A stretch of 64,000 nucleotides of DNA from Lentilitoribacter sp. Alg239-R112. Its GTDB lineage: Bacteria > Pseudomonadota > Alphaproteobacteria > Rhizobiales > Rhizobiaceae. The translations under genes and the position numbers were made by a program. A model generated the notes under the pieces. That model saw nothing but the letters and a program-made list of their open reading frames with translations. It was not told where the DNA came from and made no database searches. This document shows, one piece after another, positions 1 through 64,000 of this stretch (positions are counted from its first letter, which is position 1; the number at the start of each line of letters is the position of its first letter). The DNA lies in contig NZ_LS999833.1 in assembly GCF_900537175.1 (NCBI RefSeq), positions 2,046,001-2,110,000 on the forward strand. Reading direction: 5' to 3'.

Positions 1-336
1 GCGGTCCATTTCCGCCTTAGGCGTTTTTCGAAGTCGCAAACTGAATTCAATATTTTGTCGTACTGTTTTATGTGGGTAGAGTGCATAGTTCTGGAAAACC
101 ATAGCTATATCGCGGTTTTTAGCCGGAACGTTATTCACCTTCCTTTCGCCAATATGAATATCGCCTGCGGTTATGTTTTCCAATCCGGCAATCATGCGCA
201 GAAGCGTCGATTTCCCGCAACCTGAGGGGCCAACGAGAACCACAAATTCACCATCTAAAATTTCAAGGTTCAGATTCTGAATGACCTTGGTTGCAGCATA
301 ACTTTTTTTAAGATTAGACAATGTAACTGATGCCAT
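1..336 (-). CDS. Sugar ABC transporter ATP-binding protein (N-terminal part, cut by window edge)
   Basis: About 112 N-terminal residues of a MalK/UgpC-type ATPase; the rest lies beyond the left edge. The Walker A motif GPSGCGKST sits near residues 36-44 and the Q-loop [11 protein letters not shown] near residues 80-90. The start is the ATG at 334-336, 30 bases after the upstream permease stop. It would energise the importer encoded by the next three genes by binding and hydrolysing ATP at the cytoplasmic face. The signature motif, Walker B and any regulatory C-terminal domain are not visible, so the substrate class rests on the neighbours. Confidence 0.9.
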
Positions 337-366
337 CGCTATTCCTCTCCCCTAAATTACTTTACT

Positions 367-1206
367 TTATTTGACCGCGCCACTTGTTAGACCATTCACA
401 ATCTGTCGTTCGAAAAGCAGGTACAATAGCAAAATGGGGACAATTGTTGTGATTGTAAAAGCATTGATCAGTGGCCAATCGGTGAGCCCCATATTGTCGC
501 GCATAGCATATAGTTGATACGGTAACGTGCGCATATCACTGGACGATGTGAAGGCAAGAACAAACGGAAACTCATTCCACGATTCGCGTAGTGACAAAAT
601 TCCAGCGGTAACTACGCCTGGTATTGAGATCGGAACAACAACCTTCCAAATTCGTTGCCAAATAGAGGCCCCGTCGATTGCAGCTGCTTCTTCCAATTCC
701 ATTGGGACGGCTTGAAAGAACCCGATCAATATCCAAGTTGCCATCGGCACTGCGGTCGCCGTATATGTAACAAGTAATACCGAGTAGGTGTCCAGCAAGT
801 CCAATTTTGCAATAACATCGAACAAAGGAATTATTAAGCTGGCACGCGGAAGAATACGTGGCACGAGAATGAATAGTAGCAGGATGTGCCGCCATGCAAA
901 TGCATATCTTGCAAACCCGTAGGCAGCCAGCACTGAAAAGAATAATGTTAATACGGTAGAGGATATTGCAAGATAAAAACTATTTGCGAGTAATCGAGGA
1001 AAACCATCGGATGTGACGACTTTGCCATAATTACTAAAAGTGGGGTTTTCTGGAATGAAGCCCTCAGAATATAATGTGAGAGGAGTTTTTAGTGATGCAG
1101 AAAACGACCAGAGGATTGGCAGAACTGCCCAAATTGTAAGCACTATCAACATAGACCATGCGATGATGCGAGTTTGGGTCGAAGCAGGACGAGAATCATT
1201 TGCCAT
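367..1206 (-). CDS. Carbohydrate ABC transporter permease (MalG/UgpE type)
   Basis: This 279-residue inner-membrane protein has about six hydrophobic segments. It carries the cytoplasmic EAA loop that docks on the ATPase, seen as EEAAAIDGAS followed by IWKVVVPIS near residues 172-193. Length and topology fit the second permease of a CUT1 (maltose/glycerol-phosphate type) sugar importer. Its start overlaps the end of the first permease gene by 11 bases, which suggests translational coupling. The gene order binding protein, permease, permease, ATPase is the usual one. The substrate cannot be read from the sequence; the nearby amino-sugar operon makes an amino sugar or oligosaccharide a guess only. 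Confidence 0.92.
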   Translation of the reverse strand: MANDSRPASTQTRIIAWSMLIVLTIWAVLPILWSFSASLKTPLTLYSEGFIPENPTFSNYGKVVTSDGFPRLLANSFYLAISSTVLTLFFSVLAAYGFARYAFAWRHILLLFILVPRILPRASLIIPLFDVIAKLDLLDTYSVLLVTYTATAVPMATWILIGFFQAVPMELEEAAAIDGASIWQRIWKVVVPISIPGVVTAGILSLRESWNEFPFVLAFTSSSDMRTLPYQLYAMRDNMGLTDWPLINAFTITTIVPILLLYLLFERQIVNGLTSGAVK

Positions 1207-2095
1207 CTTGAGTTCGCCCCGCTACCTTTAGAAAAACAGCGCTCAACGCGATGTTGATAATCAGAATTACGATCATCACGGCTGCGCCGGTGGAATAGTT
1301 CAAATCACGAAATGCTAGTTGGTACATATAGACTGCCAAGACTTCCGTAGACCTGCCTGGCCCGCCACCCGTAAGCGGTAAAATAATGTCAAACATGTTG
1401 AAGCTGGCAAAACTAAGCCACATCAATGCAAGTGACAGCATGGGTATAATTGATGGGATGGTGACGTGCACAAATTTCTGAAAACTGGACGCACCGTCAA
1501 TTTCGGCAGCAGCATATAGTTCTGGGTCGATTGTCTGAAGACCTGCCAGTAGAATTAAAGTGGCAAATGGAGCGATGAACCAAACATTTGCCATGGTAAT
1601 AACTATGAGCGCCTTTTGCGGATCCGCCAACCATGACACTGCCGAATAACCCAATGCACTGGACAATTGGGTCATAATTGCATTGTCCCCGGTGAATAAA
1701 AACCGCCACATCACCGCTGTGGCGACACCGGAAACCAAATAAGGGATCAATGCAATTGCGCGAAAGAGACTACGAGCAAAAGTGATTTGGTTCAACGCAA
1801 GCGCATGAATAAGAGACATCATGATACCAATGATAATTGTCGCAGCCACAAAAATGAGTGAAATCACCAGTGAGTTTTTGAACCCGTCTGAGCGAAATAA
1901 ATCTATATAATTATCAAGCCCAACAAATGGTTGACCTGTTTCCCAAACCTCAATCTGGAAGAGGGACATCAAGATACCGCGCACCACGGCATATCCAAGA
2001 ACACCCGCAACAACTGCAATAGCGGGAAACAACAATATATAGGGCGTCAATCTCTCAATGAGAGAATTCCACTTGCCTTGGTGAGCGGCGATCAT
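1196..2095 (-). CDS. Carbohydrate ABC transporter permease (MalF/UgpA type)
   Basis: This 299-residue membrane protein has a first transmembrane segment near residues 15-37 and five more behind it. The EAA loop AAAEIDGASSFQKF followed by IPS lies around residues 191-211. It is the first permease of the CUT1 importer and forms a heterodimeric channel with the protein encoded just downstream. It follows the binding-protein gene after about 80 bases that hold a stem-loop, a common way of keeping permease levels below binding-protein levels. Confidence 0.92.
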   Translation of the reverse strand: MIAAHQGKWNSLIERLTPYILLFPAIAVVAGVLGYAVVRGILMSLFQIEVWETGQPFVGLDNYIDLFRSDGFKNSLVISLIFVAATIIIGIMMSLIHALALNQITFARSLFRAIALIPYLVSGVATAVMWRFLFTGDNAIMTQLSSALGYSAVSWLADPQKALIVITMANVWFIAPFATLILLAGLQTIDPELYAAAEIDGASSFQKFVHVTIPSIIPMLSLALMWLSFASFNMFDIILPLTGGGPGRSTEVLAVYMYQLAFRDLNYSTGAAVMIVILIINIALSAVFLKVAGRTQDGK

Positions 2096-2126
2096 TCCAA
2101 TACCTCCACAACAATAAATCTTCGAT

Positions 2127-2154
2127 ACTGGGCCGAAGATAAATCCGGCCCAGT
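2127..2154 (-). promoter_or_regulatory. Intercistronic stem-loop between binding protein and permease
   Basis: Perfect 9-bp inverted repeat (ACTGGGCCG at 2127-2135 and CGGCCCAGT at 2146-2154) with a 10-base loop. It lies between the binding-protein stop and the first permease start. No run of U follows on the minus transcript, so it looks more like an mRNA-stabilising or attenuating hairpin than a full terminator. Confidence 0.6.
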
Positions 2155-2177
2155 CATTATTGTACTTGGATTACCAC

Positions 2178-3455
2178 TTAGCCGTTGGTTAACTCATCTA
2201 TTAACTTCTGGTGCTTTGCCGCAATGTTGCTTGCGTCCGCATCCGGATTACTCAACGCTTCCTGCATCGAGTCTAGCAAGATCTGGTAAATCTGACTCTG
2301 CCTAGGATGGGTTGGCAACGGCGTCAAATTTGAGAATCCTTCGGCGAACTCAGATGACCATGGCTTAATCCTGTTGTACTCAGGTGATTTGAACACCGAC
2401 ATAACAGTGCTTGGCTGATATCGCACTGACACTTCGCCCACGTTTTTAGGATCAGAAAGGTAGCGCAGCACTTTCAATATAACGTCGTCATTTGCTGCAT
2501 CCTTTGTGACAAGAAATGGCCAGCCGAGGGTCATAGTGCGAGCTTCACTTTCAGCTCCAGGACGTGCCGGTGGAGGTGTACCATCCCAGTGTTCGTTCCA
2601 TGTTAAAGATTCATTGAGCGTGGGATAAATATTGTCGCCCAAAAGTGCTTGAGCTGCATTCCCTCCAATAAATGACGCGCGCATTGCGCCCGAATCCCAA
2701 GCAAGTACATCCGGTGACGTCAGCCCCTCTCGAACCAATGCTTGGTAGAAACCCAAAAGATAGTGACCCGCCTCCGAGTTAATCTGTGGAACTCCGTTTT
2801 CAAACTGCCCACCCATTGACATGAACGTTGCCAGGAACCAAACCGGATCATGCGCTCGGCTTCCAATAACAGCAAAACCAGTATTGCCCTGATCCTTTGC
2901 TGCTCGCGCAAATTTGAGAACATCATCCCATGTTTGCGGTACATTCATGCCAGCATCTGCTAACCAATCCTTGCGATATGTATACCAATAAGGTCCAGCG
3001 AAAAGCGTAACACCATAAGGTGTGCCATCAAGTGACGCCATTTCAATCGCCGCTGAAGAAAAATCATCCAACGAAGCAGGATCTTCTGAGCGCCACATCT
3101 TCAGAATGCCAGACACGTCACGCACTGCATCCTGTGCAACGAGCGGAGCAAGTCCATCTGCCGGGACTTGGAGAATGTCCGGAGCTCGACCAGCCTGTCC
3201 TGCGCGAAGCGCATCAGCAACGGCTGTTTCCAGTCGCACAACGTTTGCCGTCACCTTGATATCAGGATTATTTTTGTGGAAGGTCTCGAATGCATCAGCT
3301 GGCATAAAGTTCTCACGCCCAAACCAGACCGTGACCTCTGTCGACTGTGCGATAACATCGTTCGTACCAGCTAACAAGCTACCGCCAAAAATTAGAGATG
3401 CGCACGCAACTGATCGCACTGTATTTGTGATGTAGGATAGTTGAAATCGTCTCAT
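2178..3455 (-). CDS. Extracellular sugar-binding protein of ABC transporter (family 1)
   Basis: This protein of about 425 residues has a secretory signal (MRRFQLSYI, a hydrophobic stretch, then small residues ending at VIAQS) followed by a type-1 solute-binding fold starting TEVTVWFGRENF. The ATG at 3455 is chosen because GAGGAGG lies just upstream of it; an in-frame TTG start further up would place this ribosome site inside the coding region. The protein would capture the sugar in the periplasm and deliver it to the two permeases. Its specificity is not readable. It heads the four-gene ABC operon that runs off the left edge. Confidence 0.9.
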   Translation of the reverse strand: MRRFQLSYITNTVRSVACASLIFGGSLLAGTNDVIAQSTEVTVWFGRENFMPADAFETFHKNNPDIKVTANVVRLETAVADALRAGQAGRAPDILQVPADGLAPLVAQDAVRDVSGILKMWRSEDPASLDDFSSAAIEMASLDGTPYGVTLFAGPYWYTYRKDWLADAGMNVPQTWDDVLKFARAAKDQGNTGFAVIGSRAHDPVWFLATFMSMGGQFENGVPQINSEAGHYLLGFYQALVREGLTSPDVLAWDSGAMRASFIGGNAAQALLGDNIYPTLNESLTWNEHWDGTPPPARPGAESEARTMTLGWPFLVTKDAANDDVILKVLRYLSDPKNVGEVSVRYQPSTVMSVFKSPEYNRIKPWSSEFAEGFSNLTPLPTHPRQSQIYQILLDSMQEALSNPDADASNIAAKHQKLIDELTNG

Positions 3456-3470
3456 TTTGTTCCTCCTCAA

Positions 3471-3971
3471 ATGGATTGATTGAATGTTTACAATCTCCTA
3501 AGCGAAACATAGCCGCGGCGAATTAGGCGCCTTGTCTTGCTTTATTTCGCATGCAAACAGGCTGTTAAAGTTTACTTTCACTAAGTCGGCCAGCCTGATG
3601 CCGACGGTGATTTGGCAATGATTTTGTGTATTCCTTGTCAATCGCACAATTACTCTGCGCGGGCTTCGATAACGCGTGTTTTCTTACCTAACGGACAACC
3701 TTTTATCTGACCTAGGGTTCACTGACAGACGTGACCCAAGGGCATGCTAAGATTGAGAATCCGACACTCATTTTCATTCATAAAAAAAGAAATATTTTAG
3801 TATGTCAACTAAAAAGAATTTTTTTTCTTTGTGATTTAGAGATATTACACCCAGATAACCTGTTAACTCGCGGGAATGACAATTGTTTCTGACCCCTGAT
3901 GATAAAACCGCAATCTGTTAGCTATAAGCATTACAGTTCTCCGTCTGGAATTATCCAAAAAGACGTTTGGC
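3471..3971. other. Intergenic region upstream of the ABC operon
   Basis: About 500 bases without a convincing gene. It should hold the promoter of the minus-strand ABC operon. Very A/T-rich runs lie around 3780-3830. No clear operator or RNA gene was recognised. The right end is the inverted-repeat end of an IS relic. Confidence 0.4.
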
Positions 3972-4673
3972 GGGCTTGTTGCAAAGATTGGATCAAGACT
4001 GAATTATCCAGCAATTGCAGCAAATTGTTGGAAAGCAGATTGAGTGGTTTTTCCGAACTGATACTTGCGGATCATGTGTGCAACTTCGATACCTTTTTGT
4101 ATTGCGCTAGCTGAATAAAAGGCTTTGAGGCCCATCATGGGGCCCGTCAGTTTCTTGATGAAACGATGGTCTTGTTCTACGATATTTTTCCGTTGCCTGA
4201 CAGCGCATTGTAAATGCGTGAGAAGGAGATATTTCACCTGCAATATCTTTATCAATTTACTTTCGTACGCGAATTTCAATATTACATTGGTCCATAGTAG
4301 GCGCACCAGATTAGCACCACTCTTGTCGACAGCCACTTTAATCTGGCACATCGTTTGCATCAATTGTCTGCTTGAAGAACCGTCGAGCTGCTTTAGCATC
4401 GCGTTGCTCTGACAGCATGAAATCTAGGTTTTTTCGTGTTTATCGACGGCTCGATAATGAACCCACTTACCTTTGACTTTGATATAGGCCTCGTCTATGT
4501 GCCATGGGGAACTGGTTCTTGATTTTTGGCGTAGCGCTTGAGATGCTACTATTGGTGAATATTTTACCACCCAACGGTTTAGTGTCGCATGACCGACTTC
4601 AACCCAAATGCTTACTAGATTGAAGATTGTTACAAAGTTAAGATAAACCGGGCGTAAACTTTGCGACAGTACC
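3972..4673 (-). mobile_element. Decayed IS6-family element (called IS-B here, copy 1)
   Basis: One end carries GGGCTTGTTGCAAAG at 3972-3986. The other carries GGTACTGTCGCAAAGTTTACG (read on minus, ending near 4673), which closely matches the left end of the better-preserved copy at 34429. Between them lie homologous but broken transposase pieces. Compared with that copy, roughly 125 bases are missing between the left end and the start of transposase homology. It separates the ABC operon from the amino-sugar operon. Confidence 0.75.
4004..4603 (-). pseudogene. IS6-family transposase remnant
   Basis: Two frames together give a DDE transposase. The first part runs from VEVGHATLNRWVVKYSP through the first catalytic Asp in HIDEAYIKVKG to AVDKHEKT. 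After a frameshift near 4410-4424 the second part runs from KQLDG through the second Asp in VDKSGANL to the catalytic Glu in NIVEQDHRFIKK and ends QQFAAIAG. The helix-turn-helix N-terminus is missing. A roughly 13-residue segment between QVKY and NIVEQDH is absent from typical IS6 transposases but present in the copy near 35 kb, so both share an ancestor. Confidence 0.8.
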
Positions 4674-4789
4674 TGTATGAATGCATCTTGCACGATCTGC
4701 GCATATCTTCGTATGCGCAATGATGAACGCACTACAAAAATCTGAATGCCAGGAAATATGAAGGTTCATTTATTCTTACCGGTACTTAG

Positions 4790-5878
4790 CTAGGTTTGCC
4801 ATGCTGGTGCGAAAAAAACATCATCAACCGAACTTCCCAACATACTCTGTTTCGGAATTCTTAAGAACTCACGCGGGGTAGTTGTTGCGGCCATCAATGC
4901 ATCGATGGGTGTTAATCCAACATGCTCGACAAGGCGGATAACAGAGCTTTTGAGATCAATATGTGCACCTGCTAGAGACCCTTGTGAATTCACTAACTTG
5001 CCATCATCAACTATAATCTTTTCACCATAGAGCGTAAAATGATCGGGACCAGCAATTGTCGACATAGCATCTGATACCAGAACCATCCGGTGGGGGGTGG
5101 GACGGGCGCGAAAGGCGAGAGCTGTCATCCTATCATCCACATGATGACCATCTGCGATTATGCCGCAATAAGCGGAGCTATTGATAGCTGCGCCAACTAT
5201 GCCGGGTGTGCGTGATGTCATTGGCGGCATGCCGTTGAAAAGATGGGTGAACCCTCGCAAACCCTCAGTCAAAGCCTGTTCTGTTTGTTCTGCAGTCGCT
5301 TTGCTGTGACCTGCGGATACAACTATGCCCATTGCAGTCAAATCAGCGATTGTGCCGGGTTCAAGCGTTTCAGGTGCAACTGTTAGCAGAACAGGCAAAT
5401 TATGACGACGTAATCGTACTAACAGATCGCGGGTTCTATTATCGAATGGGCGAATACGAGTTGGATCATGTGTGCCCTTATGAGCAAGACTTATGTGTGG
5501 GCCTTCAATATGAATGCCGAGCACGCCGTTCTTATTATATTCGGCAAGAACAGCATCGGCAGCGCGTTCTATAATGTCTGGGTGATCGGTAATAACTGTT
5601 GGCAGAATGAAAGGTGTGCCGACAGAGCGATGCGCAGCTGCGATTGCACGCACACCTTCGCGAGTTGGTTCGTTGTTTAACATGACACCGCCACCGCCAT
5701 TAACCTGAATGTCGAACAAGCCAGGTGACAAGATTGCCTCCAAGGGTTCAGTTTCCGTCTTAGCAGCCAGCGTTTTGACATCTGCTAATTGTACGATCCT
5801 GTTGTCTTCTATTGCGACAGCAAGATTGGGTAACAGGGCTTGGCCATCAAATACCGCGTGGGGTTTCATCCACCTCAT
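4790..5878 (-). CDS. nagA: N-acetyl-hexosamine-6-phosphate deacetylase (NagA/AgaA family)
   Basis: Hydrolyses GlcNAc-6-phosphate or GalNAc-6-phosphate to the amino-sugar phosphate and acetate. The 362-residue protein shows the amidohydrolase hallmarks: LSPGLFDIQVNGGGG, the metal-ligand Glu in GIHIEGPHIS, His in VSAGHSKA, the substrate loop THLFNGMPPM and catalytic Asp in LVSDAMS. The C-terminus is slightly unusual, ending SSVDDVFFAPAWQT. It overlaps the upstream AgaZ-like gene by 4 bases and is last in the operon. The company of AgaS and AgaZ suggests a galactosamine route, making AgaA an equally fair name. Confidence 0.88.
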   Translation of the reverse strand: MRWMKPHAVFDGQALLPNLAVAIEDNRIVQLADVKTLAAKTETEPLEAILSPGLFDIQVNGGGGVMLNNEPTREGVRAIAAAHRSVGTPFILPTVITDHPDIIERAADAVLAEYNKNGVLGIHIEGPHISLAHKGTHDPTRIRPFDNRTRDLLVRLRRHNLPVLLTVAPETLEPGTIADLTAMGIVVSAGHSKATAEQTEQALTEGLRGFTHLFNGMPPMTSRTPGIVGAAINSSAYCGIIADGHHVDDRMTALAFRARPTPHRMVLVSDAMSTIAGPDHFTLYGEKIIVDDGKLVNSQGSLAGAHIDLKSSVIRLVEHVGLTPIDALMAATTTPREFLRIPKQSMLGSSVDDVFFAPAWQT

Positions 5879-7155
5879 CTGTTGTTACCAAATAGATAAG
5901 GAACTAATGCTGCTTGAATTTGCGCCCAAACAAGTGCGCGAGCCCAACCGCCTGCAGCCTGTTCCAGCGCTTTTGCCCGTTCAGTGATATCAGACGCAAA
6001 ATATTGTTGGATCAGCGGCGCAGGCGCAGAAAGTGTTAGCGCCCCAAACAGATCGGACAACGCTTTTTGTGCCTCGGGTTCAGGCCAATAATAGCGGATC
6101 CGGTCAGCATAACCGAAATGCCGCTGGAGACGTAATTCGGTCTCATCACCTTCGTAATGCTTGTGCCAAGAATCCGGTTTCTTAAGCATTAGTTTTTCCA
6201 TTGCGTTGCTCAGATCGCTGCCACTACGGTTGGGATCTATCCAACGGGACATCCCGTCTAATGCATAAAGGGCTTGCCGACAGGCAAAAGTAAGGGCGGG
6301 ACCAACTTTGTGAATGGCAAAATGACGGCGTGCTAGTTCCGGGTAGACATCATCAAACTGATAGTCGGTTGAATGTGCTTCAAACGAGATATTCGGGTAA
6401 TCTGATAGCACCGTAGACAATTCGTCAGGGGAACTCATGTCAAAGCGATCAATATGGGTTGGTGAAAATTCCAATCCTGGCTGCACGACCAAGCCAATAA
6501 CTCGATCCCAGGCGTCTAGTAAATCTTCGGCTTTAAAGGCTGCATGGTGACGTTCGAGCGTGTGTCGGGCATGTTCTGGTTGTGTAGGGGTAATGACCTG
6601 TCCGACCTCATTTGCGCGGGCTCCCCCGGGTGGAGGTACTTCCGTTCCAATAACATAGCTTATTAATGATGCGTCAGGCGCATAAGCTTCACAAACAGCA
6701 GCAAGTGCTGCAGCTCTGGTTGCACTTACATCATCATCGACTTGCGCCGGTTCCCCAGCGCAGCCTTCGGAGCAATCGAGGTGAATTTTGGTAAATCCAG
6801 CTTCGACATAGGCACGCATGAGATCTTTTGCATGGGACATAGCAACTTCAGCAGGTTCAGCCCGCCAAACCTGTGGGCCAAGATGGTCACCACCAAAAAC
6901 AACGAGCGCCGGATCTACATTTAGATTTTTCGCCAATGTTCGTACATAGGCAATGAATTCTTCCGGTGTCAAACCGGTATACCCGCCAAACTGATTTACC
7001 TGATTGCTGGTTGCTTCAATCAAGATTGGACGTCCAGTTTCTCGAGCCAACAACAATGATGCGGAAAGCACATCCGGCTGGGCCGTGCAGACCGACGCAA
7101 TTGCAACAGTTTCTCCCGCTCGGTTTTTTGCTACAATATCATTTACGAGGCTCAT
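5875..7155 (-). CDS. Class II tagatose-bisphosphate aldolase non-catalytic subunit (KbaZ/GatZ/AgaZ family)
   Basis: This 426-residue protein has the GatZ/KbaZ family sequence throughout: IEATSNQVNQFGGYTG, VVFGGDHLGP, KIHLDCSEGC, YVIGTEVPPPGGA, FEAHSTDYQ and HFAIHKVGPALTFA. In enterobacteria the family is needed for activity of the catalytic aldolase KbaY/GatY; other work has proposed a tagatose-6-phosphate kinase role. No KbaY/GatY partner or PfkB-type kinase lies in this window, so it acts with distant genes or in a different role. It sits between the deacetylase and ROK kinase genes and overlaps both, which ties it to GalNAc/galactosamine breakdown. Confidence 0.88.
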   Translation of the reverse strand: MSLVNDIVAKNRAGETVAIASVCTAQPDVLSASLLLARETGRPILIEATSNQVNQFGGYTGLTPEEFIAYVRTLAKNLNVDPALVVFGGDHLGPQVWRAEPAEVAMSHAKDLMRAYVEAGFTKIHLDCSEGCAGEPAQVDDDVSATRAAALAAVCEAYAPDASLISYVIGTEVPPPGGARANEVGQVITPTQPEHARHTLERHHAAFKAEDLLDAWDRVIGLVVQPGLEFSPTHIDRFDMSSPDELSTVLSDYPNISFEAHSTDYQFDDVYPELARRHFAIHKVGPALTFACRQALYALDGMSRWIDPNRSGSDLSNAMEKLMLKKPDSWHKHYEGDETELRLQRHFGYADRIRYYWPEPEAQKALSDLFGALTLSAPAPLIQQYFASDITERAKALEQAAGGWARALVWAQIQAALVPYLFGNNR

Positions 7156-8101
7156 GATCAGTTCTTTCTTCGGTGCCTAGTGACAGTAAGGCAGCTCCGC
7201 GGCCACCGCTACTATCGCCAAAGGCTGGTTTTAAAATTTCTGGTCGCCTTACTGAAGGTAACGCAACTTCATTTAATGCATTGGTTAAGCGCGTTTCCAG
7301 TTCGACAATGTTAGACAAGCCTCCACCTAGAACGATGCAATCGGGATCAATGTGAAGTTGGATTGTGTGAAGCATCTCAGCTGCAAGTTTGCTCCAGACT
7401 TCTAACACTTTGCTATTATCAGGTTCATCCGGAGCTGATGCAATATCAACTGCGGAGCGCTCATTACCGGTAAGTGCCAATGAGAGTTGTGCAATACCGG
7501 TGCCTGAGATCAGCGTTTCTGTGCATCCGATCCGTCCGCACCCACATTTTAGAAGCGGTAAATCGTGCTCAATGACGATATGTGCGGGTAGGCCATAATG
7601 CCCAACCTCTCCGGGCAATCCATTGTAACCCAGCACCAGTTGGCCATCTTGGCACAATCCACCTCCAAGGCCGGTACCGAGTATTAATCCGAACACACGA
7701 GAATGATTTTCTCCAGCTCCGCCACAGGCCTCAGATAATGCAAAGCACTTGCAATCGTTGGCCGATACGATTGTGCCACCAGCACGGGCCATGAGATCTT
7801 GGGCAAGGGTCTGGCCATTTGCTGTAAGGTTGGCACTCACTGAAATGCCAGTCTGCGGATCAACAAGCCCGGGAATACCAATACCAATGGGCAAATCTTT
7901 TTGCGTTGCTTCGTGTCTAAGCCATTGAACTTCAGTTTCCAAGGCTTTGAGTAATGTGGAATAAGAGTTGCCGGGTGTGGGTTGTCGGCGTGATGTAAGG
8001 GGTAGGAAATCAGAATCGAACAAAGTCGATTCAATTTTTGTACCTCCCAGATCAATACCCGCAGCGACGGCAGTAGTCGGATTACGAGTAGAGGCGGACA
8101 T
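7139..8101 (-). CDS. ROK-family sugar kinase (N-acetylhexosamine kinase type)
   Basis: This 320-residue ATP-dependent kinase has the phosphate-binding AAGIDLGGTKIES at the N-terminus, GIGIPGLVDPQTG, a second nucleotide-binding run LILGTGLGGGLCQDG, and the ROK zinc site with its His in PGEVGHYGLP and Cys cluster in CGCGRIGCTET. In this operon it would make the 6-phosphate of N-acetylgalactosamine or N-acetylglucosamine after ABC uptake, the first cytoplasmic step before the deacetylase. Its start overlaps the AgaS gene by 20 bases and its end overlaps the AgaZ-like gene by 17. GlcNAc versus GalNAc preference cannot be told. Confidence 0.88.
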   Translation of the reverse strand: MSASTRNPTTAVAAGIDLGGTKIESTLFDSDFLPLTSRRQPTPGNSYSTLLKALETEVQWLRHEATQKDLPIGIGIPGLVDPQTGISVSANLTANGQTLAQDLMARAGGTIVSANDCKCFALSEACGGAGENHSRVFGLILGTGLGGGLCQDGQLVLGYNGLPGEVGHYGLPAHIVIEHDLPLLKCGCGRIGCTETLISGTGIAQLSLALTGNERSAVDIASAPDEPDNSKVLEVWSKLAAEMLHTIQLHIDPDCIVLGGGLSNIVELETRLTNALNEVALPSVRRPEILKPAFGDSSGGRGAALLSLGTEERTDHEPRK

Positions 8102-9170
8102 TTGATACTACTCGGGTTAGGTTCTGGCCAGCGAATGGATCATCAACATTGAGATCAAGCGATTTTGACCAAGCCACGGAAAGCCGCTGTGCTATGAGCA
8201 CTGCAATCGGTGTGTTCCAGACATCTTCTAGTCCAGTCTCAAACCCAATGTCGGGTGTATCGCTTCCCTGAAGGGGTTGGCCGATTGTTGTGACAGGTAT
8301 GGTTGGAAATTGCTCGCGAATTTCTGTTGCAACATCCTGATCGTATCTGCGGGTCAAGGGATCGGATGATAGAAAAATATAGATTGCAGTTTGGTTATCA
8401 ACCACGGCTTTAGGGCCGTGACGAAACCCCAATGTACTGTCCCATGAGGTTACTACGTGGCCAACAGTTAGTTCTAAAACTTTCAATGCAGATTCACGGG
8501 CAGTTCCAGTAAAGGCGCCAGAACCAAGGAAGACTGCACGTTCGGGGCGAGATAGGTCTAAATCATGCGATAGGATCGAACGGGCATTTTTAGCTAGTGC
8601 TTCAACTCTCGATGTCAGGCCCTCCAATGGGGAATTATCCAGGCAAGCCATCGCAGTTAACAACATGGTGGTATAGCTGGAAGTCATGGCAAATCCTGAA
8701 TCATGGCAATCTTCTGGCAATATAATCACCTGCAATTCACCAGAGCCAACAGCTTTACGGTTTGCCAGTGCGCTATCTTTGTTGCACGTAATGTTCAACC
8801 GGTCCGCATCAGGTGCCAGCGTGTCCATCAGGTTTAACGTACCGACACTTTCTGAACTGTTGCCGCTGCGTCCAAAGGAAATAACGAGAGGTTTTAGGCC
8901 TTTGCGAAAAAAATTCTTAGGTTGAGCCACAAGATCAGTTGTAGGTATACTACGCACGGGAATATCCGAACAGCGTCGATCAAGTGACATTGCAATTGAA
9001 TCGCCGATAAATGCGGAGGTGCCAGCACCACATAACCAGATTTCGTCTGGTCGACGTTTTTCAATCCACTCACGAATCTTTAAGGCGGTAGCGGGCAAAG
9101 TTCGAGCCCAAGCATTCCAGATATCCGGCTGAGCTGCGATCTCTTGCTCGGTGTCAAAAACTTTATTCAT
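8082..9170 (-). CDS. agaS: SIS-domain amino-sugar-phosphate deaminase/isomerase (AgaS-like)
   Basis: This 362-residue protein has two sugar-isomerase (SIS) domains. The first contains EIWLCGAGTSAFIGDS and SFGRSGNSSES, where the Ser/Thr-rich loops hold the phosphate. The second contains AVFLGSGAFTGTARESALK and the catalytic-region sequence SWDSTLGFRHGPKA. AgaS converts galactosamine-6-phosphate to tagatose-6-phosphate and ammonia. Its place beside the AgaZ-like gene favours this over glucosamine-fructose phosphate transferase-type functions. It overlaps the regulator gene by 8 bases. Confidence 0.88.
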   Translation of the reverse strand: MNKVFDTEQEIAAQPDIWNAWARTLPATALKIREWIEKRRPDEIWLCGAGTSAFIGDSIAMSLDRRCSDIPVRSIPTTDLVAQPKNFFRKGLKPLVISFGRSGNSSESVGTLNLMDTLAPDADRLNITCNKDSALANRKAVGSGELQVIILPEDCHDSGFAMTSSYTTMLLTAMACLDNSPLEGLTSRVEALAKNARSILSHDLDLSRPERAVFLGSGAFTGTARESALKVLELTVGHVVTSWDSTLGFRHGPKAVVDNQTAIYIFLSSDPLTRRYDQDVATEIREQFPTIPVTTIGQPLQGSDTPDIGFETGLEDVWNTPIAVLIAQRLSVAWSKSLDLNVDDPFAGQNLTRVVSNVRLYS

Positions 9171-10041
9171 GAGTATCCTCTAATTCTAAGTTGGGTAGAG
9201 ATAATTCAGCTAGAATCAATTCTGTACTGGTTGCTTCAATCGCACTGCGGACTTGGCTTGATAGTGTGCTATCAGAAACGATAATATCGACATCCGACAA
9301 ATCGCATATACGGTGTAGGGCTGGCCCCTTGAACTTGCTGGCATCAGCAAGCACGACAACGCGTTTGCTTGCGCGGATCATTGCGCGATTGAGATGGGCT
9401 TCTTCCTCACTGTAGGTCGAAATACCATGTTCAGGATGTAAAGTGTCCGCTCCAATGTAGGCAGTATCAAATGTCATATCTGCTAAATTCATCTCGGCCA
9501 TTCGTCCGGCGAGTGACATTGCTCCATGCCTAAATATGCCGCCAGGCATCATCAGACGATGTTGTTCAGCGTTGCGTAGGATTAATACTGAGTTGAGACT
9601 TGTGGTGAGAATTGTTTTAGCCGGTGCTGACACAAGATTTTCTGCGAGGAACTGAGTTGTAGAGCCAGAGTCGAGTAATAGTGATTGATCTTGTGCGGTA
9701 AGTTCGGCGGCCTTGGCCGCTATCATCTGTTTGGCAATTCGATTAACGACCTCTTTATCCTTTAGGCGTGGCTCCATATCGGCAGCTACATCCGTGCCTC
9801 TTGTCGCCAGTGACATGGCAAAAGATAGACGTAAATCCGGCAAACCCTGATAGCCATAATGGCGAGCAAAGCGAATGAGAGTAGGTTCACTGACGCCAAT
9901 TTTTTCGGACAAAACACGCATCGGATTAGTGATAAACTCACGCGGTTCTGCAATGAGGAAATCTGCAATCTGACGAAATGCCCTGGATAGAGTATCTCGA
10001 TCTTCACATATTCGCTGGAAAATATTATCCGTATCATTCAT
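9163..10041 (-). CDS. Chimeric regulator: RpiR-type HTH fused to DeoR-type sensor domain
   Basis: This 292-residue likely repressor heads the amino-sugar operon. Residues 1-80 look like an RpiR HTH domain: AFRQIADFLIAEPREF, LSEKIGVSEPTLIRFARH, YGYQGLPDLRLSFAMSL. Residues from about 105 onward are instead a DeoR-type effector domain: LLLDSGSTTQFLAENL, ILTTSLNSVLIL, LMMPGGIFRHGAMSLAG, FDTAYIGADTLHPEHGIST, and VVVLADASKFKGPA. RpiR proteins normally carry a SIS domain and DeoR proteins normally have their own HTH, so this is a domain swap. The reading frame is continuous with no sign of a frameshift. It probably senses a sugar phosphate made by the operon. Confidence 0.85.
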   Translation of the reverse strand: MNDTDNIFQRICEDRDTLSRAFRQIADFLIAEPREFITNPMRVLSEKIGVSEPTLIRFARHYGYQGLPDLRLSFAMSLATRGTDVAADMEPRLKDKEVVNRIAKQMIAAKAAELTAQDQSLLLDSGSTTQFLAENLVSAPAKTILTTSLNSVLILRNAEQHRLMMPGGIFRHGAMSLAGRMAEMNLADMTFDTAYIGADTLHPEHGISTYSEEEAHLNRAMIRASKRVVVLADASKFKGPALHRICDLSDVDIIVSDSTLSSQVRSAIEATSTELILAELSLPNLELEDTHE

Positions 10042-10212
10042 GTTATATCATTCGCGTTATAATTTACATAAACCCAATAATTTCATATAACTACTTTTTA
10101 TGCAATAAAGTAACTCTGTATTTACCCGAAATACTTCGATTTCTAGATAATATACACCATGTTATGAAAAACCACCGAAATTGTAGTAAAACTAAAATTC
10201 CAGTAAGGAGGC

Positions 10213-10314
10213 ATGATTCTAATTTCAATGAAACAATCTCAGCAGAACCATTTTACGACACAGCCAAGTTATCGGCCCATCCACCCTCCGTCCACTAACA
10301 TGATATGCCCATGA
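10213..10314 (+). other. Short ORF behind a strong Shine-Dalgarno; possible 5' remnant of a divergent gene
   Basis: AAGGAGGC stands directly before an ATG that opens 33 codons (MILISMKQSQQNHFT...). The frame runs into the opposite-strand SDR fragment and stops at once. The position, divergent from the regulator, suits the first gene of a transport or catabolic operon whose body was removed by rearrangement. No family is recognisable, and it may be chance. Confidence 0.25.
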
Positions 10315-10380
10315 ACGTACTGACTTGCATCAGAAGCTAGAAAAACAACAGGGCCAACAAGATCTTTTGGTATTGCCAAG
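10269..10380 (-). pseudogene. C-terminal fragment of a short-chain dehydrogenase (SDR)
   Basis: The last roughly 38 residues of an [21 protein letters not shown], then [15 protein letters not shown], the classic C-terminal pattern after the catalytic domain. Everything upstream is replaced by an IS6-family element whose inverted repeat starts at about 10369. The Rossmann and catalytic Tyr-Lys parts are missing, so the fragment is dead. An SDR N-terminal fragment on the same strand lies at 33943-34102; the middle is absent from the window, so it cannot be shown that both come from one gene. Confidence 0.75.
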
Positions 10381-11175
10381 TTGTTGACGGTTAATTGTAA
10401 AGAGTGGGCAAAGGCAATTTCATGCCTCCATTTCAGCGGTATAGTCGGCCCAGAGGCTGAATGCATCGTTGCGGGCGTGACGGTATGACGTCGCGGTGAG
10501 TTGGTAACGGCGGGGTCGGAAGATTAGATTGATCTGGTCATGCGCAGACAGAAACCTCTGAGCCTGTCGGTGAGATTTGAACCGACCAATTATTTTCTCC
10601 CGTTTGCGGGTTGGCCTGTGTGATACTTCGATCGCGTTGTTTAGACCTTTGTGGGCACGATGCTCCGCATCCGGTGCCAATGTTTTGATAGGCTTGATGT
10701 AACTGCGTAATTTGTCGGTGATGACGACCCTTAGTTCGCCAAACTGGGCAACCAGTCTTTGGAAAAAGCGCTTTGCTGCCATGGCATTACGGCGTGTTTG
10801 CACCAGAATGTCTAGCACGTCACCATCCGCGTCGATCGCACGCCGCAACCAGAGCTTCTTGCCACGGATCGTAATCACGACTTCGTCCATATGCCACTTG
10901 TCGTTCGGCCGCGGACGATCTCGCCTAATGCAATCTACGTAATGCCGGCCAAAGCGATTGACCCAAAGACGGATCGCTTCACGGCTAACAATGATTCCGC
11001 ATTCTGCCAAAAGATCTTCGACATCGGCGGTGCTTAAATTAAAGCGGTAATACGTCCAAACAGCGTATGATATGATCGCTCGCGGAAAACGGAAGCCCTT
11101 GATGCTGGGCAGACTGCTAAATTACTCATCGAATTCGACTACAAGATGCGGAGATCTGAAACAACTTGGCAATAT
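10369..11175 (-). mobile_element. IS6-family element (IS-A, copy 1, frameshifted)
   Basis: About 807 bp bounded by related inverted ends: GGTATTGCCAAGTTGTT at 10369 and the complement of GATATTGCCAAGTTGTTTC near 11175. The same ends and transposase recur at 46076-46885 (intact) and 14453-14835 (chimera). No flanking target duplication is evident, and the left end cuts straight into an SDR gene. Confidence 0.8.
10420..11129 (-). pseudogene. IS6-family transposase, N-terminal frameshift
   Basis: From VSREAIRLWVNRFG onward it is almost the same as the intact 236-residue transposase at 46124: the DDE residues are the Asp in HMDEVVITIRG, the Asp in VVITDKLRSY and the Glu in NAIEVSHRPTRKRE. One T is missing shortly after the proper start (GTCTGCCCAGC against GTCTTGCCCCGC), which throws the N-terminus out of frame. 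An in-frame TTG could start a shorter 196-residue product lacking most of the DNA-binding helix-turn-helix. Confidence 0.8.
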
Positions 11176-11250
11176 CTCATGACTCAGTACTCCAATAAAT
11201 CAGAGCACCGTTTCAACAGCCAAACCTCAAAATCACGTTAACTCAATGAA

Positions 11251-11265
11251 CTTTGCGACAAGCCC
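11251..11265. repeat. Solo IS inverted-repeat end
   Basis: CTTTGCGACAAGCCC is identical to the right terminal repeat of the intact IS at 33051-33943. The roughly 40 bases before it (CTCAAAATCACGTTAACTC...) resemble that element's left end in reverse. No transposase is attached, so this is a relic of a deletion between IS copies. Confidence 0.65.
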
Positions 11266-11314
11266 CATCTCTCTTGCAAAAAGGCACCAGGGTTATCGTG
11301 ACATAGGTAGATGT

Positions 11315-13012
11315 TTACTCACCCTCAGCTAATCCAGTCCTTTCCTTGAGCCAAGATCGCATCTGGGTCATATAGCCGCTCGCAAATTGATAGCTTGCCA
11401 AATTGGGGAGCAAGACATCTTGACTTATGCCTTTTATAGGTGCGGGTAGCGTAAACATCCCATGGAGAGCATTGGGATACACAACGAATGTGATGTCCGC
11501 GCCTGGCCGTTGCACGATGACGTTTTCCAATGTTAGTTTGGTAAGGCCGATTGGAATATTCTCGTCCAACTCACCGGCAAAGAATGATACAGGAGCATCA
11601 GTGCTCAGATAGGTTTCAGTCGGAGAAAACCCCATATACGCCCTGGACCCACCATCATTCAGGATTTGCTCGAGTGGAGTGTCGGTGGGTAGAACATTGA
11701 AACCCTGAACACTCTGAAATTCTTTATTCCCTGCCAGTGCTTGATACATTATGCTGAACTCAGTTGCTTCTGCTTTAGTAAATGACGAGGTGCTGCCCTT
11801 GTAGTAAAGTTCGAGCGCCTCAACAGCTTGTGTAATACTTTTTTCAGAAACGTCTGCTGCTCGCAAGGCTGATTCTCGTCTAAACAATTCGGCATCCACT
11901 TGGCTAACCCCACTTGCCATACTCACCGAGATAAATGCTACGTCAGGGATATCTTCCGCTGCCCGCGCTGCAACCCAGGAGCCGTTGCTGAATCCCATTA
12001 GCCCAATGCGTTGAGGGTCAATGTCCGAGTGGGTCTGAAGATAAGCAAACCCAGCCTTCATGTCCTCAGCCAACACATCGGTGTCCAAGTTAAATGGCTC
12101 ACCTCCAGTGGATTTACCATGTCCGTGGCGATCGTAGGACAGAACAGCAATTCCGTCTTGCACAAATTGAGATGCAAACAGCCAGTATGCGTGGCGCTCG
12201 CCACCTGCGGAGGTGTGGGCAATGATCACCGCCGGATGAGGTCCAGGTGTTTTGGGGGTCAGTAAAGTTCCGACGATTGTTGCATCGTCGCTCTGGAACG
12301 TTACTTCGGTTTCGGAATATAATTTAATCTTTGGAACACTACGCTCACTTGACCTGCCTATGATTGTCATCGCTGACACACCGTCTTTAGCGCGATCAAA
12401 GCGAACTCTCTCACCAAGTCCGGTTATGAATTCAGAAGCTGATATTGGAAAGAGCAACACGAAGTCTTCGCCATCGCTGTAGTATAATCGCGTTTGAACT
12501 AAACCTGCAACGTCCTCAAATCCTACCGTGCGGTAGACTCCATCTGCCATTTCATAAGTGCCTGAATATGCCTTTAAAACGGTGTTATCAGGAACCGATG
12601 CTGCTGGATAAAGTATAAACGAACCATTACCAGCCACGCCATGCACCGTGCCGCTGTAATAATTGCTACCTATGTTATAAGTGCCCGAGAACATTTGAAT
12701 GCGTTCACCGACATCATTAATAACTGCAAATGAAATCGTGGAGTTATTAACGATAAAACCGTCTAGGGTTTGATTAAATATCAACTCGTTTGGACGGTGA
12801 AAAAATAACTCAGGTCCAGAGAATACCTGGGGGGCAATACGAATAAAATTTGCTTTGCCATCGATGAATGTTTCCCCAACCCAACTTGTCGAGCTTACAA
12901 TTTTTGAAGTTTCTGCAGGGGCCGAATTCACTATCAAACTGGTTATCAAGCTCAGAACCGATATCCCAGTGAAGGTTGCCGCTGCGACAAGCGCAAATTT
13001 CCAGTATGTCAT
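11315..13012 (-). CDS. Membrane-anchored alpha/beta hydrolase (prolyl-oligopeptidase/esterase-like)
   Basis: This protein of about 565 residues has an N-terminal hydrophobic helix (residues about 5-30) that would anchor or export it. About 220 residues of beta-rich sequence of unknown family follow, then an alpha/beta hydrolase domain: oxyanion region AVIIAHTSAGGERHAYW, YDRHGHGKSTGG, nucleophile Ser in LMGFSNGSW, a likely acid in AGELDENIP and the catalytic His in YPNALHGMF. The start at 13012 is chosen for its GGAGAG ribosome site. It is divergent from the AraC-type regulator gene. The substrate is probably an ester or peptide outside the cytoplasm. Confidence 0.8.
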   Translation of the reverse strand: MTYWKFALVAAATFTGISVLSLITSLIVNSAPAETSKIVSSTSWVGETFIDGKANFIRIAPQVFSGPELFFHRPNELIFNQTLDGFIVNNSTISFAVINDVGERIQMFSGTYNIGSNYYSGTVHGVAGNGSFILYPAASVPDNTVLKAYSGTYEMADGVYRTVGFEDVAGLVQTRLYYSDGEDFVLLFPISASEFITGLGERVRFDRAKDGVSAMTIIGRSSERSVPKIKLYSETEVTFQSDDATIVGTLLTPKTPGPHPAVIIAHTSAGGERHAYWLFASQFVQDGIAVLSYDRHGHGKSTGGEPFNLDTDVLAEDMKAGFAYLQTHSDIDPQRIGLMGFSNGSWVAARAAEDIPDVAFISVSMASGVSQVDAELFRRESALRAADVSEKSITQAVEALELYYKGSTSSFTKAEATEFSIMYQALAGNKEFQSVQGFNVLPTDTPLEQILNDGGSRAYMGFSPTETYLSTDAPVSFFAGELDENIPIGLTKLTLENVIVQRPGADITFVVYPNALHGMFTLPAPIKGISQDVLLPNLASYQFASGYMTQMRSWLKERTGLAEGE

Positions 13013-13188
13013 TTCACTCTCCAAAACATCTTGCCCCATAGGCATCATTAAACCTGAACTAACAACCTGACGGTTTTCTTCATCTAATGAGACCTGAAAT
13101 ACGATTCAGAACGTCCTACATCGCGTTCCGGGTAGTTTCGCTTGGATGATCTTGATATGTTGTATCTTCAAAGAAGAGGGAGGTGTGG

Positions 13189-14256
13189 ATGCTTCAATTG
13201 CCATTGGCCTTTGTGATCGCTTTGATTGCAACTTTCATAGGCGCGGCTGTATCGGTAAGTCGCATGCCGTCGCCTACACGAGCATTACTCACTGCGTTTT
13301 TTCTTATGTTGGCAATGATGTTTATCCTGGTCGGTCTTCGGGATGGTTATGGGGTCGAATTGGCTCGATTTGTGCAGCCAGTAATCGCCATGTTAATCCA
13401 ACCAACCCTTTATCTCGCTTTTAACACTTTAACTGAAGATCCTCCAACATCTGCCGGAAAGCTGCTTTTTCGACATGGCTGGCCAGCACTTTTTGTGGCG
13501 ATATTTATAGGGTTAGCATTTATGCGACCTGATGTGTCCTTGATCCTTGTTGATATCTTTATATTTCCGAGCCTGGCATTTTATATAGTTCGTATGTTCA
13601 GTTTACTCCGGGCCGGGCCGGACAAATTCATTCGCGTTACGTCACAAGGTTACAAACTAAGCATTGTGGGGATAATAGCAGGGATCGGTTTGTTTGGATT
13701 CATCCTAGTGTTGGAGGTGGCCATATTTATTTCACGTCGTTTGTTTTCTGGAGGCTATTCAGAACTTTTTGTTCAAATTTCAATCATATCCATAGCTGTT
13801 GCCATGATTCTTTTTGCATTTGCTGCAGCACTCTATATAGCGCGGTTGGCTACTTTCGATGTTGGGCAGAAAAACGCGAGTTTTATCGTAGGCGGCGGGG
13901 CTCATCCGTCAAAGAAAGATAATGAGACAATCAATGCATTGGACGAGCTGCTTGCTGAGCGACAATTGTACCGCGACAGTGGCATAACACTAGCAAGAAT
14001 TGCTCGACGGTTGGGCCAGCCAGCTCGGCAAATTTCGTTAGCCGTCAACCGATGTCGTCAAGAAAATTTCTCTCGGTATATAAATGGATATCGAGTGCGT
14101 TATGCTCAGGAATCGCTCAAAACTACCGATGCGCCCATTACAGAGTTGATGTTAGAAGCTGGCTTCTCTACAAAATCCAACTTCAACTCAGAGTTCAGTC
14201 GTGTGGTTGGCATGACACCTTCTCGATATAGATCCAAACACAGACCGGGTCATTAG
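13189..14256 (+). CDS. Membrane AraC-family transcriptional regulator
   Basis: This protein of 355 residues has six or seven predicted hydrophobic segments over residues 1-225. A cytoplasmic AraC/XylS DNA-binding domain occupies the last 100 residues: first HTH at SGITLARIARRLGQPARQIS, second in APITELMLEAGFSTKSNFNSE and the family signature FSRVVGMTPSRYR. The start is the ATG at 13189 because GAGGGAGG lies 5 bases upstream. Such proteins sense a signal in or across the membrane. It is divergent from the hydrolase gene and is its likely regulator. Confidence 0.85.
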   Translation: MLQLPLAFVIALIATFIGAAVSVSRMPSPTRALLTAFFLMLAMMFILVGLRDGYGVELARFVQPVIAMLIQPTLYLAFNTLTEDPPTSAGKLLFRHGWPALFVAIFIGLAFMRPDVSLILVDIFIFPSLAFYIVRMFSLLRAGPDKFIRVTSQGYKLSIVGIIAGIGLFGFILVLEVAIFISRRLFSGGYSELFVQISIISIAVAMILFAFAAALYIARLATFDVGQKNASFIVGGGAHPSKKDNETINALDELLAERQLYRDSGITLARIARRLGQPARQISLAVNRCRQENFSRYINGYRVRYAQESLKTTDAPITELMLEAGFSTKSNFNSEFSRVVGMTPSRYRSKHRPGH

Positions 14257-14452
14257 TGAATTCAGAGTGCAGCATACCAATAAGTTGTTCTTTGGGAAAT
14301 GGTTGTATTGGACCATTCGGAGAATAGCTTCGGTCTAAATTTCACGGCCGCTTATAGTTTAAAATAAGACTTCCTATTTATTACAACTTCACACAATTAG
14401 TTTCACTCTTTTTACATCTCCTTCATGGCCTAATGGGGTCGAGTGCGGCTGA

Positions 14453-14835
14453 GGATATTGCCAAGTTGTTTCAAATCTCCGCATCTTGTGGTCAAATGCG
14501 AAGAATAATTTTGCAGTCTTGCCCAGCATCGAGGGTAGTGTCGCAAAGTTTGTTGCAGGGTAAATTTATCCTATTTGCAGACACAATTATCCAGCGAGCG
14601 CGGCAAATTGTTGGAATGCGGATTGCATTAGGCGCGATCGTCCGCGGCCGAACGACAAGTGGCATATGGAAGAAGTCGTGATTACGATCCGTGGCCAGAA
14701 GCTCTGGGTGTGGCGTGCGATCGACGCCGATGGTGACGTGCTAGATATTTTGGTGCAAACACGCCGTAATGCCATAGCAACAAAGCGCTTTTTCCCAAGA
14801 CTGGTTGCCCAGTTTGGCGAACTAAGGGTCGTCAT
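14453..14835 (+). mobile_element. Chimeric IS relic: IS-B end embedded in IS-A
   Basis: Three blocks lie in line. 14453-14533 is the left end of IS-A (GGATATTGCCAAGTTGTTTC...) up to the transposase start. 14534 to about 14620 is the right end of IS-B in reverse (GGTAGTGTCGCAAAGTTT... through the complement of its transposase C-terminus). From 14621 the interior of IS-A resumes (CIRRDRPRPNDKWH... to GELRVV) and breaks off at 14835. The second joint lies in a short shared sequence, GCGGATT here, GCAGATT in both parents. Confidence 0.8.
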
Positions 14836-15298
14836 GGGCTTGTGATGATGTTCTATAGCTCTTGTCAACATCATTGATCGCATCCACATTTTGGGCAGAC
14901 CGTCCATTGACATCAAACTCTTTTGATAAAAATGCATCTGCAATTGTTTTTGCTAGTTCAGGCCCAATCACCCGAGCTCCCATGGTTATAATTTGAGCAT
15001 TATTGGAAAGCGCAGCGCGTTCGGCAGAATATGCATCATGACAATGCGCCGCACGAATTCCAGGCACTTTATTAGCAGATATGCAGACACCTATTCCCGT
15101 TCCACAAACCAAAATTGCTTTTTGATATTCTTCATTTATCACCGCAGAACCCACTCGATCAGACAAGTTTGCATAAAACTCCCCACTGCCATCATTTGGT
15201 ATGGAAATTTCCTCTACATCAAATTTTCCAGATAGATGATCCGCAAGTATTTTTGCCAACCCAATTCCAGCACTATCTCCAGCTATCGCAATTTTCAT
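14822..15298 (-). CDS. eryI: RpiB/LacAB-family sugar-phosphate isomerase (EryI-like)
   Basis: This 158-residue isomerase has [22 protein letters not shown] at the start (the Asp-containing phosphate loop), the catalytic Cys in [14 protein letters not shown], and the catalytic-base and phosphate region [19 protein letters not shown]. In the Brucella erythritol pathway the RpiB homologue converts erythrulose-4-phosphate to erythrose-4-phosphate. It is the last gene of the long operon. Its last codons, HDDP and the TAG stop, lie in IS-A sequence, so the native C-terminus has been trimmed or swapped by the relic. All active-site parts are upstream and look intact. Confidence 0.85.
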
Positions 15299-15318
15299 AA
15301 TCCTAGACCTTTCTTATC

Positions 15319-16089
15319 TCAGATAATTTTTGAACATCGTTGAAGAATATCGATGTAACCAGTAACGTTCCAAGCAGAGCGTCCAATAAAAAGACCATCG
15401 ATATTTGAACAAGATACAAGCTCGGCACAATTATCTGGATTAACTGAACCGCCGTAAAGACAGGGGATTTTCCGCCCTAATATTGAACTCGCGACAGATA
15501 TAATTTTTTCCTGCCTTATATCGGCATAATCAGATGTTGCCGGAATACCATTTGCACCGATAGCCCAAACCGGTTCATAAGCTAACCAAATGGGAGCATC
15601 TCTTTCGTCCCCCTCTAAAGGTTCAAGTGCCGCTCGAACCTGCTTTTCCAGCACAGAGTCTGACTTCCCGCTTTCTCTTTCCGCGAGTGTTTCACCGATG
15701 CAAATAAGTGGAATAAGTTCATGATGAACAGCTGCCTTTGTTTTCAATCCAACGGTTTCATTGGTTTCATTAAAAAACGCCCGCCGCTCAGAATGGCCCA
15801 ATTCAACAATGTCAAGTTGACAATCCTTCAGCATAAGTGCCGATACTTCGCCAGTCCATGCGCCTTGATCCTCCCAATGCATATTTTGTGCGCCGACTTT
15901 AACCGGGCTGTTATCTAACGCGCGCGCGACCTCTCTGGTACAAGTGTATGGAGGTATAACAAATGTCTGGATTTTAGGATTAACTGTTGCTTCGTGCTTG
16001 AGAAAACCATCGGTAAAAACCAATGCTTCTTCCAGAGTCTTGTTCATTTTCCAACTGGTTCCGATCCAGAGTTTTTTACCCTCAACCAT
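15319..16089 (-). CDS. eryH: Triosephosphate isomerase family, tetrulose-phosphate isomerase (EryH-like)
   Basis: This protein of 256 residues keeps the TIM catalytic set: Lys in GTSWKMN, His in ELGHSERRAFF and Glu in LAYEPVWAIGA. Loop 6 (IGANGIPATSDYAD) differs from the classical GTG-type loop, as in the secondary TIM copies of ery loci. In Brucella such a protein isomerises 3-tetrulose-4-phosphate to erythrulose-4-phosphate. The ATG at 16089 is preferred over an in-frame TTG because GAGGAAG precedes it. Its place between the DhaL and RpiB-like genes supports the tetrose role over glycolysis. Confidence 0.85.
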   Translation of the reverse strand: MVEGKKLWIGTSWKMNKTLEEALVFTDGFLKHEATVNPKIQTFVIPPYTCTREVARALDNSPVKVGAQNMHWEDQGAWTGEVSALMLKDCQLDIVELGHSERRAFFNETNETVGLKTKAAVHHELIPLICIGETLAERESGKSDSVLEKQVRAALEPLEGDERDAPIWLAYEPVWAIGANGIPATSDYADIRQEKIISVASSILGRKIPCLYGGSVNPDNCAELVSCSNIDGLFIGRSAWNVTGYIDILQRCSKII

Positions 16090-16140
16090 GTGCAAACTTC
16101 CTCGTGTTTGTAAAATCTAAATTACTTTCAAACATCATTT

Positions 16141-16755
16141 TCAATTTCGTTCAGTCAAAATGACAGAAATTATCATTGCTGCGGACGCAGAACCGGGATC
16201 AATATGACCGATGCTTCTTTCCCCCAGTCGGGCAGAACGCCCTAACTTAGCCGTCATATCAGCAGTCTTTTTCATTGCGACATTCGCTATTTCAATGATT
16301 TTTTCATGAGAAGCGTTGTCTTTTGCCGCCACCGCTACTGGGTTCCAGACATCAAACATCGTCTTATCGCCAACCTTTGCTTTTCCGCGATGTTCTATTC
16401 CCTCAGACATTGCGATAAGCAATTCGGGTAATTCTTCATTTTGAACCTCATAGCGCCCGGCTGCCCATTTACCCGCTCGCATTAATGCGGTTGCATATAG
16501 GGGGCCTGTGGAAGCGCCGACCGCATTTAAAAAACTTTTGGCTGCCTCATTCAAAACATCGGTCAGAGAAATTGAGTCCAAATCAAGTTCACTTAATGCA
16601 TCACTAACAGCCGAAAAACCAACGGCCATTGAGATCCCATGATCTGCATCTCCGATTGCACCATCAAGCTCACACAGATAATCTCGCTCCTGCGTCATTT
16701 TGGTAGAAATTGCAGAAAATATTCCGATCATTTTTTCACAATCAACTGTGCTCAT
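16141..16755 (-). CDS. dhaL: Dihydroxyacetone/tetrulose kinase subunit DhaL
   Basis: This 204-residue nucleotide-binding DhaL domain has the Mg-ADP Asp cluster in DGAIGDADHGISMAVGF near residues 31-47, AVGASTGPLYATALMRAG and DKTMFDVWNPV. The end, ERSIGHIDPGSASAAMI, is the usual DhaL closure. It overlaps the DhaK gene by 4 bases. No DhaM phosphotransferase subunit is present, so the phosphate donor is either ATP, as in fused Dak kinases, or a distant DhaM. In this locus a tetrulose such as erythrulose is as likely a substrate as dihydroxyacetone. Confidence 0.87.
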   Translation of the reverse strand: MSTVDCEKMIGIFSAISTKMTQERDYLCELDGAIGDADHGISMAVGFSAVSDALSELDLDSISLTDVLNEAAKSFLNAVGASTGPLYATALMRAGKWAAGRYEVQNEELPELLIAMSEGIEHRGKAKVGDKTMFDVWNPVAVAAKDNASHEKIIEIANVAMKKTADMTAKLGRSARLGERSIGHIDPGSASAAMIISVILTERN

Positions 16756-17771
16756 GATAATTCACCAGTAGCAAACCCCGCACACCGACACGGATGATCG
16801 ATTAATTTCTCAAGTTCTGAATCCAGATGCATTACAGATATTGAAGCGCCCGCCATTTCCATTGAGGTACAATAGGGGCCAACCCACGTCCGGTGAATTT
16901 GCAAACCAGCAGCTATAAGGCGTTCATTCACGCGTCGATTTAATATATATAATTCCATCAACGGTGTCGCACCTAACGAGTTGACTAGGACACATACTTT
17001 ATCTTCCGGTAAAGCACTCATTTCCGCCAAAATAGTATCCATAATTTCGTCAGCTATTTCGTCTGCACTGCGCAACGTGTCACGGCGAACTCCGGGCTCG
17101 CCATGAATGCCCATTCCGATTTCCATCTCATCAGGTCCAATTTCAAAATTAGGACGCAGTGTTTGAGGTAGGGAACATGAATTAGTAGCAACACCCATCG
17201 TAAATGTTCTGGCATTTGCCTTTTGCGCTAATTGTTCGACATCATCAAACGAATACATTAAATCGCAAGCAGCGCCAGTCGCCTTGAATATAAAAAAATT
17301 GCCAGCCACACCACGCCTGTTTTCACGCTCTGTGATTGGCGCTGAGGCTATATCATCTGTTGTAAGAACCGTGCGAGCTTCAATCCCTTCCAACTCAAGC
17401 ATTTCGGCTGCCATATCAAAATTCATAACATCGCCTGCATAATTTCCATACATAAAGAGTATACCAGCACCCTGATTAACGGCTTTTGCGCATTCAATAA
17501 TTGGCTGTGGCGGCGGGGATGCAAAAACATTTCCAATAGCGGCAGCATCTGCAAGCCCTTTTCCAACAAAGCCTAGAAATGTTGGTTCATGACCAGACCC
17601 TCCGCCGATCACCAGCCCTACTTTGCCATGAGCTCTTTTGCTTTTCGAAACGATAGAACGCGGAGAACCTTCCACTTGTTCAACGACATCAGGATGCGCA
17701 AGAAGAAAACCCTCGAGCATTTCATCAACCGCATCGTCCCCATTATTGATAATCTTCTTACTTATCATCAT
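16752..17771 (-). CDS. dhaK: Dihydroxyacetone/tetrulose kinase subunit DhaK
   Basis: This 339-residue substrate-binding subunit has LVIGGGSGHEPTFLGFVG near residue 55, GNVFASPPPQPI, and the covalent substrate His in IGMGIHGEPG near residue 218, where the keto group forms a hemiaminal. Split DhaK and DhaL encoded next to an RpiB-family isomerase also occur in actinobacterial threitol/erythritol routes as erythrulose kinases. The gene lies between EryC-like and DhaL genes, 15 bases from the former. Confidence 0.88.
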   Translation of the reverse strand: MMISKKIINNGDDAVDEMLEGFLLAHPDVVEQVEGSPRSIVSKSKRAHGKVGLVIGGGSGHEPTFLGFVGKGLADAAAIGNVFASPPPQPIIECAKAVNQGAGILFMYGNYAGDVMNFDMAAEMLELEGIEARTVLTTDDIASAPITERENRRGVAGNFFIFKATGAACDLMYSFDDVEQLAQKANARTFTMGVATNSCSLPQTLRPNFEIGPDEMEIGMGIHGEPGVRRDTLRSADEIADEIMDTILAEMSALPEDKVCVLVNSLGATPLMELYILNRRVNERLIAAGLQIHRTWVGPYCTSMEMAGASISVMHLDSELEKLIDHPCRCAGFATGELS

Positions 17772-17785
17772 CTATTCTCACCACG

Positions 17786-18718
17786 CTAAATGTTTAAATC
17801 GCCAGCACCAGTATCGATATATGGTGCCCAGAATGCGATCGATTCTGCTATATGGGTAATAACGGCACGATCATCTGGCTCTCTTTCTTTGAAGGATAGT
17901 TCAAGACAAATCTCATTATTCACCCCTCCTCCCTTTTCAAATGCCTCAATAAGTGGCTCAGGTTGGATGCGGCCTTTTGCATTATATTCGGATGTGAATG
18001 GACGATGCCCACCTTTGTCCAACAGTGACTGCTTGATATGGATTATCGGCGATACTTTTGGAACAGCCCTTGCCCAGACATAAGGATCGTAATCATCTGG
18101 ATTGGAACTTGTTACATCCCCATGATCGATATCTGCCATCATCCACATCGGAATACTCATATTCAAATTCGAAATCCGGCTTTGTAACGCTAAGGCAGAT
18201 GTTATTGTATCGCCAAATTCGCGACCAATTGACATCGGCTCCCAAAAGATAAATTTCAACCCGGCCTTTTGTCCGTGATCAGCAATCTCTGACCAGCAAT
18301 CGAGTGCTATCTTGATGAGTTCTTCGCGACGGTGAAGATCATCAAAATCTTTGTAAGTGAAGATTGAAAATTGTGTTCCGAGCGAAGTTCCGCCAAGCTC
18401 CGCTATTATATCCGCAAATGTCTTAAACCAGTTCACGTAATACTGCCTTACATCGGCATCGGGATGACCAAAATGATTGAGCCGACCATAAGGCCCTGTC
18501 ATGCCGCTGGTAACTTTAACTCCAGTACGATTTAACGCTGAATTCATTTGCTTGGTAAGGCGCTTAATCGTCTCGACTTGCCAACTTGGATTGATAAATT
18601 CATGTGTTAATTGGAGGTCACGAATTTTCAATTGTCGGGCTACAACATCAATTAAATCGTCTGGTTCGGCAAATCTATTGACCAGTGGGTTGGTGTTTAA
18701 AGAGAGGGTAAAACTCAA
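17786..18718 (-). CDS. eryC: EryC-like TIM-barrel sugar-phosphate isomerase/epimerase
   Basis: This 310-residue protein of the xylose-isomerase-like barrel family is nearly the same length as Brucella EryC. Visible family elements are QLTHEFINPSW, GPYGRLNHFGHPD, the metal-ligand Glu in FIFWEPMSIGREF, ADIDHGDVTSSNPDDYDPY, IIHIKQS and the closing Glu in CLELSFKERE. In the revised Brucella pathway EryC acts on the tetrulose phosphate made by EryB. A 250-base gap separates it from the upstream HAD gene, so the set eryC-dhaK-dhaL-tpi-rpiB may have its own promoter. Confidence 0.82.
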   Translation of the reverse strand: MSFTLSLNTNPLVNRFAEPDDLIDVVARQLKIRDLQLTHEFINPSWQVETIKRLTKQMNSALNRTGVKVTSGMTGPYGRLNHFGHPDADVRQYYVNWFKTFADIIAELGGTSLGTQFSIFTYKDFDDLHRREELIKIALDCWSEIADHGQKAGLKFIFWEPMSIGREFGDTITSALALQSRISNLNMSIPMWMMADIDHGDVTSSNPDDYDPYVWARAVPKVSPIIHIKQSLLDKGGHRPFTSEYNAKGRIQPEPLIEAFEKGGGVNNEICLELSFKEREPDDRAVITHIAESIAFWAPYIDTGAGDLNI

Positions 18719-18969
18719 TTTTAGTCTCCAATTTTAAACGTCAATTTCATTAAAAATGCAGCCCAGAACTGCAACAGTTTTACTTCATTTATTTGTAACA
18801 CAATTCAGCGAAAAACTGCAGGGCTTTCTGGCATCATTATGCATGCAATCAGAGTTTTCACTTCTCCTGCCCATAATATTTTTTGCAAAGCGACCATCAG
18901 CATTTACGACCTATTTTCTGCATATTTTTCAAATAATTAAAGGATATGTTAAAATAATCGACCTTGTTC
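18719..18969. other. Only sizeable internal gap of the polyol operon
   Basis: About 250 A/T-rich bases between the HAD gene and the EryC-like gene. No ORF or IS end is seen. It may hold an internal promoter for the five downstream isomerase and kinase genes. A clear promoter or hairpin could not be assigned by eye. Confidence 0.35.
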
Positions 18970-19809
18970 TTAAAATTCAAATTTTGGTATAATATAATCT
19001 GGAACAGAATTAAGTTCCGCGCAGAGGTCTAACACATGCGCAAGGGGGTCAGATTCGTGGATGCCAGTTCGTACCAATGCGGTCGAATATCCAGCGCCTT
19101 TGCCACCTACAATATCGTGTTCAGGGCTATCTCCAATGCAAATTACATTTTTTGCTCCGCGATCAGCTAATATCTGATGGGCCATTTTATATATAAGCGG
19201 GTGCGGCTTTCCTATCCATTCCACCTGACCGCCCATTTGCTCATAAAGTTTAGCTATCTGGCCATTTCCAAATCGCACCCCGTTGCCTGTTAACATCATG
19301 ATATCTGGATTTGTACAGATGCATGGAGTACCTTTTTCAGCCGCACGTCTAAACAATTTTTCGTAGTGGCCCAGCTCAAGACCATCATCCGGGCACCCTG
19401 CAAGGATAATTAATCCGGCACGGTTTACATCTAGAGTTTGCACTAAATCTAATCCATCGATGCTTGATGTATCTTGATCACGAGATAGAATAAACACAGC
19501 AGTTCCTGCCGCTATTTCAGCTCCAATTCGCTCACTCATAAACTTGTATGCAGCTTCACCAGATGAGAGAACACTCAAGTAATCAGCACGATCAAAGCCT
19601 AAGTTAGTTAATCGAGCTTCATTTGAGCGTGCGCGTTTTCCTGAATTGGACAGCATTAATATCAGTTTACCCGCTTCACTGAGCTTCTTTACGGCTTGGG
19701 GTGCACAAGGGTAAATACCGTCGCCGTTGAGAAGCACACCAAACTGGTCCAGAACAAATGCATCATATTGCTCCATCAAACTGGATAAAGTCGCATTTTC
19801 TGGACTCAT
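18970..19809 (-). CDS. HAD superfamily class IIA hydrolase
   Basis: This 279-residue phosphatase-like protein has the nucleophile Asp in FVLDQFGVLLNG, motif II Ser in LMLSNSGKRA, IGKPHPLIY with the motif III Lys, and ICIGDSPEHDIVGGKGAG as motif IV. The usual second Asp of DxD is Phe; this is normal for the DQFGVL-type class IIA family rather than a defect. It probably dephosphorylates a sugar or polyol phosphate from the pathway. Its start overlaps the kinase stop by 4 bases. Confidence 0.83.
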   Translation of the reverse strand: MSPENATLSSLMEQYDAFVLDQFGVLLNGDGIYPCAPQAVKKLSEAGKLILMLSNSGKRARSNEARLTNLGFDRADYLSVLSSGEAAYKFMSERIGAEIAAGTAVFILSRDQDTSSIDGLDLVQTLDVNRAGLIILAGCPDDGLELGHYEKLFRRAAEKGTPCICTNPDIMMLTGNGVRFGNGQIAKLYEQMGGQVEWIGKPHPLIYKMAHQILADRGAKNVICIGDSPEHDIVGGKGAGYSTALVRTGIHESDPLAHVLDLCAELNSVPDYIIPKFEF

Positions 19810-21071
19810 TTATCGACTCCTTTTCGAGCCAGTAATGCTGTTCCATACGCAGCTTCATCACTATTTGGAATGAGCATAGGCACCTTAAGCTTTCTCTCTC
19901 TAAGCCGAGCCCAAACCTTGTTTTTGGAACCACCACCCACAGTTCGAACAGTTGATAGTTCTGGTCCACCAAGCGCAGAAAGACGGCCGTAACCCAACCT
20001 TTCAATTTCTGCCATACCCTGCAAAATACCTTTTAAGAATTCGCTTTCACATGCCGGACGAGGGGTTAGGCGAGGAGGAAGTTTGGGATCAGCAATGGGA
20101 AAGCGCTCACCCACTTTAGATAATGGATAGTAATCTAACGGACTATCTACTTCTGCATTTATCTCCTTGGACAGCGCAACAATTTGAGATACATCAAAAT
20201 GGCTAAGTAGAACATTTCCTCCGCTATTGGACGCGCCACCAGCTAACCATTTCCCTAAAATTTTATGGCTGTAAATTCCATTCTCTGGAGAAAAAATGGG
20301 GCTCTCGGATAGTAATTTTATAGTAAGAGTTGTCCCCAAGGCTGTCACACCATCACCTACATCTTCAGCCCCCGTTGCAAGAAATGAAGCGCACCCATCC
20401 GTTGTTCCTGCGACAACAACTACATGAGGCAAGAGATCGAATTCAGAAGCAAAATCCGAGGTTACATGTGAGATTGCACAACCTGGTTCTTCGACAGACG
20501 GAAGCTTATCAAGATCAAGGCCCACATTCTCAATCCAATGAGGCCACCTGCCCTCAACCGGATCGTAACCGGTTTTCAATGAATTGTTCTCGTCACTAGT
20601 GTAAGTTCCACATAGCTGACCTGCAATCCAATCTGCCTGATGAATAATCTTGTAAGCATCAAGTTCTTGGCAAAAAGATAACGCTCGTGCCAGTCCACTT
20701 GTTGCTCCATGTGCTGCACTTGTAATTGGCGCATTTTCAGAAATTTTTTCTAAAATCTGGGTATCCGTACATGGATCATTATACATACTCGCTTTTGCCA
20801 AAGGAGCACCGTTTTTATCAATTGGTAACATCGTGCCCGATGTGCCATCCACACCAATTGAAGCGATGCGGCTTGTATCAATATCGGCAAATGCAATGGC
20901 AAGAGCAGCCTTGGCAGCCTTTAACCAAACATAAGGGTCACGATAGTCAGGTCCAGCGCTGGACATTGCGCACTGCCCATCCGATACAACTTTTCCAGCG
21001 AAATCAATTACAGTGGCGCGAGCTCCGGATGTTCCAATATCTAGTCCAGTAAAGAGTGCATTACTTCGCAT
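19806..21071 (-). CDS. FGGY-family carbohydrate kinase (second kinase of the locus)
   Basis: This 421-residue kinase is shorter than the 500-residue norm. It shows FTGLDIGTSGARATVIDF at the N-terminus, ASIGVDGTSGTMLPID, CIDGTTDG-like VVVAGTTDGCASF, GGASNSGGNVL and the C-terminal ATP site in LGGPELSTVRTVGGGSKNK. It phosphorylates a sugar or polyol with ATP; the substrate is unknown. Encoded between the class II aldolase and the HAD, it could supply a ketose phosphate for the aldolase. It is clearly different from the EryA-like kinase. Confidence 0.85.
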   Translation of the reverse strand: MRSNALFTGLDIGTSGARATVIDFAGKVVSDGQCAMSSAGPDYRDPYVWLKAAKAALAIAFADIDTSRIASIGVDGTSGTMLPIDKNGAPLAKASMYNDPCTDTQILEKISENAPITSAAHGATSGLARALSFCQELDAYKIIHQADWIAGQLCGTYTSDENNSLKTGYDPVEGRWPHWIENVGLDLDKLPSVEEPGCAISHVTSDFASEFDLLPHVVVVAGTTDGCASFLATGAEDVGDGVTALGTTLTIKLLSESPIFSPENGIYSHKILGKWLAGGASNSGGNVLLSHFDVSQIVALSKEINAEVDSPLDYYPLSKVGERFPIADPKLPPRLTPRPACESEFLKGILQGMAEIERLGYGRLSALGGPELSTVRTVGGGSKNKVWARLRERKLKVPMLIPNSDEAAYGTALLARKGVDK

Positions 21072-22083
21072 TCATCGCTTGCCTATATTTTTCGGCATCC
21101 CAATCAAGAAGTTCAAAATTCTGTTCTTCGGTCAAATAATTTAATCTCGCGTCAATGGGTGTTCGAAGTATAACCTCTGCAAGACATTGTATGAGCGCGA
21201 AAGCCCCCTCGCTCGCATCTTGGCGAACAAGAACACCTTTTTCTGGCACGATGACAAACACCGGGGCAGTATCCAGATCAATTTTTGACACATCCTCAAT
21301 GTTCATACATGCAGCTCCCACTCCACAGAAGATAACATGGTCAGGGTAAAGGCTTCCTCCCGTTGATAATCGGACACGATCTGGTCCAAGAGCGAGTTGG
21401 TGAATAATGTGTTCCTCGGGTAATACTTGATATTTTTGAGGGCACACATCTCTCAACCCAGCCAAGTTTGGCTGGTGACGTTTATCCGGTTTAACTGTTA
21501 GAGCAGTCACGACTTTTGAAAGTAAGCGAGCAGCATCAATCACACTATCAGCAGCAACAAGAAGACCGTGATTAGCTAGGATGACTACGTCTGTATCTTC
21601 TTTAAGTGCAGCTTTTACTTCCTGTGCTAAATTTGCACCCGGCTTCTGATAAGAAACCATACACCAATTTAAGCCAGCTAATTTTTGTGAGATTAAATTT
21701 TTACCATTTTGTTGAATGGCATGCGCAATTGTTTGTACGCAGTGGACATGTATGACAATCCGTTGCTTGAAAACCGCGTGTAAACTTGTTTCGATGGACG
21801 GTCGTAGCACACCCTTGCCGATAGTAAATTCAGCGGGTCGATCTGATCGAGGTTCATTGTTATCAAGTGCCAATCGCATTTCTGGAAGGTCGACTGCAAC
21901 AAAAATATCTTTCGATTTAGCATCAGCCAATAACGTGCCTGATGCCTTTATCCACATAACATTACCCTCTTTGACGGATGTATTACCGCCAGCACCTTGT
22001 ATTAAAAGCGGGTTAGCACCAACTTCTGCTGAATATTCAATCAACTCACTAATATCATGCGGCCGGGTAAGCTCTAAACTCAT
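21061..22083 (-). CDS. Class II aldolase/adducin-family protein
   Basis: This protein of about 340 residues has the zinc-aldolase N-terminal domain: LIQGAGGNTSVKEGNVMWIKASG, the metal His pair in VIHVHCVQTIAHA and the later His in ILANHGLLVAADS. The C-terminal third, carrying YPDHVIFCGVGAA, is an extension seen in the longer members of the family. The ATG at 22083 overlaps the EryB-like stop codon. The substrate is unknown; the neighbours make a tetrulose or pentulose phosphate plausible. Confidence 0.85.
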   Translation of the reverse strand: MSLELTRPHDISELIEYSAEVGANPLLIQGAGGNTSVKEGNVMWIKASGTLLADAKSKDIFVAVDLPEMRLALDNNEPRSDRPAEFTIGKGVLRPSIETSLHAVFKQRIVIHVHCVQTIAHAIQQNGKNLISQKLAGLNWCMVSYQKPGANLAQEVKAALKEDTDVVILANHGLLVAADSVIDAARLLSKVVTALTVKPDKRHQPNLAGLRDVCPQKYQVLPEEHIIHQLALGPDRVRLSTGGSLYPDHVIFCGVGAACMNIEDVSKIDLDTAPVFVIVPEKGVLVRQDASEGAFALIQCLAEVILRTPIDARLNYLTEEQNFELLDWDAEKYRQAMNAK

Positions 22084-23597
22084 AAGATTTCCTTTTTGCA
22101 CTCGTTTTCACGTTCATCAAACCAAGCAATAAATCCGTTCTTTTCATGATCTGTCATATGTAAATTATGCTTGGTTCGGCGATGTAAAATATCTTCGGCA
22201 GTTTGAGCCCACTCATTTTCACAAAGGTAATTCACTTCAGCTTCATACAAGTCTGGCCCAAATTTTTGACCAAGATCCCCTATGCAGTTCGCGGCGCCAA
22301 TTATTTTATGAGTAAGCGTGCCGTAAAGCCTCGCATAATGCTTTAGAAGAGACTTTTGCATCCAAGGGTATCTCAATGTAAGCTTGCTCAAAAACTCCTC
22401 AAAATCAGCATTGGGAATATCACCACCTGGCAAGTGCTGATCAGCAGTCCAAGCTTTTTTCATATCAGGAAAAAACGGATGTAATTTTTCAATCGCATGC
22501 TCAGCAAGTTTGCGAAATGTCGTTATTTTTCCGCCAAATATATTCAGCAGTGGCGCTCCTGAGCCCTCTTCCAAGTCAAGCAAGTAATCACGTGTAACAG
22601 CACTGGGGTTTCCATTACCATCATCATATAGTGGGCGAACACCGGAAAATTTCTGCAATACATCGTCTTTGGTAAGCTGTTGTTTGAAATACCTATTCAC
22701 CGCATCGACTAGATATGTAACCTCTGAATCTGCAACCTCTACATTTTCAGGGCGTCCCTCATAACTAATATCTGTCGTTCCTATCAAGGCTTTATCACCC
22801 TCATATGGATTGATGAAAATTACGCGCTTATCATGATTTTGAACGAGATACGCATGTGACCCATCCCAAAATTTCGGCACGACAATATGGCTGCCTTTTA
22901 CAAGCCGAACAGCTCTACGCGAATTCGTACCAGTTACGCGATTAATAATGTCATTTACCCAAGGTCCGCCAGCATTGATAAGAATTTTTGATGTAATCGT
23001 CCGGGTTTCACCTGAATGTGTGTCAGTTATCTCAACTTTCCAAACGTTCCCATCGCGTCTTGCAGATGTGCAAACAGTTCGTGTTAATATCTGCGCACCA
23101 AGCCGCCCGGCATCCACAGCATTTAGAACAACAAGACGAGCATCATCTACCCAGCAATCCGAATATTCAAACCCTTTTTTATACCCATCCTTGATGGGTG
23201 AGCCTTCTGGATCATTGTGTAAATTTAATGAGCGGGTTCCCGGTAATTTTTTGCGCCCACCCAAATTATCATATAAAAACAGGCCCAAACGAACCAACCA
23301 AGCTGACCGATCATTGGGGCTGTGAGGCAATACAAAACGCATTGGCCAAATGATATGGCTAGCGGCATTCAGAAGAACTTCCCTTTCAATTAAAGCTTCG
23401 CGAACAAGTCTAAATTCGTAATATTCCAGATATCTCAACCCACCATGAACAAGTTTTCCAGAACGAGATGAAGTTCCTTGCGCTAAATCATCCTTCTCAC
23501 ACAACATAACCGACAGCCCCCTGCCGGCAGCATCTCGCGCAATACCTGCACCATTAATGCCGCCGCCAATGATGAACAGATCAACCGTATTACTCAT
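22080..23597 (-). CDS. eryB: EryB-like FAD-dependent polyol-phosphate dehydrogenase (GlpD family)
   Basis: This protein of 505 residues has the FAD Rossmann motif DLFIIGGGINGAGIARDAA right at the N-terminus, followed by the GlpD signature GTSSRSGKLVHGGLRYLE. A second characteristic run, ILINAGGPWVNDI, and the C-terminal FGGKITTFRKLAEHA are present. In erythritol loci the GlpD relative EryB oxidises erythritol-4-phosphate and passes electrons to quinone at the membrane. The ATG at 23597 is taken because the motif must lie at the N-terminus; the longer frame overlaps the preceding gene. Confidence 0.87.
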   Translation of the reverse strand: MSNTVDLFIIGGGINGAGIARDAAGRGLSVMLCEKDDLAQGTSSRSGKLVHGGLRYLEYYEFRLVREALIEREVLLNAASHIIWPMRFVLPHSPNDRSAWLVRLGLFLYDNLGGRKKLPGTRSLNLHNDPEGSPIKDGYKKGFEYSDCWVDDARLVVLNAVDAGRLGAQILTRTVCTSARRDGNVWKVEITDTHSGETRTITSKILINAGGPWVNDIINRVTGTNSRRAVRLVKGSHIVVPKFWDGSHAYLVQNHDKRVIFINPYEGDKALIGTTDISYEGRPENVEVADSEVTYLVDAVNRYFKQQLTKDDVLQKFSGVRPLYDDGNGNPSAVTRDYLLDLEEGSGAPLLNIFGGKITTFRKLAEHAIEKLHPFFPDMKKAWTADQHLPGGDIPNADFEEFLSKLTLRYPWMQKSLLKHYARLYGTLTHKIIGAANCIGDLGQKFGPDLYEAEVNYLCENEWAQTAEDILHRRTKHNLHMTDHEKNGFIAWFDERENECKKEIL

Positions 23598-23631
23598 GTG
23601 CTGACTCGGGATTGTTGTTGAGGCATAATTT

Positions 23632-24675
23632 TCAACATGGGTTTCTGGGCGGTTCGCCAGCCACATATCGGCGCACTTCTTCCGCAGCTTGTTCTGCTGC
23701 ATAGGTGACAGTGCGAACAGACGCGCCAGCAATGTGTGGGGTTAATGTTACATTAGGAAGTTTAAGCAAGTCCCAATCTGCGGGAGGCGGCTCAACCGAA
23801 AATGTCTCCAACATCGCGCTACCCAGATGCCCATTTGTTAACGCATCGTATAGATCATCATAATTGCACAAAGGCCCTCTGGCCGTATTTACAAATAAAG
23901 ACCCTTTTTTCATTTTTTCGAATGCTTCAGCATTCATCATATGCCGGGTCTCATCAGTTACCCGCGCATGAATTGTTACGACATCGCTTTCACACAAAAG
24001 ATTATTCAACGAAACGAGTTCAACACCTGCTTCTATGTCGTCGGTTGATAATTGGATATAGGGATCATGAACAACTATTTTACAGCCAAAGGCACGAAGT
24101 ATTCGTACAACCTTAGTACCAATATTGCCGTATCCAATAACACCCACAGTCATTTCATTCAGTTCGCGGCCGGTAAGGTCAGCGCGGTAAAGGTCCCCTC
24201 GCCAATTTCCCGTGCGAAGGTCTTCGTGTCCTTCTCTGATTTTGCGGGTTTCAGCTAATATTGCTCCTATCGTGAATTCGGCAACGGCAGATGCATTTCG
24301 ACCAGGTGTATTTACAACGAGTACATTATGGTCTTTAGCGGCAGCCATATCGATGTTAACCGGGCCACCTCGTGAAACTGCGATCATTTTCAATGATGGC
24401 AATTGCTCAAACATTGATCGGGACATCGGCGCGAGTTGAGTGACTAAAATATCCGCATCGCCAACGAAATCAACAACTTGATCTGCTGTGCCGAAATATT
24501 CTTTCAAACCATCCATGCCTTTGACAGCATAGCCATGTTCCATCGGCTCATTTGGCCAGTTACTTTTTGTTGAGTTCGTCGTAACTTTATCACCGCAAAG
24601 CGCCTTGATTTTTTCTTCAAAGACGTCTGGTAGCATGAAATGATCACCGATAATTGCAATGCTTTTAGTCAACAT
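23632..24675 (-). CDS. D-isomer-specific 2-hydroxyacid dehydrogenase family
   Basis: This 347-residue NAD(P)-dependent enzyme has the Rossmann motif VGVIGYGNIGTKVV near residue 150, the catalytic Arg in FVNTARGPLCNYDD, a Glu in METFSVEPPP and the catalytic His in LTPHIAGAS. The substrate is not known; a four-carbon hydroxy acid would suit the operon. It is not part of the classical Brucella eryABCD set. It lies 7 bases after the EryA-like kinase stop, so the two are co-transcribed. Confidence 0.87.
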   Translation of the reverse strand: MLTKSIAIIGDHFMLPDVFEEKIKALCGDKVTTNSTKSNWPNEPMEHGYAVKGMDGLKEYFGTADQVVDFVGDADILVTQLAPMSRSMFEQLPSLKMIAVSRGGPVNIDMAAAKDHNVLVVNTPGRNASAVAEFTIGAILAETRKIREGHEDLRTGNWRGDLYRADLTGRELNEMTVGVIGYGNIGTKVVRILRAFGCKIVVHDPYIQLSTDDIEAGVELVSLNNLLCESDVVTIHARVTDETRHMMNAEAFEKMKKGSLFVNTARGPLCNYDDLYDALTNGHLGSAMLETFSVEPPPADWDLLKLPNVTLTPHIAGASVRTVTYAAEQAAEEVRRYVAGEPPRNPC

Positions 24676-24682
24676 ACTACTC

Positions 24683-26230
24683 CTATAATTTAGCTAGTTC
24701 TTGCCAAGTGGGTTCAGACGACGTTCTGTGCGCTCGATAGGCATTAAACAATTTGTCGTAGGTCGCACTGAGTGTGCTATCTGGAAATTCGATATTACCA
24801 AGCAATGGGCTAACCCATTCCTTTATGCATGAGTGCATATCATCATAGATACCGATTGAAACGGCTGCCATCATCGCAGCGCCAGCCGCACCAGCTTCTT
24901 CACGGTCTGAATACCTGACCGGAGAATTGAGAACAGATGAAATGATATGCCGCAAAGCTATAGATTTTGCAGCTCCACCTGTTAACCTGATCTCTTTAGG
25001 CAATTGCCCCATTACGCTATAACAATCACGAGAGGCTAACCCTAAACCTTCAATAACCGCACGAAGTAAATCAGGAAAACGGTGTGAGCTATTGAGCCCT
25101 TGGAATGAAGCGCGCGCAAAGGGGTTGATAAATGGACCTCTTTCTCCAGCTTCTGATATATATGGATGATACATCAAAGATGCTGGTTGGCTTTCTTCAA
25201 GCCAGCCATCTATCGACTTAACCAAGGTCGAATGATCGATTTCATTGCCGAAATTTGATATCAAATCTGAGGCTAATTTCAGCAACCAATCGATATTCAG
25301 AGTGGCCGCCATATTGGATTGGATTTGCAATACCATGTCAGGTATGGGCAGCACCATGACATACCCGGTAGCTTCTTTACCCAAAATAACATCGTTACTC
25401 AGCTTTGCACGCATATGCATACCGGTGGAACCAAGTATCGAACAGCCAACATCTTCTTGACCTGTAAACACACCAGAACCAAGCCCGGTGCATACAACAT
25501 CAACAAAACCCAAAACAACAGGTGTGCCCGCTAATAAACCCGTTTCACGAGCGGCACTTGCAGTGAGAACGTGATGGGTCTGTGTTCCATCAATAATCTC
25601 AGGAAGTAGATGACGATATGATGAAAGGTCTAGCGCATCGATAACTGTTTCATCATAATCTCTCGTACGAAAATTGCCGAAAGTGAAACAGGCTTCCGAT
25701 GGGTCTGTTGCGCGGATATCCGTTAACTTAAGATAAAGCCAATCTTTTGGATGAAGCGCGACCTCTGCCTTGTCAAGATATTCCGGTGTTGTCGCTAGCA
25801 TGTGAGAAAGCTGACTACCCATTTGGCAGCAATTCAGTCCAGTTCCCGTGGCCTCAAATCGCGCCCTGTCTGTTTCCAGCGTACTCAAGCGATCAACGGC
25901 AGGTGTCGAGCGAGCATCTAGCCAAATCCAGCCGTCAGTAACCGGTTCGTTATCTTCACCCACGAGCCATGTCCCATCACCCTGTCCAGTGACAGCCACG
26001 GCTACGGTTCTTTGTGCAAGATTAGGCACTTTTTCGCCAAGCATACGTAAGGTTGTAGCACAATCATCCCAGGTCTTCCTGAGTGATTGAAAAGCTGCGC
26101 CATCTGATCTGGTTGTGTAGATATTGGGCGTGGAGGCTACCGCTATCTGTTTTCCAGAAAGGTCAAAAGCCACCGACTTTATGACCGAAGTCCCTGCATC
26201 AATTCCGATCAATACATCTTTGGACATCAC
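24683..26230 (-). CDS. eryA: EryA-like FGGY polyol kinase
   Basis: This 515-residue kinase nearly matches Brucella EryA in length. It has IGIDAGTSVIKSVAFDLSG at the N-terminus, VTGQGDGTWLVGED, the catalytic Asp region of WIWLDARSTPAVDRL, CSILGSTGMHM and the C-terminal nucleotide motif LTGGAAKSIALRHI. In ery loci it phosphorylates erythritol to erythritol-4-phosphate. Its start overlaps the second ABC ATPase stop by 4 bases, linking uptake and phosphorylation. Other four- or five-carbon polyols remain possible. Confidence 0.83.
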   Translation of the reverse strand: MMSKDVLIGIDAGTSVIKSVAFDLSGKQIAVASTPNIYTTRSDGAAFQSLRKTWDDCATTLRMLGEKVPNLAQRTVAVAVTGQGDGTWLVGEDNEPVTDGWIWLDARSTPAVDRLSTLETDRARFEATGTGLNCCQMGSQLSHMLATTPEYLDKAEVALHPKDWLYLKLTDIRATDPSEACFTFGNFRTRDYDETVIDALDLSSYRHLLPEIIDGTQTHHVLTASAARETGLLAGTPVVLGFVDVVCTGLGSGVFTGQEDVGCSILGSTGMHMRAKLSNDVILGKEATGYVMVLPIPDMVLQIQSNMAATLNIDWLLKLASDLISNFGNEIDHSTLVKSIDGWLEESQPASLMYHPYISEAGERGPFINPFARASFQGLNSSHRFPDLLRAVIEGLGLASRDCYSVMGQLPKEIRLTGGAAKSIALRHIISSVLNSPVRYSDREEAGAAGAAMMAAVSIGIYDDMHSCIKEWVSPLLGNIEFPDSTLSATYDKLFNAYRAHRTSSEPTWQELAKL

Positions 26231-27351
26231 GCAATATCCTGCCCATGACTTAATGCATGTCCTGACTTAGGATCGAAAATATGAAGGTCAGATGGCTCAA
26301 GCTCAATCCCAATTTTCTCCCCCTCATTAACAACAGCTCGATCATGTTCAACCAAAACAATCGTACTATTTGCAAAATTCGCGGCGATATGACTCTGGTC
26401 GCCCAACCATTGATTGGCAACAACAGTTGCCTGAGCTCCATTAACGCCCCGTCTGACAGCATATGGACGAACGCCAACAATGACATGTTTTGTTTCGACC
26501 AATTTCTTACGAACGCCTTCCGAGAATTTAGACTTCGGATAGCTAAGTGAAAGACCTCCATCTAATTGAAGATGTACGTTGCTTTCTGCGAGTGTTGCGG
26601 TTGCTGGAAACACATTCATCGGAGGCTCTCCTACAAATGTGCCTGTAAACAAATTTGCGGGTTTTTCTTTGATTATGGCAGGGCTAGCATATTGTTGCAT
26701 TTCACCATCTTCCATAACGGCGATTTTATCGCCTAGAGCATTTGCTTCAGTTTGATCATGGGTTACTAAGATAGCTGTTTGACCACGCTCCTTAATGAAA
26801 TGTTTGATCCGACCGCGTAAGAGAGTTCTCAATTGAGGCTCAAGCTGCCCCATTGGTTCATCAAGCAAATATAGATCTGCTTCCCTTATCAATGCCCGCG
26901 CTAAGGATGCCCGCTGTTGTTGCCCACCAGAAATTGAGGTTGGAGATCGATCCAAAATATCCGAAATTTCCAACATGTCGGAAATCTCCTTGACCTTTTC
27001 GGCAACCGTTGATGCACTAAGATTAGTGGACTTTAAAGCAAATGCTATATTCTCACGAATAGTCACCGTAGGATAAAGCGAATAGCCTTCGAACGCCATT
27101 GCAACATTACGCAAAACAGGGCGCAAATTTTGAACTTCACGACCAGCAAGGTGAATTTTACCACGGCTTGTGGATTCAAATCCGGCGACCATTCTCAATG
27201 TTGACGTCTTACCGCACCCCGAAGAGCCTAGTAATGCTATGATATCGCCCTTCTCTACTTCCATGCTAACGTTTTTCACAGCATGAACACCTACATTAAT
27301 CGGACCGTAGAATTTATCGACATTTTCCAATCTTAACATCACGTTACTCAT
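26227..27351 (-). CDS. Polyol ABC transporter ATPase 2 (GlpT-like)
   Basis: This 374-residue ATPase has Walker A LLGSSGCGKTST near residue 41, signature ISGGQQQR, Walker B LYLLDEPMGQLEP with the catalytic Glu and an H-loop in LVTHDQTEA. The C-terminal half is a TOBE-type regulatory domain. The Q-loop is altered, with Glu instead of Gln in MAFEGYSLYP. It overlaps the sister ATPase by 4 bases. Two different ATPases with two permeases and one binding protein is the layout of the rhizobial glycerol importer GlpSTPQV. Confidence 0.9.
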   Translation of the reverse strand: MSNVMLRLENVDKFYGPINVGVHAVKNVSMEVEKGDIIALLGSSGCGKTSTLRMVAGFESTSRGKIHLAGREVQNLRPVLRNVAMAFEGYSLYPTVTIRENIAFALKSTNLSASTVAEKVKEISDMLEISDILDRSPTSISGGQQQRASLARALIREADLYLLDEPMGQLEPQLRTLLRGRIKHFIKERGQTAILVTHDQTEANALGDKIAVMEDGEMQQYASPAIIKEKPANLFTGTFVGEPPMNVFPATATLAESNVHLQLDGGLSLSYPKSKFSEGVRKKLVETKHVIVGVRPYAVRRGVNGAQATVVANQWLGDQSHIAANFANSTIVLVEHDRAVVNEGEKIGIELEPSDLHIFDPKSGHALSHGQDIA

Positions 27352-28472
27352 GCGACTTCTCCTGGTTCACCAGCAGATAGGGATGCCGCATCAAGTGGCT
27401 CAATTCTATTGCCAGACATTTTTTCAAATAGCATTATGTCGCCCGTATCAACGGCGATATAAGCGTCTTTATCTATCGGACCAGGAGATCCCGCCGGACG
27501 CGACAACATAAGTTCGCGACCATTTACAGTGCGCATTAAATTAACAGTCTTTTCATTTAGCGGTGTCTCAGCTTCAACAGTAATTGGAAACGCATTTGGA
27601 GTGCCCTTTTCCACAAATCTTAAAGCTTCTGGCCGCACTCCTAAAATACAATCGGTGTTAACCGCTTTTGAATATCCCGCATCTATGGGTATTGGAGTTT
27701 CTGATATTCTCACCTGAATATTGCCTGCGGACATCATTGGCTGAACATCAATGAGGTTTATAACCGGATCGCCAAATAGCCGTGCCGTTTCGATATTTCC
27801 TGGCTTAAGATAAATTTCTTCAGGCGTGCCTGTCTGTTGAATGCCATGACCACTCATAACAGCAATATTATCCCCGAAAGCCATAGCCTCTTTATAATCT
27901 TGAGTTACATAAATCACCGTTGCATTTTGATCTTTTAAAAGTCTTGGCAATTCCAAGCGCATTTCGAAACGAAGTTTTGCATCCACATTTCGCAAAGGGT
28001 CATCAAGCAACAAAATTGCAGGCTCACCTGCTAAAGCTCGGGCAAGCGCTGTACGCTGCTTTTGTCCATTTGACAGCTCTTTAGGTTGGTGACCAAGCAC
28101 ATGATCAATCTTCAATAACTTTGCTAGTTTTTGAACATTCGTATCTATAGTGTTCTTGGGTTGTTTTCTGGCTGTGAGCGGGCTCGCAATATTCGCATGC
28201 GCATCCATATGCGGGAATAATGCAAAGTTTTGAAACGCCATACCGATGCCGCGATGCTCAGCCTCTACGCCACTCATATCTGCATCATTTAAAACAATAG
28301 TCCCTTCATCTGGCTCAATCACGCCAGCGATAAGACGAAGTAAAACTGTTTTACCTGCGCCCGACGGACCAAAAAGAACCAATGTTTCACCAGTTTCGAC
28401 CGAAAGAGAAACCTGATCCAGAACCAAATCGTCTTTGAATGACTTGGAAATATTTTCAAGACTAAGTGACAT
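27348..28472 (-). CDS. Polyol ABC transporter ATPase 1 (GlpS-like, degenerate motifs)
   Basis: This 374-residue ATPase has Walker A LFGPSGAGKTVL near residue 33 and a normal Q-loop in MAFQNFALFPH. The signature reads LSNGQKQR instead of LSGGQ, and Walker B ends ILLLDDPL with Asp in place of the catalytic Glu. It would pair with the next protein as an asymmetric heterodimer in which one of two ATP sites is weak. A TOBE-type C-terminal domain is present. It starts the ATPase pair just behind the permease genes. Confidence 0.9.
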   Translation of the reverse strand: MSLSLENISKSFKDDLVLDQVSLSVETGETLVLFGPSGAGKTVLLRLIAGVIEPDEGTIVLNDADMSGVEAEHRGIGMAFQNFALFPHMDAHANIASPLTARKQPKNTIDTNVQKLAKLLKIDHVLGHQPKELSNGQKQRTALARALAGEPAILLLDDPLRNVDAKLRFEMRLELPRLLKDQNATVIYVTQDYKEAMAFGDNIAVMSGHGIQQTGTPEEIYLKPGNIETARLFGDPVINLIDVQPMMSAGNIQVRISETPIPIDAGYSKAVNTDCILGVRPEALRFVEKGTPNAFPITVEAETPLNEKTVNLMRTVNGRELMLSRPAGSPGPIDKDAYIAVDTGDIMLFEKMSGNRIEPLDAASLSAGEPGEVA

Positions 28473-28474
28473 AA

Positions 28475-29332
28475 TTACCCTTTCACCGCGCCGAGTGATA
28501 ATCCTTCAACAAGATAGCGTTGAGCATACATTGCCAATGCAAAAGTTGGCGTAATTGATAGAACGATTCCGGCAGCTATTTGGCCATAGTTGATGCCTGA
28601 AGCAGTGATAAATGCGAGAGCACCAACCGTTACCGGTTGCTTGTCAGCGGAGGCTAAAACAAGCGCAAAAATAAAATTATTCCAAGCAAAAATGAATGCC
28701 AGCAAACCCGCGGCGGCTATTCCCGGCCCCGCTAGCGGAAGCGCTATTTTTCTGAACGTCGACCAAAATCCGTGGCCAGCAATACGGTAAGCATATTCAA
28801 TATCAGCAGGAATATCCTCAAAATATCCACGTACAATCCATAAAATAAGCGGAAGTACGATAAGCTGATAAACCCAGATCAATCCCACATAGGTATCCGC
28901 CAATCCAAGTTGCTGAAAATAAATCGTAAGCGGAAGCAGTACTAGAAGAGGCGGTGCAAATCTAAACGACAACAATGTAAACGCTATATCTTCTGATCCC
29001 TTAAATTTGAGACGGGCAAACGCATAAGCCGCTGGAACACCCAGAATTAGTCCTACGATTACAGCTGAGGTTGACAAGAAAAGCGAGTTAAACAGGTTAC
29101 CCATGAACTCAATTTTAAGTGACCCCGCAGCTGTTTCTAACTGCCCGGTTATAAGGCCCTTATAGTTCACAATGGTTGGCTCAAAAAACAACTTTGGTGG
29201 AATTTGAAGTATGGTTTCGTTGGTTTGAAATGACATCAAAAAAATCCAAAGAATTGGAAACATGAAAAAGATAATAACGAGCGAAATTGCCATGCCGCGT
29301 AACACTCGTTCTATGGTGCTGACCTGATCCAT
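28475..29332 (-). CDS. Polyol ABC transporter permease (MalG type)
   Basis: This 285-residue membrane protein has six hydrophobic segments and ends in the family-typical YLVEGLSLGAVKG. The EAA-like loop near residues 175-195 reads IEYAYRIAGHGFWSTFRKIALP. It forms the channel with the other permease. The loop has Tyr-Arg where CUT1 proteins usually have Ala-Ala, as in the glycerol-type subgroup. It starts 10 bases after the upstream permease gene. Confidence 0.9.
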   Translation of the reverse strand: MDQVSTIERVLRGMAISLVIIFFMFPILWIFLMSFQTNETILQIPPKLFFEPTIVNYKGLITGQLETAAGSLKIEFMGNLFNSLFLSTSAVIVGLILGVPAAYAFARLKFKGSEDIAFTLLSFRFAPPLLVLLPLTIYFQQLGLADTYVGLIWVYQLIVLPLILWIVRGYFEDIPADIEYAYRIAGHGFWSTFRKIALPLAGPGIAAAGLLAFIFAWNNFIFALVLASADKQPVTVGALAFITASGINYGQIAAGIVLSITPTFALAMYAQRYLVEGLSLGAVKG

Positions 29333-29341
29333 TGTCGTCTC

Positions 29342-30250
29342 CTATGCTTCGCCGCGTGCTTTTTCACGCAAACGGAGCCAATTTTTTATAAATAAATTTG
29401 ATAGAAAATATGTGATAGCCCATAAGATCATCATAAGCGCAGCAGAACGTCCAACATTGGTTGATTGGAAAAAGTTCAAATAAGCCTCAACCTGAAAGAC
29501 GGTCAAAGTATCTCCAGGTCCGCCCTGCGTCATCGCATAAATAATATCAAACTGTTGAATCGATTCTATAACCCGGAACAATGTCGCAGTAAGTAAAAAT
29601 GGCGTTAGCATTGGCAAGGTAATTTTCCAGAAAACAAACAAACGAGGAACGCCATCCAACTCTGCTGCTTCGAATGGTTGCCTTGGGAGCGAACGTAATC
29701 CTGCAAGCAGCAAAATCATAATGAATGGGGTATAGACCCAGACATCCACAATAATTACCGTTAGCATCGCCGTTGACGGATCAGATGCCCAATTCATGTC
29801 GGGAAAACCAAGAAGTGACGCAAAATAACTTAAAATACCAAAGCCTGGATTTGTCATCAGTTTCCACATCAAGGCAGCCAATGCAGGAGCTGTCATAAGT
29901 GGCATCAGCAACATTATTGATACGAAGTTATTGAACATACTGCGCCTTTGCAGCAGCAAAGCAATGCCCAATCCTAGTAAAAGCTCGATGCCAACCGTCA
30001 ATGTCGCGTAGGTCATAGAGACTTTCAGAGTGTTCCAAAATGATGTGTCTGAAAGAAAATTTATATAGTTCTCACCCCAGTTGAACTTTTGAGCCCACGG
30101 CTGGGAAAGTCTATAACGCTGCAATGAATAAATAACAGCAGTGACAAACGGAATTAGTATACCAATACATGTCAATAAAGCCGGAAGACTTAATAGATAC
30201 GGAAGATATCGACGATTGATATGGAACCGCGATTTTGCTGGCACTGACAT
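29342..30250 (-). CDS. Polyol ABC transporter permease (MalF type)
   Basis: This 302-residue membrane protein has its first helix near residues 15-38 and six segments in all. The EAA loop FEAAELDGVPRLFVFWKITLP lies near residues 195-215. It is the partner of the second permease. The 144-base gap separating it from the binding-protein gene carries an 11-bp stem-loop that may lower its expression relative to the binding protein. Confidence 0.9.
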   Translation of the reverse strand: MSVPAKSRFHINRRYLPYLLSLPALLTCIGILIPFVTAVIYSLQRYRLSQPWAQKFNWGENYINFLSDTSFWNTLKVSMTYATLTVGIELLLGLGIALLLQRRSMFNNFVSIMLLMPLMTAPALAALMWKLMTNPGFGILSYFASLLGFPDMNWASDPSTAMLTVIIVDVWVYTPFIMILLLAGLRSLPRQPFEAAELDGVPRLFVFWKITLPMLTPFLLTATLFRVIESIQQFDIIYAMTQGGPGDTLTVFQVEAYLNFFQSTNVGRSAALMMILWAITYFLSNLFIKNWLRLREKARGEA

Positions 30251-30337
30251 CGTAATTCACCCACAGGTATTCTCTGATCATCTCCAACTTAGGTGAGTTG
30301 ATCTGGAGTAGTTTATTAATTTGACGTTATATTTCAA

Positions 30338-30368
30338 GACTCACCCCGCGGAGAGAACGGGATGAGTC
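30338..30368 (-). promoter_or_regulatory. Intercistronic hairpin after the binding-protein gene
   Basis: GACTCACCCCG at 30338-30348 and CGGGATGAGTC at 30358-30368 make an 11-bp stem on the minus transcript, counting one G-U pair, around a 9-base loop. It lies between the binding protein and first permease genes. There is no U run after it. Partial termination or 3'-end protection of the binding-protein mRNA is the usual role of such hairpins. Confidence 0.65.
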
Positions 30369-30393
30369 AGTTTGCTGAAACCTCTTGGGAGGA

Positions 30394-31839
30394 CTAACCG
30401 AGACCGGCTTCTATCAGCTGTTTATCGACACTCTGAGCAAGTTGATCGAGCCCCTCATCAACTGGCAGTTCATTCGCAACCATTTTCTGAAGAGTTGCTG
30501 CCCATTCTGTTGTCAAATCGAAGAATAGCGGCTGAGCTGTGAAGTGAATCTTCGCACCCGGTGCTGAAAGATCATGCATTTCCACATATCCAGGATAGCT
30601 CTTATCCAAACGGGCACGGAAGTCGGTATTAGCCCAAACAGACTTACGAACAGGGTTCACAAAATCCATCTGCGTTGCGCCAAAGAGTCCGTGCTCAGGC
30701 CCGGAAGCCCATTGCATAAAGTACCATGTAGCATCCTTCTTCTTACCAGCAGTTGCCATGGCCAATGACCAAATCCAAATATTTGGTGTCGGAGCATCTG
30801 CATCTGGGTTAGCTGCGAACGGTGAGAAAGCAAGATTACCAGCTTCCGCATTATCGCCACCATTCATGAAGTAACCAAGAATATCAGCATCGAAGATCAT
30901 TGCTGATTTACCGGCACCCAGATCGGTTCCAGCTTGATACCAAGTATGTGTTGACCAATCAGGTGCACCACTATCTTGAATCATTTTCACCCATTGAGAA
31001 TGGAAACCACGAGATACATCTGTGTTCATTGCAGCTGATAACTTACCATCTGCAGAAACATTTAAATCCTTCTGACCGAAGTTCGCATAGCCGGAAAGAA
31101 AGCCGGGGTGAATAGTTGCCCATGAACGGGAACCACGAACACCAATACCATATGAAGCAATGCCATCAGTCTTGGCTTTTAGTGCTGTATCTGCCAATTC
31201 GTCCATGTTTGTAGGAACAGATAAACCACCAGCCTTAAACATACGCGCGTTGTATGAAAGATTATTTTGCTCATAGCCCCATGGAATACACCATTGTTTA
31301 GCATCATCAGACCCAAGCTCACCACCTGGCTTGCCGTTCCATGCGCATGAATCCCTAACACCCTCAAGCATGTCTTCCCAATTGTAATCAGGATTTGTCT
31401 TCGCAGGATCACTGATAAATTCATTTAAATCATCAACCCATCCGGCAGGGCCATATGTCCAAGTCATGTAGGCGCCTGTCATGAATGCATCATACTCTGA
31501 TGATCCAGATGAAAGAGCAGCTGTAACTTTGTCGAAATAAACATCTTCAGGGAAGATGTCATATTCAACTTCTATTCCTGTCAATTTTTTAAAATTCTCT
31601 AGGTTGGCGATCATAGCATCTGCATATGGATGCTTGTTCAGTAATAATTTTACTGTCGTACCCTTGTGCTTTTGCCAATCAAAGCCATTTTGAGCCAATG
31701 CTTCAGTTGCAACAGAATTTAACAATGTTCCAGCTGTTGCAGCTGTAACACCCATGACACCAAGTCCACGAATAAGAGACCGTCGATCTATTTTGCCATC
31801 AACATATGTTTTGATTAAATTCTTTTCTTTCTCATGCAT
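30394..31839 (-). CDS. Polyol ABC transporter substrate-binding protein
   Basis: This 481-residue family-1 binding protein has a twin-arginine-like leader: DRRSLIRGLGVMG, a hydrophobic run, then LNSVATEALAQNG, suggesting Tat export. The mature part begins FDWQKHKGTTVKLLLNKHPY and contains many aromatic residues (MTWTYGPAGW, WYQAG) that may stack on the polyol. It should deliver substrate to the permeases encoded downstream. It follows the regulator gene by 25 bases. Erythritol is the best guess from the enzymes downstream; this is inference. Confidence 0.88.
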   Translation of the reverse strand: MHEKEKNLIKTYVDGKIDRRSLIRGLGVMGVTAATAGTLLNSVATEALAQNGFDWQKHKGTTVKLLLNKHPYADAMIANLENFKKLTGIEVEYDIFPEDVYFDKVTAALSSGSSEYDAFMTGAYMTWTYGPAGWVDDLNEFISDPAKTNPDYNWEDMLEGVRDSCAWNGKPGGELGSDDAKQWCIPWGYEQNNLSYNARMFKAGGLSVPTNMDELADTALKAKTDGIASYGIGVRGSRSWATIHPGFLSGYANFGQKDLNVSADGKLSAAMNTDVSRGFHSQWVKMIQDSGAPDWSTHTWYQAGTDLGAGKSAMIFDADILGYFMNGGDNAEAGNLAFSPFAANPDADAPTPNIWIWSLAMATAGKKKDATWYFMQWASGPEHGLFGATQMDFVNPVRKSVWANTDFRARLDKSYPGYVEMHDLSAPGAKIHFTAQPLFFDLTTEWAATLQKMVANELPVDEGLDQLAQSVDKQLIEAGLG

Positions 31840-31864
31840 TGTTATTCCTCCCAGTGTTTTTGGA

Positions 31865-32824
31865 TTAGTCCAAAGTTAGAAGCGCATTTGCAGTGCGCTC
31901 ATCGGTGATGAGACCTTTCAAAAGACCACTCATCAAAACAGACCCAATTGCACGGGTCTTACTATTACCGCCACCAACGGCGACAATTCTGCTTTTCTCT
32001 ATATCTGCCAACTCTACTGAAACAGTTCGCGATGTAAGATTGGTTTCAACATTCTGCCCCTTCTCGTCAAAGAAATGACCTAGCAATTCTCCCACGCCAT
32101 TTGCGCGAACGACATCATTGATCTCTTCTGGCGCAATCATACCAGACTCCACCAGTTGAGCAGTCGGATCTACAGCTCCAATGCCCACGAATTTAAGCTT
32201 TGATAATGCCGCCATTGCCATCACATCTGTCACGCCGCGCTGAGACAACAAAATTTCGCGATCTTCTTTAGAATTTGCGAAAAAGGGAACTGGCATAACA
32301 AAAGCATCCGCACCTGTTTTCTCAGCAAGACGATGCATCACATCGTGTGGATTGGCAGAGAAATTTTTATTCAAACCACCTAACAGTGAGACAAATTGTG
32401 TTTTGCGTGCATCCAATTTCGGCAATTGCGTCACACACGAAGCAAGCGTTCTACCGTGACCCAAGCCGATAAGTTCATGCTCACCACTATGAATTTCGCG
32501 CTGCAAAAACTTTGCCCCGGCGACACCCAGAACACCTAACGGCACATCGTCGTCATTAACATTCGGAACAACTTCACAATAATCCAATCCAAACCGTTCA
32601 GAAATCCTATTTTCTAACGACACACACTCCGAAATTTCACCATCAATGATAAATTTGACAGCGCCGTCTTGATTTGCCCTCATGATAAGCCGATGCGCTT
32701 TGATGCTTGTCACACCTAATTTATCAGCTACGTCAGATTGTTTGAGACCACCAACATAATGAAACCAAGCAGCCCTTACAGCTAGACTAGCCTCATCCTG
32801 ACGTGCGGTTGCGGGAGCTGCCAA
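31865..32824 (-). CDS. eryD: SorC/DeoR-family regulator (EryD-like)
   Basis: This 319-residue protein is the length of Brucella EryD. The N-terminal HTH reads RAAWFHYVGGLKQSDVADKLGVTSIKAHRLI. The C-terminal sugar-binding domain shows LIGLGHGRTLASC, FVSLLGGLN, GIGAVDPTAQLVESGMI and RIVAVGGGNSKTRAI, the phosphosugar pocket of SorC proteins. EryD represses the Brucella ery operon and is relieved by a pathway intermediate. Here it is the first gene, so it probably controls itself and everything downstream. Confidence 0.87.
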   Translation of the reverse strand: MAAPATARQDEASLAVRAAWFHYVGGLKQSDVADKLGVTSIKAHRLIMRANQDGAVKFIIDGEISECVSLENRISERFGLDYCEVVPNVNDDDVPLGVLGVAGAKFLQREIHSGEHELIGLGHGRTLASCVTQLPKLDARKTQFVSLLGGLNKNFSANPHDVMHRLAEKTGADAFVMPVPFFANSKEDREILLSQRGVTDVMAMAALSKLKFVGIGAVDPTAQLVESGMIAPEEINDVVRANGVGELLGHFFDEKGQNVETNLTSRTVSVELADIEKSRIVAVGGGNSKTRAIGSVLMSGLLKGLITDERTANALLTLD

Positions 32825-32837
32825 TTTGTACCTCTTT

Positions 32838-32881
32838 TAACAATAATTCAGTCGTTATGTAATTTATTACAGTTATTGTTA
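32838..32881. promoter_or_regulatory. Candidate operator of the SorC/EryD-like regulator
   Basis: A perfect 9-bp inverted repeat, TAACAATAA at 32838-32846 and TTATTGTTA at 32873-32881, brackets an inner palindrome GTAATTTATTAC at 32859-32870. It lies 14 bases upstream of the regulator start codon, in the only promoter region of the whole polyol operon. The link to this regulator is inferred from position. Confidence 0.55.
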
Positions 32882-33050
32882 TTTTTGTCAATCTTTGAAT
32901 TGTATATAGTCAACAGGCGATGTCACATTAATCTACTATCAATGATATTTGTTATAGACACTGTTGGATGAGCCAAGATCCAGTAAGTTATAAACATCAC
33001 CGTTTTCCACCCGAGATTGTTGCCCGAGCCGCTTGGCTGTACTTTCGGTT

Positions 33051-33943
33051 CGGGCTTGTCGCAAAGTTTTCCAATTAACTCAATTTTGAGATTTTAGTGA
33101 TGAAACGGAACTCCAATTTTCTGGAGTATTGCGTTATGATCCTTAATGAGCTTATCAAAAAGCTGAAGTCTCGATCCAAGAATGATTTCAAAGGACGCCA
33201 GTTTGAAGGGTGGCTGATCATTCAAGCTGTCGCTTGGTATTTGCGTTACCCGCTAAGCTATCGAGATCTTGAAGAAATGTTCTTGGAGCGTGGATTTGAG
33301 GTCGATCATAGTACAATTAATCGTTGGGTCTTGACCTATGCTCCTATGATAGAGAAACGATTGCGTCAGTTCCGGAAACCACATTGTGGTTCAATTCGAA
33401 TTGATGAAACTTATGTCAAAATTCGCGGACAATGGAAGTATCTGTACCGAGCTATCGACAAACACGGCAACCCTGTAGATTTCCTACTTACCTCAAAGCG
33501 TGATTTAAGTGCAGCTAAGCGGTTCTTCCACAAGATGCTCAAGGATGAGCCCTTGCTCGCACCACAAAAACTTGGAACCGATGGTGCAAACACATTTCCA
33601 TCCACAATCAAAACGTCTATCGAAGAAGGGTTGCTCCGTCCCGACCCTGTACATTACGTCACCAAACACTTGCAACAAGGCATTGAAAGTGACCATTTCA
33701 GAGTTAAAAAAAACATGCCAAAAGTTGGTGATTTTCAATCCTTCAATACGGCCAGGCGAACCATTGCTGGTTTCGAAGCCATGTTGTGGTTGAGGAAAGG
33801 CTTTGGCAATTCTTACAGTTGGAATGTTAACAATCAGAATGAATTACTCGGGCACCTATTCGGACTTCAATGGGTTAACAAAGTATGAATGCAGCGAAGG
33901 CCAGGGTTAATTACGCCCTGAGATAATCTTTGCGACAAGCCCG
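33051..33943 (+). mobile_element. Intact IS6-family element (IS-C)
   Basis: About 893 bp with perfect 16-bp terminal inverted repeats: CGGGCTTGTCGCAAAG at 33051-33066 and its complement ending at 33943. It encodes one full-length transposase. The 8 bases on each side do not match, so the ends have likely recombined or caused an adjacent deletion; the right end interrupts an SDR gene. Confidence 0.88.
33100..33888 (+). CDS. IS6-family transposase (intact)
   Basis: This protein of about 262 residues moves the surrounding IS element by replicative transposition. The N-terminal HTH region contains RYPLSYRDLEEMFLERGFEV and HSTINRWV. The DDE triad is visible: Asp in IRIDETYVKIRG, Asp in LGTDGANTFPS and Glu in GIESDHFRVKK. 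The C-terminus carries RRTIAGFEAMLWLRKG. The ATG at 33100 is next to an in-frame GTG; an ATG at 33136 is also possible. No frameshift is seen. Confidence 0.9.
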   Translation: MKRNSNFLEYCVMILNELIKKLKSRSKNDFKGRQFEGWLIIQAVAWYLRYPLSYRDLEEMFLERGFEVDHSTINRWVLTYAPMIEKRLRQFRKPHCGSIRIDETYVKIRGQWKYLYRAIDKHGNPVDFLLTSKRDLSAAKRFFHKMLKDEPLLAPQKLGTDGANTFPSTIKTSIEEGLLRPDPVHYVTKHLQQGIESDHFRVKKNMPKVGDFQSFNTARRTIAGFEAMLWLRKGFGNSYSWNVNNQNELLGHLFGLQWVNKV

Positions 33944-34102
33944 GCGATCTGCATTAGCCAATGCATCTGAATCAATGTCGGTCAGGACTACCTGCGCACC
34001 CGCTTCCAACATAGCTTCAGCGATACTGTAGCCTATGCCGTGAGCCGCCCCTGTAATGACGACACGTTTTCCTTCCAGTTTAAATCGATCAAGATAGGCC
34101 AA
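33943..34102 (-). pseudogene. N-terminal fragment of a short-chain dehydrogenase
   Basis: About 53 residues of an SDR: start MAYLDRFKLEGKRVVITGAA, the cofactor motif TGAAHGIGYSIA and the Asp in LTDIDSD that favours NAD. After ANADR the reading frame enters the IS-C right end and stops inside it. The catalytic part is lost. The gene starts 24 bases behind the glycerol-dehydrogenase-like fragment, so both were one operon. Confidence 0.8.
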
Positions 34103-34126
34103 AGCAAGTAAGCCATCATTGTGTGG

Positions 34127-34428
34127 CTACGACAGGAAGCGTAGCGCACTGACAACCTCCTCCTCAGACACTTGTTGGGGCTCGTTGTGGATGATCTCAC
34201 CCTTCTGACATGAGCGCATGGCCACGCGGGCAAGCTTGTCGTCACTGGGGTCAATAATGCCGATTTCTGACAGCGTTGTTGGCAACCTCACTGAGCGACA
34301 AAACGAACTAATTTCATCGAACTCATCTAGGCGCCCTTGTATGAAAAGACCTGCCAAAACACCTATAGCGACCTTCTCTCCATGAAGAGCATCATGCACA
34401 TCATCCAGTTCACAAAGACCATGATGAA
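34127..34428 (-). pseudogene. C-terminal fragment of a glycerol-dehydrogenase-like (iron-containing alcohol dehydrogenase family) gene
   Basis: About 100 residues from HHGLCELDDVHDALHGEKVAI through IQGRLDEFDEISSF and LPTTLSEIGI resemble the C-terminal metal-binding domain of GldA; the two His-Gly motifs are the usual zinc ligand region. The N-terminal nucleotide domain is cut off exactly at the inverted repeat of the IS at 34429. The product is surely non-functional. With the SDR fragment it points to a lost polyol oxidation operon. Confidence 0.78.
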
Positions 34429-35297
34429 GGTAGTGTCGCAAAGTTTACGATCAGTTCATTTTGATTTTGTAATAGACCTTTAGTTCAGCATCTATTCAAA
34501 TCGAGATTTCAATGATTAACTTTAATGGTAGCCACTACCCAAAAGGAGTTATCCTGTACGCAGTTTTCTTCTATGTCAGATACGCCGTTTCCTATCGTGA
34601 CTTAGAAGAAATAATGGCGGAGCGAGGTGTAGAAGTTGACCACGCAACACTGAACAGATGGGTGGTTAAGTTTAGCCCATTGATTGCCTGTGAAGCTCAG
34701 CGGAGAAAGTCTGCAACCAACAATTCGTGGCGCATGGACGAAACCTACATCAAAGTGAAGGGCAAGTGGACTTACTATTATCGTGCTGTCGACAAGAATG
34801 GCAAAACCCTTGATTTCATGTTGTCTGAGCAACGGGACGCCAAAGCAGCTCGGCGTTTTTTCAAACAAGCCATTGATACTAACGATGTGCCAGACAAGGT
34901 GGTTATCGACAAGAGTGGGGCTAATTTGGCCGGGCTGTAATGGACCAATGTGATGTTGAAATTCTCGGACGAAAGTAAATTGATCAAGATATTGCAGGTA
35001 AAATATCTCCTTCTCACGCATTTAGAATGCGCTGTTAGAATGCGCTGTCAGGCAACGGAATAATATCGTAGAACAGGATCATAGGTTTATCAAAAGACTG
35101 GCGCGCGCCATGATGCACTTCAAATCGTTCCGCTCGGCTTCAGCAACGCTGCAAGGCATCGAGATTGCACATATGATTCGCAAACGTCAGTTCGGTAGAA
35201 CCAACAAATCTGCATTCCAACAATTTGCTGCGCTCGCCGGATAATTGTGTCCACAGATAAGATAAATTTACCCTACACTAAACTTTGCGACACTACC
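34429..35297 (+). mobile_element. Decayed IS6-family element (IS-B, copy 2)
   Basis: About 869 bp with inverted ends GGTAGTGTCGCAAAGTTTA at 34429 and its complement ending at 35297. It has full IS6 length but a broken transposase. Its left end truncates the glycerol-dehydrogenase-like gene and its right end stands 38 bases from the fucose operon. Confidence 0.85.
34512..35244 (+). pseudogene. IS6-family transposase with nonsense codon and tandem duplication
   Basis: The first 142 codons read well: VSYRDLEEIMAERGVEVDHATLN, Asp in WRMDETYIKVKG and Asp in VIDKSGANLAGL. Then a TAA stop at 34938 replaces the codon that is CTA in copy 1. Further on, a perfect 13-bp tandem duplication of TTAGAATGCGCTG (35022-35034 and 35035-35047) shifts the frame. 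The rest, with Glu in NIVEQDHRFIKR and ending QQFAALAG, is intact in the other frame up to further small changes. Confidence 0.85.
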
Positions 35298-35335
35298 AAA
35301 TCTCCAATGGTCAGTAATCTGTCGCCGACCAATGG

Positions 35336-36625
35336 TCATTCGGCGGTCAGGACACGTTGGAAGGTATATTCAATGATGCTTTCCGGCTTCATCTCGATCG
35401 AGAACCCTGGAAGGAATGGGGTCAAATAGGCACCGTTTTCGATGATACAAGGATCAACAAAGTGCTCGTGCAAGTGATCCACAAATTCGATCCGTTTGCT
35501 GTCTTTTTCGCCCGTAATCGCGAGGTAATCGATCATCGACATGTGCTGGACGTATTCGCACAAGCCAACACCGCCTGCGTGCGGCCAAACCGGTAAGTCG
35601 TATTTTGCGGCCATCAGCATCACGGCTAACACCTCGTTCAGCCCGCCCATGCGACAGCTGTCAATCTGCACGATGTCAATCGCGCCGTCCTTGATGAACT
35701 GTTTGAACATGATCCTGTTCTGACACATCTCACCAGTCGCCACTTTGATCGGAGCAATCGCCTCGCGGATGGTTTTATGGCCCGAGACATCGTCGGGCGA
35801 TGTGGGTTCTTCCATGAAGTACGGCTTGGCGAACGCGAGTTCCTTGATCCATTCGATAGCCTGATCAACTTCCCAGACCTGATTGGCGTCGATCATGATG
35901 TTCATGTCCCAGCCCAGTTCTTCGCGCGCGATGGTTAGGCGGCGGATGTCGTCTTGTAGATCGCGGCCAACCTTGAACTTGGTATGGGTGAAGCCCGCGT
36001 CTTTGGCCTCGCGGCACAGACGGCGCAATTTGTCGTCGGGGTAGCCGAGCCATCCCGCTGACGTCGTGTAACAAGGGTATCCTTCCGCCTTCAGTTTTTC
36101 GATCCGCGCGGCCTTACCACCTGCAGCCTCTTGCAAAATTGCAAGCGCCTCGTCTGGGGTGATCGCGTCCGTTATGTAGCGGAAATCGATCAAGCTGACG
36201 ATTTCTTCGGGGGACATTTCCCCAACCAATTGCCAAACTGGTTTGCCCGCGTCTTTGGCCCACAGGTCCCACACCGCGTTGACCACCGCCCCCGTGGCCA
36301 GATGGATCGCACCCTTGTCAGGTCCAATCCAACGCAACTGGCTGTCGGATGTCACGTGGCGCCAAAAACGGCCCATGTCTTCTTTGATCCAGTCCAATTC
36401 AAGCCCCACCAATCGGTCGCGCAAGGCATGGATTGCGGCCACGCAAATCTCGTTCCCGCGCCCGATGGTGAACGTTAAACCGTGGCCCTCGTGTGCGCCG
36501 TCGGTTTCCAACACAACATAAGCCGCCGAATAATCCGGATCAGGGTTCATCGCGTCTGATCCGTCCAAGCTCTCGGACGTGGGGAAGCGCAAATCATGGG
36601 TGCGTAAACTGATAATTCTTGTCAT
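35336..36625 (-). CDS. L-fuconate dehydratase (enolase superfamily)
   Basis: This 429-residue protein should turn L-fuconate into 2-keto-3-deoxy-L-fuconate. Family marks are LRFPTSESLDGSDAMNPDPDYS at the start, the catalytic Lys pair region THTKFKVGRDLQDD, metal ligands in NIMIDANQVW, FMEEPTSPDD and VATGEMCQNR, and the catalytic His in WPHAGGVGLCEYVQH. It is the last gene of the fucose operon and overlaps the preceding gene by 4 bases. The base composition is visibly more GC-rich than the polyol operon. Confidence 0.92.
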   Translation of the reverse strand: MTRIISLRTHDLRFPTSESLDGSDAMNPDPDYSAAYVVLETDGAHEGHGLTFTIGRGNEICVAAIHALRDRLVGLELDWIKEDMGRFWRHVTSDSQLRWIGPDKGAIHLATGAVVNAVWDLWAKDAGKPVWQLVGEMSPEEIVSLIDFRYITDAITPDEALAILQEAAGGKAARIEKLKAEGYPCYTTSAGWLGYPDDKLRRLCREAKDAGFTHTKFKVGRDLQDDIRRLTIAREELGWDMNIMIDANQVWEVDQAIEWIKELAFAKPYFMEEPTSPDDVSGHKTIREAIAPIKVATGEMCQNRIMFKQFIKDGAIDIVQIDSCRMGGLNEVLAVMLMAAKYDLPVWPHAGGVGLCEYVQHMSMIDYLAITGEKDSKRIEFVDHLHEHFVDPCIIENGAYLTPFLPGFSIEMKPESIIEYTFQRVLTAE

Positions 36626-37464
36626 GCGGAGGCCTGTACCGTTTGACGCTGCACGCCAAGGCCTTCGATCCCAAGCTCCATCACGTCGCCCGGTTTCAGA
36701 TATGTTTCAGGGGTTTGCCCCATGCCCACGCCTGGTGGCGTCCCGGTCGAGATCACATCACCCGGCTGCAGCGACATGAACTGCGACAAGTGCGAGATGA
36801 TCGTGGCCACATCAAAGTGCATCGTGCGGGTCGAACCATCCTGATAACGATAGCCGTTTACTTCGAGATACATGGATAGGTCTTGGGGGTTCCCGACCTC
36901 GTCACGTGTCACTAACCATGGGCCAATTGGCCCAAACGTATCGGCAGATTTGCCTTTAACCCACTGACCAGAGCGATGGATTTGAAAGTCGCGTTCAGAC
37001 AGATCGTTTATCACGCAATAGCCCGCAACATGATCCAGCGCGTCTTCCTTGCTGACATACTTGGTGTGCTTACCAATCACCACGCCCAGCTCAACCTCCC
37101 AATCGGTCTTGACCGAATTGCGCGGAATATCGACCATGTCGTTCGGGCCTGTGATGGCAGAGGTTGCCTTGAAGAAGACAACCGGTTCTTGCGGCAGCTC
37201 CATTCCGCTTTCGGCGGCGTGGTCGGCATAGTTCAGGCCAATACAGATAAACTTTCCGACGTTGCCGACGCAGGAGCCAAGGCGTGTCTCTGAATCCACA
37301 ACTTGCAACTTGGTGGGGTCCAATACGCGCACTCGATCCAACACCTCATCAGACAGCGCACTGCCGCTCAGATCATCGATGTAATCAGAAAGATCCAAGA
37401 TCACCCCTTCAAACAACAGACCGGGTTTTTCTTCGCCTGCGGGGCCATAACGTAGTAATTTCAT
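36622..37464 (-). CDS. Fumarylacetoacetate hydrolase-family protein (2,4-diketo-3-deoxy-L-fuconate hydrolase)
   Basis: This 280-residue protein has ICIGLNYADHAAESG, the metal-binding Glu residues in WEVELGVVIGK, the Asp in VINDLSERDFQ and the glycine-rich VISTGTPPGVGMGQ. In oxidative L-fucose breakdown this family cleaves the diketo acid to pyruvate and lactate. The place between fuconate dehydratase and an SDR supports that reaction over aromatic degradation. Confidence 0.87.
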   Translation of the reverse strand: MKLLRYGPAGEEKPGLLFEGVILDLSDYIDDLSGSALSDEVLDRVRVLDPTKLQVVDSETRLGSCVGNVGKFICIGLNYADHAAESGMELPQEPVVFFKATSAITGPNDMVDIPRNSVKTDWEVELGVVIGKHTKYVSKEDALDHVAGYCVINDLSERDFQIHRSGQWVKGKSADTFGPIGPWLVTRDEVGNPQDLSMYLEVNGYRYQDGSTRTMHFDVATIISHLSQFMSLQPGDVISTGTPPGVGMGQTPETYLKPGDVMELGIEGLGVQRQTVQASA

Positions 37465-37482
37465 AGGTATCTCCGGTTAATT

Positions 37483-38220
37483 TCAGATGGCCCAGCCGCC
37501 ATCGATGACGTGGGTCTGGCCTGTAGTAAATGCGCTGTCGTCGCTAGCGAGGTACAGGGCGAGGGATGCGATTTCTGCGGCATGTCCGATGCGGCCCAAA
37601 GGCTGACGGGCGATAAAATCTTTCAGTGCCTGATCATAATCGCCAGTCGCGCGCAAACGGTCATGCAAACTGGGGCTTTCGACGGTACCCGGACAAATGG
37701 CGTTGCAACGCACCTTGTCGGTTACGTGATCCGCCGCGACTGCCTTGGTCAGGCCGATAACGGCTGCCTTGGATGCACAATAGGCCAAGCGATTTGGCAC
37801 GCCCTTGATCGAAGAGGCCACGGACGACATATTGATGATCGACCCGCCGCCAATCACAATCATGCCTGGCAGAATCAATTTGATCAACCGGTATTGCGCC
37901 TTCACATTCAGATCAAAACTGAAGTCCCAGTCTTTCTCGTCACATTCCGCAATCGCGCCATTGGCAACATAACCGGCACAGTTGAACAGTGCATTCAAAG
38001 GCCCGATATCGGCAATCGCAGCTTCCACAGCAGCACCGTCCAACACATTCAACGCACGTGCCGTGATCCCATCAATCGCATCAAGCTCAGCCAATGCGGC
38101 TTCATTGATATCCGTCGCAATCACCCGTGCTCCCTCGGCCGCAAACATCTCAGCGGTCGCGCGACCAATCCCTTGTCCCGCAGCGGTGATAAGGACGGTT
38201 TTGCCTTTTAGTTTGGTCAT
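37483..38220 (-). CDS. SDR oxidoreductase (2-keto-3-deoxy-L-fuconate dehydrogenase)
   Basis: This protein of 245 residues has the NAD motif ITAAGQGIGRATAEMFA, Asp in VIATDINEAA, NCAGYV, the Ser in INMSSVAS and the Tyr-Lys pair in AYCASKAAVIGLTK. It should oxidise 2-keto-3-deoxy-L-fuconate to the 2,4-diketo acid. The ATG at 38220 overlaps the amidohydrolase stop as ATGA and gives a proper N-terminus; the longer frame would add 16 unlikely residues. Confidence 0.87.
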   Translation of the reverse strand: MTKLKGKTVLITAAGQGIGRATAEMFAAEGARVIATDINEAALAELDAIDGITARALNVLDGAAVEAAIADIGPLNALFNCAGYVANGAIAECDEKDWDFSFDLNVKAQYRLIKLILPGMIVIGGGSIINMSSVASSIKGVPNRLAYCASKAAVIGLTKAVAADHVTDKVRCNAICPGTVESPSLHDRLRATGDYDQALKDFIARQPLGRIGHAAEIASLALYLASDDSAFTTGQTHVIDGGWAI

Positions 38221-39080
38221 GCGATGACACCTTTTGGATTTAATCGTGGATACCAATTGATCGCGCAATCATACCAAAGCGCGGCTTGTTCTAAGCTGTT
38301 GAAATCACGTGACATGGCCCAAGACACAAGGCTTGCCACCCAGACCTTTTCGAGTTCGGTCAATTGCGCGACAGGAAAATTGCTGGCAGCCATCAACCGC
38401 TGTGGACCGAATTGCGTACATACGAAATCCATCACAGCGAACAGGTCGACGTCAGTCGGCATTCCCTCGTAGGGCTCAATCAAGCCGGACATCTTAGTTG
38501 CGACGTTCGGGCGTTTGGCCAGTTTTTGCAAACCGTTGCGCCATGCATGATTTGACAAGGCGTTTTGTGGCGGAAGTCCGCAATGATCCAACACGATTTT
38601 ACCTGAGAATTGATCAGCAAGGTCACAGGAGAATTCAAGTTGATCTACAGGTGCTAAAAGTTCAATCGTAACATTATCGTTTGCCAATAGGGTCAAGACT
38701 GCCATTGGTTCATCATTCAGCAACCGACCCGGATTCGACATTCTATTTAGCATCAATCGAACCCCGCAAACACAAGGCTGAGCAATCAACTGTTTGGCGC
38801 GATCCAAGGCATCGGTTGCAGTTGGATCGATCCATGCCACCACACCAGCAATCTGGTCTAACCGAGATGCATGTTTGATCAACCACTCCGAATGGCTATC
38901 GTCAGGGGCGGATTGCACCACAATTGCGCGACTGAACCCACAGCCTGCTAAATGCGCTCGCAAAGCAACGCTTGTCGCTTTGTCATTCAGTTCGGGATGC
39001 GTATCGCAGATCAAAATGTCGTCACGACGTTGTGGATCCCAAAGGTGAACATGAGCGTCTATGGCATTTTCCATCATCAT
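38217..39080 (-). CDS. Amidohydrolase family protein (L-fuconolactone hydrolase)
   Basis: This protein of 287 residues begins with the metal-binding AIDAHVHLWDPQRRDD. It also has FSRAIVVQSAPDDSHSEW, VVAWIDPTATDAL, the Lys/His region of GKIVLDHCGLPP and the late Asp-type region RLMAASNFPVAQL, where family members usually have the catalytic Asp in GSDWP; here the residue is Asn. It should open L-fucono-1,5-lactone. Start and stop overlap both neighbours by 4 bases. Confidence 0.82.
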   Translation of the reverse strand: MMMENAIDAHVHLWDPQRRDDILICDTHPELNDKATSVALRAHLAGCGFSRAIVVQSAPDDSHSEWLIKHASRLDQIAGVVAWIDPTATDALDRAKQLIAQPCVCGVRLMLNRMSNPGRLLNDEPMAVLTLLANDNVTIELLAPVDQLEFSCDLADQFSGKIVLDHCGLPPQNALSNHAWRNGLQKLAKRPNVATKMSGLIEPYEGMPTDVDLFAVMDFVCTQFGPQRLMAASNFPVAQLTELEKVWVASLVSWAMSRDFNSLEQAALWYDCAINWYPRLNPKGVIA

Positions 39081-39979
39081 GCCCGCAACCCCAAGGGTGC
39101 GACGTTTTCCCAAAACTCTTGCGGGATATTGGTTTTCAATGCGGACAGGCTTTGCTCAAGCTGACAGGCCGTAGAAACACCTAACAAAAGGGTGTCGACC
39201 GCCGAATGACGTGTTGGAAAAGACAAAGCTGCGTTTATCAATTGGATTCCACTTGCTTGTGCAAGGTCATGTATTCGGGTGGCGGCGTCACGCTCAACGA
39301 CAGTCGCTGGGCGATAATCAAACGATGCCGCCTCAACAGGCCGTTTAGCCAGCAAGCCAGAATTTAATACACCACCCGCAACAACGGCTGTGCGTTTCTG
39401 GGCGCACAACGGCAACAGATTTCGAGCGGCACTTCGGTCAAGCAAGGTCCAGCGCCCCGCCACCAGAACCACATCGGCTGCGCCGCGATAGATAGCTGCA
39501 ATTAAGCCAGCATTTGTATTACACCCAGCGCCGATCAAACCTATCTCCCCCTTAGCTTGCAGGTCTTTGAGAACGGGTAAGGCTTCGGCTAGCGCCGCCT
39601 CAGGTGCCATTTCGATATCATGCAGGAAAACGCAATCTAGGTAGTCACGACCCAATCGGTCTTGCGACCGCCGAATGGAAGCTCGCGTGGTTGCTTCGGA
39701 GAAATCCCAAACATCCGGAGTATCATTTGGGCCTGGTGCGGCCACACCGAGTTCGCGATAGCGGCCAACCTTTGTCGACACAAAAACATCGCGTGCAGCC
39801 TGAGATTTCAAGACCTTACCAAGACGAATTTCGGCCTGCCCGCCGCCGTAAAGCGCCGCTGTATCAAAGTATTTAATACCGCTGTCCAAAGCCAACGACA
39901 ATGTCCGTTCGGCCTCTGACAGATCAGTAAGCGCAAGCGCGGCAGTGCCAAGCCCGAGTGAGGGAACCTTCTCCATCAT
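39077..39979 (-). CDS. Aldo/keto reductase (L-fucose dehydrogenase type)
   Basis: This protein of about 300 residues has the catalytic set Asp and Tyr in KYFDTAALYGGGQAE, Lys in VFVSTKVGRY and His in CVFLHDIEMAPE. The C-terminus carries ALSFPTRHSAVDTLLLGVSTA, the NADP-binding end. In this context it should oxidise L-fucose to the lactone with NAD(P), the first step of the pathway. The ATG at 39979 overlaps the permease stop. Confidence 0.85.
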   Translation of the reverse strand: MMEKVPSLGLGTAALALTDLSEAERTLSLALDSGIKYFDTAALYGGGQAEIRLGKVLKSQAARDVFVSTKVGRYRELGVAAPGPNDTPDVWDFSEATTRASIRRSQDRLGRDYLDCVFLHDIEMAPEAALAEALPVLKDLQAKGEIGLIGAGCNTNAGLIAAIYRGAADVVLVAGRWTLLDRSAARNLLPLCAQKRTAVVAGGVLNSGLLAKRPVEAASFDYRPATVVERDAATRIHDLAQASGIQLINAALSFPTRHSAVDTLLLGVSTACQLEQSLSALKTNIPQEFWENVAPLGLRA

Positions 39980-40770
39980 GACACAAGACCCCAACGACGG
40001 ACTGTTACGCGTTCAATTGGAACAAACAACAACCGGTCAAGGACTAACCATAATATGCCGATCAAGATCATGCCCAGTACGACAATCTCTGTTTGATACC
40101 ACTGGACCGCTTCGAGTGTCATATAGCCGATCCCGTTTGTGCCCGCGATCATTTCAGCGGCCACAAGGGCACGCCAACCGTAGGCCATCGAGGTCCGCAG
40201 CCCGACAAGTATCTGCACCAGTGCACCAGGTACAACGACCGTTGTTATGACGTCCCAGCGATTAGCTCCGTGAGACTGCGCCGCGCGATACAAGACCGGC
40301 GGAATAGATTGCACACCAATTACGGTCGAATAGATGCTTGAAAAGAAAATCGTATTCACGATCACAAAAAGAACCGATCCCCCTCCGACGCCAAACCAAA
40401 TAATGGCCAGCGGCACCCAAGCGATGCCGGCAATCGATTGAAAAAAACTGAGAACTGGCGTCAATGTCTCAGCCACAGCACGGTTCAGCGCAATTGCCAA
40501 CCCAAGTGGAATAGCAATCAGATTGCCCAAAACATAGGCTGTTGCAAGTCGTTGAAGGCTTGCCCAGACCTCTGACAATAGGCTCCCGTCAAGCAGCATG
40601 TCCTGAAAAATGCCCCAAACTTTTCCGGGTGATGGCAATTTATAGGCCGGTATATCGGAAATTTGCGGGGTCAACGCCCATGCAGCCAAAATAACGATAA
40701 ACGGTAAAAGCCCTGTGACCAACGCAGGACTGATACGTGGCTTAGGCGGCATTTGGATTGCAGTGTTCAT
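39976..40770 (-). CDS. ABC transporter permease (SsuC/TauC type), second copy
   Basis: This protein of 264 residues has about six hydrophobic segments and the EAA-like loop of the nitrate/sulfonate/taurine class: YRAAQSHGANRWDVITTVVVPG near residues 165-190. It is paired with the next permease gene, whose stop overlaps its start by 4 bases. A heterodimer of two different permeases is unusual in this class, where a homodimer is common. Confidence 0.88.
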   Translation of the reverse strand: MNTAIQMPPKPRISPALVTGLLPFIVILAAWALTPQISDIPAYKLPSPGKVWGIFQDMLLDGSLLSEVWASLQRLATAYVLGNLIAIPLGLAIALNRAVAETLTPVLSFFQSIAGIAWVPLAIIWFGVGGGSVLFVIVNTIFFSSIYSTVIGVQSIPPVLYRAAQSHGANRWDVITTVVVPGALVQILVGLRTSMAYGWRALVAAEMIAGTNGIGYMTLEAVQWYQTEIVVLGMILIGILWLVLDRLLFVPIERVTVRRWGLVS

Positions 40771-41591
40771 GTATTGCCCCCTTGGTTGCGGACAAGACCC
40801 CACCGCACGATTGTTGCTTGTTCGACAGGGCGTAAAAGCAATCTATCAATAAGCAGCCACATAACGCCCATCATGATCATACCGACAACGACCCGATCGG
40901 TTTGCCGTGTCGTGGCACCATCAAATATCAAGAAACCGATGCCAGATCCCGCGGCAATCATTTCTGCAAAAATAAGCCCTCGAAACGCAAACCCTGCGCC
41001 TACGCGAAAACCTGTAGTGATGTTGGGCAACGCTGACGGAATAACCACGGTTGTAAGCACTTGCCAGCGCGTAGCACCCAATGTTTGCATCGCATTGATC
41101 AATACGCGCTGGACGGTCTGCACGCCCGTAAGTGTGTTGTAGAGAACTGGAAAGAAGACGACATATGCAATCGCGATTACGATGGTGTTAAAGCCGTAGC
41201 CAATCCAAATCACCAGCAAGGGGATCCATGCGACCTCGACGATTGCGTAGAAAAAGTTGATAATTGGACCCAAAAGACGTGACCAGAACCGTGACAGCCC
41301 AATCAACAAACCAAACGCCAAGCCAAGACCTAGCCCTGTTGCCACACTCACTGAATAGCGGACTGCGCTGTCAACTAAATATTCTGGCAGGATCCCTTTT
41401 TTCGTCAATTCCACAAAAGCGGCGAATACGTCAGTGGGGGCTGGGTAAAAGTATGCGGGTAAGGCAATGATCCATACTGAAACCTGCCAAGTGACAAGGA
41501 CGCTCACTATCCCAAGGATACCGCGCCACTGAGCAGTAGATACAATCGGACGCCCATGTAGATTTTGAACATTATCAGTTGGGTTTGTCAT
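40767..41591 (-). CDS. ABC transporter permease (SsuC/TauC type), first copy
   Basis: This 274-residue membrane protein has the loop INAMQTLGATRWQVLTTVVIPSA and ends KVRWGL-like in TIVRWGLV. It is clearly related to the second permease (shared layout of both the loop and the ending) but far from identical, so the pair is an old duplication. It would carry an anionic, probably sulfate-bearing, substrate judged from the sulfatase in the operon. Confidence 0.88.
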   Translation of the reverse strand: MTNPTDNVQNLHGRPIVSTAQWRGILGIVSVLVTWQVSVWIIALPAYFYPAPTDVFAAFVELTKKGILPEYLVDSAVRYSVSVATGLGLGLAFGLLIGLSRFWSRLLGPIINFFYAIVEVAWIPLLVIWIGYGFNTIVIAIAYVVFFPVLYNTLTGVQTVQRVLINAMQTLGATRWQVLTTVVIPSALPNITTGFRVGAGFAFRGLIFAEMIAAGSGIGFLIFDGATTRQTDRVVVGMIMMGVMWLLIDRLLLRPVEQATIVRWGLVRNQGGNT

Positions 41592-41914
41592 CGTGCAGCC
41601 TCGTAGGTCTCGATCCTTTCAATCCAATAGTTCCGCGCCAATTGCCGTAACTCTTGGGGATCGCTAGACAAGATTACAGCCCGCCCGTCTGCCCAGCCTT
41701 GGTATCGCCCAACATCTTGAAACTTTTCGAGATGGAACCTCTCTGGAGTGAACCCCAAACTGATCACTACGTCTGGCCGACCGGAAAGATCTATGTCCGC
41801 AAGATTTCGCGCAGAGGTGAATTGGCCAATCAAATTAGTCAAGATTAACATGACTGCTAATCCACTAAGCGTCATGAGCGGTGTGCGCCAAGCTGGGTGA
41901 ATGGATAAGGTCAT
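41588..41914 (-). CDS. Small membrane-anchored protein of unknown function in the ABC operon
   Basis: This protein of 108 residues has one N-terminal hydrophobic segment (about residues 14-30: LSGLAVMLILTNLIGQF) and an exported or cytoplasmic C-terminal part with DVVISLGFTPERFHLEK and SSDPQELRQLARNYWIER. No family is recognised. It sits between the ATPase and first permease genes with 4-base overlaps on both sides, so it is a genuine co-translated gene and probably an accessory subunit of the importer. Confidence 0.75.
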   Translation of the reverse strand: MTLSIHPAWRTPLMTLSGLAVMLILTNLIGQFTSARNLADIDLSGRPDVVISLGFTPERFHLEKFQDVGRYQGWADGRAVILSSDPQELRQLARNYWIERIETYEAAR

Positions 41915-42705
41915 CGGCTCGGGTCTCTGACCAGTTTCATGACTTTGTCCCGCAATTCAACAAACTTGGGATCATTGGAAATCGTGTCCCAGTGACGTGC
42001 TTCGCGTGGGATATCGATGTCGACGATTTCACGCACGTAACCTGGGCCAGGTGTCAGAACAGCAACACGGTCGGCAAGGAATACTGCCTCTTCGACCGAG
42101 TGTGTGATGAACAAAACGGTAATGGGGTGCGCGTCCCAGACCCTCAAAAGTTCCTCTTGTAAGGAAAGTCGTGTCTGCGCATCCACAGCTGCAAACGGCT
42201 CGTCCATCATCATAATTTCGGGTGTATTGGCCAAGGTGCGAGCAACCGCAACGCGTTGACGCATACCGCCGGACAATTCGTGAGGGTATTTCTTCGCTGC
42301 ATCGGCGAGCCGTGCCATCGTCAGGTATTTCATTGCAGTATCTTCGCGCTCGACCTTCGGAACGCCGCGATACTTTAGCCCGATCGCGACATTATCCAAA
42401 ACTGTTTTCCAAGGCAGCAATGCATATTCTTGAAAGACAACACCGCGGTCCGCACCGGGCTGAGTAATAGGTTTTCCATCCATCATGATGGTGCCATCGC
42501 GGGGAGACATAAACCCCGCGATGGCTGACAATAAGGTGGATTTGCCGCAACCCGAGGGGCCAACGACGCACAGAAATTCGTTCCTGTTGATGTCGAGGTG
42601 TAAACCCTCAACTGCTACGTTGGATTCGCGCTGTTCTTCGTTGACGTGAACAAGTGTCACATCGTCGATTACGATTTTTATTTCTCGGGTTGCTGACATT
42701 TTCAT
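41911..42705 (-). CDS. ABC transporter ATPase (SsuB/TauB type)
   Basis: This 264-residue ATPase has Walker [16 protein letters not shown] near residue 48, Q-loop VVFQEYALLPWKT, signature LSGGMRQRVAVAR, Walker B IMMMDEPFAAVD and H-loop LFITHSVEEAV. The LSGGMRQR form is typical of nitrate/sulfonate/taurine importers. It energises the two permeases. The start ATG at 42705 lies 5 bases behind the binding-protein stop; a second ATG two codons later is possible. Confidence 0.92.
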   Translation of the reverse strand: MKMSATREIKIVIDDVTLVHVNEEQRESNVAVEGLHLDINRNEFLCVVGPSGCGKSTLLSAIAGFMSPRDGTIMMDGKPITQPGADRGVVFQEYALLPWKTVLDNVAIGLKYRGVPKVEREDTAMKYLTMARLADAAKKYPHELSGGMRQRVAVARTLANTPEIMMMDEPFAAVDAQTRLSLQEELLRVWDAHPITVLFITHSVEEAVFLADRVAVLTPGPGYVREIVDIDIPREARHWDTISNDPKFVELRDKVMKLVRDPSR

Positions 42706-42710
42706 TGACC

Positions 42711-43748
42711 TCAGTAAGCTGCGCGGTCAGCAGGGATGGGATCGAGATCTGAGAACACTTCAGGTGTGTTCGCCTGCACTCCAGCTAAGAACTGCGTGTC
42801 GATTGCGCCCGATGGATCAAAGTTTTCGTCAATCCGTCCAAGCCCCATCAAGAATGGAATTGTCTTTTCCTGATACATTTGAGCGGTATATGTCGACATA
42901 CGCGGATCAAGGTTTACACTGCTTAGAGCGAGCGTCATTGTTTCCAGATCAACACCCTGAATCCAGCGCATATTGATTTCGGCTGCATCCGCAGGATTCT
43001 GCCTTACCCACTGCTGGCTCTCTGCAAAGGCTTCCATGAATTTTTGAAGTGTCTCTGCATTGTCCGCAACAGCTGACTGGGTTGTCAGGATGGTACCGGG
43101 GTCATAACACTGCGGGCATCCCCCGGCCTGTACCAGAACCGAACCTTCGACTTTGGTCACTGCTGTGGCACCCCAAGGCTGCCAGATGGCGACAGCATCG
43201 ACATCGTTTTGATTGAGCGCTGTTGTCAATTCAGCTGGCGGAACGTTGATCAACTCAACATCATCCTCACCCAAACCAGCCGCTCCAAGTGCACCCAGCA
43301 AAAAACCTTCGGCTCCGGTTCCACGTGGTAGGCCGATCCGTTTGCCAGCCAATGCCGCAATGTCCCCAGCTGCAACACCTGACGCTTCAGAGGCGACAAT
43401 CGATTGGTTATCTGAATATGAGTCCCGATTTGGATCACCGTGCAAATGCCCAATGAGAACAAGTGGGAAACCCCGCGCAAGTCCGCTCAGGTATGGCACA
43501 GAGCCCATGACGTTCACTTCTTGCGCGCCATTCAAAAGGCCATTCACCATGTCGACACCAGATTGGTACATGACAACTTCGGCATCTAGACCGTGCGCAG
43601 CAAAGATGCCGCGTTCCACACCGACAAACACCGGTGAGTGGTCAACTGCGCCCGCAGCACCGATACGTATTTGTTCTAGGTCTTGGGCAAATGCGCCTCC
43701 CGACAACGTCGCTGCGACCACCGCAGAGATAAGTAATTTCTTAAGCAT
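42711..43748 (-). CDS. NMT1/TauA-type substrate-binding protein
   Basis: This protein of 345 residues begins with the signal peptide MLKKLLISAVVAATLSGGAFA, so the ATG at 43748 is the start. The mature part opens IRIGAAGAVDHSPVFVGVERG, the usual opening of this family, with GAQEVNVMGSVPYLSG and KRIGLPRGTGAEG in the binding lobe. Family members bind sulfonates, taurine, nitrate or thiamine precursors. The operon's sulfatase and fucose enzymes suggest a sulfated sugar, which would be a new ligand type. Confidence 0.88.
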   Translation of the reverse strand: MLKKLLISAVVAATLSGGAFAQDLEQIRIGAAGAVDHSPVFVGVERGIFAAHGLDAEVVMYQSGVDMVNGLLNGAQEVNVMGSVPYLSGLARGFPLVLIGHLHGDPNRDSYSDNQSIVASEASGVAAGDIAALAGKRIGLPRGTGAEGFLLGALGAAGLGEDDVELINVPPAELTTALNQNDVDAVAIWQPWGATAVTKVEGSVLVQAGGCPQCYDPGTILTTQSAVADNAETLQKFMEAFAESQQWVRQNPADAAEINMRWIQGVDLETMTLALSSVNLDPRMSTYTAQMYQEKTIPFLMGLGRIDENFDPSGAIDTQFLAGVQANTPEVFSDLDPIPADRAAY

Positions 43749-43785
43749 GTTAGTTCCTCCATAAGTTTGCTTTAATCTGTTGTTT

Positions 43786-45249
43786 CTACTCCAACCTGTT
43801 GATTTCCGGTGAAAAAGTCCAAATATGGCTACTGACGGGCTGTACGTTCTTTGCCCATTCAAGCAGTAAATCTTTTTCGATACGGCGTGTTTTCATCCGT
43901 TCAACGATGTCCTGAGGGTTCCAATCCTGAGTGAGCTTTTGCATGAGCGCTTCGAGCTTCTCACGGTGTTCTGGCAACGCCGCTAGGTCGGTTGTTTCCA
44001 GCGGATCGTTTTCCAGATCAAACAACTGTGGAGCCTCACTGTCGTAGATGCATAATTTCCAATTATCTGCGCGGATCATTCGCTGTTGAACTGCGCGCGC
44101 GCCCGTCCAATGCGGCACAGGATCAGTGCAATATTCGGAAAATGTTTCGTTGAGCCAAGGAGCAGAAGAGGTTTTCGCGACATCCCAAAAACTCTTACCA
44201 TTGGCATGTGGGAGTTGCGACGCGCCCATCGCTTCGAGCATGGTTTGGCTCAGGTCCACCAGATTGACGACCTGTTTGCGAACTTCACCCGCGGGTAACA
44301 CACCAGGCAAACGCATAACCAGGGGCACTTTCACAGATTCATCAAAGAACGTATGTTTCCACCATAGACCACGTTCCCCCAAATGATCACCATGATCAGA
44401 GGCATAGACAATCAGTGTGTCGTCCAGCAAACCAGCTTCCTCAAGTGCATCCAAAACACGTCCGATCATCTCGTCCATGCGGTGAACCAGCCCACAGTAC
44501 GCTGTTCGAGCTCTATCAGTCTGTTCCGGCGTTACGGTATCAATGCCACGATCTTTTCGCCACCAGGCGTGAAACTCGTGTTCGTCGTCAACCGGCTTTT
44601 GCTCTGGCGGAGGCACCATGCCTTCGTAGATCTTGTAAGCCTCTTGATCGACAACATATGGTGGATGCGGCAACATCAACCCAACGGTCAAACAAAACGG
44701 CTTACCAGCGGAATTTAAAGCCAGAGCCTCATTCTTGAGCCAGCTCTCGGCAGCCGTCGTGACATCTTCGTCTTTTTCCTGATACGCGCTGTAACCCGCT
44801 CCCGCCTTTTCAAGTGACTCTGGTGTCGGATCGTTTGTTCCCTCCAACACCCCCAATGATTGGCGCGCACCGCCAGGCCAATTCGGGCTGTGGTCACCCA
44901 CTGGGCGATCCCCATATCCATGTAACTGATCAGGGCCGATGGCATGCAATCGACCAATCAAGGTCGTCTGGTATCCTTTCGCTCCGGCAGCGTGCAGCCA
45001 CGTCGGCAGATCTGAACGCAAGATGTCATCGTTCACCCAACAATCTTGACGGCTCGGCCAACGCGCTGTCAGCATCGCCATTCGGCTCGGCACACAAATT
45101 GGCGAGGGACAATATGCATTATCAAACCGCACGCCTTCCGCTGCCAACCGATCAATATTGGGCGTTTGCACAACCTTGTCACCATAACACCCAGACATCT
45201 TTTGATTATGCTGATCCGAGAACAAGAATAGGATATTTGGCCGCTTCAT
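43786..45249 (-). CDS. Type I sulfatase without signal peptide
   Basis: This protein of 487 residues carries the formylglycine signature CVPSRMAMLTARWPSR near residue 50, where the Cys is the modified catalytic residue. Metal and sulfate ligands are seen in LFSDQHNQKMSG, GRLHAIGPDQLHGYGD, LPHPPYV, YASDHGDHLGERGLWWK. The start MKRPNILFLFSDQ leaves no room for a signal peptide, so it acts in the cytoplasm and its substrate must be imported. The ATG overlaps the GntR stop as ATGA. A sulfated fucose is the simplest substrate in this operon; choline sulfate-like substrates are less fitting. Confidence 0.88.
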   Translation of the reverse strand: MKRPNILFLFSDQHNQKMSGCYGDKVVQTPNIDRLAAEGVRFDNAYCPSPICVPSRMAMLTARWPSRQDCWVNDDILRSDLPTWLHAAGAKGYQTTLIGRLHAIGPDQLHGYGDRPVGDHSPNWPGGARQSLGVLEGTNDPTPESLEKAGAGYSAYQEKDEDVTTAAESWLKNEALALNSAGKPFCLTVGLMLPHPPYVVDQEAYKIYEGMVPPPEQKPVDDEHEFHAWWRKDRGIDTVTPEQTDRARTAYCGLVHRMDEMIGRVLDALEEAGLLDDTLIVYASDHGDHLGERGLWWKHTFFDESVKVPLVMRLPGVLPAGEVRKQVVNLVDLSQTMLEAMGASQLPHANGKSFWDVAKTSSAPWLNETFSEYCTDPVPHWTGARAVQQRMIRADNWKLCIYDSEAPQLFDLENDPLETTDLAALPEHREKLEALMQKLTQDWNPQDIVERMKTRRIEKDLLLEWAKNVQPVSSHIWTFSPEINRLE

Positions 45250-45902
45250 GAGAAATCCTCTGGCTGCCCCAAAGACCGTCGCCACGATGTGCGCAGATGA
45301 TCTCTCAGAGCAACCACCGCGGCTTCCTCATTCTCATCCAGAAGAGCGTCAATTATCCCGATGTGTTCTTGCATTGCGGCCTTGAGCCGCTTGGACGTGT
45401 ATTTACCATTGAGGCGGATCAGTCTGATCTTGTCCTCCAACAGCCGGTAAGATTCATGTATAAGTTCATTCGAATAAGCCCCCATCAATAAGCTATGCAG
45501 CTCTAGATCTACGTTCAAACCAGCTTGAAAAAGCTCCGCTGAACTGTCAGTTTCTGCCTGCTCAATGATGGATTTAGTGCGATTGCGCAGATCATTTAAC
45601 GCCGAGCTATCAGAATTTCTGGCCATGCGCCGCACTGCCTCGGATTCGATGATGATACGAAACTCGAACGCATCATTGATGAACCTAACATTCACATCGG
45701 CAATCTGAATTCCGCGCTGCGCAATCAAACTAATCAACCCGTCTGATTCGAGTCGCTTAAGAGCCTCCCTCACCGCACCCATGGGTAGATCCAAAAGATC
45801 GCACAGTTCACGTTGCGAAACGAACTGGCCAGGTTTCAGTGATTGTTCAAAGAGGCTTTCCCGAAATTTTGTGTAGGCTATTTGGCGCAATGGTGCAGGC
45901 AT
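45246..45902 (-). CDS. GntR-family regulator (FadR/VanR subfamily)
   Basis: This 218-residue regulator has an N-terminal winged HTH (FVSQRELCDLLDLPMGAVREALKRLESDGL, so DNA binding is clear) and an all-helical FCD ligand domain with FEFRIIIESEAVRRMAR and a His in MQEHIGIIDALL. It is the first gene of the sulfatase-fucose operon and is likely an autoregulated, inducer-released repressor. The inducer may be fucose or an acid intermediate. Confidence 0.88.
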   Translation of the reverse strand: MPAPLRQIAYTKFRESLFEQSLKPGQFVSQRELCDLLDLPMGAVREALKRLESDGLISLIAQRGIQIADVNVRFINDAFEFRIIIESEAVRRMARNSDSSALNDLRNRTKSIIEQAETDSSAELFQAGLNVDLELHSLLMGAYSNELIHESYRLLEDKIRLIRLNGKYTSKRLKAAMQEHIGIIDALLDENEEAAVVALRDHLRTSWRRSLGQPEDFS

Positions 45903-45938
45903 AATTTTCTCCCTGATATCTAATTAAACACAAATTGA

Positions 45939-45953
45939 GTACTTAGTAAATAC
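45939..45953. promoter_or_regulatory. Candidate GntR operator
   Basis: GTACTTAGTAAATAC is an imperfect 15-bp palindrome with six of seven base pairs each side matching apart from one symmetrical mismatch. It lies 37 bases upstream of the regulator start codon. GntR/FadR-type sites are short palindromes of this size. The assignment is by position. Confidence 0.45.
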
Positions 45954-46075
45954 TTAATCAGTATATTCCAATATTGATGCAGGAAATGTTCGCTCAATGC
46001 AATTGATTTTATTCGTAAATTTTGAAAACCAGAAGTGGATCGGAGAATTTGAACAAGAGATGCAGGTGCGGCTGA

Positions 46076-46885
46076 GGATATTGCCAAGTTATTTCAGATC
46101 TCCGCATCTTGTAGTCAAATGCGATGAATAATTTAGCAGTCTTGCCCCGCCTCAAGGGCTACCGTTTTTCGCGAGCGATCATATCATACGCCGTTTGGAC
46201 GTATCACCGCTTCAATTTGAGCACTGCCGATGTCGAAGGTCTTTTGGCAGAACGCGGGATCACTGTTAGCCGTGAAGCGATCCGTCTTTGGGTCAATCGT
46301 TTTGGTCAACATTTCGCAGATTGCATTAGGCGCGATCGTCCGCGGCCGAACGACAAGTGGCATATAGACGAAGTCGTGATTACGATCCGTGGTCGGAAAC
46401 ACTGGCTATGGCGCGCGATCGACGCAAATGGTGACGTTCTTGATATCCTGGTGCAAACACGTCGTAATGCCAAAGCAGCAAAGCGCTTTTTCAAAAGATT
46501 AGTTGTAAGGTTTGGGGAGCCTAGGGTCGTGATCACCGACAAATTACGCAGTTACATCAAACCTATCAAAACACTGGCAAAGAACGCTGACCATCGCGCC
46601 CACAAAGGCCTGAATAATGCGATCGAGGTGTCACACAGGCCGACCCGCAAACGAGAGAAGATAATGGGCCGGTTCAAATCTCACCGACAGGCTCAGAGGT
46701 TTCTGCTTGCGCATGACCAGATCAACTTGATCTTCCGCCCCCGCCGCTACCAACTCAATGCAGCCTCTTACCGCCACGCCCGTTCTGATGCGTTTAGTCT
46801 CTGGGCCGACTACACCACAGAAATGAAGGCTTGATCTAGCCATCCACAACCCTTTACAATCTGGTGCAAACAACTTGGCAATACC
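46076..46885 (+). mobile_element. Intact IS6-family element (IS-A, copy 3)
   Basis: About 810 bp with ends GGATATTGCCAAGTT at 46076 and AACTTGGCAATACC ending at 46885. The transposase frame is whole. It stands just upstream of the fucose operon's regulator, so together with IS-B at 34429 it brackets the GC-rich fucose block. Confidence 0.85.
46124..46834 (+). CDS. IS6-family transposase (intact)
   Basis: This 236-residue transposase has HTH region STADVEGLLAERGITVSREA, then the DDE residues: Asp in HIDEVVITIRG, Asp in VVITDKLRSY and Glu in NAIEVSHRPTRKREK. The end carries GRFKSHRQAQRFL, typical of this IS6 branch. It is the likely source of enzyme for the two defective IS-A copies. The three IS types of the window share the same fold but this one is clearly a separate branch from IS-B and IS-C. 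Confidence 0.9.
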   Translation: MNNLAVLPRLKGYRFSRAIISYAVWTYHRFNLSTADVEGLLAERGITVSREAIRLWVNRFGQHFADCIRRDRPRPNDKWHIDEVVITIRGRKHWLWRAIDANGDVLDILVQTRRNAKAAKRFFKRLVVRFGEPRVVITDKLRSYIKPIKTLAKNADHRAHKGLNNAIEVSHRPTRKREKIMGRFKSHRQAQRFLLAHDQINLIFRPRRYQLNAASYRHARSDAFSLWADYTTEMKA

Positions 46886-46969
46886 AAACCCAGCATATCT
46901 GCTTTAAGTTCTATAACAGACATAATTCACCATCTTTTAAAAGACAGTGCCGTGTCAATTCCGGAGCTT

Positions 46970-48406
46970 CTAGGCGATCTCAGCCTTCTCGACGGGAATC
47001 ATGAATCTCGCGGTTTCCGGATCAGCGGTATATCTCATTTCTAATTCCTCCAAACGGTCCGTTAGGTCATTTACGCTATCTATAACGTATTGAACTTTTT
47101 CGTTGCTCATGAGGTAACTGAAATTCAAACGCACCCAACCCGGTTTTGACAATTCTTTTCCTTGGTTGAGTTTGTTGAATAATTCTGCGGATTCCACTTT
47201 ATCTATGTTCAGAAGGCGATGTGCATAAGCTCCTGCACACGCACATCCCCCTCGCGCTTGAATACCATATACATCGCTCAACATCCGCGTGAACAGTTGA
47301 TGGTGGAAATGTGATCCGTCTGACCGAGATACCAAAAATGAGAAAATGGGCAAGCGGTGTGGGTGATTAATTCCAAGTAAAGTTAAGTGAGGGTTTTGTG
47401 ACCAAGACTCTATGGCCATATTGTTCATCTCCGTTTCCCTGCTAGAAATCAATGATTGCCCAATTTCATCTTTTATAATGAATGCAAGCGCGGCACGAAT
47501 ATCGCCAACGACATTTGGTGTACCGGATTCTTCACGACCGGCGATGCTGGGTGAATAACTATGATCCCATGGGGAAACAAAAGTAACCGTCCCTCCGCCT
47601 GGCCAAGATGGCGTTTGGCGCAATACAGAATTATCTCGAACAATTAGAATGCCACTGCCGCCCGGACCACCGGGAAACTTGTGGGGAGACAAAACAACCG
47701 CATCTTTTTGACAATCGGCGGCAGGGTTCATATCAATAGGTAGATAGGGGCCGCCTCCTGCATAATCCCAAACCGATAGCGCGCCGTTCTTTTTAAGCAA
47801 TCGAGTTATATCATCAGGTTGTGTGATAATACCTGTGACATTAGATGCCGCAGAAAAGCTACCGACTTTCACATTGGCCTCACGATGTTCTTGAAGTGCT
47901 TTTTCCAAGGCTTCCAGATCAGGGCCGCCTTGATCCGCCTCTGGAATTTCAACAACCTGAGCATTAGATTCACGCCATGGCAGCAAATTGGAGTGATGCT
48001 CGTAGGGACCAATGAATACGACAGCATTGCGAGCTTCATTGATGCCAAATAGAGAAATTAGTTTGTTTAGTCCTGCTGTAGCGCCAGAGCCTGCAAAAAC
48101 CACACTGCACGATTCTGCATTGGTTAACTTCGAGATTTCACTACGTGCCTCTGCGCGTAGTCGCGTCATAAACGAACCGCAATAAGATGCCTCAGTATGA
48201 CTATTTGCATAATACGGCAGGACGGATTTAAGGATATAATCCTCGACTTGTCTGAGCGCACGCCCAGAAGCAACATAATCTGCATATACCAAAGGCACAT
48301 CATCAAAGAGTCCTGGTATCAGAGTACCATCTCCAATTACACCTTCGCGGATCATTTGAACAATGTTTTTGGCTTTTAGAGATTTTCGAAACGCAGATAG
48401 TGTCAT
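46970..48406 (-). CDS. Class V aminotransferase (cysteine-desulfurase-like fold)
   Basis: This 478-residue PLP enzyme has GSGATAGLNKLISLFG, FIGPYEHHSNLLPWRES, VWDYAGGGPYLPIDM and the PLP Lys in LSPHKFPGGPGGSG. The Cys-rich ARGGCACAGAYAH stretch near the C-terminus resembles the catalytic loop of desulfurases. It has an N-terminal extension of about 40 residues before VYADYVASGRAL. The reaction is unknown: desulfuration or lyase activity on an amino acid is likely. It has a GGAGG site and follows the P450 gene by 189 bases on the same strand. Confidence 0.85.
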   Translation of the reverse strand: MTLSAFRKSLKAKNIVQMIREGVIGDGTLIPGLFDDVPLVYADYVASGRALRQVEDYILKSVLPYYANSHTEASYCGSFMTRLRAEARSEISKLTNAESCSVVFAGSGATAGLNKLISLFGINEARNAVVFIGPYEHHSNLLPWRESNAQVVEIPEADQGGPDLEALEKALQEHREANVKVGSFSAASNVTGIITQPDDITRLLKKNGALSVWDYAGGGPYLPIDMNPAADCQKDAVVLSPHKFPGGPGGSGILIVRDNSVLRQTPSWPGGGTVTFVSPWDHSYSPSIAGREESGTPNVVGDIRAALAFIIKDEIGQSLISSRETEMNNMAIESWSQNPHLTLLGINHPHRLPIFSFLVSRSDGSHFHHQLFTRMLSDVYGIQARGGCACAGAYAHRLLNIDKVESAELFNKLNQGKELSKPGWVRLNFSYLMSNEKVQYVIDSVNDLTDRLEELEMRYTADPETARFMIPVEKAEIA

Positions 48407-48595
48407 GAGTATCCTCCTGCGAATAATTTACTTCATTCACGCGCAGAAATTGACCCAAACATTCTAGAACTTAAGATATTAATGGTGGAGACAATCGAAA
48501 ATACACGAAGTTTCATATCATTTGATTGAACCAATATATGTATGCATGTTTCTTGGGTGTCCACGATATATAGCAATATTTGTTTTGCGAATTAT

Positions 48596-49792
48596 CTATG
48601 CCAATTGAACTGGTAAAGAAGCGAGGCCTCTAAACGCAAAACCACGAAATTCAACCTTGTAATCAATGGCAGGACGAAGTTTGGGAAACTGACAAAAGAG
48701 CTTAGGAAGGATGGTGCTGCAAATCAGTCTGCGGTACATGCCGCTTCCAAGACATCTATGTGGACCAGCACCAAAAGTATGATTCTCAATTGACGGTCGG
48801 TGAATATCAAACGTTTGCGGATCCAGCCAGTAGTCCTCATCATGATTAGCTGAGCCTTGTATAACCATGATAGCTTCTCCAGCAGGCAAAGTAATTCCAC
48901 GCAATTCAATGCATTTCTTGACAATCCGAGGGCTTACCTGAATAGGAGCGACCCATCGCAATGCTTCCTCACATGCTAAACTCCAGTTCCCGGTTTTAAG
49001 ACAATAATTAAGTTGAGCAGGATTTTGTAATAAGCCATGTAATGTTGTTAGTAATGCATCTCGCATTTCAATTGCGGCGCCTCCAATACAAATTTTCATG
49101 TTCGTACGGATTTGACTGAGGGGAATTGGGTTGGGTTGATTGACCATTGATGATAATATAGATGCATTTGGATTGGCTCGATGAGCCACAATCATTTGAT
49201 CAAAACATTGGTTCATTTCTTCGTTAGCTTGATCGCTTGATCTGAACACCGCGACATTAGAACAGGAGTTCATTGCACCGTTGATGAGCGCTGTTGCCCA
49301 TTCAAACAACTTGTCATCAAGTGCAACGTTTATACCTAGAATGTTTTTCAGACACTTTGCCGAAATCGGAGCCGCCAAGGATGGCAATAGATCTACAATT
49401 CCAGTTTCAGGAAGTTGATTGATTACCTGGTCAACCACGCTCTTAAATATCTTCGGCCAGGTACTACACAAATGACGCTCATGGAACGTTGTAGCCATGG
49501 CTTCTCGTTCTCGCAAATGTGCTGGCCCGTCTTTTCGCATCAATGTATGCCCACCAAATGCACGGTGCATAGGTGAATGTGTATCGAAAGATCCGAAATG
49601 TTCAGTATCTGTTTTCGCCAGATAAACATCATCTGCTTTAGTCAGAACAATACGATCAATAGCCTGAATTCGTACAATTGGTGCATCTTTACGCAAGCGC
49701 CGGTATACACTAACCGGATCATGATCCAGCATTTGCAAGGTCGTCAAAGTGTCTAGTGGTATATCGTGGTTTGAATAGGAGAAGCTGGTCAA
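48596..49792 (-). CDS. Cytochrome P450
   Basis: This 398-residue soluble monooxygenase has the heme-ligand Cys in FGAGPHRCLGSGMYRR, the ExxR pair in CEEALRWVAP and the heme-side HLREREAMATTF. The I-helix reads KICIGGAAIEMRDALLTT, so the usual acid-threonine pair for oxygen activation is missing. Such P450s may use a water or substrate group instead, or are of a branch with an altered motif. It needs a ferredoxin and reductase that are not in the window. It probably oxidises the substrate imported by the TRAP system. Confidence 0.9.
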   Translation of the reverse strand: MTSFSYSNHDIPLDTLTTLQMLDHDPVSVYRRLRKDAPIVRIQAIDRIVLTKADDVYLAKTDTEHFGSFDTHSPMHRAFGGHTLMRKDGPAHLREREAMATTFHERHLCSTWPKIFKSVVDQVINQLPETGIVDLLPSLAAPISAKCLKNILGINVALDDKLFEWATALINGAMNSCSNVAVFRSSDQANEEMNQCFDQMIVAHRANPNASILSSMVNQPNPIPLSQIRTNMKICIGGAAIEMRDALLTTLHGLLQNPAQLNYCLKTGNWSLACEEALRWVAPIQVSPRIVKKCIELRGITLPAGEAIMVIQGSANHDEDYWLDPQTFDIHRPSIENHTFGAGPHRCLGSGMYRRLICSTILPKLFCQFPKLRPAIDYKVEFRGFAFRGLASLPVQLA

Positions 49793-49836
49793 TATATATT
49801 TCCTTGATCAGGCATCGACCACTTACAAATGGTCAA

Positions 49837-50241
49837 TTAATTTTCAACAGCTGAGAGATTAACCTCGCTTTTAAGAGAATTACTAACTGTGCAAATTGCT
49901 TTCGCTTGTTTCAGGAGACGAGGTATCATTGTTTTGTCATTTACAACATCGCCAATAATCATGATTTCAGCACTTTCAATCCACCCTGGAAGTTCCGCAG
50001 ATTTTGTCGCTGTAACTTTCACACGGAATGGATTGAGACTTACTTTTTGGCTGTTGGCAGCCCATTGCAATGATTTTACGATGCATGAACCCAGTGATGC
50101 GATCAGTGTATCAACCGGAGAGTCGTCCGGCGGATAGGATGTGATTTTCCCCGTCTCCCCAAACGAATACAAAAGCTGATCATCTCCATTAAATGTCACA
50201 AACACTGGACCAAACGGCTTTTGTTTTACTTTCAATATCAT
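49837..50241 (-). CDS. OsmC-family peroxiredoxin-like protein
   Basis: This 134-residue protein has both conserved cysteines: SLGSCIVKSL near residue 53 and AICTVSNSL near residue 117, with PPDDSPVDTLIAS in front of the first. OsmC proteins reduce organic hydroperoxides or bind acyl/thiol compounds. Placed between P450 and TRAP permease genes, it may protect against peroxides formed during substrate oxidation. It starts 12 bases after the DctM stop. Confidence 0.87.
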   Translation of the reverse strand: MILKVKQKPFGPVFVTFNGDDQLLYSFGETGKITSYPPDDSPVDTLIASLGSCIVKSLQWAANSQKVSLNPFRVKVTATKSAELPGWIESAEIMIIGDVVNDKTMIPRLLKQAKAICTVSNSLKSEVNLSAVEN

Positions 50242-50253
50242 ACTTTATTCCTT

Positions 50254-51546
50254 TTAAAAGAGAAGGTTTGGTAGAAACAACGCCAATACTGGGAACACCG
50301 TAAGCATTAAAATCATAATCAGATGGATAATCCAGTAGGGGGTAGTGGCAATGGCCACTCGACCAAGACTGACTTCATTATTTGTAAGGGCAGTGAGCAC
50401 CGACAGGTTTAATCCCACTGGCGGTGTCACCTGACCGATTTCAATCACAATAGTAATCAGAACACCAACCCAGATAGGATCAAAACCAAGACCGGTCAGA
50501 AGAGGAAATACGACTGGAAGTGTCATAATCATCAGGGACAATCCATCGAAGAAACACCCCAAAATAAGGTAGATCAAAACAACTATCAGCAACACGCTAT
50601 ATGTCCCGAGCCCGCTGTCAGCCACGGTTGCCAGGATCTGCTGGGGTATTCCCAATATACTTACCGATTGCGCTAGAATTGTCGCGCCAAGTACCAAAAA
50701 TCCGACAGAGGAGAAAAGCAGGACCGAATGGTAGACAGCTTCAATCAGTTTGTTCCAGGTCAACTCCCCCCAGATTGATGAAATGATAACAGCAAGAACA
50801 ACACCCACACCTGCCGCTTCCGTTGGTGTAGCTAATCCACCAACAATACTGCCGATGACAGCAATAATTAATGCCAGAAGAGGCCAGATTTGTCTGAATC
50901 CCAGAATTGCTTCCCAAAAGGATACAGGTGTTTGATCTCGCGGTGCGATCTTTGGATTTCGCATGCTCTTTATCAGAAGATACAGCATAAACATTCCGCC
51001 AACCAAAAAGCCAGGAATGATGCCAGCTGCAAATAGACGTCCGATAGATGTCTCGGTCAGCGCTCCAAAAATCAAAAAAGATAAGCTGGGTGGTATCAGC
51101 AATCCAAGTGTACCGCCGCCGGCAAGACTACCGACAACGGTATCTTTATCATAACCGCGTTTTGACATTTCCGGGTATGCGACAGAACCAACTGCGGCAG
51201 CTGTTGAAAGGCTGGACCCGCTAACCGCACCAAATAATGTGCATACCGCGATATTGGTATGTAATAAACCGCCGGGTATTTTTCGAAACAAAGGAGAAAA
51301 CGCAGAATAAGCCTTCTCACTAATTCCGCTGCGCAAAAGTACCTCACCCAAAAGTATAAACATAGGAACAGCACTTAATGTGAAAGAATTGAATACTCCC
51401 CAGATCGCATCCACAGCAAGAGATGTCGCTCCGTTTGAGAAGAAGTAGAGGATAATCAGCCCTGTTAGGCCGAGCGCTGCTCCAAGTGCAACACCAGTTC
51501 CTGCAGTGGCAACTAATCCACCGATAAGCGTAAGCCAAAATGACAT
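50254..51546 (-). CDS. dctM: TRAP transporter large permease DctM
   Basis: This 430-residue membrane protein has about a dozen hydrophobic segments, the family mark of DctM. Landmarks are FTLSAVPMFILLGEVL, AVSGSSLSTAAAVGSVAYPEM and IPPSLSFLIFGALTE, with IGQVTPPVGLNLSVL near the end. It forms the sodium-driven import channel with DctQ. Its start overlaps the DctQ stop by one base. The organic acid carried is unknown. Confidence 0.93.
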   Translation of the reverse strand: MSFWLTLIGGLVATAGTGVALGAALGLTGLIILYFFSNGATSLAVDAIWGVFNSFTLSAVPMFILLGEVLLRSGISEKAYSAFSPLFRKIPGGLLHTNIAVCTLFGAVSGSSLSTAAAVGSVAYPEMSKRGYDKDTVVGSLAGGGTLGLLIPPSLSFLIFGALTETSIGRLFAAGIIPGFLVGGMFMLYLLIKSMRNPKIAPRDQTPVSFWEAILGFRQIWPLLALIIAVIGSIVGGLATPTEAAGVGVVLAVIISSIWGELTWNKLIEAVYHSVLLFSSVGFLVLGATILAQSVSILGIPQQILATVADSGLGTYSVLLIVVLIYLILGCFFDGLSLMIMTLPVVFPLLTGLGFDPIWVGVLITIVIEIGQVTPPVGLNLSVLTALTNNEVSLGRVAIATTPYWIIHLIMILMLTVFPVLALFLPNLLF

Positions 51547-52088
51547 TATGAAGTCTCACTGATCAGGGAGGGTTGTTCATCTATTTCGTGATCGTCAGCC
51601 ATGCTGATTATTCCCAGCAGACGCGCCAAGAAGATTAATCCCGTAAGAGTAAGTGAAAAGGGCATCAATGCCATCCATGGATAGAGTAAAATCCGCGAGG
51701 TTTCAGTTTTAAGGTTTCGCTTGAATGCGAATTCGAACCATGGGATGGATTCGATAATAAGCCACCCAAAGAAGATTAACCCTACAAGTAAAGCAGCGAT
51801 TTGTACGATCTGACGCAGTTTCCCACTGAACAAATCAACCAGTAATCCCACTCGAACATGATTTGCTTTCATTGTGACCATGGGAAGACCGAGAAACAGT
51901 GAGACGCTGAGAAGCAGACCGACTACTTCTTCGGTTATATGAATTGGCGTATTTGCAAATTTCCGCATCATCACGCTCGTAACAATAATAACGACGATCG
52001 CAACCATTCCTAAAGCGGACGCGACGGCGCAAGAGAGGGCCATATAATTTAGCCCTCTCGCAGTGATCTTTCTTATAGTCTCAAACAT
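51546..52088 (-). CDS. dctQ: TRAP transporter small permease DctQ
   Basis: This 180-residue protein has four hydrophobic segments and the family sequence VTMKANHVRVGLLVDLF in the second loop. It partners the large permease. The C-terminus is hydrophilic (MADDHEIDEQPSLI). It lies between the binding protein and large permease genes in the usual PQM order. Confidence 0.9.
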   Translation of the reverse strand: MFETIRKITARGLNYMALSCAVASALGMVAIVVIIVTSVMMRKFANTPIHITEEVVGLLLSVSLFLGLPMVTMKANHVRVGLLVDLFSGKLRQIVQIAALLVGLIFFGWLIIESIPWFEFAFKRNLKTETSRILLYPWMALMPFSLTLTGLIFLARLLGIISMADDHEIDEQPSLISETS

Positions 52089-52098
52089 AAAGGCAGAC

Positions 52099-53109
52099 TC
52101 ACCGTCCCAGAGCTGTCAGAACTCGCTCACGGTATGCTGGAGCATTCCCACCAGCTTCGTCGGCAAGCTCTTTCCATATCTCGGTCACGGAAGCTACAAA
52201 TAAATCACGGTCTTCCTGTGGGAAATCTTCACCCCATGTCACACCCTGAGTTCCTAATTTTTCACGCGCAGCAAGCTCGCGCTCAAAGTCATCTTCATAT
52301 TGGTTCGTGCGGTCCCACAGATCGTTTGCGGCCGACGCAATAGCAGCTTTGGTCGCTTCATCTGTATCGGCCCAGCGATCAGATGCGACACCAATCACAT
52401 AAGGTCCAGAAGCCATCGGATAAAGGAATGAAGCATGTTTGGCAACTTCCTGAAGTGATACCGTATGAGCATAGAGCGCCGGATATAGCGCGCAATCAAC
52501 GACCCCAGTTTTCAAAGCAACATACATCTCTTCTTGTGGGATGATCTGAGCTGCAACGCCTAGGCGTTTGAAAGTCTCGACCTGATCCCGCGCCCAAACA
52601 CGCAGTTTCTTTGATTTTAATGCATCGATCGTTCGGACTGGTTCGTCTCGACAAAATACCGACACAGACAACATTGGGATCGCAACATAGCCAACTGAAG
52701 ATACTCCCCAATCATTGAATTCTTCTTCATAAATTTCTCTAACCGCAGGGATGGCTTTTTCGAACTCCTCAATAGAGCCGATAGTTCCCTGAACAACCAC
52801 CGAACTCAGCGCGGGAGCGTCCCGACCAAGATAGTTGGCCCATAACAAGCTCATCTCGACGGCACCTTTTGGAAGAAAGCGCAGCGCATCGGTATTGGGC
52901 AAACCAAGCGATCCACCGCTATAAATTTTCAATTCGCTCTTTTCGCCAAGAGCATTATTAACGTCTTGTACGAACTTCTCCAATTCTGCTGTCTCCGGAC
53001 GGGTTTCCGGCAGAAAGTTATTAAAACGCCATTCTTCAGCCACAACGGAAGACATCGTTGCAGCAACAATGGCGGTATTTACGATAATTATTTTGATTAG
53101 TTTTTTCAT
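52099..53109 (-). CDS. dctP: TRAP transporter substrate-binding protein DctP
   Basis: This 336-residue periplasmic protein has the signal peptide MKKLIKIIIVNTAIVAATMSSVVA and a DctP fold with KIYSGGSLGLPNTDALRFLP and the carboxylate-binding Arg region LRVWARDQVETFKRLGV. The next part, EEMYVALKTGVVDCALYPA, is typical. It captures a carboxylate and hands it to DctQM. It is first in the operon, 240 bases from the divergent Lrp-type gene. Confidence 0.92.
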   Translation of the reverse strand: MKKLIKIIIVNTAIVAATMSSVVAEEWRFNNFLPETRPETAELEKFVQDVNNALGEKSELKIYSGGSLGLPNTDALRFLPKGAVEMSLLWANYLGRDAPALSSVVVQGTIGSIEEFEKAIPAVREIYEEEFNDWGVSSVGYVAIPMLSVSVFCRDEPVRTIDALKSKKLRVWARDQVETFKRLGVAAQIIPQEEMYVALKTGVVDCALYPALYAHTVSLQEVAKHASFLYPMASGPYVIGVASDRWADTDEATKAAIASAANDLWDRTNQYEDDFERELAAREKLGTQGVTWGEDFPQEDRDLFVASVTEIWKELADEAGGNAPAYRERVLTALGR

Positions 53110-53295
53110 GATAGTTCCTCCTTCTATTACGGTACAGTGGTGTGACTAAGTATTCCAACTAATATTGTCGCCATTTCCAGAATATTGATCGGTGATTTAT
53201 CCATTTTTGACGAATATGACCACATGTTAACAACTTTGCGTAGGCAATTACACAGCAGTGAAATCCCGTCAAGCAAGCAACCTTGTAATTAGATC

Positions 53296-53307
53296 AAACA
53301 TATGTTT
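53296..53307. promoter_or_regulatory. Palindrome in the TRAP/Lrp divergent promoter region
   Basis: AAACATATGTTT is a perfect 12-bp palindrome 43 bases upstream of the Lrp-type start, in an A/T-rich 240-base divergent region. It is a candidate operator for that regulator. Chance palindromes are common in such composition, so this is weak. Confidence 0.35.
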
Positions 53308-53350
53308 ATTCACTAATTATTGGGTCATATGAGCGAGACTGCGATTAATC

Positions 53351-53803
53351 ATGGATAAAATAGATCGAAATATAGTCGAAACATTGCAGAAAGATAGTTC
53401 GTTATCCCAAAGACAATTGGCGGATAAGGTCAATCTATCTCAAAATGCCTGCTGGAGACGATTGCAAAAATTAAATGAGACTGGTGTCATTGTTGGATCG
53501 ACTGTTTTGTTAGACCGTGAAAAACTTGGTCTGGGTCTCGTTGTTTTCATGATGGTCAAGACACGGCACCACTCTGCTGAGTGGCTGGCTACGTTTCGAC
53601 GATCCGTTTTACTAATACCTGATGTGGTGGATTTTTTTCGAATTGGCGGAGAATATGACTACATGATCAAAGTTATCACCGAAGACATGAGCTCCTACGA
53701 TGTAGTTTACCAACGCCTTATTACAGCTGTTGAGCTCGATTCCGTAACATCATATTTTTCAATGGAAGCAATTGTTGAACAGAGGCCATTAAAGATAGTA
53801 TAA
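53351..53803 (+). CDS. Lrp/AsnC-family regulator
   Basis: This 150-residue regulator has HTH DSSLSQRQLADKVNLSQNACWRRLQ and the RAM ligand domain with GLVVFMMVKTRHHSAEW, DFFRIGGEYDYMIKV and the closing VTSYFSMEAIVEQRPLK. It is divergent from the TRAP-OsmC-P450-aminotransferase operon and probably controls it in response to an amino acid or related acid. That fits with the aminotransferase in the operon. Confidence 0.9.
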   Translation: MDKIDRNIVETLQKDSSLSQRQLADKVNLSQNACWRRLQKLNETGVIVGSTVLLDREKLGLGLVVFMMVKTRHHSAEWLATFRRSVLLIPDVVDFFRIGGEYDYMIKVITEDMSSYDVVYQRLITAVELDSVTSYFSMEAIVEQRPLKIV

Positions 53804-54123
53804 ACTTGATGGACTACACTTTGCATCGCATTCCGACGTCCATGTGCCCCAGGAAAAAAGTTAGACATAACTCCTATGTCCTCATAACTTTACCAACTTG
53901 TATATGAGTAGTCTTCTGATTTATCGCAACTTCACGATGTCTGCTGTTGATATGTCAGCCGAAGTAAAATCGTCAATTCTGGTAGGAAACTGAGTGCCAA
54001 AGGCAGACATTCTAGCCATCGGATTCGATACTATATGTTCTAATTTCCGGATTGAAGCAGAAACGGCAATATAAATGTTGCTGTTTTGTTTGATTTCATT
54101 GGTTACCATACATCTAATTGGTT

Positions 54124-54450
54124 CTATGCTAAAATTTCCTCGCATTTTTCATCTCTTTTGAAAAAGATGTAATAGAACGCTGGTGCAGCAATCAGTGTTT
54201 GGACTGATGCAAAGAATTGATCGCTTATTAATGGTAGCATACTAAGAATAGTTGTTGCTGTAGCTTGAATATCTGGTCGTAACCTTGATTTAGATGAATT
54301 AACGATAGCCTCCTTCAATTTCAACCTTCTGTACGAACAAAATCAATTTCTTAGACAAGTACGATACCCTTTTCAATCAACATTCCTGAAAGGCTCAGTG
54401 AGCCAAATAATGCTGTGAAACAGCATGAAAGATAAGCCGCTAGTAGTTCA
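54124..54450 (-). pseudogene. C-terminal remnant of an RND efflux pump
   Basis: Read on minus, broken pieces match the conserved end of AcrB-type pumps: LFGSLSLSGMLIEKGIVLV then a TAA, EIDFVRTEG, a frameshift, then KEAIVNSSKSRLRPDIQATA and TILSMLPLISDQFFAS. It ends APAFYYIFFKRDEKCEEILA. At least one nonsense codon, one frameshift and a short internal deletion are visible, and the other 900 residues are absent. The pump is dead. Confidence 0.75.
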
Positions 54451-54807
54451 ATGGCCACTCCATTTGTTTCCATTGGTAAAAGCTATCTTGGGGTTTTGAG
54501 TTATTTTAAAACCAATCATTTTGTGAAAACTGATTTGGGATAGGTAATCGATTTTACCAATAATATCACAAATATTGGTACTAATAATTCTGCGCAAGAA
54601 GATGCAATTATTGGTTATTTCATGAGAATAAAAAACTTACTATTCTATCCAGAGTATCACTTTTAATACTTTTCAACCGAGGTTAAATAGATGATCATTT
54701 AGATATTGATTTTGGGGAGCTGTTTTACAACGAGGTAAATGGTGTGCTTTCCATTTTTAATAATTCATATCCAGTTTTTATGGTTGTAGATAGTATTAGA
54801 GGTATAA
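54451..54807. other. A/T-rich spacer before the orphan GntR gene
   Basis: About 350 bases with no recognisable gene. Decayed coding sequence of the RND pump may extend into its left part. The right part should hold the promoter of the GntR-type gene, whose start is preceded by AGAGGT. Confidence 0.35.
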
Positions 54808-55449
54808 ATGAATAGCTCTGAAAAATCCTTTGCTTCTATGAATGCATCAGAAAAAACCCTCACAATACTACATGAACGAATAATAGGTGGTCATTACAAA
54901 CTAAATGATTATATGAACCCACGCGACTTATGCGAGGATCTTAAAGTCAGTCCAGTCCCAGTGCGCGAAGCTTTAATCAGGTTATCTGAACGTCAACTAC
55001 TTGAATGGGATCGTAACCGAGGCTTCCGAATTGCTCGCTTAGAAATTCGTGATGTGATGTCGGTTTATGAGCAATTACAATCTCTATATTGTAATGGCAT
55101 AACCCGCCTATCACAAGCAGCCGGTGAGTTTAATGACTCAGAACTTTCGGAAGTTGTGAATGCAGAACCTAATGCATTAGACAAAAATATTGAGATGTTT
55201 ACACGGAATGTTTTAACCCCAAGAGAACAGTTGAGGGCGGGAATACTCTGGAATCAACTTTGGTACATACGATTGAAAATACTGAAAAACGGAGGAATGA
55301 TGATAAGAACGGCCTCCGATATAACACAATTAAAATTGGCTATACTAAATGGGCAGTTTAGCGAAGCATCCGAAATCTGTGAACGTTCATTTCGCGATAC
55401 CAGCCAGGATGTAATTAATATGATGGCAATAGATGGTTGGGCAAATTAA
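54808..55449 (+). CDS. Orphan GntR-family regulator
   Basis: This protein of 213 residues has a winged HTH: IIGGHYKLNDYMNPRDL, CEDLKVSPVPVREALIRLSE and the wing WDRNRGFRIARLE. The C-terminal helical domain lacks the clear metal His residues of typical FCD domains (only weak similarity is seen), so the ligand is unclear. No catabolic gene is adjacent on its strand: the RND remnant lies to the left and the paralogue pair to the right. Its target may have been lost. Confidence 0.8.
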   Translation: MNSSEKSFASMNASEKTLTILHERIIGGHYKLNDYMNPRDLCEDLKVSPVPVREALIRLSERQLLEWDRNRGFRIARLEIRDVMSVYEQLQSLYCNGITRLSQAAGEFNDSELSEVVNAEPNALDKNIEMFTRNVLTPREQLRAGILWNQLWYIRLKILKNGGMMIRTASDITQLKLAILNGQFSEASEICERSFRDTSQDVINMMAIDGWAN

Positions 55450-55529
55450 CACGCGACAAACATTTCCAATCTGCAATAGGCACGTCAGATAGTGCTATTA
55501 TTGATCGAAAATCAATTTCAGTTAAATTC

Positions 55530-56513
55530 TCATGAAACATTGTAGAGTTCTCGCGTTCTTGCCAGAACATCATCTAATCGGTCTTCAAAGCCCACGAACC
55601 AAGGCTGTTTGCGCAGATCATCTTCGTTTTCAACATTACCGATGCTTGTTAAACCTGGCCTGCTCGACCAATTGTCAAAGGCTTCCATCAACAGCCGAAC
55701 TAAAGGGTTGTCAGATGTGAAATCTTCCCCAATTTGACCACGGTCATTCATTTCCATCTCGTAATGGGATTGACTAACAGCTCTTGCGTGGGCCCACGTG
55801 ATCGAAGACTTCTCTTCAGGACTAACTTTATCCAGAAATAGAATTGACGCCTTTTCTATTTTCGCATGATCCTGCATTCCAGGAGGAACGGCCTTATCAT
55901 AGCTATCAGCTAACCGTGAAGGACCGCTATACCTTCCCATCGCCAAGCCTTGTTGCTGAACCATTAGTGATTTTGCGGTTCTTTGCTCTAGATCAGTGAA
56001 TACGCCACCTTCATTACTAGCGACGGCATGAAGCGCTCTGCGATCAAGTTCGCCAAATAATGAATTCTTATCAATACCTTCAAATGTATTCTTTTCAAAT
56101 GGTTGACCATTTTCGGCCATTCGTTCATACTTAATATCAAGGTTTGCTCGCACGGCTTGAGCAACTTCTAGAAATGGGCGATTTTGTGAAAATGGTTGAG
56201 CCGCGGGATTTTCAATCGCCGAAGCCAGGTTAGCGACGGAGTAACCCTCCCGGGCAGGGAAGAACTGTTCGTACTTGCTAGGAATTACATTGTTAGCTTG
56301 GTTGACCTTTGAAATTGAAAAAAGTGCGTCAACTGATAGTGACACTTTTGAAGCCTCAGATGACAATTGCCGCCCGTTGGCCTGACCATTTTGACGTTGA
56401 TCTGGTGTTATGGGTCCTGATTGGCTTAATGATGATGTTTTCTCAACATTAGCAAGGTCGCGAAGTAGATAATGCTGAGAACCACCAAGTCCAGTAATGG
56501 ATGACATAGACAT
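55530..56513 (-). CDS. Hypothetical protein, paralogue 2 of a tandem pair
   Basis: This 327-residue soluble protein without signal peptide belongs to no family I recognise. It shares long runs with the preceding gene: SSITG.GGSQHYLLR, SSEASKVSLSVDALFSISK, NVIPSKYEQFFPAREG, ALHAVASNEGG and RKQPWFVGFEDRLD. The N-terminal 65 residues are Ser/Gln-rich and probably disordered; the rest is mixed with several acidic helices. The start MSMSSITG at 56513 lies one base after the stop of its twin and has a GGAG site inside that gene's end. Confidence 0.7.
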   Translation of the reverse strand: MSMSSITGLGGSQHYLLRDLANVEKTSSLSQSGPITPDQRQNGQANGRQLSSEASKVSLSVDALFSISKVNQANNVIPSKYEQFFPAREGYSVANLASAIENPAAQPFSQNRPFLEVAQAVRANLDIKYERMAENGQPFEKNTFEGIDKNSLFGELDRRALHAVASNEGGVFTDLEQRTAKSLMVQQQGLAMGRYSGPSRLADSYDKAVPPGMQDHAKIEKASILFLDKVSPEEKSSITWAHARAVSQSHYEMEMNDRGQIGEDFTSDNPLVRLLMEAFDNWSSRPGLTSIGNVENEDDLRKQPWFVGFEDRLDDVLARTRELYNVS

Positions 56514-56514
56514 C

Positions 56515-57489
56515 TTAATCTCCAACACCGTAAAGCTCTTTAGCTCTCAAAATGGCGGCGTCAAGCTGGTCCTCAAAGCCCACGAACCAAGGCTGTCTGC
56601 GTAAGTCATTTTCATTTTCTACATTGCCTCCACCCATTACACCCGGCCTATCTGGCCAAGTATCGAGGGCTGCTTTGATAAGCTGTACCAGTGGGTTTTC
56701 TGAGGTTAGGTTCTCAGCATCAAGTCCATGCTTACTCATTTCCATCTCGTAGGTCCATTGGTTCACTGCCCTAGTATGCGCCCATGAGATAGTTGATTTC
56801 TCTTCAACACCAACTTTATCTAAAAATTCAACGGCGTACTTTGATTGATCAGGTTGTCCAGTGGCTGGGTGAGAATAATTACCCGCCAATCGTGTTGGGC
56901 CATTATACGAGCCTGTTGCTAGCCCAAATTGTTGACTCATATACATTTTTGCGATTCGTTGCTCTTTTTCGGAGAAAATGCCACCTTCATTACTTGCGAC
57001 AGCATGTAATGCCCGTCGGTCAAGTTCGCCATAAAGTGACGCATGGTCAACGCCTTCAAAACTTGAACTATCGAATGGTTTTCCGCTTTCGATCATTTTC
57101 TCATATTTACTATCAAGGTTTGCTCGTGCAGCTTGAGCGACTTCTGGAAATGGGCGATTCTGCGAAAATGGTTGAGCCGCGGGATTTTCAACACCTAAAG
57201 CCAAATTAGCGACGGAGAATCCCTCTCTGGCAGGAAAGAACTGCTCGTACTTGCTAGGAATTACATTGTTAGCTTGATTGACCTTTGAAATTGAAAAAAG
57301 TGCATCAACTGATAGTGATACTTTTGAGGCCTCAGATGACAATCGCTGCCCGTTGGCCTGACCATTCTGACGCTGATTTGGTGTTACAGGTTCTGACTGG
57401 TCTGATGATGAAGTTTTTTCTATATTGGCAAGGCTGCGAAGCAGATAATGCTGCGAACCACCATATCCAGTTATCGATGACATCGGCAT
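56515..57489 (-). CDS. Hypothetical protein, paralogue 1 of a tandem pair
   Basis: This 324-residue protein is the upstream twin. The first 130 residues are almost the same in the two, apart from scattered substitutions; the middle (residues 130-260) has diverged most, as in LYGELDRRALHAVASNEGG kept but YNGPTRLAGNYSHP against YSGPSRLADSYDKA. Both end in a conserved WFVGFEDQLD block. The start at 57489 is chosen for the shared M-P/S-MSSITG beginning and a GGAA site. Function unknown; possibly a secreted or surface cargo of the adjacent exporter, but nothing proves it. Confidence 0.7.
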   Translation of the reverse strand: MPMSSITGYGGSQHYLLRSLANIEKTSSSDQSEPVTPNQRQNGQANGQRLSSEASKVSLSVDALFSISKVNQANNVIPSKYEQFFPAREGFSVANLALGVENPAAQPFSQNRPFPEVAQAARANLDSKYEKMIESGKPFDSSSFEGVDHASLYGELDRRALHAVASNEGGIFSEKEQRIAKMYMSQQFGLATGSYNGPTRLAGNYSHPATGQPDQSKYAVEFLDKVGVEEKSTISWAHTRAVNQWTYEMEMSKHGLDAENLTSENPLVQLIKAALDTWPDRPGVMGGGNVENENDLRRQPWFVGFEDQLDAAILRAKELYGVGD

Positions 57490-57597
57490 ATTTTTCCAAT
57501 CAGAGGAGTAAAACGGAGTGATACTCTTACAATACAACTTTGAGCTGGTGTGGGACTTATGTTTACATCATTTTTACTATCGAAATACTTCATATTA

Positions 57598-57625
57598 ATG
57601 TGGCGGAAAATAACTTCCGCCACAT
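57598..57625. terminator. Perfect stem-loop, possible bidirectional terminator
   Basis: ATGTGGCGGAA at 57598-57608 and TTCCGCCACAT at 57615-57625 form a perfect 11-bp stem with a 6-base loop. It lies just after the stop of the secreted-protein gene and before the promoter region of the paralogue pair. No strong U run flanks it on either strand, so termination may be only partial. Confidence 0.55.
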
Positions 57626-57636
57626 CAAATTCAAAC

Positions 57637-58065
57637 CTAATCGAGTTCTAACTCGACACTAAAGTCACCGTCTGATCCGAAGCTGACTGAGGTAAAATTA
57701 TGGCTGCAAGTGATGCCGCTGCTACTTTTTGTCGTGAACACTTGCGGATAGTTCCATGGTCCAGACAATGAACTTCGTAGACGCGATATTTGGAACCTGC
57801 AATAACGGCCATTATCATCACGCTCATATTCTACACGACAAGAAACTGATGTTGAAAACGGACTAGTGACATTCGAAGTTTCAGATTGACCGGATAGGAT
57901 ATCAGGCCATGGATCCGCCCACGAACCTGTGCAAGATGTGCTAGATTGATATTCGATGGTAGTGTTTGTATTATTGATGACTTTTGCATCAACTCTCGGT
58001 CCAGCATAAGCCAAAGCTGGCATGCTGGCAAGTACAAGTGTGATAATAAGCATTTTCTTAAACAT
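57637..58065 (-). CDS. Small secreted protein with four cysteines
   Basis: This 142-residue protein has a clear signal peptide, MFKKMLIITLVLASMPALAYA, cut after AYA. The mature 121 residues are beta-rich with four Cys (SSTSCTGSW, VSCRVEY, RYCRFQI, GITCSHNF) that can form two disulfides in the periplasm or outside. No family is recognised. It is divergent from the export operon across a 290-base region carrying an inverted repeat. An exported effector, adhesin or toxin-like factor are all possible. Confidence 0.72.
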   Translation of the reverse strand: MFKKMLIITLVLASMPALAYAGPRVDAKVINNTNTTIEYQSSTSCTGSWADPWPDILSGQSETSNVTSPFSTSVSCRVEYERDDNGRYCRFQISRLRSSLSGPWNYPQVFTTKSSSGITCSHNFTSVSFGSDGDFSVELELD

Positions 58066-58230
58066 ATCGTTTCCTCAATTCCTGAATTTAACAATTGTTG
58101 ACTTAACTGGATTGATAACAACAGCTTGATCACGCGTTTACTGAAGTAAAAAACCAGCGCTTAATGTAGGGCTTAGAAGTGCTCTACAACTCATCAATAT
58201 CAAGATTGAAAAACTTTTAAACCCTTATAA

Positions 58231-58286
58231 ACATTATATAAAATACGCCTCAGATTTTATATAATGTGATCCAAATTTTATAAAAT
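58231..58286. promoter_or_regulatory. Inverted repeat and palindrome in the exporter divergent promoter
   Basis: ACATTATATAAAAT at 58231-58244 and its exact complement ATTTTATATAATGT at 58254-58267 are 14-bp arms around a 9-base spacer. A further perfect palindrome ATTTTATAAAAT lies at 58275-58286. They stand 70-125 bases upstream of the exporter start and 166-221 bases upstream of the secreted-protein start. They could bind a regulator that controls both directions. Confidence 0.55.
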
Positions 58287-58355
58287 GAATATAAATTGTT
58301 TGGCTCAATTAAAGCGTATAATTGGCAGTTCACGTTGCCACTATAAGAGCAAAAC

Positions 58356-59060
58356 ATGTTAGAAATTGTGAGCGTTTCCAAGAACTATGCCATTCGCAAC
58401 GGAACAGTTCCCGTACTTAAAGATGTGTCTTCAACCATCAATGATGGAGAGTTATGTGCACTCACGGGCACTTCAGGTTCTGGTAAAACAACACTACTGA
58501 ACCTAATTGGTTCACTTGATAAGCCAACAAACGGCACAATCAAACTCAATGGCATAGATATTACGCAACTGGACACCAATGATGTAGCTCACGTTCGGAA
58601 CGAACTGATCGGCTTTGTGTTCCAATCATTTCATTTGTTGGCTCGCCTCACAGCCAAGGACAACGTTGCATTGCCATTAATTTATAGAGGTATTCAAAAA
58701 ACAAAACGGCGAGACTTAGCATTCAACGCTCTAAAAAAGGTGGGGCTTCATAGCTTTGGCGAGCGCTTTCCTGATGAACTATCGGGTGGACAAAGACAAC
58801 GAGTGGCCATTGCTCGCGCCCTCGTGGGAAACCCTCCGCTGCTTCTTGCCGACGAACCTACGGGCAATCTTGATAGTCGGTCAGCTAATGACATCATGTC
58901 GCTTTTTCAAGCAATCAACAAAGATGCCGGTGTAACCATTCTTATCGTCACACATGACCCGACAATTGCTGCGCGTTGCCCACGTCGAATTGTGATGCGT
59001 GATGGTCGTATCTTCGATGATAATCATGACAATCTAAAGCAAGTTGCAGGTTTACCATGA
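58356..59060 (+). CDS. MacB/LolD-type ABC exporter ATPase
   Basis: This 234-residue ATPase has Walker [20 protein letters not shown] near residue 38, Q-loop [14 protein letters not shown], signature [14 protein letters not shown], Walker [14 protein letters not shown] and H-loop IVTHD. The LIGSLDKPT and [10 protein letters not shown] forms are typical of the MacB class that transports outward or handles lipoproteins. It overlaps the permease gene by 4 bases. It powers the tripartite exporter. Confidence 0.92.
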
Positions 59061-60241
59061 GAAAATCCTCTCTTCGCGTTTCATTGGAAGTTATACTGGA
59101 TTCATGCGGGAATATTGGTTCTCTCAAAGCTAGAAGTGCTTTAGCCCTTATTGGCGTCGCTATAGGCACCGCTGCTGTAATCGCAATGCTACACGTAGGC
59201 CATAACGCTAGGATAGAAGCATTGCGCCAATTTGAGAAAATGGGCACCGATTTAATTAACATTCTACCCGGCACAAGAGAAGGAGAGTTTTCTGATCTTA
59301 CCGTCAATGACATACAAAAAATATCATCTCTCGAATTTGGCATAAATGCAGTAGCGGCAATATCAAGAACAAGCGCAAATATTCGCGTTGGCAATAGAGA
59401 AATTGGAGCGAGCGGTCTAGCCGTATCAGATGAATTTTACTCAATTCTTGGGACCGAACTACATAAAGGACGAGTGACAACACACCTCGATGACTCGCAA
59501 GCATTTGTCATTCTCGGATCAGGTCTAGCTCAGCAGCTTGAAAACATAAATGGGCAGCCAGTTGAACTGTGGTCACAAATCACGGTAGATCGTCAGATTT
59601 TCAAAGTTGTTGGCATATTTCGCCCAATCATTGCCAATATGGTTTTGGGTATTGATCTTAACAACTCGCTTGTTGTCGCAATTAATGGCGCCCGCCGTCT
59701 GGGAGCACAACCTGGTTTTAGCTCAATAGCAGCACGCCTTGCCCCGAATGTAGATGATCGCCACGCATCGCTAAAAATGCAAGAGTATTTAGGTGCTGGG
59801 ACGAACATCCAGACAGCGCGCCAACTCATTTCGGGCGTTCAAGAACAGATGAAAATATACAGCATTCTTCTTCTGGCGATTGGCGCGGTTTCACTCGTCG
59901 TTGGAGGTGTAGGGATTATGAATGTTATGCTGATGAATGTAGTTGAAAGACGGCACGAGATCGGGCTCAGACAAGCTCTTGGCGCACGCCAAGGCGACAT
60001 TCGTCTTATGTTTCTAATTGAAGCGCTTTTATTATCTAGCGCCGGAAGTATCGGCGGAATTGTAATCGGATCTGTGGCAGCATGGATTTTTACTCATTTT
60101 TCAAATTGGCAATTCAGTTCGTCGCCCTTCGCATTACCACTTGGCATAGCCATGGCGTGCAGTGTCGGGCTTTTTTTCGGGAGTTACCCTGCCATTCGCG
60201 CGGCCAAGCTTGACCCTGTTACTGCATTAAGGAGCCAATAA
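59057..60241 (+). CDS. MacB-like FtsX-domain permease
   Basis: This 394-residue protein has an N-terminal helix (residues about 22-45), a periplasmic domain of about 200 residues, and three C-terminal helices within the FtsX domain: LLAIGAVSLVVGGVGIMNVMLM, the loop RRHEIGLRQALGARQGDI and the last helices. In MacB the ATPase and permease are one chain; here they are two proteins. It transports or extrudes substrate from the periplasm by mechanical action with the adaptor and outer-membrane channel. Confidence 0.9.
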   Translation: MRKSSLRVSLEVILDSCGNIGSLKARSALALIGVAIGTAAVIAMLHVGHNARIEALRQFEKMGTDLINILPGTREGEFSDLTVNDIQKISSLEFGINAVAAISRTSANIRVGNREIGASGLAVSDEFYSILGTELHKGRVTTHLDDSQAFVILGSGLAQQLENINGQPVELWSQITVDRQIFKVVGIFRPIIANMVLGIDLNNSLVVAINGARRLGAQPGFSSIAARLAPNVDDRHASLKMQEYLGAGTNIQTARQLISGVQEQMKIYSILLLAIGAVSLVVGGVGIMNVMLMNVVERRHEIGLRQALGARQGDIRLMFLIEALLLSSAGSIGGIVIGSVAAWIFTHFSNWQFSSSPFALPLGIAMACSVGLFFGSYPAIRAAKLDPVTALRSQ

Positions 60242-61803
60242 TGCAGCAGTTTTTAGGGTATAAAAAAGCTGAGCCGCAACCACATTTAAAAACAACATTT
60301 AGGTCACTGGCTCTCGCCATTTTGGTGATCGGTTCCGCTGATGCTCAAAATAACATTCCAATCCCTCAACCACGTGATGTCGAAGTTGATAAGACTTCTA
60401 AAGTTGCTTCGGCACCCGTTCCTATCCCAGCTGATCGACCGATAGATGGTCCTGCTATTTCAGGTAATGCGATTACATTAGCAGATGCGATTTTCATCGG
60501 CCTTAGAGAAAACCGAACAATAAAAAGTGCATACATCAACCGAACAGCTCAAAGATTTGACCTGAAAATTAAAAACGACGCGTTTAAACCAAGATATGGA
60601 GTATCAGGGTCACTTGTTAGGCAAAATATTGGCACGCGAGGATCAACTACGATTGATGTATCACCAAGTGTCAGTTTAAAGACACAAACTGGGGCAAAGT
60701 TTGAATTTGCATGGGTGAATAGTTCTACACTCGCCAGCAATTTGAACAACTTTTCATCTGTCGCTGAACTAAGTTTTGAGCAACCACTTCTGCGTGGAGC
60801 GGGCCAAAATGTAAACTTGGCACCTATCAAACAGGCACATCTTGCAGAGCAGGCAAACAAACAAAAACTGAAGGCAACGGTCGCAGAGGTAATAGGTGCA
60901 ATCATCTTTGCCCACCGAGATCTTTTGCTATCACAAAAAGAACTAGCTCTTGCAAAATCTTCTGCACGCCGTGCGGAAGAACTGCTTTCGATAAATGATG
61001 CACTTATAAAAGCTGGGCGAATGGCTGCGGTTGAGGCAGTACTAGCTGAAGCTGATTTGGAAAACCAAAGATTGCGGATACTACAAGATGAACAACGTGT
61101 TGCAGCAGCTCAATTAGCGCTCCTCAATTTATTAGCCTTGGATCTGGACACGCCTATTGTTGCAAAAGAAAGCATGACACCTAAACAAGTTCCACTAAAC
61201 ATTCAAAAACTGATGATGGTCGCATTTGTGATGCGTCCAGATTATTTAAGCCAATTATATACAATTGAACAAAGTAGGTTAGGTTTAAGAGTAGCTGAAA
61301 ATGAAAAACTTTGGGACCTTAGTCTGTTTGCTCGTGGTCGTTTTGGTTTTCAAACCCAGAGCTCACGACCAAACGAAAAAGTCCAAGACGCAAGTATTGG
61401 TTTTCGATTTACAATCCCATTTAATGACCCCGCCCCTCAACAAAAATATTTGCAATCATCTACGAATTTGGAACTAGCGGATATTCGTTTGAAAGAAATC
61501 AAACAAGGTATAGAGACGCAAATAAGAGGATCTGCGAACGAAGTTGAGATTTTATGGAAACAAATCGGAATTGCTGAGAAAGCTCTAAAGCTCGCGGAAC
61601 TGGTCGTTGACATTGAAAAATCCAAACTAAAGGCCGGTCGGTCTTCAACGTTTCAGGTACGTACTTTGGAAGACACATTAAGAGAAAGCGAAATACAGCT
61701 ACTCAGGGCTCAGGTTGGTTACTTTAATGCTCTAACAAGGCTCGATCTACAGTTGGGAACGACTTTGGATACATGGCGCATTGACTTACGTGATGGAGGA
61801 TAA
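60241..61803 (+). CDS. TolC-family outer-membrane efflux protein
   Basis: This 520-residue protein has a signal-like region LAILVIGSADAQNN near residues 24-37 after a charged N-terminus, followed by a Pro-rich linker. The coiled-coil repeats of TolC occupy residues about 190-310 and 400-500: LLLSQKELALAKSSARRAEELLSI and KALKLAELVVDIEKSKLKAGRSSTFQV. It forms the outer channel of the export complex. It begins one base before the permease stop. Confidence 0.9.
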   Translation: MQQFLGYKKAEPQPHLKTTFRSLALAILVIGSADAQNNIPIPQPRDVEVDKTSKVASAPVPIPADRPIDGPAISGNAITLADAIFIGLRENRTIKSAYINRTAQRFDLKIKNDAFKPRYGVSGSLVRQNIGTRGSTTIDVSPSVSLKTQTGAKFEFAWVNSSTLASNLNNFSSVAELSFEQPLLRGAGQNVNLAPIKQAHLAEQANKQKLKATVAEVIGAIIFAHRDLLLSQKELALAKSSARRAEELLSINDALIKAGRMAAVEAVLAEADLENQRLRILQDEQRVAAAQLALLNLLALDLDTPIVAKESMTPKQVPLNIQKLMMVAFVMRPDYLSQLYTIEQSRLGLRVAENEKLWDLSLFARGRFGFQTQSSRPNEKVQDASIGFRFTIPFNDPAPQQKYLQSSTNLELADIRLKEIKQGIETQIRGSANEVEILWKQIGIAEKALKLAELVVDIEKSKLKAGRSSTFQVRTLEDTLRESEIQLLRAQVGYFNALTRLDLQLGTTLDTWRIDLRDGG

Positions 61804-61806
61804 TGA

Positions 61807-63180
61807 ATGAAGATTGAATCAAAAGGATACTTCGAGCAAAAACCAGATCCAAGTCCAATTAACAGTACCAAAAACCAATCAGATAAGGTTCATGGAACTG
61901 TAGCGAATACCAAAACAAAAGGAAAATTCTTAACCTTTGGCCTCTTATTGACTGTTTTGTTGTCAGTTGTTGCTTGGGATTATTGGAACCCAAATACATC
62001 AGACTTAGCGATGAGCCAGATAGACAAGACGGCTCCGAAGGTTTTAGAGATAGAACCACAAACAATTTCAAATGATATAGTCATTTTAGGGATGATCGGG
62101 GCAGATCAAATAGTTCCAGTTGTTGCACCCTTTGATGGTGTAATTACAAATATTTACGGTCAATTGGGTGCAGCTGTGACCGGTGGAAAAGTTCTGCTAA
62201 CGCTTGATACCAGCGAGATTGAAATTCAGTTGCGAGAGGCAGAGGCGGAAACCATCAGATCGCGCGTAGCACTTGATTTACTCAAAAACTGGAATTCAAG
62301 TGGAGAAGTTTTGCGGGTACAACGTTCCCTAAAGACGGCAGAGTTATTGCTATTAAGTCTGGAAACAAAAACGACCGAACTCGCAGAGCTCTTTAAACGA
62401 GGCATCGTATCCAGAAATGAATATAATGGCTTGATTGAGCAGCGCGATAGACAAAAATTTACCGTTCTTGATCAACAACTTGATCTTGAGAGAATACTTG
62501 CAAGAGCGAATAAAGAAAATACTCGGTTGGCCGAACTTACGTTTCAAAACGCTCAATCTCGGCACATCCAGTTAAACAATCAAAAAAATAGAGCTTCAAT
62601 AACAGCTGAAAAATCAGGTATTCTTACGCGCGCTCCGTCCTTAAATAACTCCGCACTGGCAACACCCACAATCGAGCCTGGTGTTCGAGTTGCAAGCGGG
62701 CAAGCACTATACGCAATTGCTGACGCTACGACGTTGATAGTATCAAGCACAATTGATGAAGTTGATGTACACAAAATAAGAATGGGTCAAAAAGTTACAA
62801 TTGAGAGTGACGCATTCCAAAATAAAAGTTTTATCGGTGAAATTGTCAGTATCAGCGCGGAAGCTATTGAAACCGGAAGCAGCAGTAGTGTTCCAGTTTT
62901 TGAAGTCCGCGCCCGATTTTCACCTTCAAACGAAATTAAATCAGGTGTTGTAAGGTTGGGTATGTCTGCGCGAATGACAATCGAGATCTATAAAAATCCC
63001 GACGCTATCATAGTCCCTATATCTTCAATACATTATATAGCTGATGAACCATTTGTGGGCGTTAAAGATAAGATAACCAATAATATCGAATATGTACCCG
63101 TTGAACTAGGGCAAACAACATTGGATGGTATAGAAGTTAGTGCAGGTTTAAAGTCTGGCGACTTGATCTTTATTCAATAG
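61807..63180 (+). CDS. HlyD/MacA-type periplasmic adaptor
   Basis: This 457-residue protein has one N-terminal transmembrane helix (about residues 38-56). A split lipoyl/biotinyl-type domain is seen in VVAPFDGVITNIYGQLGAAV and later SGILTRAPS. The central coiled coil spans about residues 135-260. A beta-barrel domain follows with VSSTIDEVDVHKIRMGQKVTI. It links the FtsX-type permease to the TolC-type channel. It is the last gene of the four-gene operon. Confidence 0.9.
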   Translation: MKIESKGYFEQKPDPSPINSTKNQSDKVHGTVANTKTKGKFLTFGLLLTVLLSVVAWDYWNPNTSDLAMSQIDKTAPKVLEIEPQTISNDIVILGMIGADQIVPVVAPFDGVITNIYGQLGAAVTGGKVLLTLDTSEIEIQLREAEAETIRSRVALDLLKNWNSSGEVLRVQRSLKTAELLLLSLETKTTELAELFKRGIVSRNEYNGLIEQRDRQKFTVLDQQLDLERILARANKENTRLAELTFQNAQSRHIQLNNQKNRASITAEKSGILTRAPSLNNSALATPTIEPGVRVASGQALYAIADATTLIVSSTIDEVDVHKIRMGQKVTIESDAFQNKSFIGEIVSISAEAIETGSSSSVPVFEVRARFSPSNEIKSGVVRLGMSARMTIEIYKNPDAIIVPISSIHYIADEPFVGVKDKITNNIEYVPVELGQTTLDGIEVSAGLKSGDLIFIQ

Positions 63181-63294
63181 CGAATTGTTACAACAATCCA
63201 AATAATATGGCAATACTTTTCGAGTAATCAATAATACTTCAAGTAACTTGTTAATCTCGGTAGGAACGTGGATCAGCACAAAAATTATGCCTCC

Positions 63295-63492
63295 TCAGGG
63301 CCATTCTCTGTCAACATCGCAAACATCGACGACACTAGCTAACTTAGCACATGCAAAATTTGCGTTACGATTGTAGGATGATACAGCATCTTTATCCATC
63401 TCTATGGCCAAAGTGGGAGTAAAACCATTTTTCTCGAATGCATGACTAAGGAGCCCTGCCCCAGAGAACAAATCAATCATTTTAATTGTCAT
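63295..63492 (-). pseudogene. N-terminal fragment of a C5-cytosine DNA methyltransferase
   Basis: MIDLFSGAGLLSHAFEKNGF is motif I (the AdoMet-binding FSGAG loop), followed by AIEMDKDAVSSYNRN (motif II). The frame ends after about 65 residues, before the catalytic PPCQ motif, with a stop right after DREWP. No continuation of the family is visible downstream. It is a truncated gene and may mark an old restriction-modification system. Confidence 0.75.
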
Positions 63493-63735
63493 ACGTCGAA
63501 ACCCATCAGATTTTTCTGAAAGGATTACATCTGATTTAGGTTAATAAATTGATCCCAAAACAATATTCCAAAAATTTTAAGGGAGATCAATTATCATATC
63601 AGTTTATATTACTCTGTCGCATCTCATGCCATTCAAGCCCGACGAAAATGAAACCCAAACGGCACCCAAGAGTTAAAAGCGCAGAGGCACAGCAAACTTA
63701 TTTAGAGCTAACCCATTCTATAATATAAGAAATTT
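63493..63735. other. Spacer between methyltransferase fragment and tRNA fragment
   Basis: About 240 bases with no recognisable gene, repeat or strong hairpin. Confidence 0.3.
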
Positions 63736-63780
63736 TGGTAGCGGGAGAGGGACTTGAACCCCCGACACGCGGATTATGAT
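63736..63780 (-). other. 3' half of tRNA-Met(CAU): probable attachment-site scar
   Basis: Read on minus this is the anticodon loop ATCATAA, the 3' anticodon-stem strand TCCGC, variable region GTGTC, a T arm closing GGGGG with CCCTC around TTCAAGT, acceptor strand TCCCGCT and ACCA. The 5' half is absent: the sequence before the anticodon loop neither pairs with TCCGC nor holds a D arm. Tyrosine integrases commonly recombine in the anticodon loop or T loop and leave such 3' halves at an island's far end. Confidence 0.7.
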
Positions 63781-64000
63781 GTGTCATGTTCACAGGCTAT
63801 AATATTGATTTAATTAATGTATTTTGCGCCATACTAGCACTACGTTAGTTTTTGAAGCGGAAACGATGAAATTCATAGCTAGGCTCACGCAAAATCTTGC
63901 AAACACCCTCTCAATTATTTCATTGCTTCGCAGATACTCAATAAGTCAGCTTAATGCAATTTACGACTTCTGAAGTGGCGGAGATCAGTCAACGGCTGTT
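63781..64000. other. Terminal stretch beyond the tRNA fragment
   Basis: No recognisable gene. A 43-codon minus-strand frame around 63815-63945 (ending VVLVWRKIH) abuts the tRNA scar but matches nothing I know; an element may continue past the window edge. Confidence 0.25.

What the first reader, a model, noticed from the sequence alone, without database searches (positions are those of the whole stretch)
35336..45902. Operon coupling a signal-less sulfatase and a TauABC-type importer to the full oxidative L-fucose pathway
One strand carries GntR regulator, sulfatase with CVPSR, binding protein, ATPase, small membrane protein, two permeases and then the five L-fucose oxidation enzymes, mostly with 4-base overlaps. 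The sulfatase has no signal peptide, so its substrate must be brought in. NMT1/TauA-type importers usually carry sulfonates or other small anions, not sugars. Together this suggests direct uptake of a fucose sulfate, as from algal fucoidan or mucin, with desulfation inside the cell. I know of no described fucose-sulfate importer of this type.
Basis: inference. Interest (0 to 1): 0.75.

Follow-up and report, generated by a model that had tools for sequence, protein, structure and literature searches.

The report
Operon for importing sulfated fucose
A twelve-gene bacterial operon, eleven genes of which recur in the same order in a second bacterium, appears to bring a small sulfated sugar (probably a fucose sulfate) into the cell, cut off the sulfate inside and burn the fucose; no experiment has yet shown the substrate.

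Summary
The operon is real: twelve minus-strand genes (45902 to 35336), seven of eleven junctions being 4-base overlaps. It encodes a GntR/FCD regulator, a signal-less formylglycine-type sulfatase, a NitT/TauT-type ABC importer with an unnamed one-TM protein, and AKR, lactonase, SDR, FAH hydrolase and L-fuconate dehydratase (the non-phosphorylating L-fucose route). It is not a chance assembly: MAG UBA4479 has eleven of these genes, sulfatase to dehydratase, in the same order on two contigs whose ends both lie in the AKR gene, and sulfatase and binding-protein homologues share contig lengths well above chance. The sulfatase is nearest by fold to choline sulfatase but lacks its choline hairpin and tail. 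The genome has two sulfatases, one FGE-family gene and no GH29 fucosidase. Best reading: uptake of a sulfate ester of L-fucose (L-galactose not excluded), desulfation in the cytoplasm, then oxidation. Against specificity: many sulfatase relatives sit with TctABC-type transporters and other genes, and lactonase/SBP linkage is statistically weak. The substrate is inferred, not shown. I saw no published description in the open-licence library searched. Verdict: a credible, testable new variant of organosulfate importer plus cytoplasmic sulfatase.

The parts
45246..45902 (-). GntR/FCD-type transcriptional regulator, first gene
   Evidence: PF00392 + PF07729; 65-68% homologues beside the 72-73% sulfatases of G099, G139, G174; 48% homologue between SBP and sulfatase in L028
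43786..45249 (-). Formylglycine-type sulfatase (CVPSR), 487 aa, no signal peptide
   Evidence: PF00884 + PF16347; choline-sulfatase model TIGR03417 309.6 bits, below its 433.45 cut-off; AlphaFold mean pLDDT 92.1, best fold 6fny choline sulfatase TM 0.86
42711..43748 (-). NitT/TauT-family substrate-binding protein with leader
   Evidence: PF09084/PF13379; SsuA_fam TIGR01728 150 bits, cut-off 163.5; fold SsuA/TauA/NrtA
41911..42705 (-). ABC transporter ATPase, NrtCD/TauB/SsuB-like
41588..41914 (-). Small protein, one N-terminal hydrophobic stretch, recurrent part of this importer type, no named family
   Evidence: no Pfam or NCBIfam match; BLAST-significant counterparts in L027, L069, L075, and by place and alignment in L028, L070, L071
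40767..41591 (-). ABC permease 1, TauC/SsuC-like
39976..40770 (-). ABC permease 2, TauC/SsuC-like
39077..39979 (-). Aldo/keto reductase, proposed L-fucose 1-dehydrogenase
   Evidence: PF00248; best solved relatives are L-galactose dehydrogenases, 83.8 bits
38217..39077 (-). Amidohydrolase, proposed L-fucono-lactonase (divergent)
   Evidence: PF04909; NF052480 116 bits, cut-off 400; PDB 4dlf 54.5 bits
37483..38220 (-). SDR, proposed L-2-keto-3-deoxyfuconate 4-dehydrogenase
   Evidence: PDB 8xwk 311.8 bits; its four named substrate residues all conserved: R144, R188, R205, W243
36622..37464 (-). FAH-family hydrolase, proposed L-2,4-diketo-3-deoxyfuconate hydrolase
   Evidence: NF053535 (rhamnonate-series hydrolase) 403.6 bits, cut-off 500; PDB 8gsr 304 bits
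35336..36625 (-). Enolase-superfamily L-fuconate dehydratase, last gene
   Evidence: PDB 4ip4 804 bits, L-fuconate dehydratase 2hne 568 bits
34429..35297 (+). IS6-family element with shortened transposase and 19-bp inverted ends, 38 bases below the operon
46079..46883 (+). Second, different IS6-family element above the operon, 16-bp inverted ends (94%)

Best explanation
The operon is a self-contained route for a sulfate ester of L-fucose (or, less likely, another sugar of the same L-galacto configuration). The binding protein captures the anion in the periplasm and the NitT/TauT-type ABC importer moves it in; the formylglycine sulfatase removes sulfate in the cytoplasm; the freed sugar is oxidised to the lactone (AKR), opened (amidohydrolase), dehydrated (L-fuconate dehydratase), oxidised again (SDR) and cleaved (FAH hydrolase) to pyruvate and lactate. 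The GntR protein probably controls it in response to the substrate or an intermediate. Shown: gene content, order, family identity, absence of a sulfatase signal peptide, recurrence of the coupling. Inferred: ligand, order of desulfation and oxidation, products, regulation.
For: Anatomy. L-fuconate dehydratase and L-KDF dehydrogenase identity by close solved relatives and four conserved substrate residues. Eleven genes in the same order in UBA4479 over two contigs. Contig-length coincidences: sulfatase/SBP 14 (jitter mean 0.5, maximum 4); sulfatase/lactonase 7 besides the window's own (mean 0.5, maximum 5), of which one contig of 1947 bases is too short for both genes; three lengths occur in all three lists. 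Genomes with a sulfatase of 68% identity or more have the dehydratase in 5 of 6, those below in 0 of 11 (line drawn after seeing the data). Sulfatase and importer also sit together in L028, L032 and L075. The genome has one FGE-family gene, two sulfatases, no GH29. A species of the same genus has a fucose cluster with a sugar-type importer (Peripla_BP_4, BPD_transp_2) and FucU instead.
Against: No ligand is shown. Lactonase and FAH score below the curated cut-offs of their nearest NCBIfam models. Close sulfatases in G099, G139 and G174 (72-73%) sit with TctABC, away from their fucose genes. Sulfatases of lower identity lie beside other sugar-acid type ORFs. G159 (68%) lacks the dehydratase, and no transporter was recognised beside its sulfatase (L059). 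The importer module also occurs without an adjacent sulfatase (L069, L070). SBP/lactonase contig coincidences (5) do not exceed the largest jitter value (6). The dehydratase is also found in 12 of 48 relatives without a close sulfatase; collapsed by genus the contrast with these is p 0.067.
Confidence: 0.6

Rival explanations
1. The sugar is L-galactose (for example an L-galactose sulfate of red algae or tunicates, sources recalled) or D-arabinose, which share the configuration at C2-C4 and can pass through the same enzymes.
For: Best solved relatives of the AKR are L-galactose dehydrogenases. The H. huttiense L-KDF dehydrogenase also uses L-KDGal and D-KDP (Table 1 passage). An exo-L-galactose-6-sulfatase is among the sulfatase's solved relatives, though a distant one.
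Against: The SDR keeps the Trp that contacts the C6 methyl of L-KDF, and L-KDF was the better substrate of the solved enzyme. The dehydratase is closest to L-fuconate dehydratases.
Confidence: 0.17
2. Two services in one operon: importer and sulfatase scavenge sulfur from some unrelated organosulfate, while the fucose enzymes use free fucose brought in by another system.
For: Related sulfatases and importers exist in other gene settings. NitT/TauT importers are known for sulfonates; acesulfame degraders pair an ABC importer with an unrelated sulfatase.
Against: Same order in UBA4479, and a 4-base overlap between permease and AKR in the window. Lactonase homologues share contig lengths with sulfatase homologues. 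No second copy of the lactonase (E <= 1e-30) or dehydratase (E <= 1e-60) in the genome.
Confidence: 0.13
3. Choline-O-sulfate (or another alkyl or aryl sulfate) importer and hydrolase.
For: Nearest fold and sequence among solved structures is S. meliloti choline sulfatase; JGI names many homologues choline-sulfatase. Three plasmid proteins annotated betC also lack the exact hairpin, so its absence alone is not decisive.
Against: The GW-X13-WYHN choline hairpin, present in four relatives, and the C-terminal tail are absent from the window protein and the 11 family members aligned. PF12411 is absent. TIGR03417 is below cut-off. No choline or betaine gene among the twelve.
Confidence: 0.04
4. The imported molecule is already an acid: a sulfated fuconate or lactone made outside, desulfated inside.
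For: More distant sulfatase relatives lie beside TctABC transporters and sugar-acid dehydratase-like ORFs (names mostly by eye, TctA and TctC).
Against: This operon has its own sugar dehydrogenase-type AKR and lactonase, useless for an acid.
Confidence: 0.06

Closest known systems
Non-phosphorylating L-fucose pathway, diketo-hydrolysis branch (X. campestris, H. huttiense; PMC11199699, abstract and passages)
   Same: Dehydrogenase, lactonase, L-fuconate dehydratase, L-KDF dehydrogenase, FAH hydrolase
   Different: Here in one operon with a sulfatase and an anion importer; no mutarotase gene among the twelve; lactonase divergent
Choline sulfatase BetC (PMC9063841, passages)
   Same: Formylglycine sulfatase of the same fold; cytoplasmic action on an imported organosulfate is recalled for BetC
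   Different: Choline hairpin and C-terminal tail missing; coupled to sugar oxidation
TauABC/SsuABC alkanesulfonate importers (PMC6906117, passages)
   Same: Same importer superfamily and binding-protein fold
   Different: Two permease genes and a small one-TM protein (one permease gene in TauABC is recalled); linked to a sulfatase; SBP fails the taurine model (46.6 of 304.25 bits)
Acesulfame cluster of Bosea and Chelatococcus (PMC10413263, passages)
   Same: ABC importer next to a sulfatase in a transposon setting
   Different: Metallo-beta-lactamase type sulfatase and a xenobiotic
Verrucomicrobial sulfated methyl pentose use (PMC8857213, passages)
   Same: Uses sulfated fucose with sulfatases
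   Different: High sulfatase content, GH29 fucosidases and microcompartments; here two sulfatases in the genome, no GH29
SAR202 and AEGEAN169 fucose users (PMC10444878, PMC11366302, passages)
   Same: Non-phosphorylating fucose oxidation in marine bacteria that probably cannot attack the polymer themselves
   Different: No sulfatase-importer operon is described in the passages seen
Ca. Phaeomarinobacter ectocarpi (PMC4110880, passage)
   Same: Alphaproteobacterium credited with sulfatases for sulfated fucans
   Different: Ten sulfatases and a GH29; no importer coupling in the passage seen

Membership tests
[quoted passage not shown]
   568 bits to 2hne, 804 to 4ip4 over residues 1-422; 64 bits to the L-rhamnonate dehydratase model
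[quoted passage not shown]
   All four conserved, constant offset of 4 to the 8xwk chain, the offset being my inference
Non-phosphorylating L-fucose pathway | cog3618-type fuconolactonase | tested here: inconclusive
   Related but far below the equivalog cut-off (116 of 400 bits; 4dlf 54.5 bits)
Non-phosphorylating L-fucose pathway | FAH-type diketo-acid hydrolase | tested here: inconclusive
   403.6 of 500 bits to the rhamnonate-series model; 304 bits to 8gsr
Non-phosphorylating L-fucose pathway | Enzyme activities on L-fucose and its products | not testable with these tools
   needs purified enzymes
Choline sulfatase (BetC) | GW-X13-WYHN choline hairpin | tested here: not met
   Present in L016, L020, L022 and L023; absent from the window and 11 family rows, also from three plasmid proteins annotated betC
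Choline sulfatase (BetC) | Choline_sulf_C tail (PF12411) | tested here: not met
   Absent; of three annotated betC controls only the A. brasilense one has it; the hairpin-bearing L016, L020, L022 were not scanned
Formylglycine sulfatase, family S1 | PF00884 with C-x-P-S-R | tested here: met
   CVPSR in 107 of the 120 listed homologues, own included
TauABC taurine importer | Taurine-binding protein model TIGR01729 | tested here: not met
   46.6 bits against 304.25
NitT/TauT-type ABC importer superfamily | NMT1-like SBP, NrtCD/TauB-like ATPase, TauC-like permeases | tested here: met
Fucose-sulfate importer (proposed) | Binding of a fucose sulfate | not testable with these tools
   needs binding assay

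The most novel reading that the evidence does not exclude
A family of NitT/TauT-type ABC importers, marked by a previously unnamed one-TM subunit, carries sulfated monosaccharides as such into Alphaproteobacteria, where a cytoplasmic branch of choline-sulfatase-like enzymes desulfates them; fucose sulfate would then be a dissolved currency that fucoidan degraders lose and others harvest without any secreted enzyme.
Probability: 0.45. Interest if true: 0.77.

Novelty: new variant of a known kind. Interest (0 to 1): 0.62.

Why it matters
Fucose-containing sulfated polysaccharides are slow to degrade and are discussed as a marine carbon store (starts of abstracts). Degradation is usually pictured with sulfatases outside the cytoplasm (recalled). 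A dedicated importer for the sulfated monomer would give non-degraders a private way to the sugar and hide the desulfation step from competitors; it would offer one answer to how fucose users without the full polymer-degrading set get their substrate, a question left open for AEGEAN169 (passage). It also gives a defined ligand set to test for a poorly annotated importer family.

Tried and rejected
Choline-O-sulfate was tested by hairpin, tail and model cut-offs and put aside. L-rhamnose sulfate was put aside because the dehydratase is far from L-rhamnonate dehydratase. A composite transposon was considered: two different IS6 elements flank the operon with unlike inverted ends, so it is not a simple composite transposon. 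Promoter and terminator scans were no better than shuffles (12 found, mean 9.5; 7 found, mean 11.4). In the plasmid collection the best sulfatase is 40% identical and the best SBP 43% (records of the window's own genome may be left out there). Only one of 397 order genomes (the own) has the lactonase at E <= 1e-30, so genome-level co-occurrence could not be counted for it. Literature searches on this question (the first and one search returned nothing) showed no description of a fucose-sulfate importer; I judged from listings, starts of abstracts and passages of nine papers. The library holds only open-licence papers. GH95 and fucoidanase families were not searched in the genome. In the tree all SBP-linked rows except L032, L075, P0065 and P0096 fall in two starred subclades, one of which holds the window; of the lactonase-linked rows P0047 and P0065 fall outside them. 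Two pairs of rows (L004/L052, L049/L053) were the same sequence extracted twice, so the second copies carry no information.
Full report
What is there. On the minus strand from 45902 to 35336 lie twelve ORFs in one direction: GntR/FCD regulator, sulfatase, NMT1-type binding protein, ATPase, a 108-aa protein, two permeases, aldo/keto reductase, amidohydrolase, SDR, FAH hydrolase and an enolase-superfamily dehydratase (families). Seven of eleven junctions are 4-base overlaps, one is a 1-base overlap, and the gaps are 37, 5 and 18 bases. The genes have 49-55% G+C, while the 26 two-kb windows outside 34-46 kb have 38.5-49.8%. Two unlike IS6 elements flank it (34429-35297 and 46079-46883). Together with the lack of close sulfatase orthologues in three same-genus genomes (best hits 34%), this points to horizontal acquisition.

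The fucose half. The last gene is an L-fuconate dehydratase by its nearest solved relatives (4ip4 804 bits; 2hne, named L-fuconate dehydratase, 568 bits). The SDR matches H. huttiense L-2-keto-3-deoxyfuconate 4-dehydrogenase (311.8 bits). The four residues that paper names for substrate recognition (Arg148, Arg192, Arg214, Trp252; PMC11199699, abstract and passages) correspond to R144, R188, R205 and W243 here (the numbering offset of 4 is my inference and is the same for all four). The FAH protein matches L-2,4-diketo-3-deoxyrhamnonate hydrolase (304 bits) and the AKR L-galactose dehydrogenases (83.8 bits). The lactonase is divergent (116 bits against a 400-bit cut-off). [quoted passage not shown] L-fucose and L-galactose cannot be told apart from sequence: the H. 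huttiense enzyme also turns over L-KDGal and D-KDP.

The sulfatase. It is a formylglycine-type sulfatase with CVPSR (PF00884). The chain starts at the first strand, so it has no signal peptide. Of the 120 homologues listed (own included, the best of 1385), 111 show the first-strand motif beginning within the first 13 residues, one at residue 29, and 8 did not match my pattern. Closest by sequence and by predicted fold (mean pLDDT 92.1) is choline sulfatase, TM 0.85-0.86 and 28-29% identity. The choline hairpin described in PMC9063841 (passages) is present in relatives L016, L020, L022 and L023 but absent from the window protein and the 11 family members aligned with it, and so is the C-terminal tail. 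Three plasmid proteins annotated betC also lack the exact hairpin, and only one of them has PF12411, so the annotation betC is loose and single absences are weak; together with the model cut-off (309.6 of 433.45 bits) they make this not a choline sulfatase, though of its fold. The genome has one FGE-family gene, two sulfatases in all (both start at the first strand by eye) and no GH29.

Is the coupling conserved? Yes. (a) In MAG UBA4479, L027 runs sulfatase (86%, from residue 8), SBP (91%), ATPase (91%), small (73%), permeases (90%, 94%), AKR residues 1-120 (81%) to its end. Another contig of the same MAG, L113, begins with AKR residues 135-299 (79%) and goes on with lactonase (71%), SDR (60%), FAH (61%), dehydratase (71%). 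That is the same order for eleven genes; that the two contigs join in the AKR gene is inferred, and whether a regulator precedes is unknown. (b) Among the 120 sulfatase, 120 SBP and 95 lactonase homologues listed, 14 contig lengths coincide between sulfatase and SBP; 7 besides the window's own between sulfatase and lactonase, of which one (1947 bases) is too short for both genes and one (44137) is an AKR-family protein matching half of the lactonase; 5 between SBP and lactonase. 11912, 23302 and 2915758 occur in all three lists. Jittered lengths gave means of 0.5, 0.5 and 0.8 and maxima of 4, 5 and 6. Equal length as same contig is an inference, only the longest contig of each protein is shown, and the last pair is not beyond its maximum. 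(c) Sulfatase and importer genes are neighbours also in L028 (68% sulfatase, divergent, with a 48% GntR between), in L075 (50%, divergent) and in L032 (54%, SBP about 1.1 kb away, contig ends). An Agrobacterium plasmid has the importer (SBP 43%) near a different sulfatase (28%) with its own FGE.

Results that cut the other way. In 397 genomes of the order, 12 have a sulfatase at E <= 1e-110, own included, but only 3, own included, have the SBP at E <= 1e-60, and in class-wide sampling 2 of 385, own included. Many sulfatase relatives stand near TctABC-type transporters instead: L034, L035, L057, L058, L060-L062, L065-L068, L029, L030/L064, L033 (TctA and TctC confirmed by Pfam for L034 and TctA for L098 only, the rest read by eye), several with UxaA-like, enolase-like or LarA-like ORFs (by eye). 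L036 and L037 have enolase-type ORFs, L037 also a 66% FAH homologue within 8 kb of a 51-54% sulfatase: other oxidative sugar-acid settings. Near the 68% sulfatase of G159 (L059) I recognised no transporter. The importer module also stands without an adjacent sulfatase in L069 and L070. So neither part is by itself specific for fucose. Homologues at 65% (sulfatase, P0034) and 40% (lactonase, P0256) are named Sinorhizobium medicae, so the kind is not confined to the sea.

A pattern that may reconcile this. Among 48 other relatives, hand-picked from the 97 without a close sulfatase, 12 have it (5 of 6 against 12 of 48: p 0.009, collapsed 0.067). The 68% line was drawn after seeing the data. In the tree the window's clade of 18 rows (100/99) includes both SBP-linked members and the TctABC-linked ones of G099, G139 and G174, whose genomes have the dehydratase elsewhere: the transporter seems to be exchanged while the sulfatase stays with fucose users (inference). 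In G139 the SDR-FAH-dehydratase trio lies beside yet another sulfatase with a TctA gene. In a species of the same genus (G001, L103) the fucose genes go with a sugar-type ABC importer and FucU, with no sulfatase among the ORFs listed, the ordinary free-fucose form.

How it most likely works. Another organism releases a sulfated fucose monomer (inferred); the binding protein and importer bring it in (inferred); the cytoplasmic sulfatase, presumably matured by the genome's one FGE-family protein, removes sulfate (enzyme class shown, substrate inferred); the five enzymes oxidise the fucose (families shown, activity inferred). Whether desulfation precedes oxidation cannot be told.

Novelty. Cytoplasmic sulfatase with importer is known for choline-O-sulfate (recalled; structure), and an ABC importer with an unrelated sulfatase for acesulfame (passages). 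I saw no report of a NitT/TauT importer for a sugar sulfate in searches of an open-licence library; subscription papers were not searched. Rated a new variant of a known kind.

Noticed in passing
G000:C1:2626196-2628763 (L038 7185-9764): The genome's other sulfatase, also without a signal peptide by eye, lies beside the only FGE-family gene and ORFs that look like a TAXI-type TRAP importer: a second possible organosulfate uptake locus.
   Followed up: partly
window 41588-41914 and L027, L028, L069, L070, L071, L075: Unnamed one-TM protein of about 110 aa between ATPase and permease genes of these importers.
   Followed up: partly
L029, L030/L064, L033, L060, L065: Cytoplasmic-type sulfatases near tripartite-type transporters with UxaA-like, enolase-like and LarA-like ORFs (names by eye): possible uptake loci for other sulfated sugar acids.
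   Followed up: partly
L071 1302-11029 (Agrobacterium sp. CGMCC 11546 plasmid pA): Same importer type beside a different sulfatase with its own formylglycine-generating enzyme and an alpha/beta hydrolase.
   Followed up: partly
L027 against L113: Importer genes are 90-94% identical to the window's (small protein 73%, sulfatase 86%), the fucose enzymes only 60-81%: the two halves of the operon evolve at different rates or have different histories.
   Followed up: no
protein P0243: The divergent lactonase has a 71% homologue named Planktomarina temperata, present in 228 contigs.
   Followed up: no
proteins P0034 and P0256: A 65% sulfatase and a 40% lactonase homologue are both named Sinorhizobium medicae; whether they are neighbours was not seen.
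   Followed up: no
window 33051-33943, 34429-35297, 46079-46883: Three IS6-family elements around the operon, one with a shortened transposase.
   Followed up: partly
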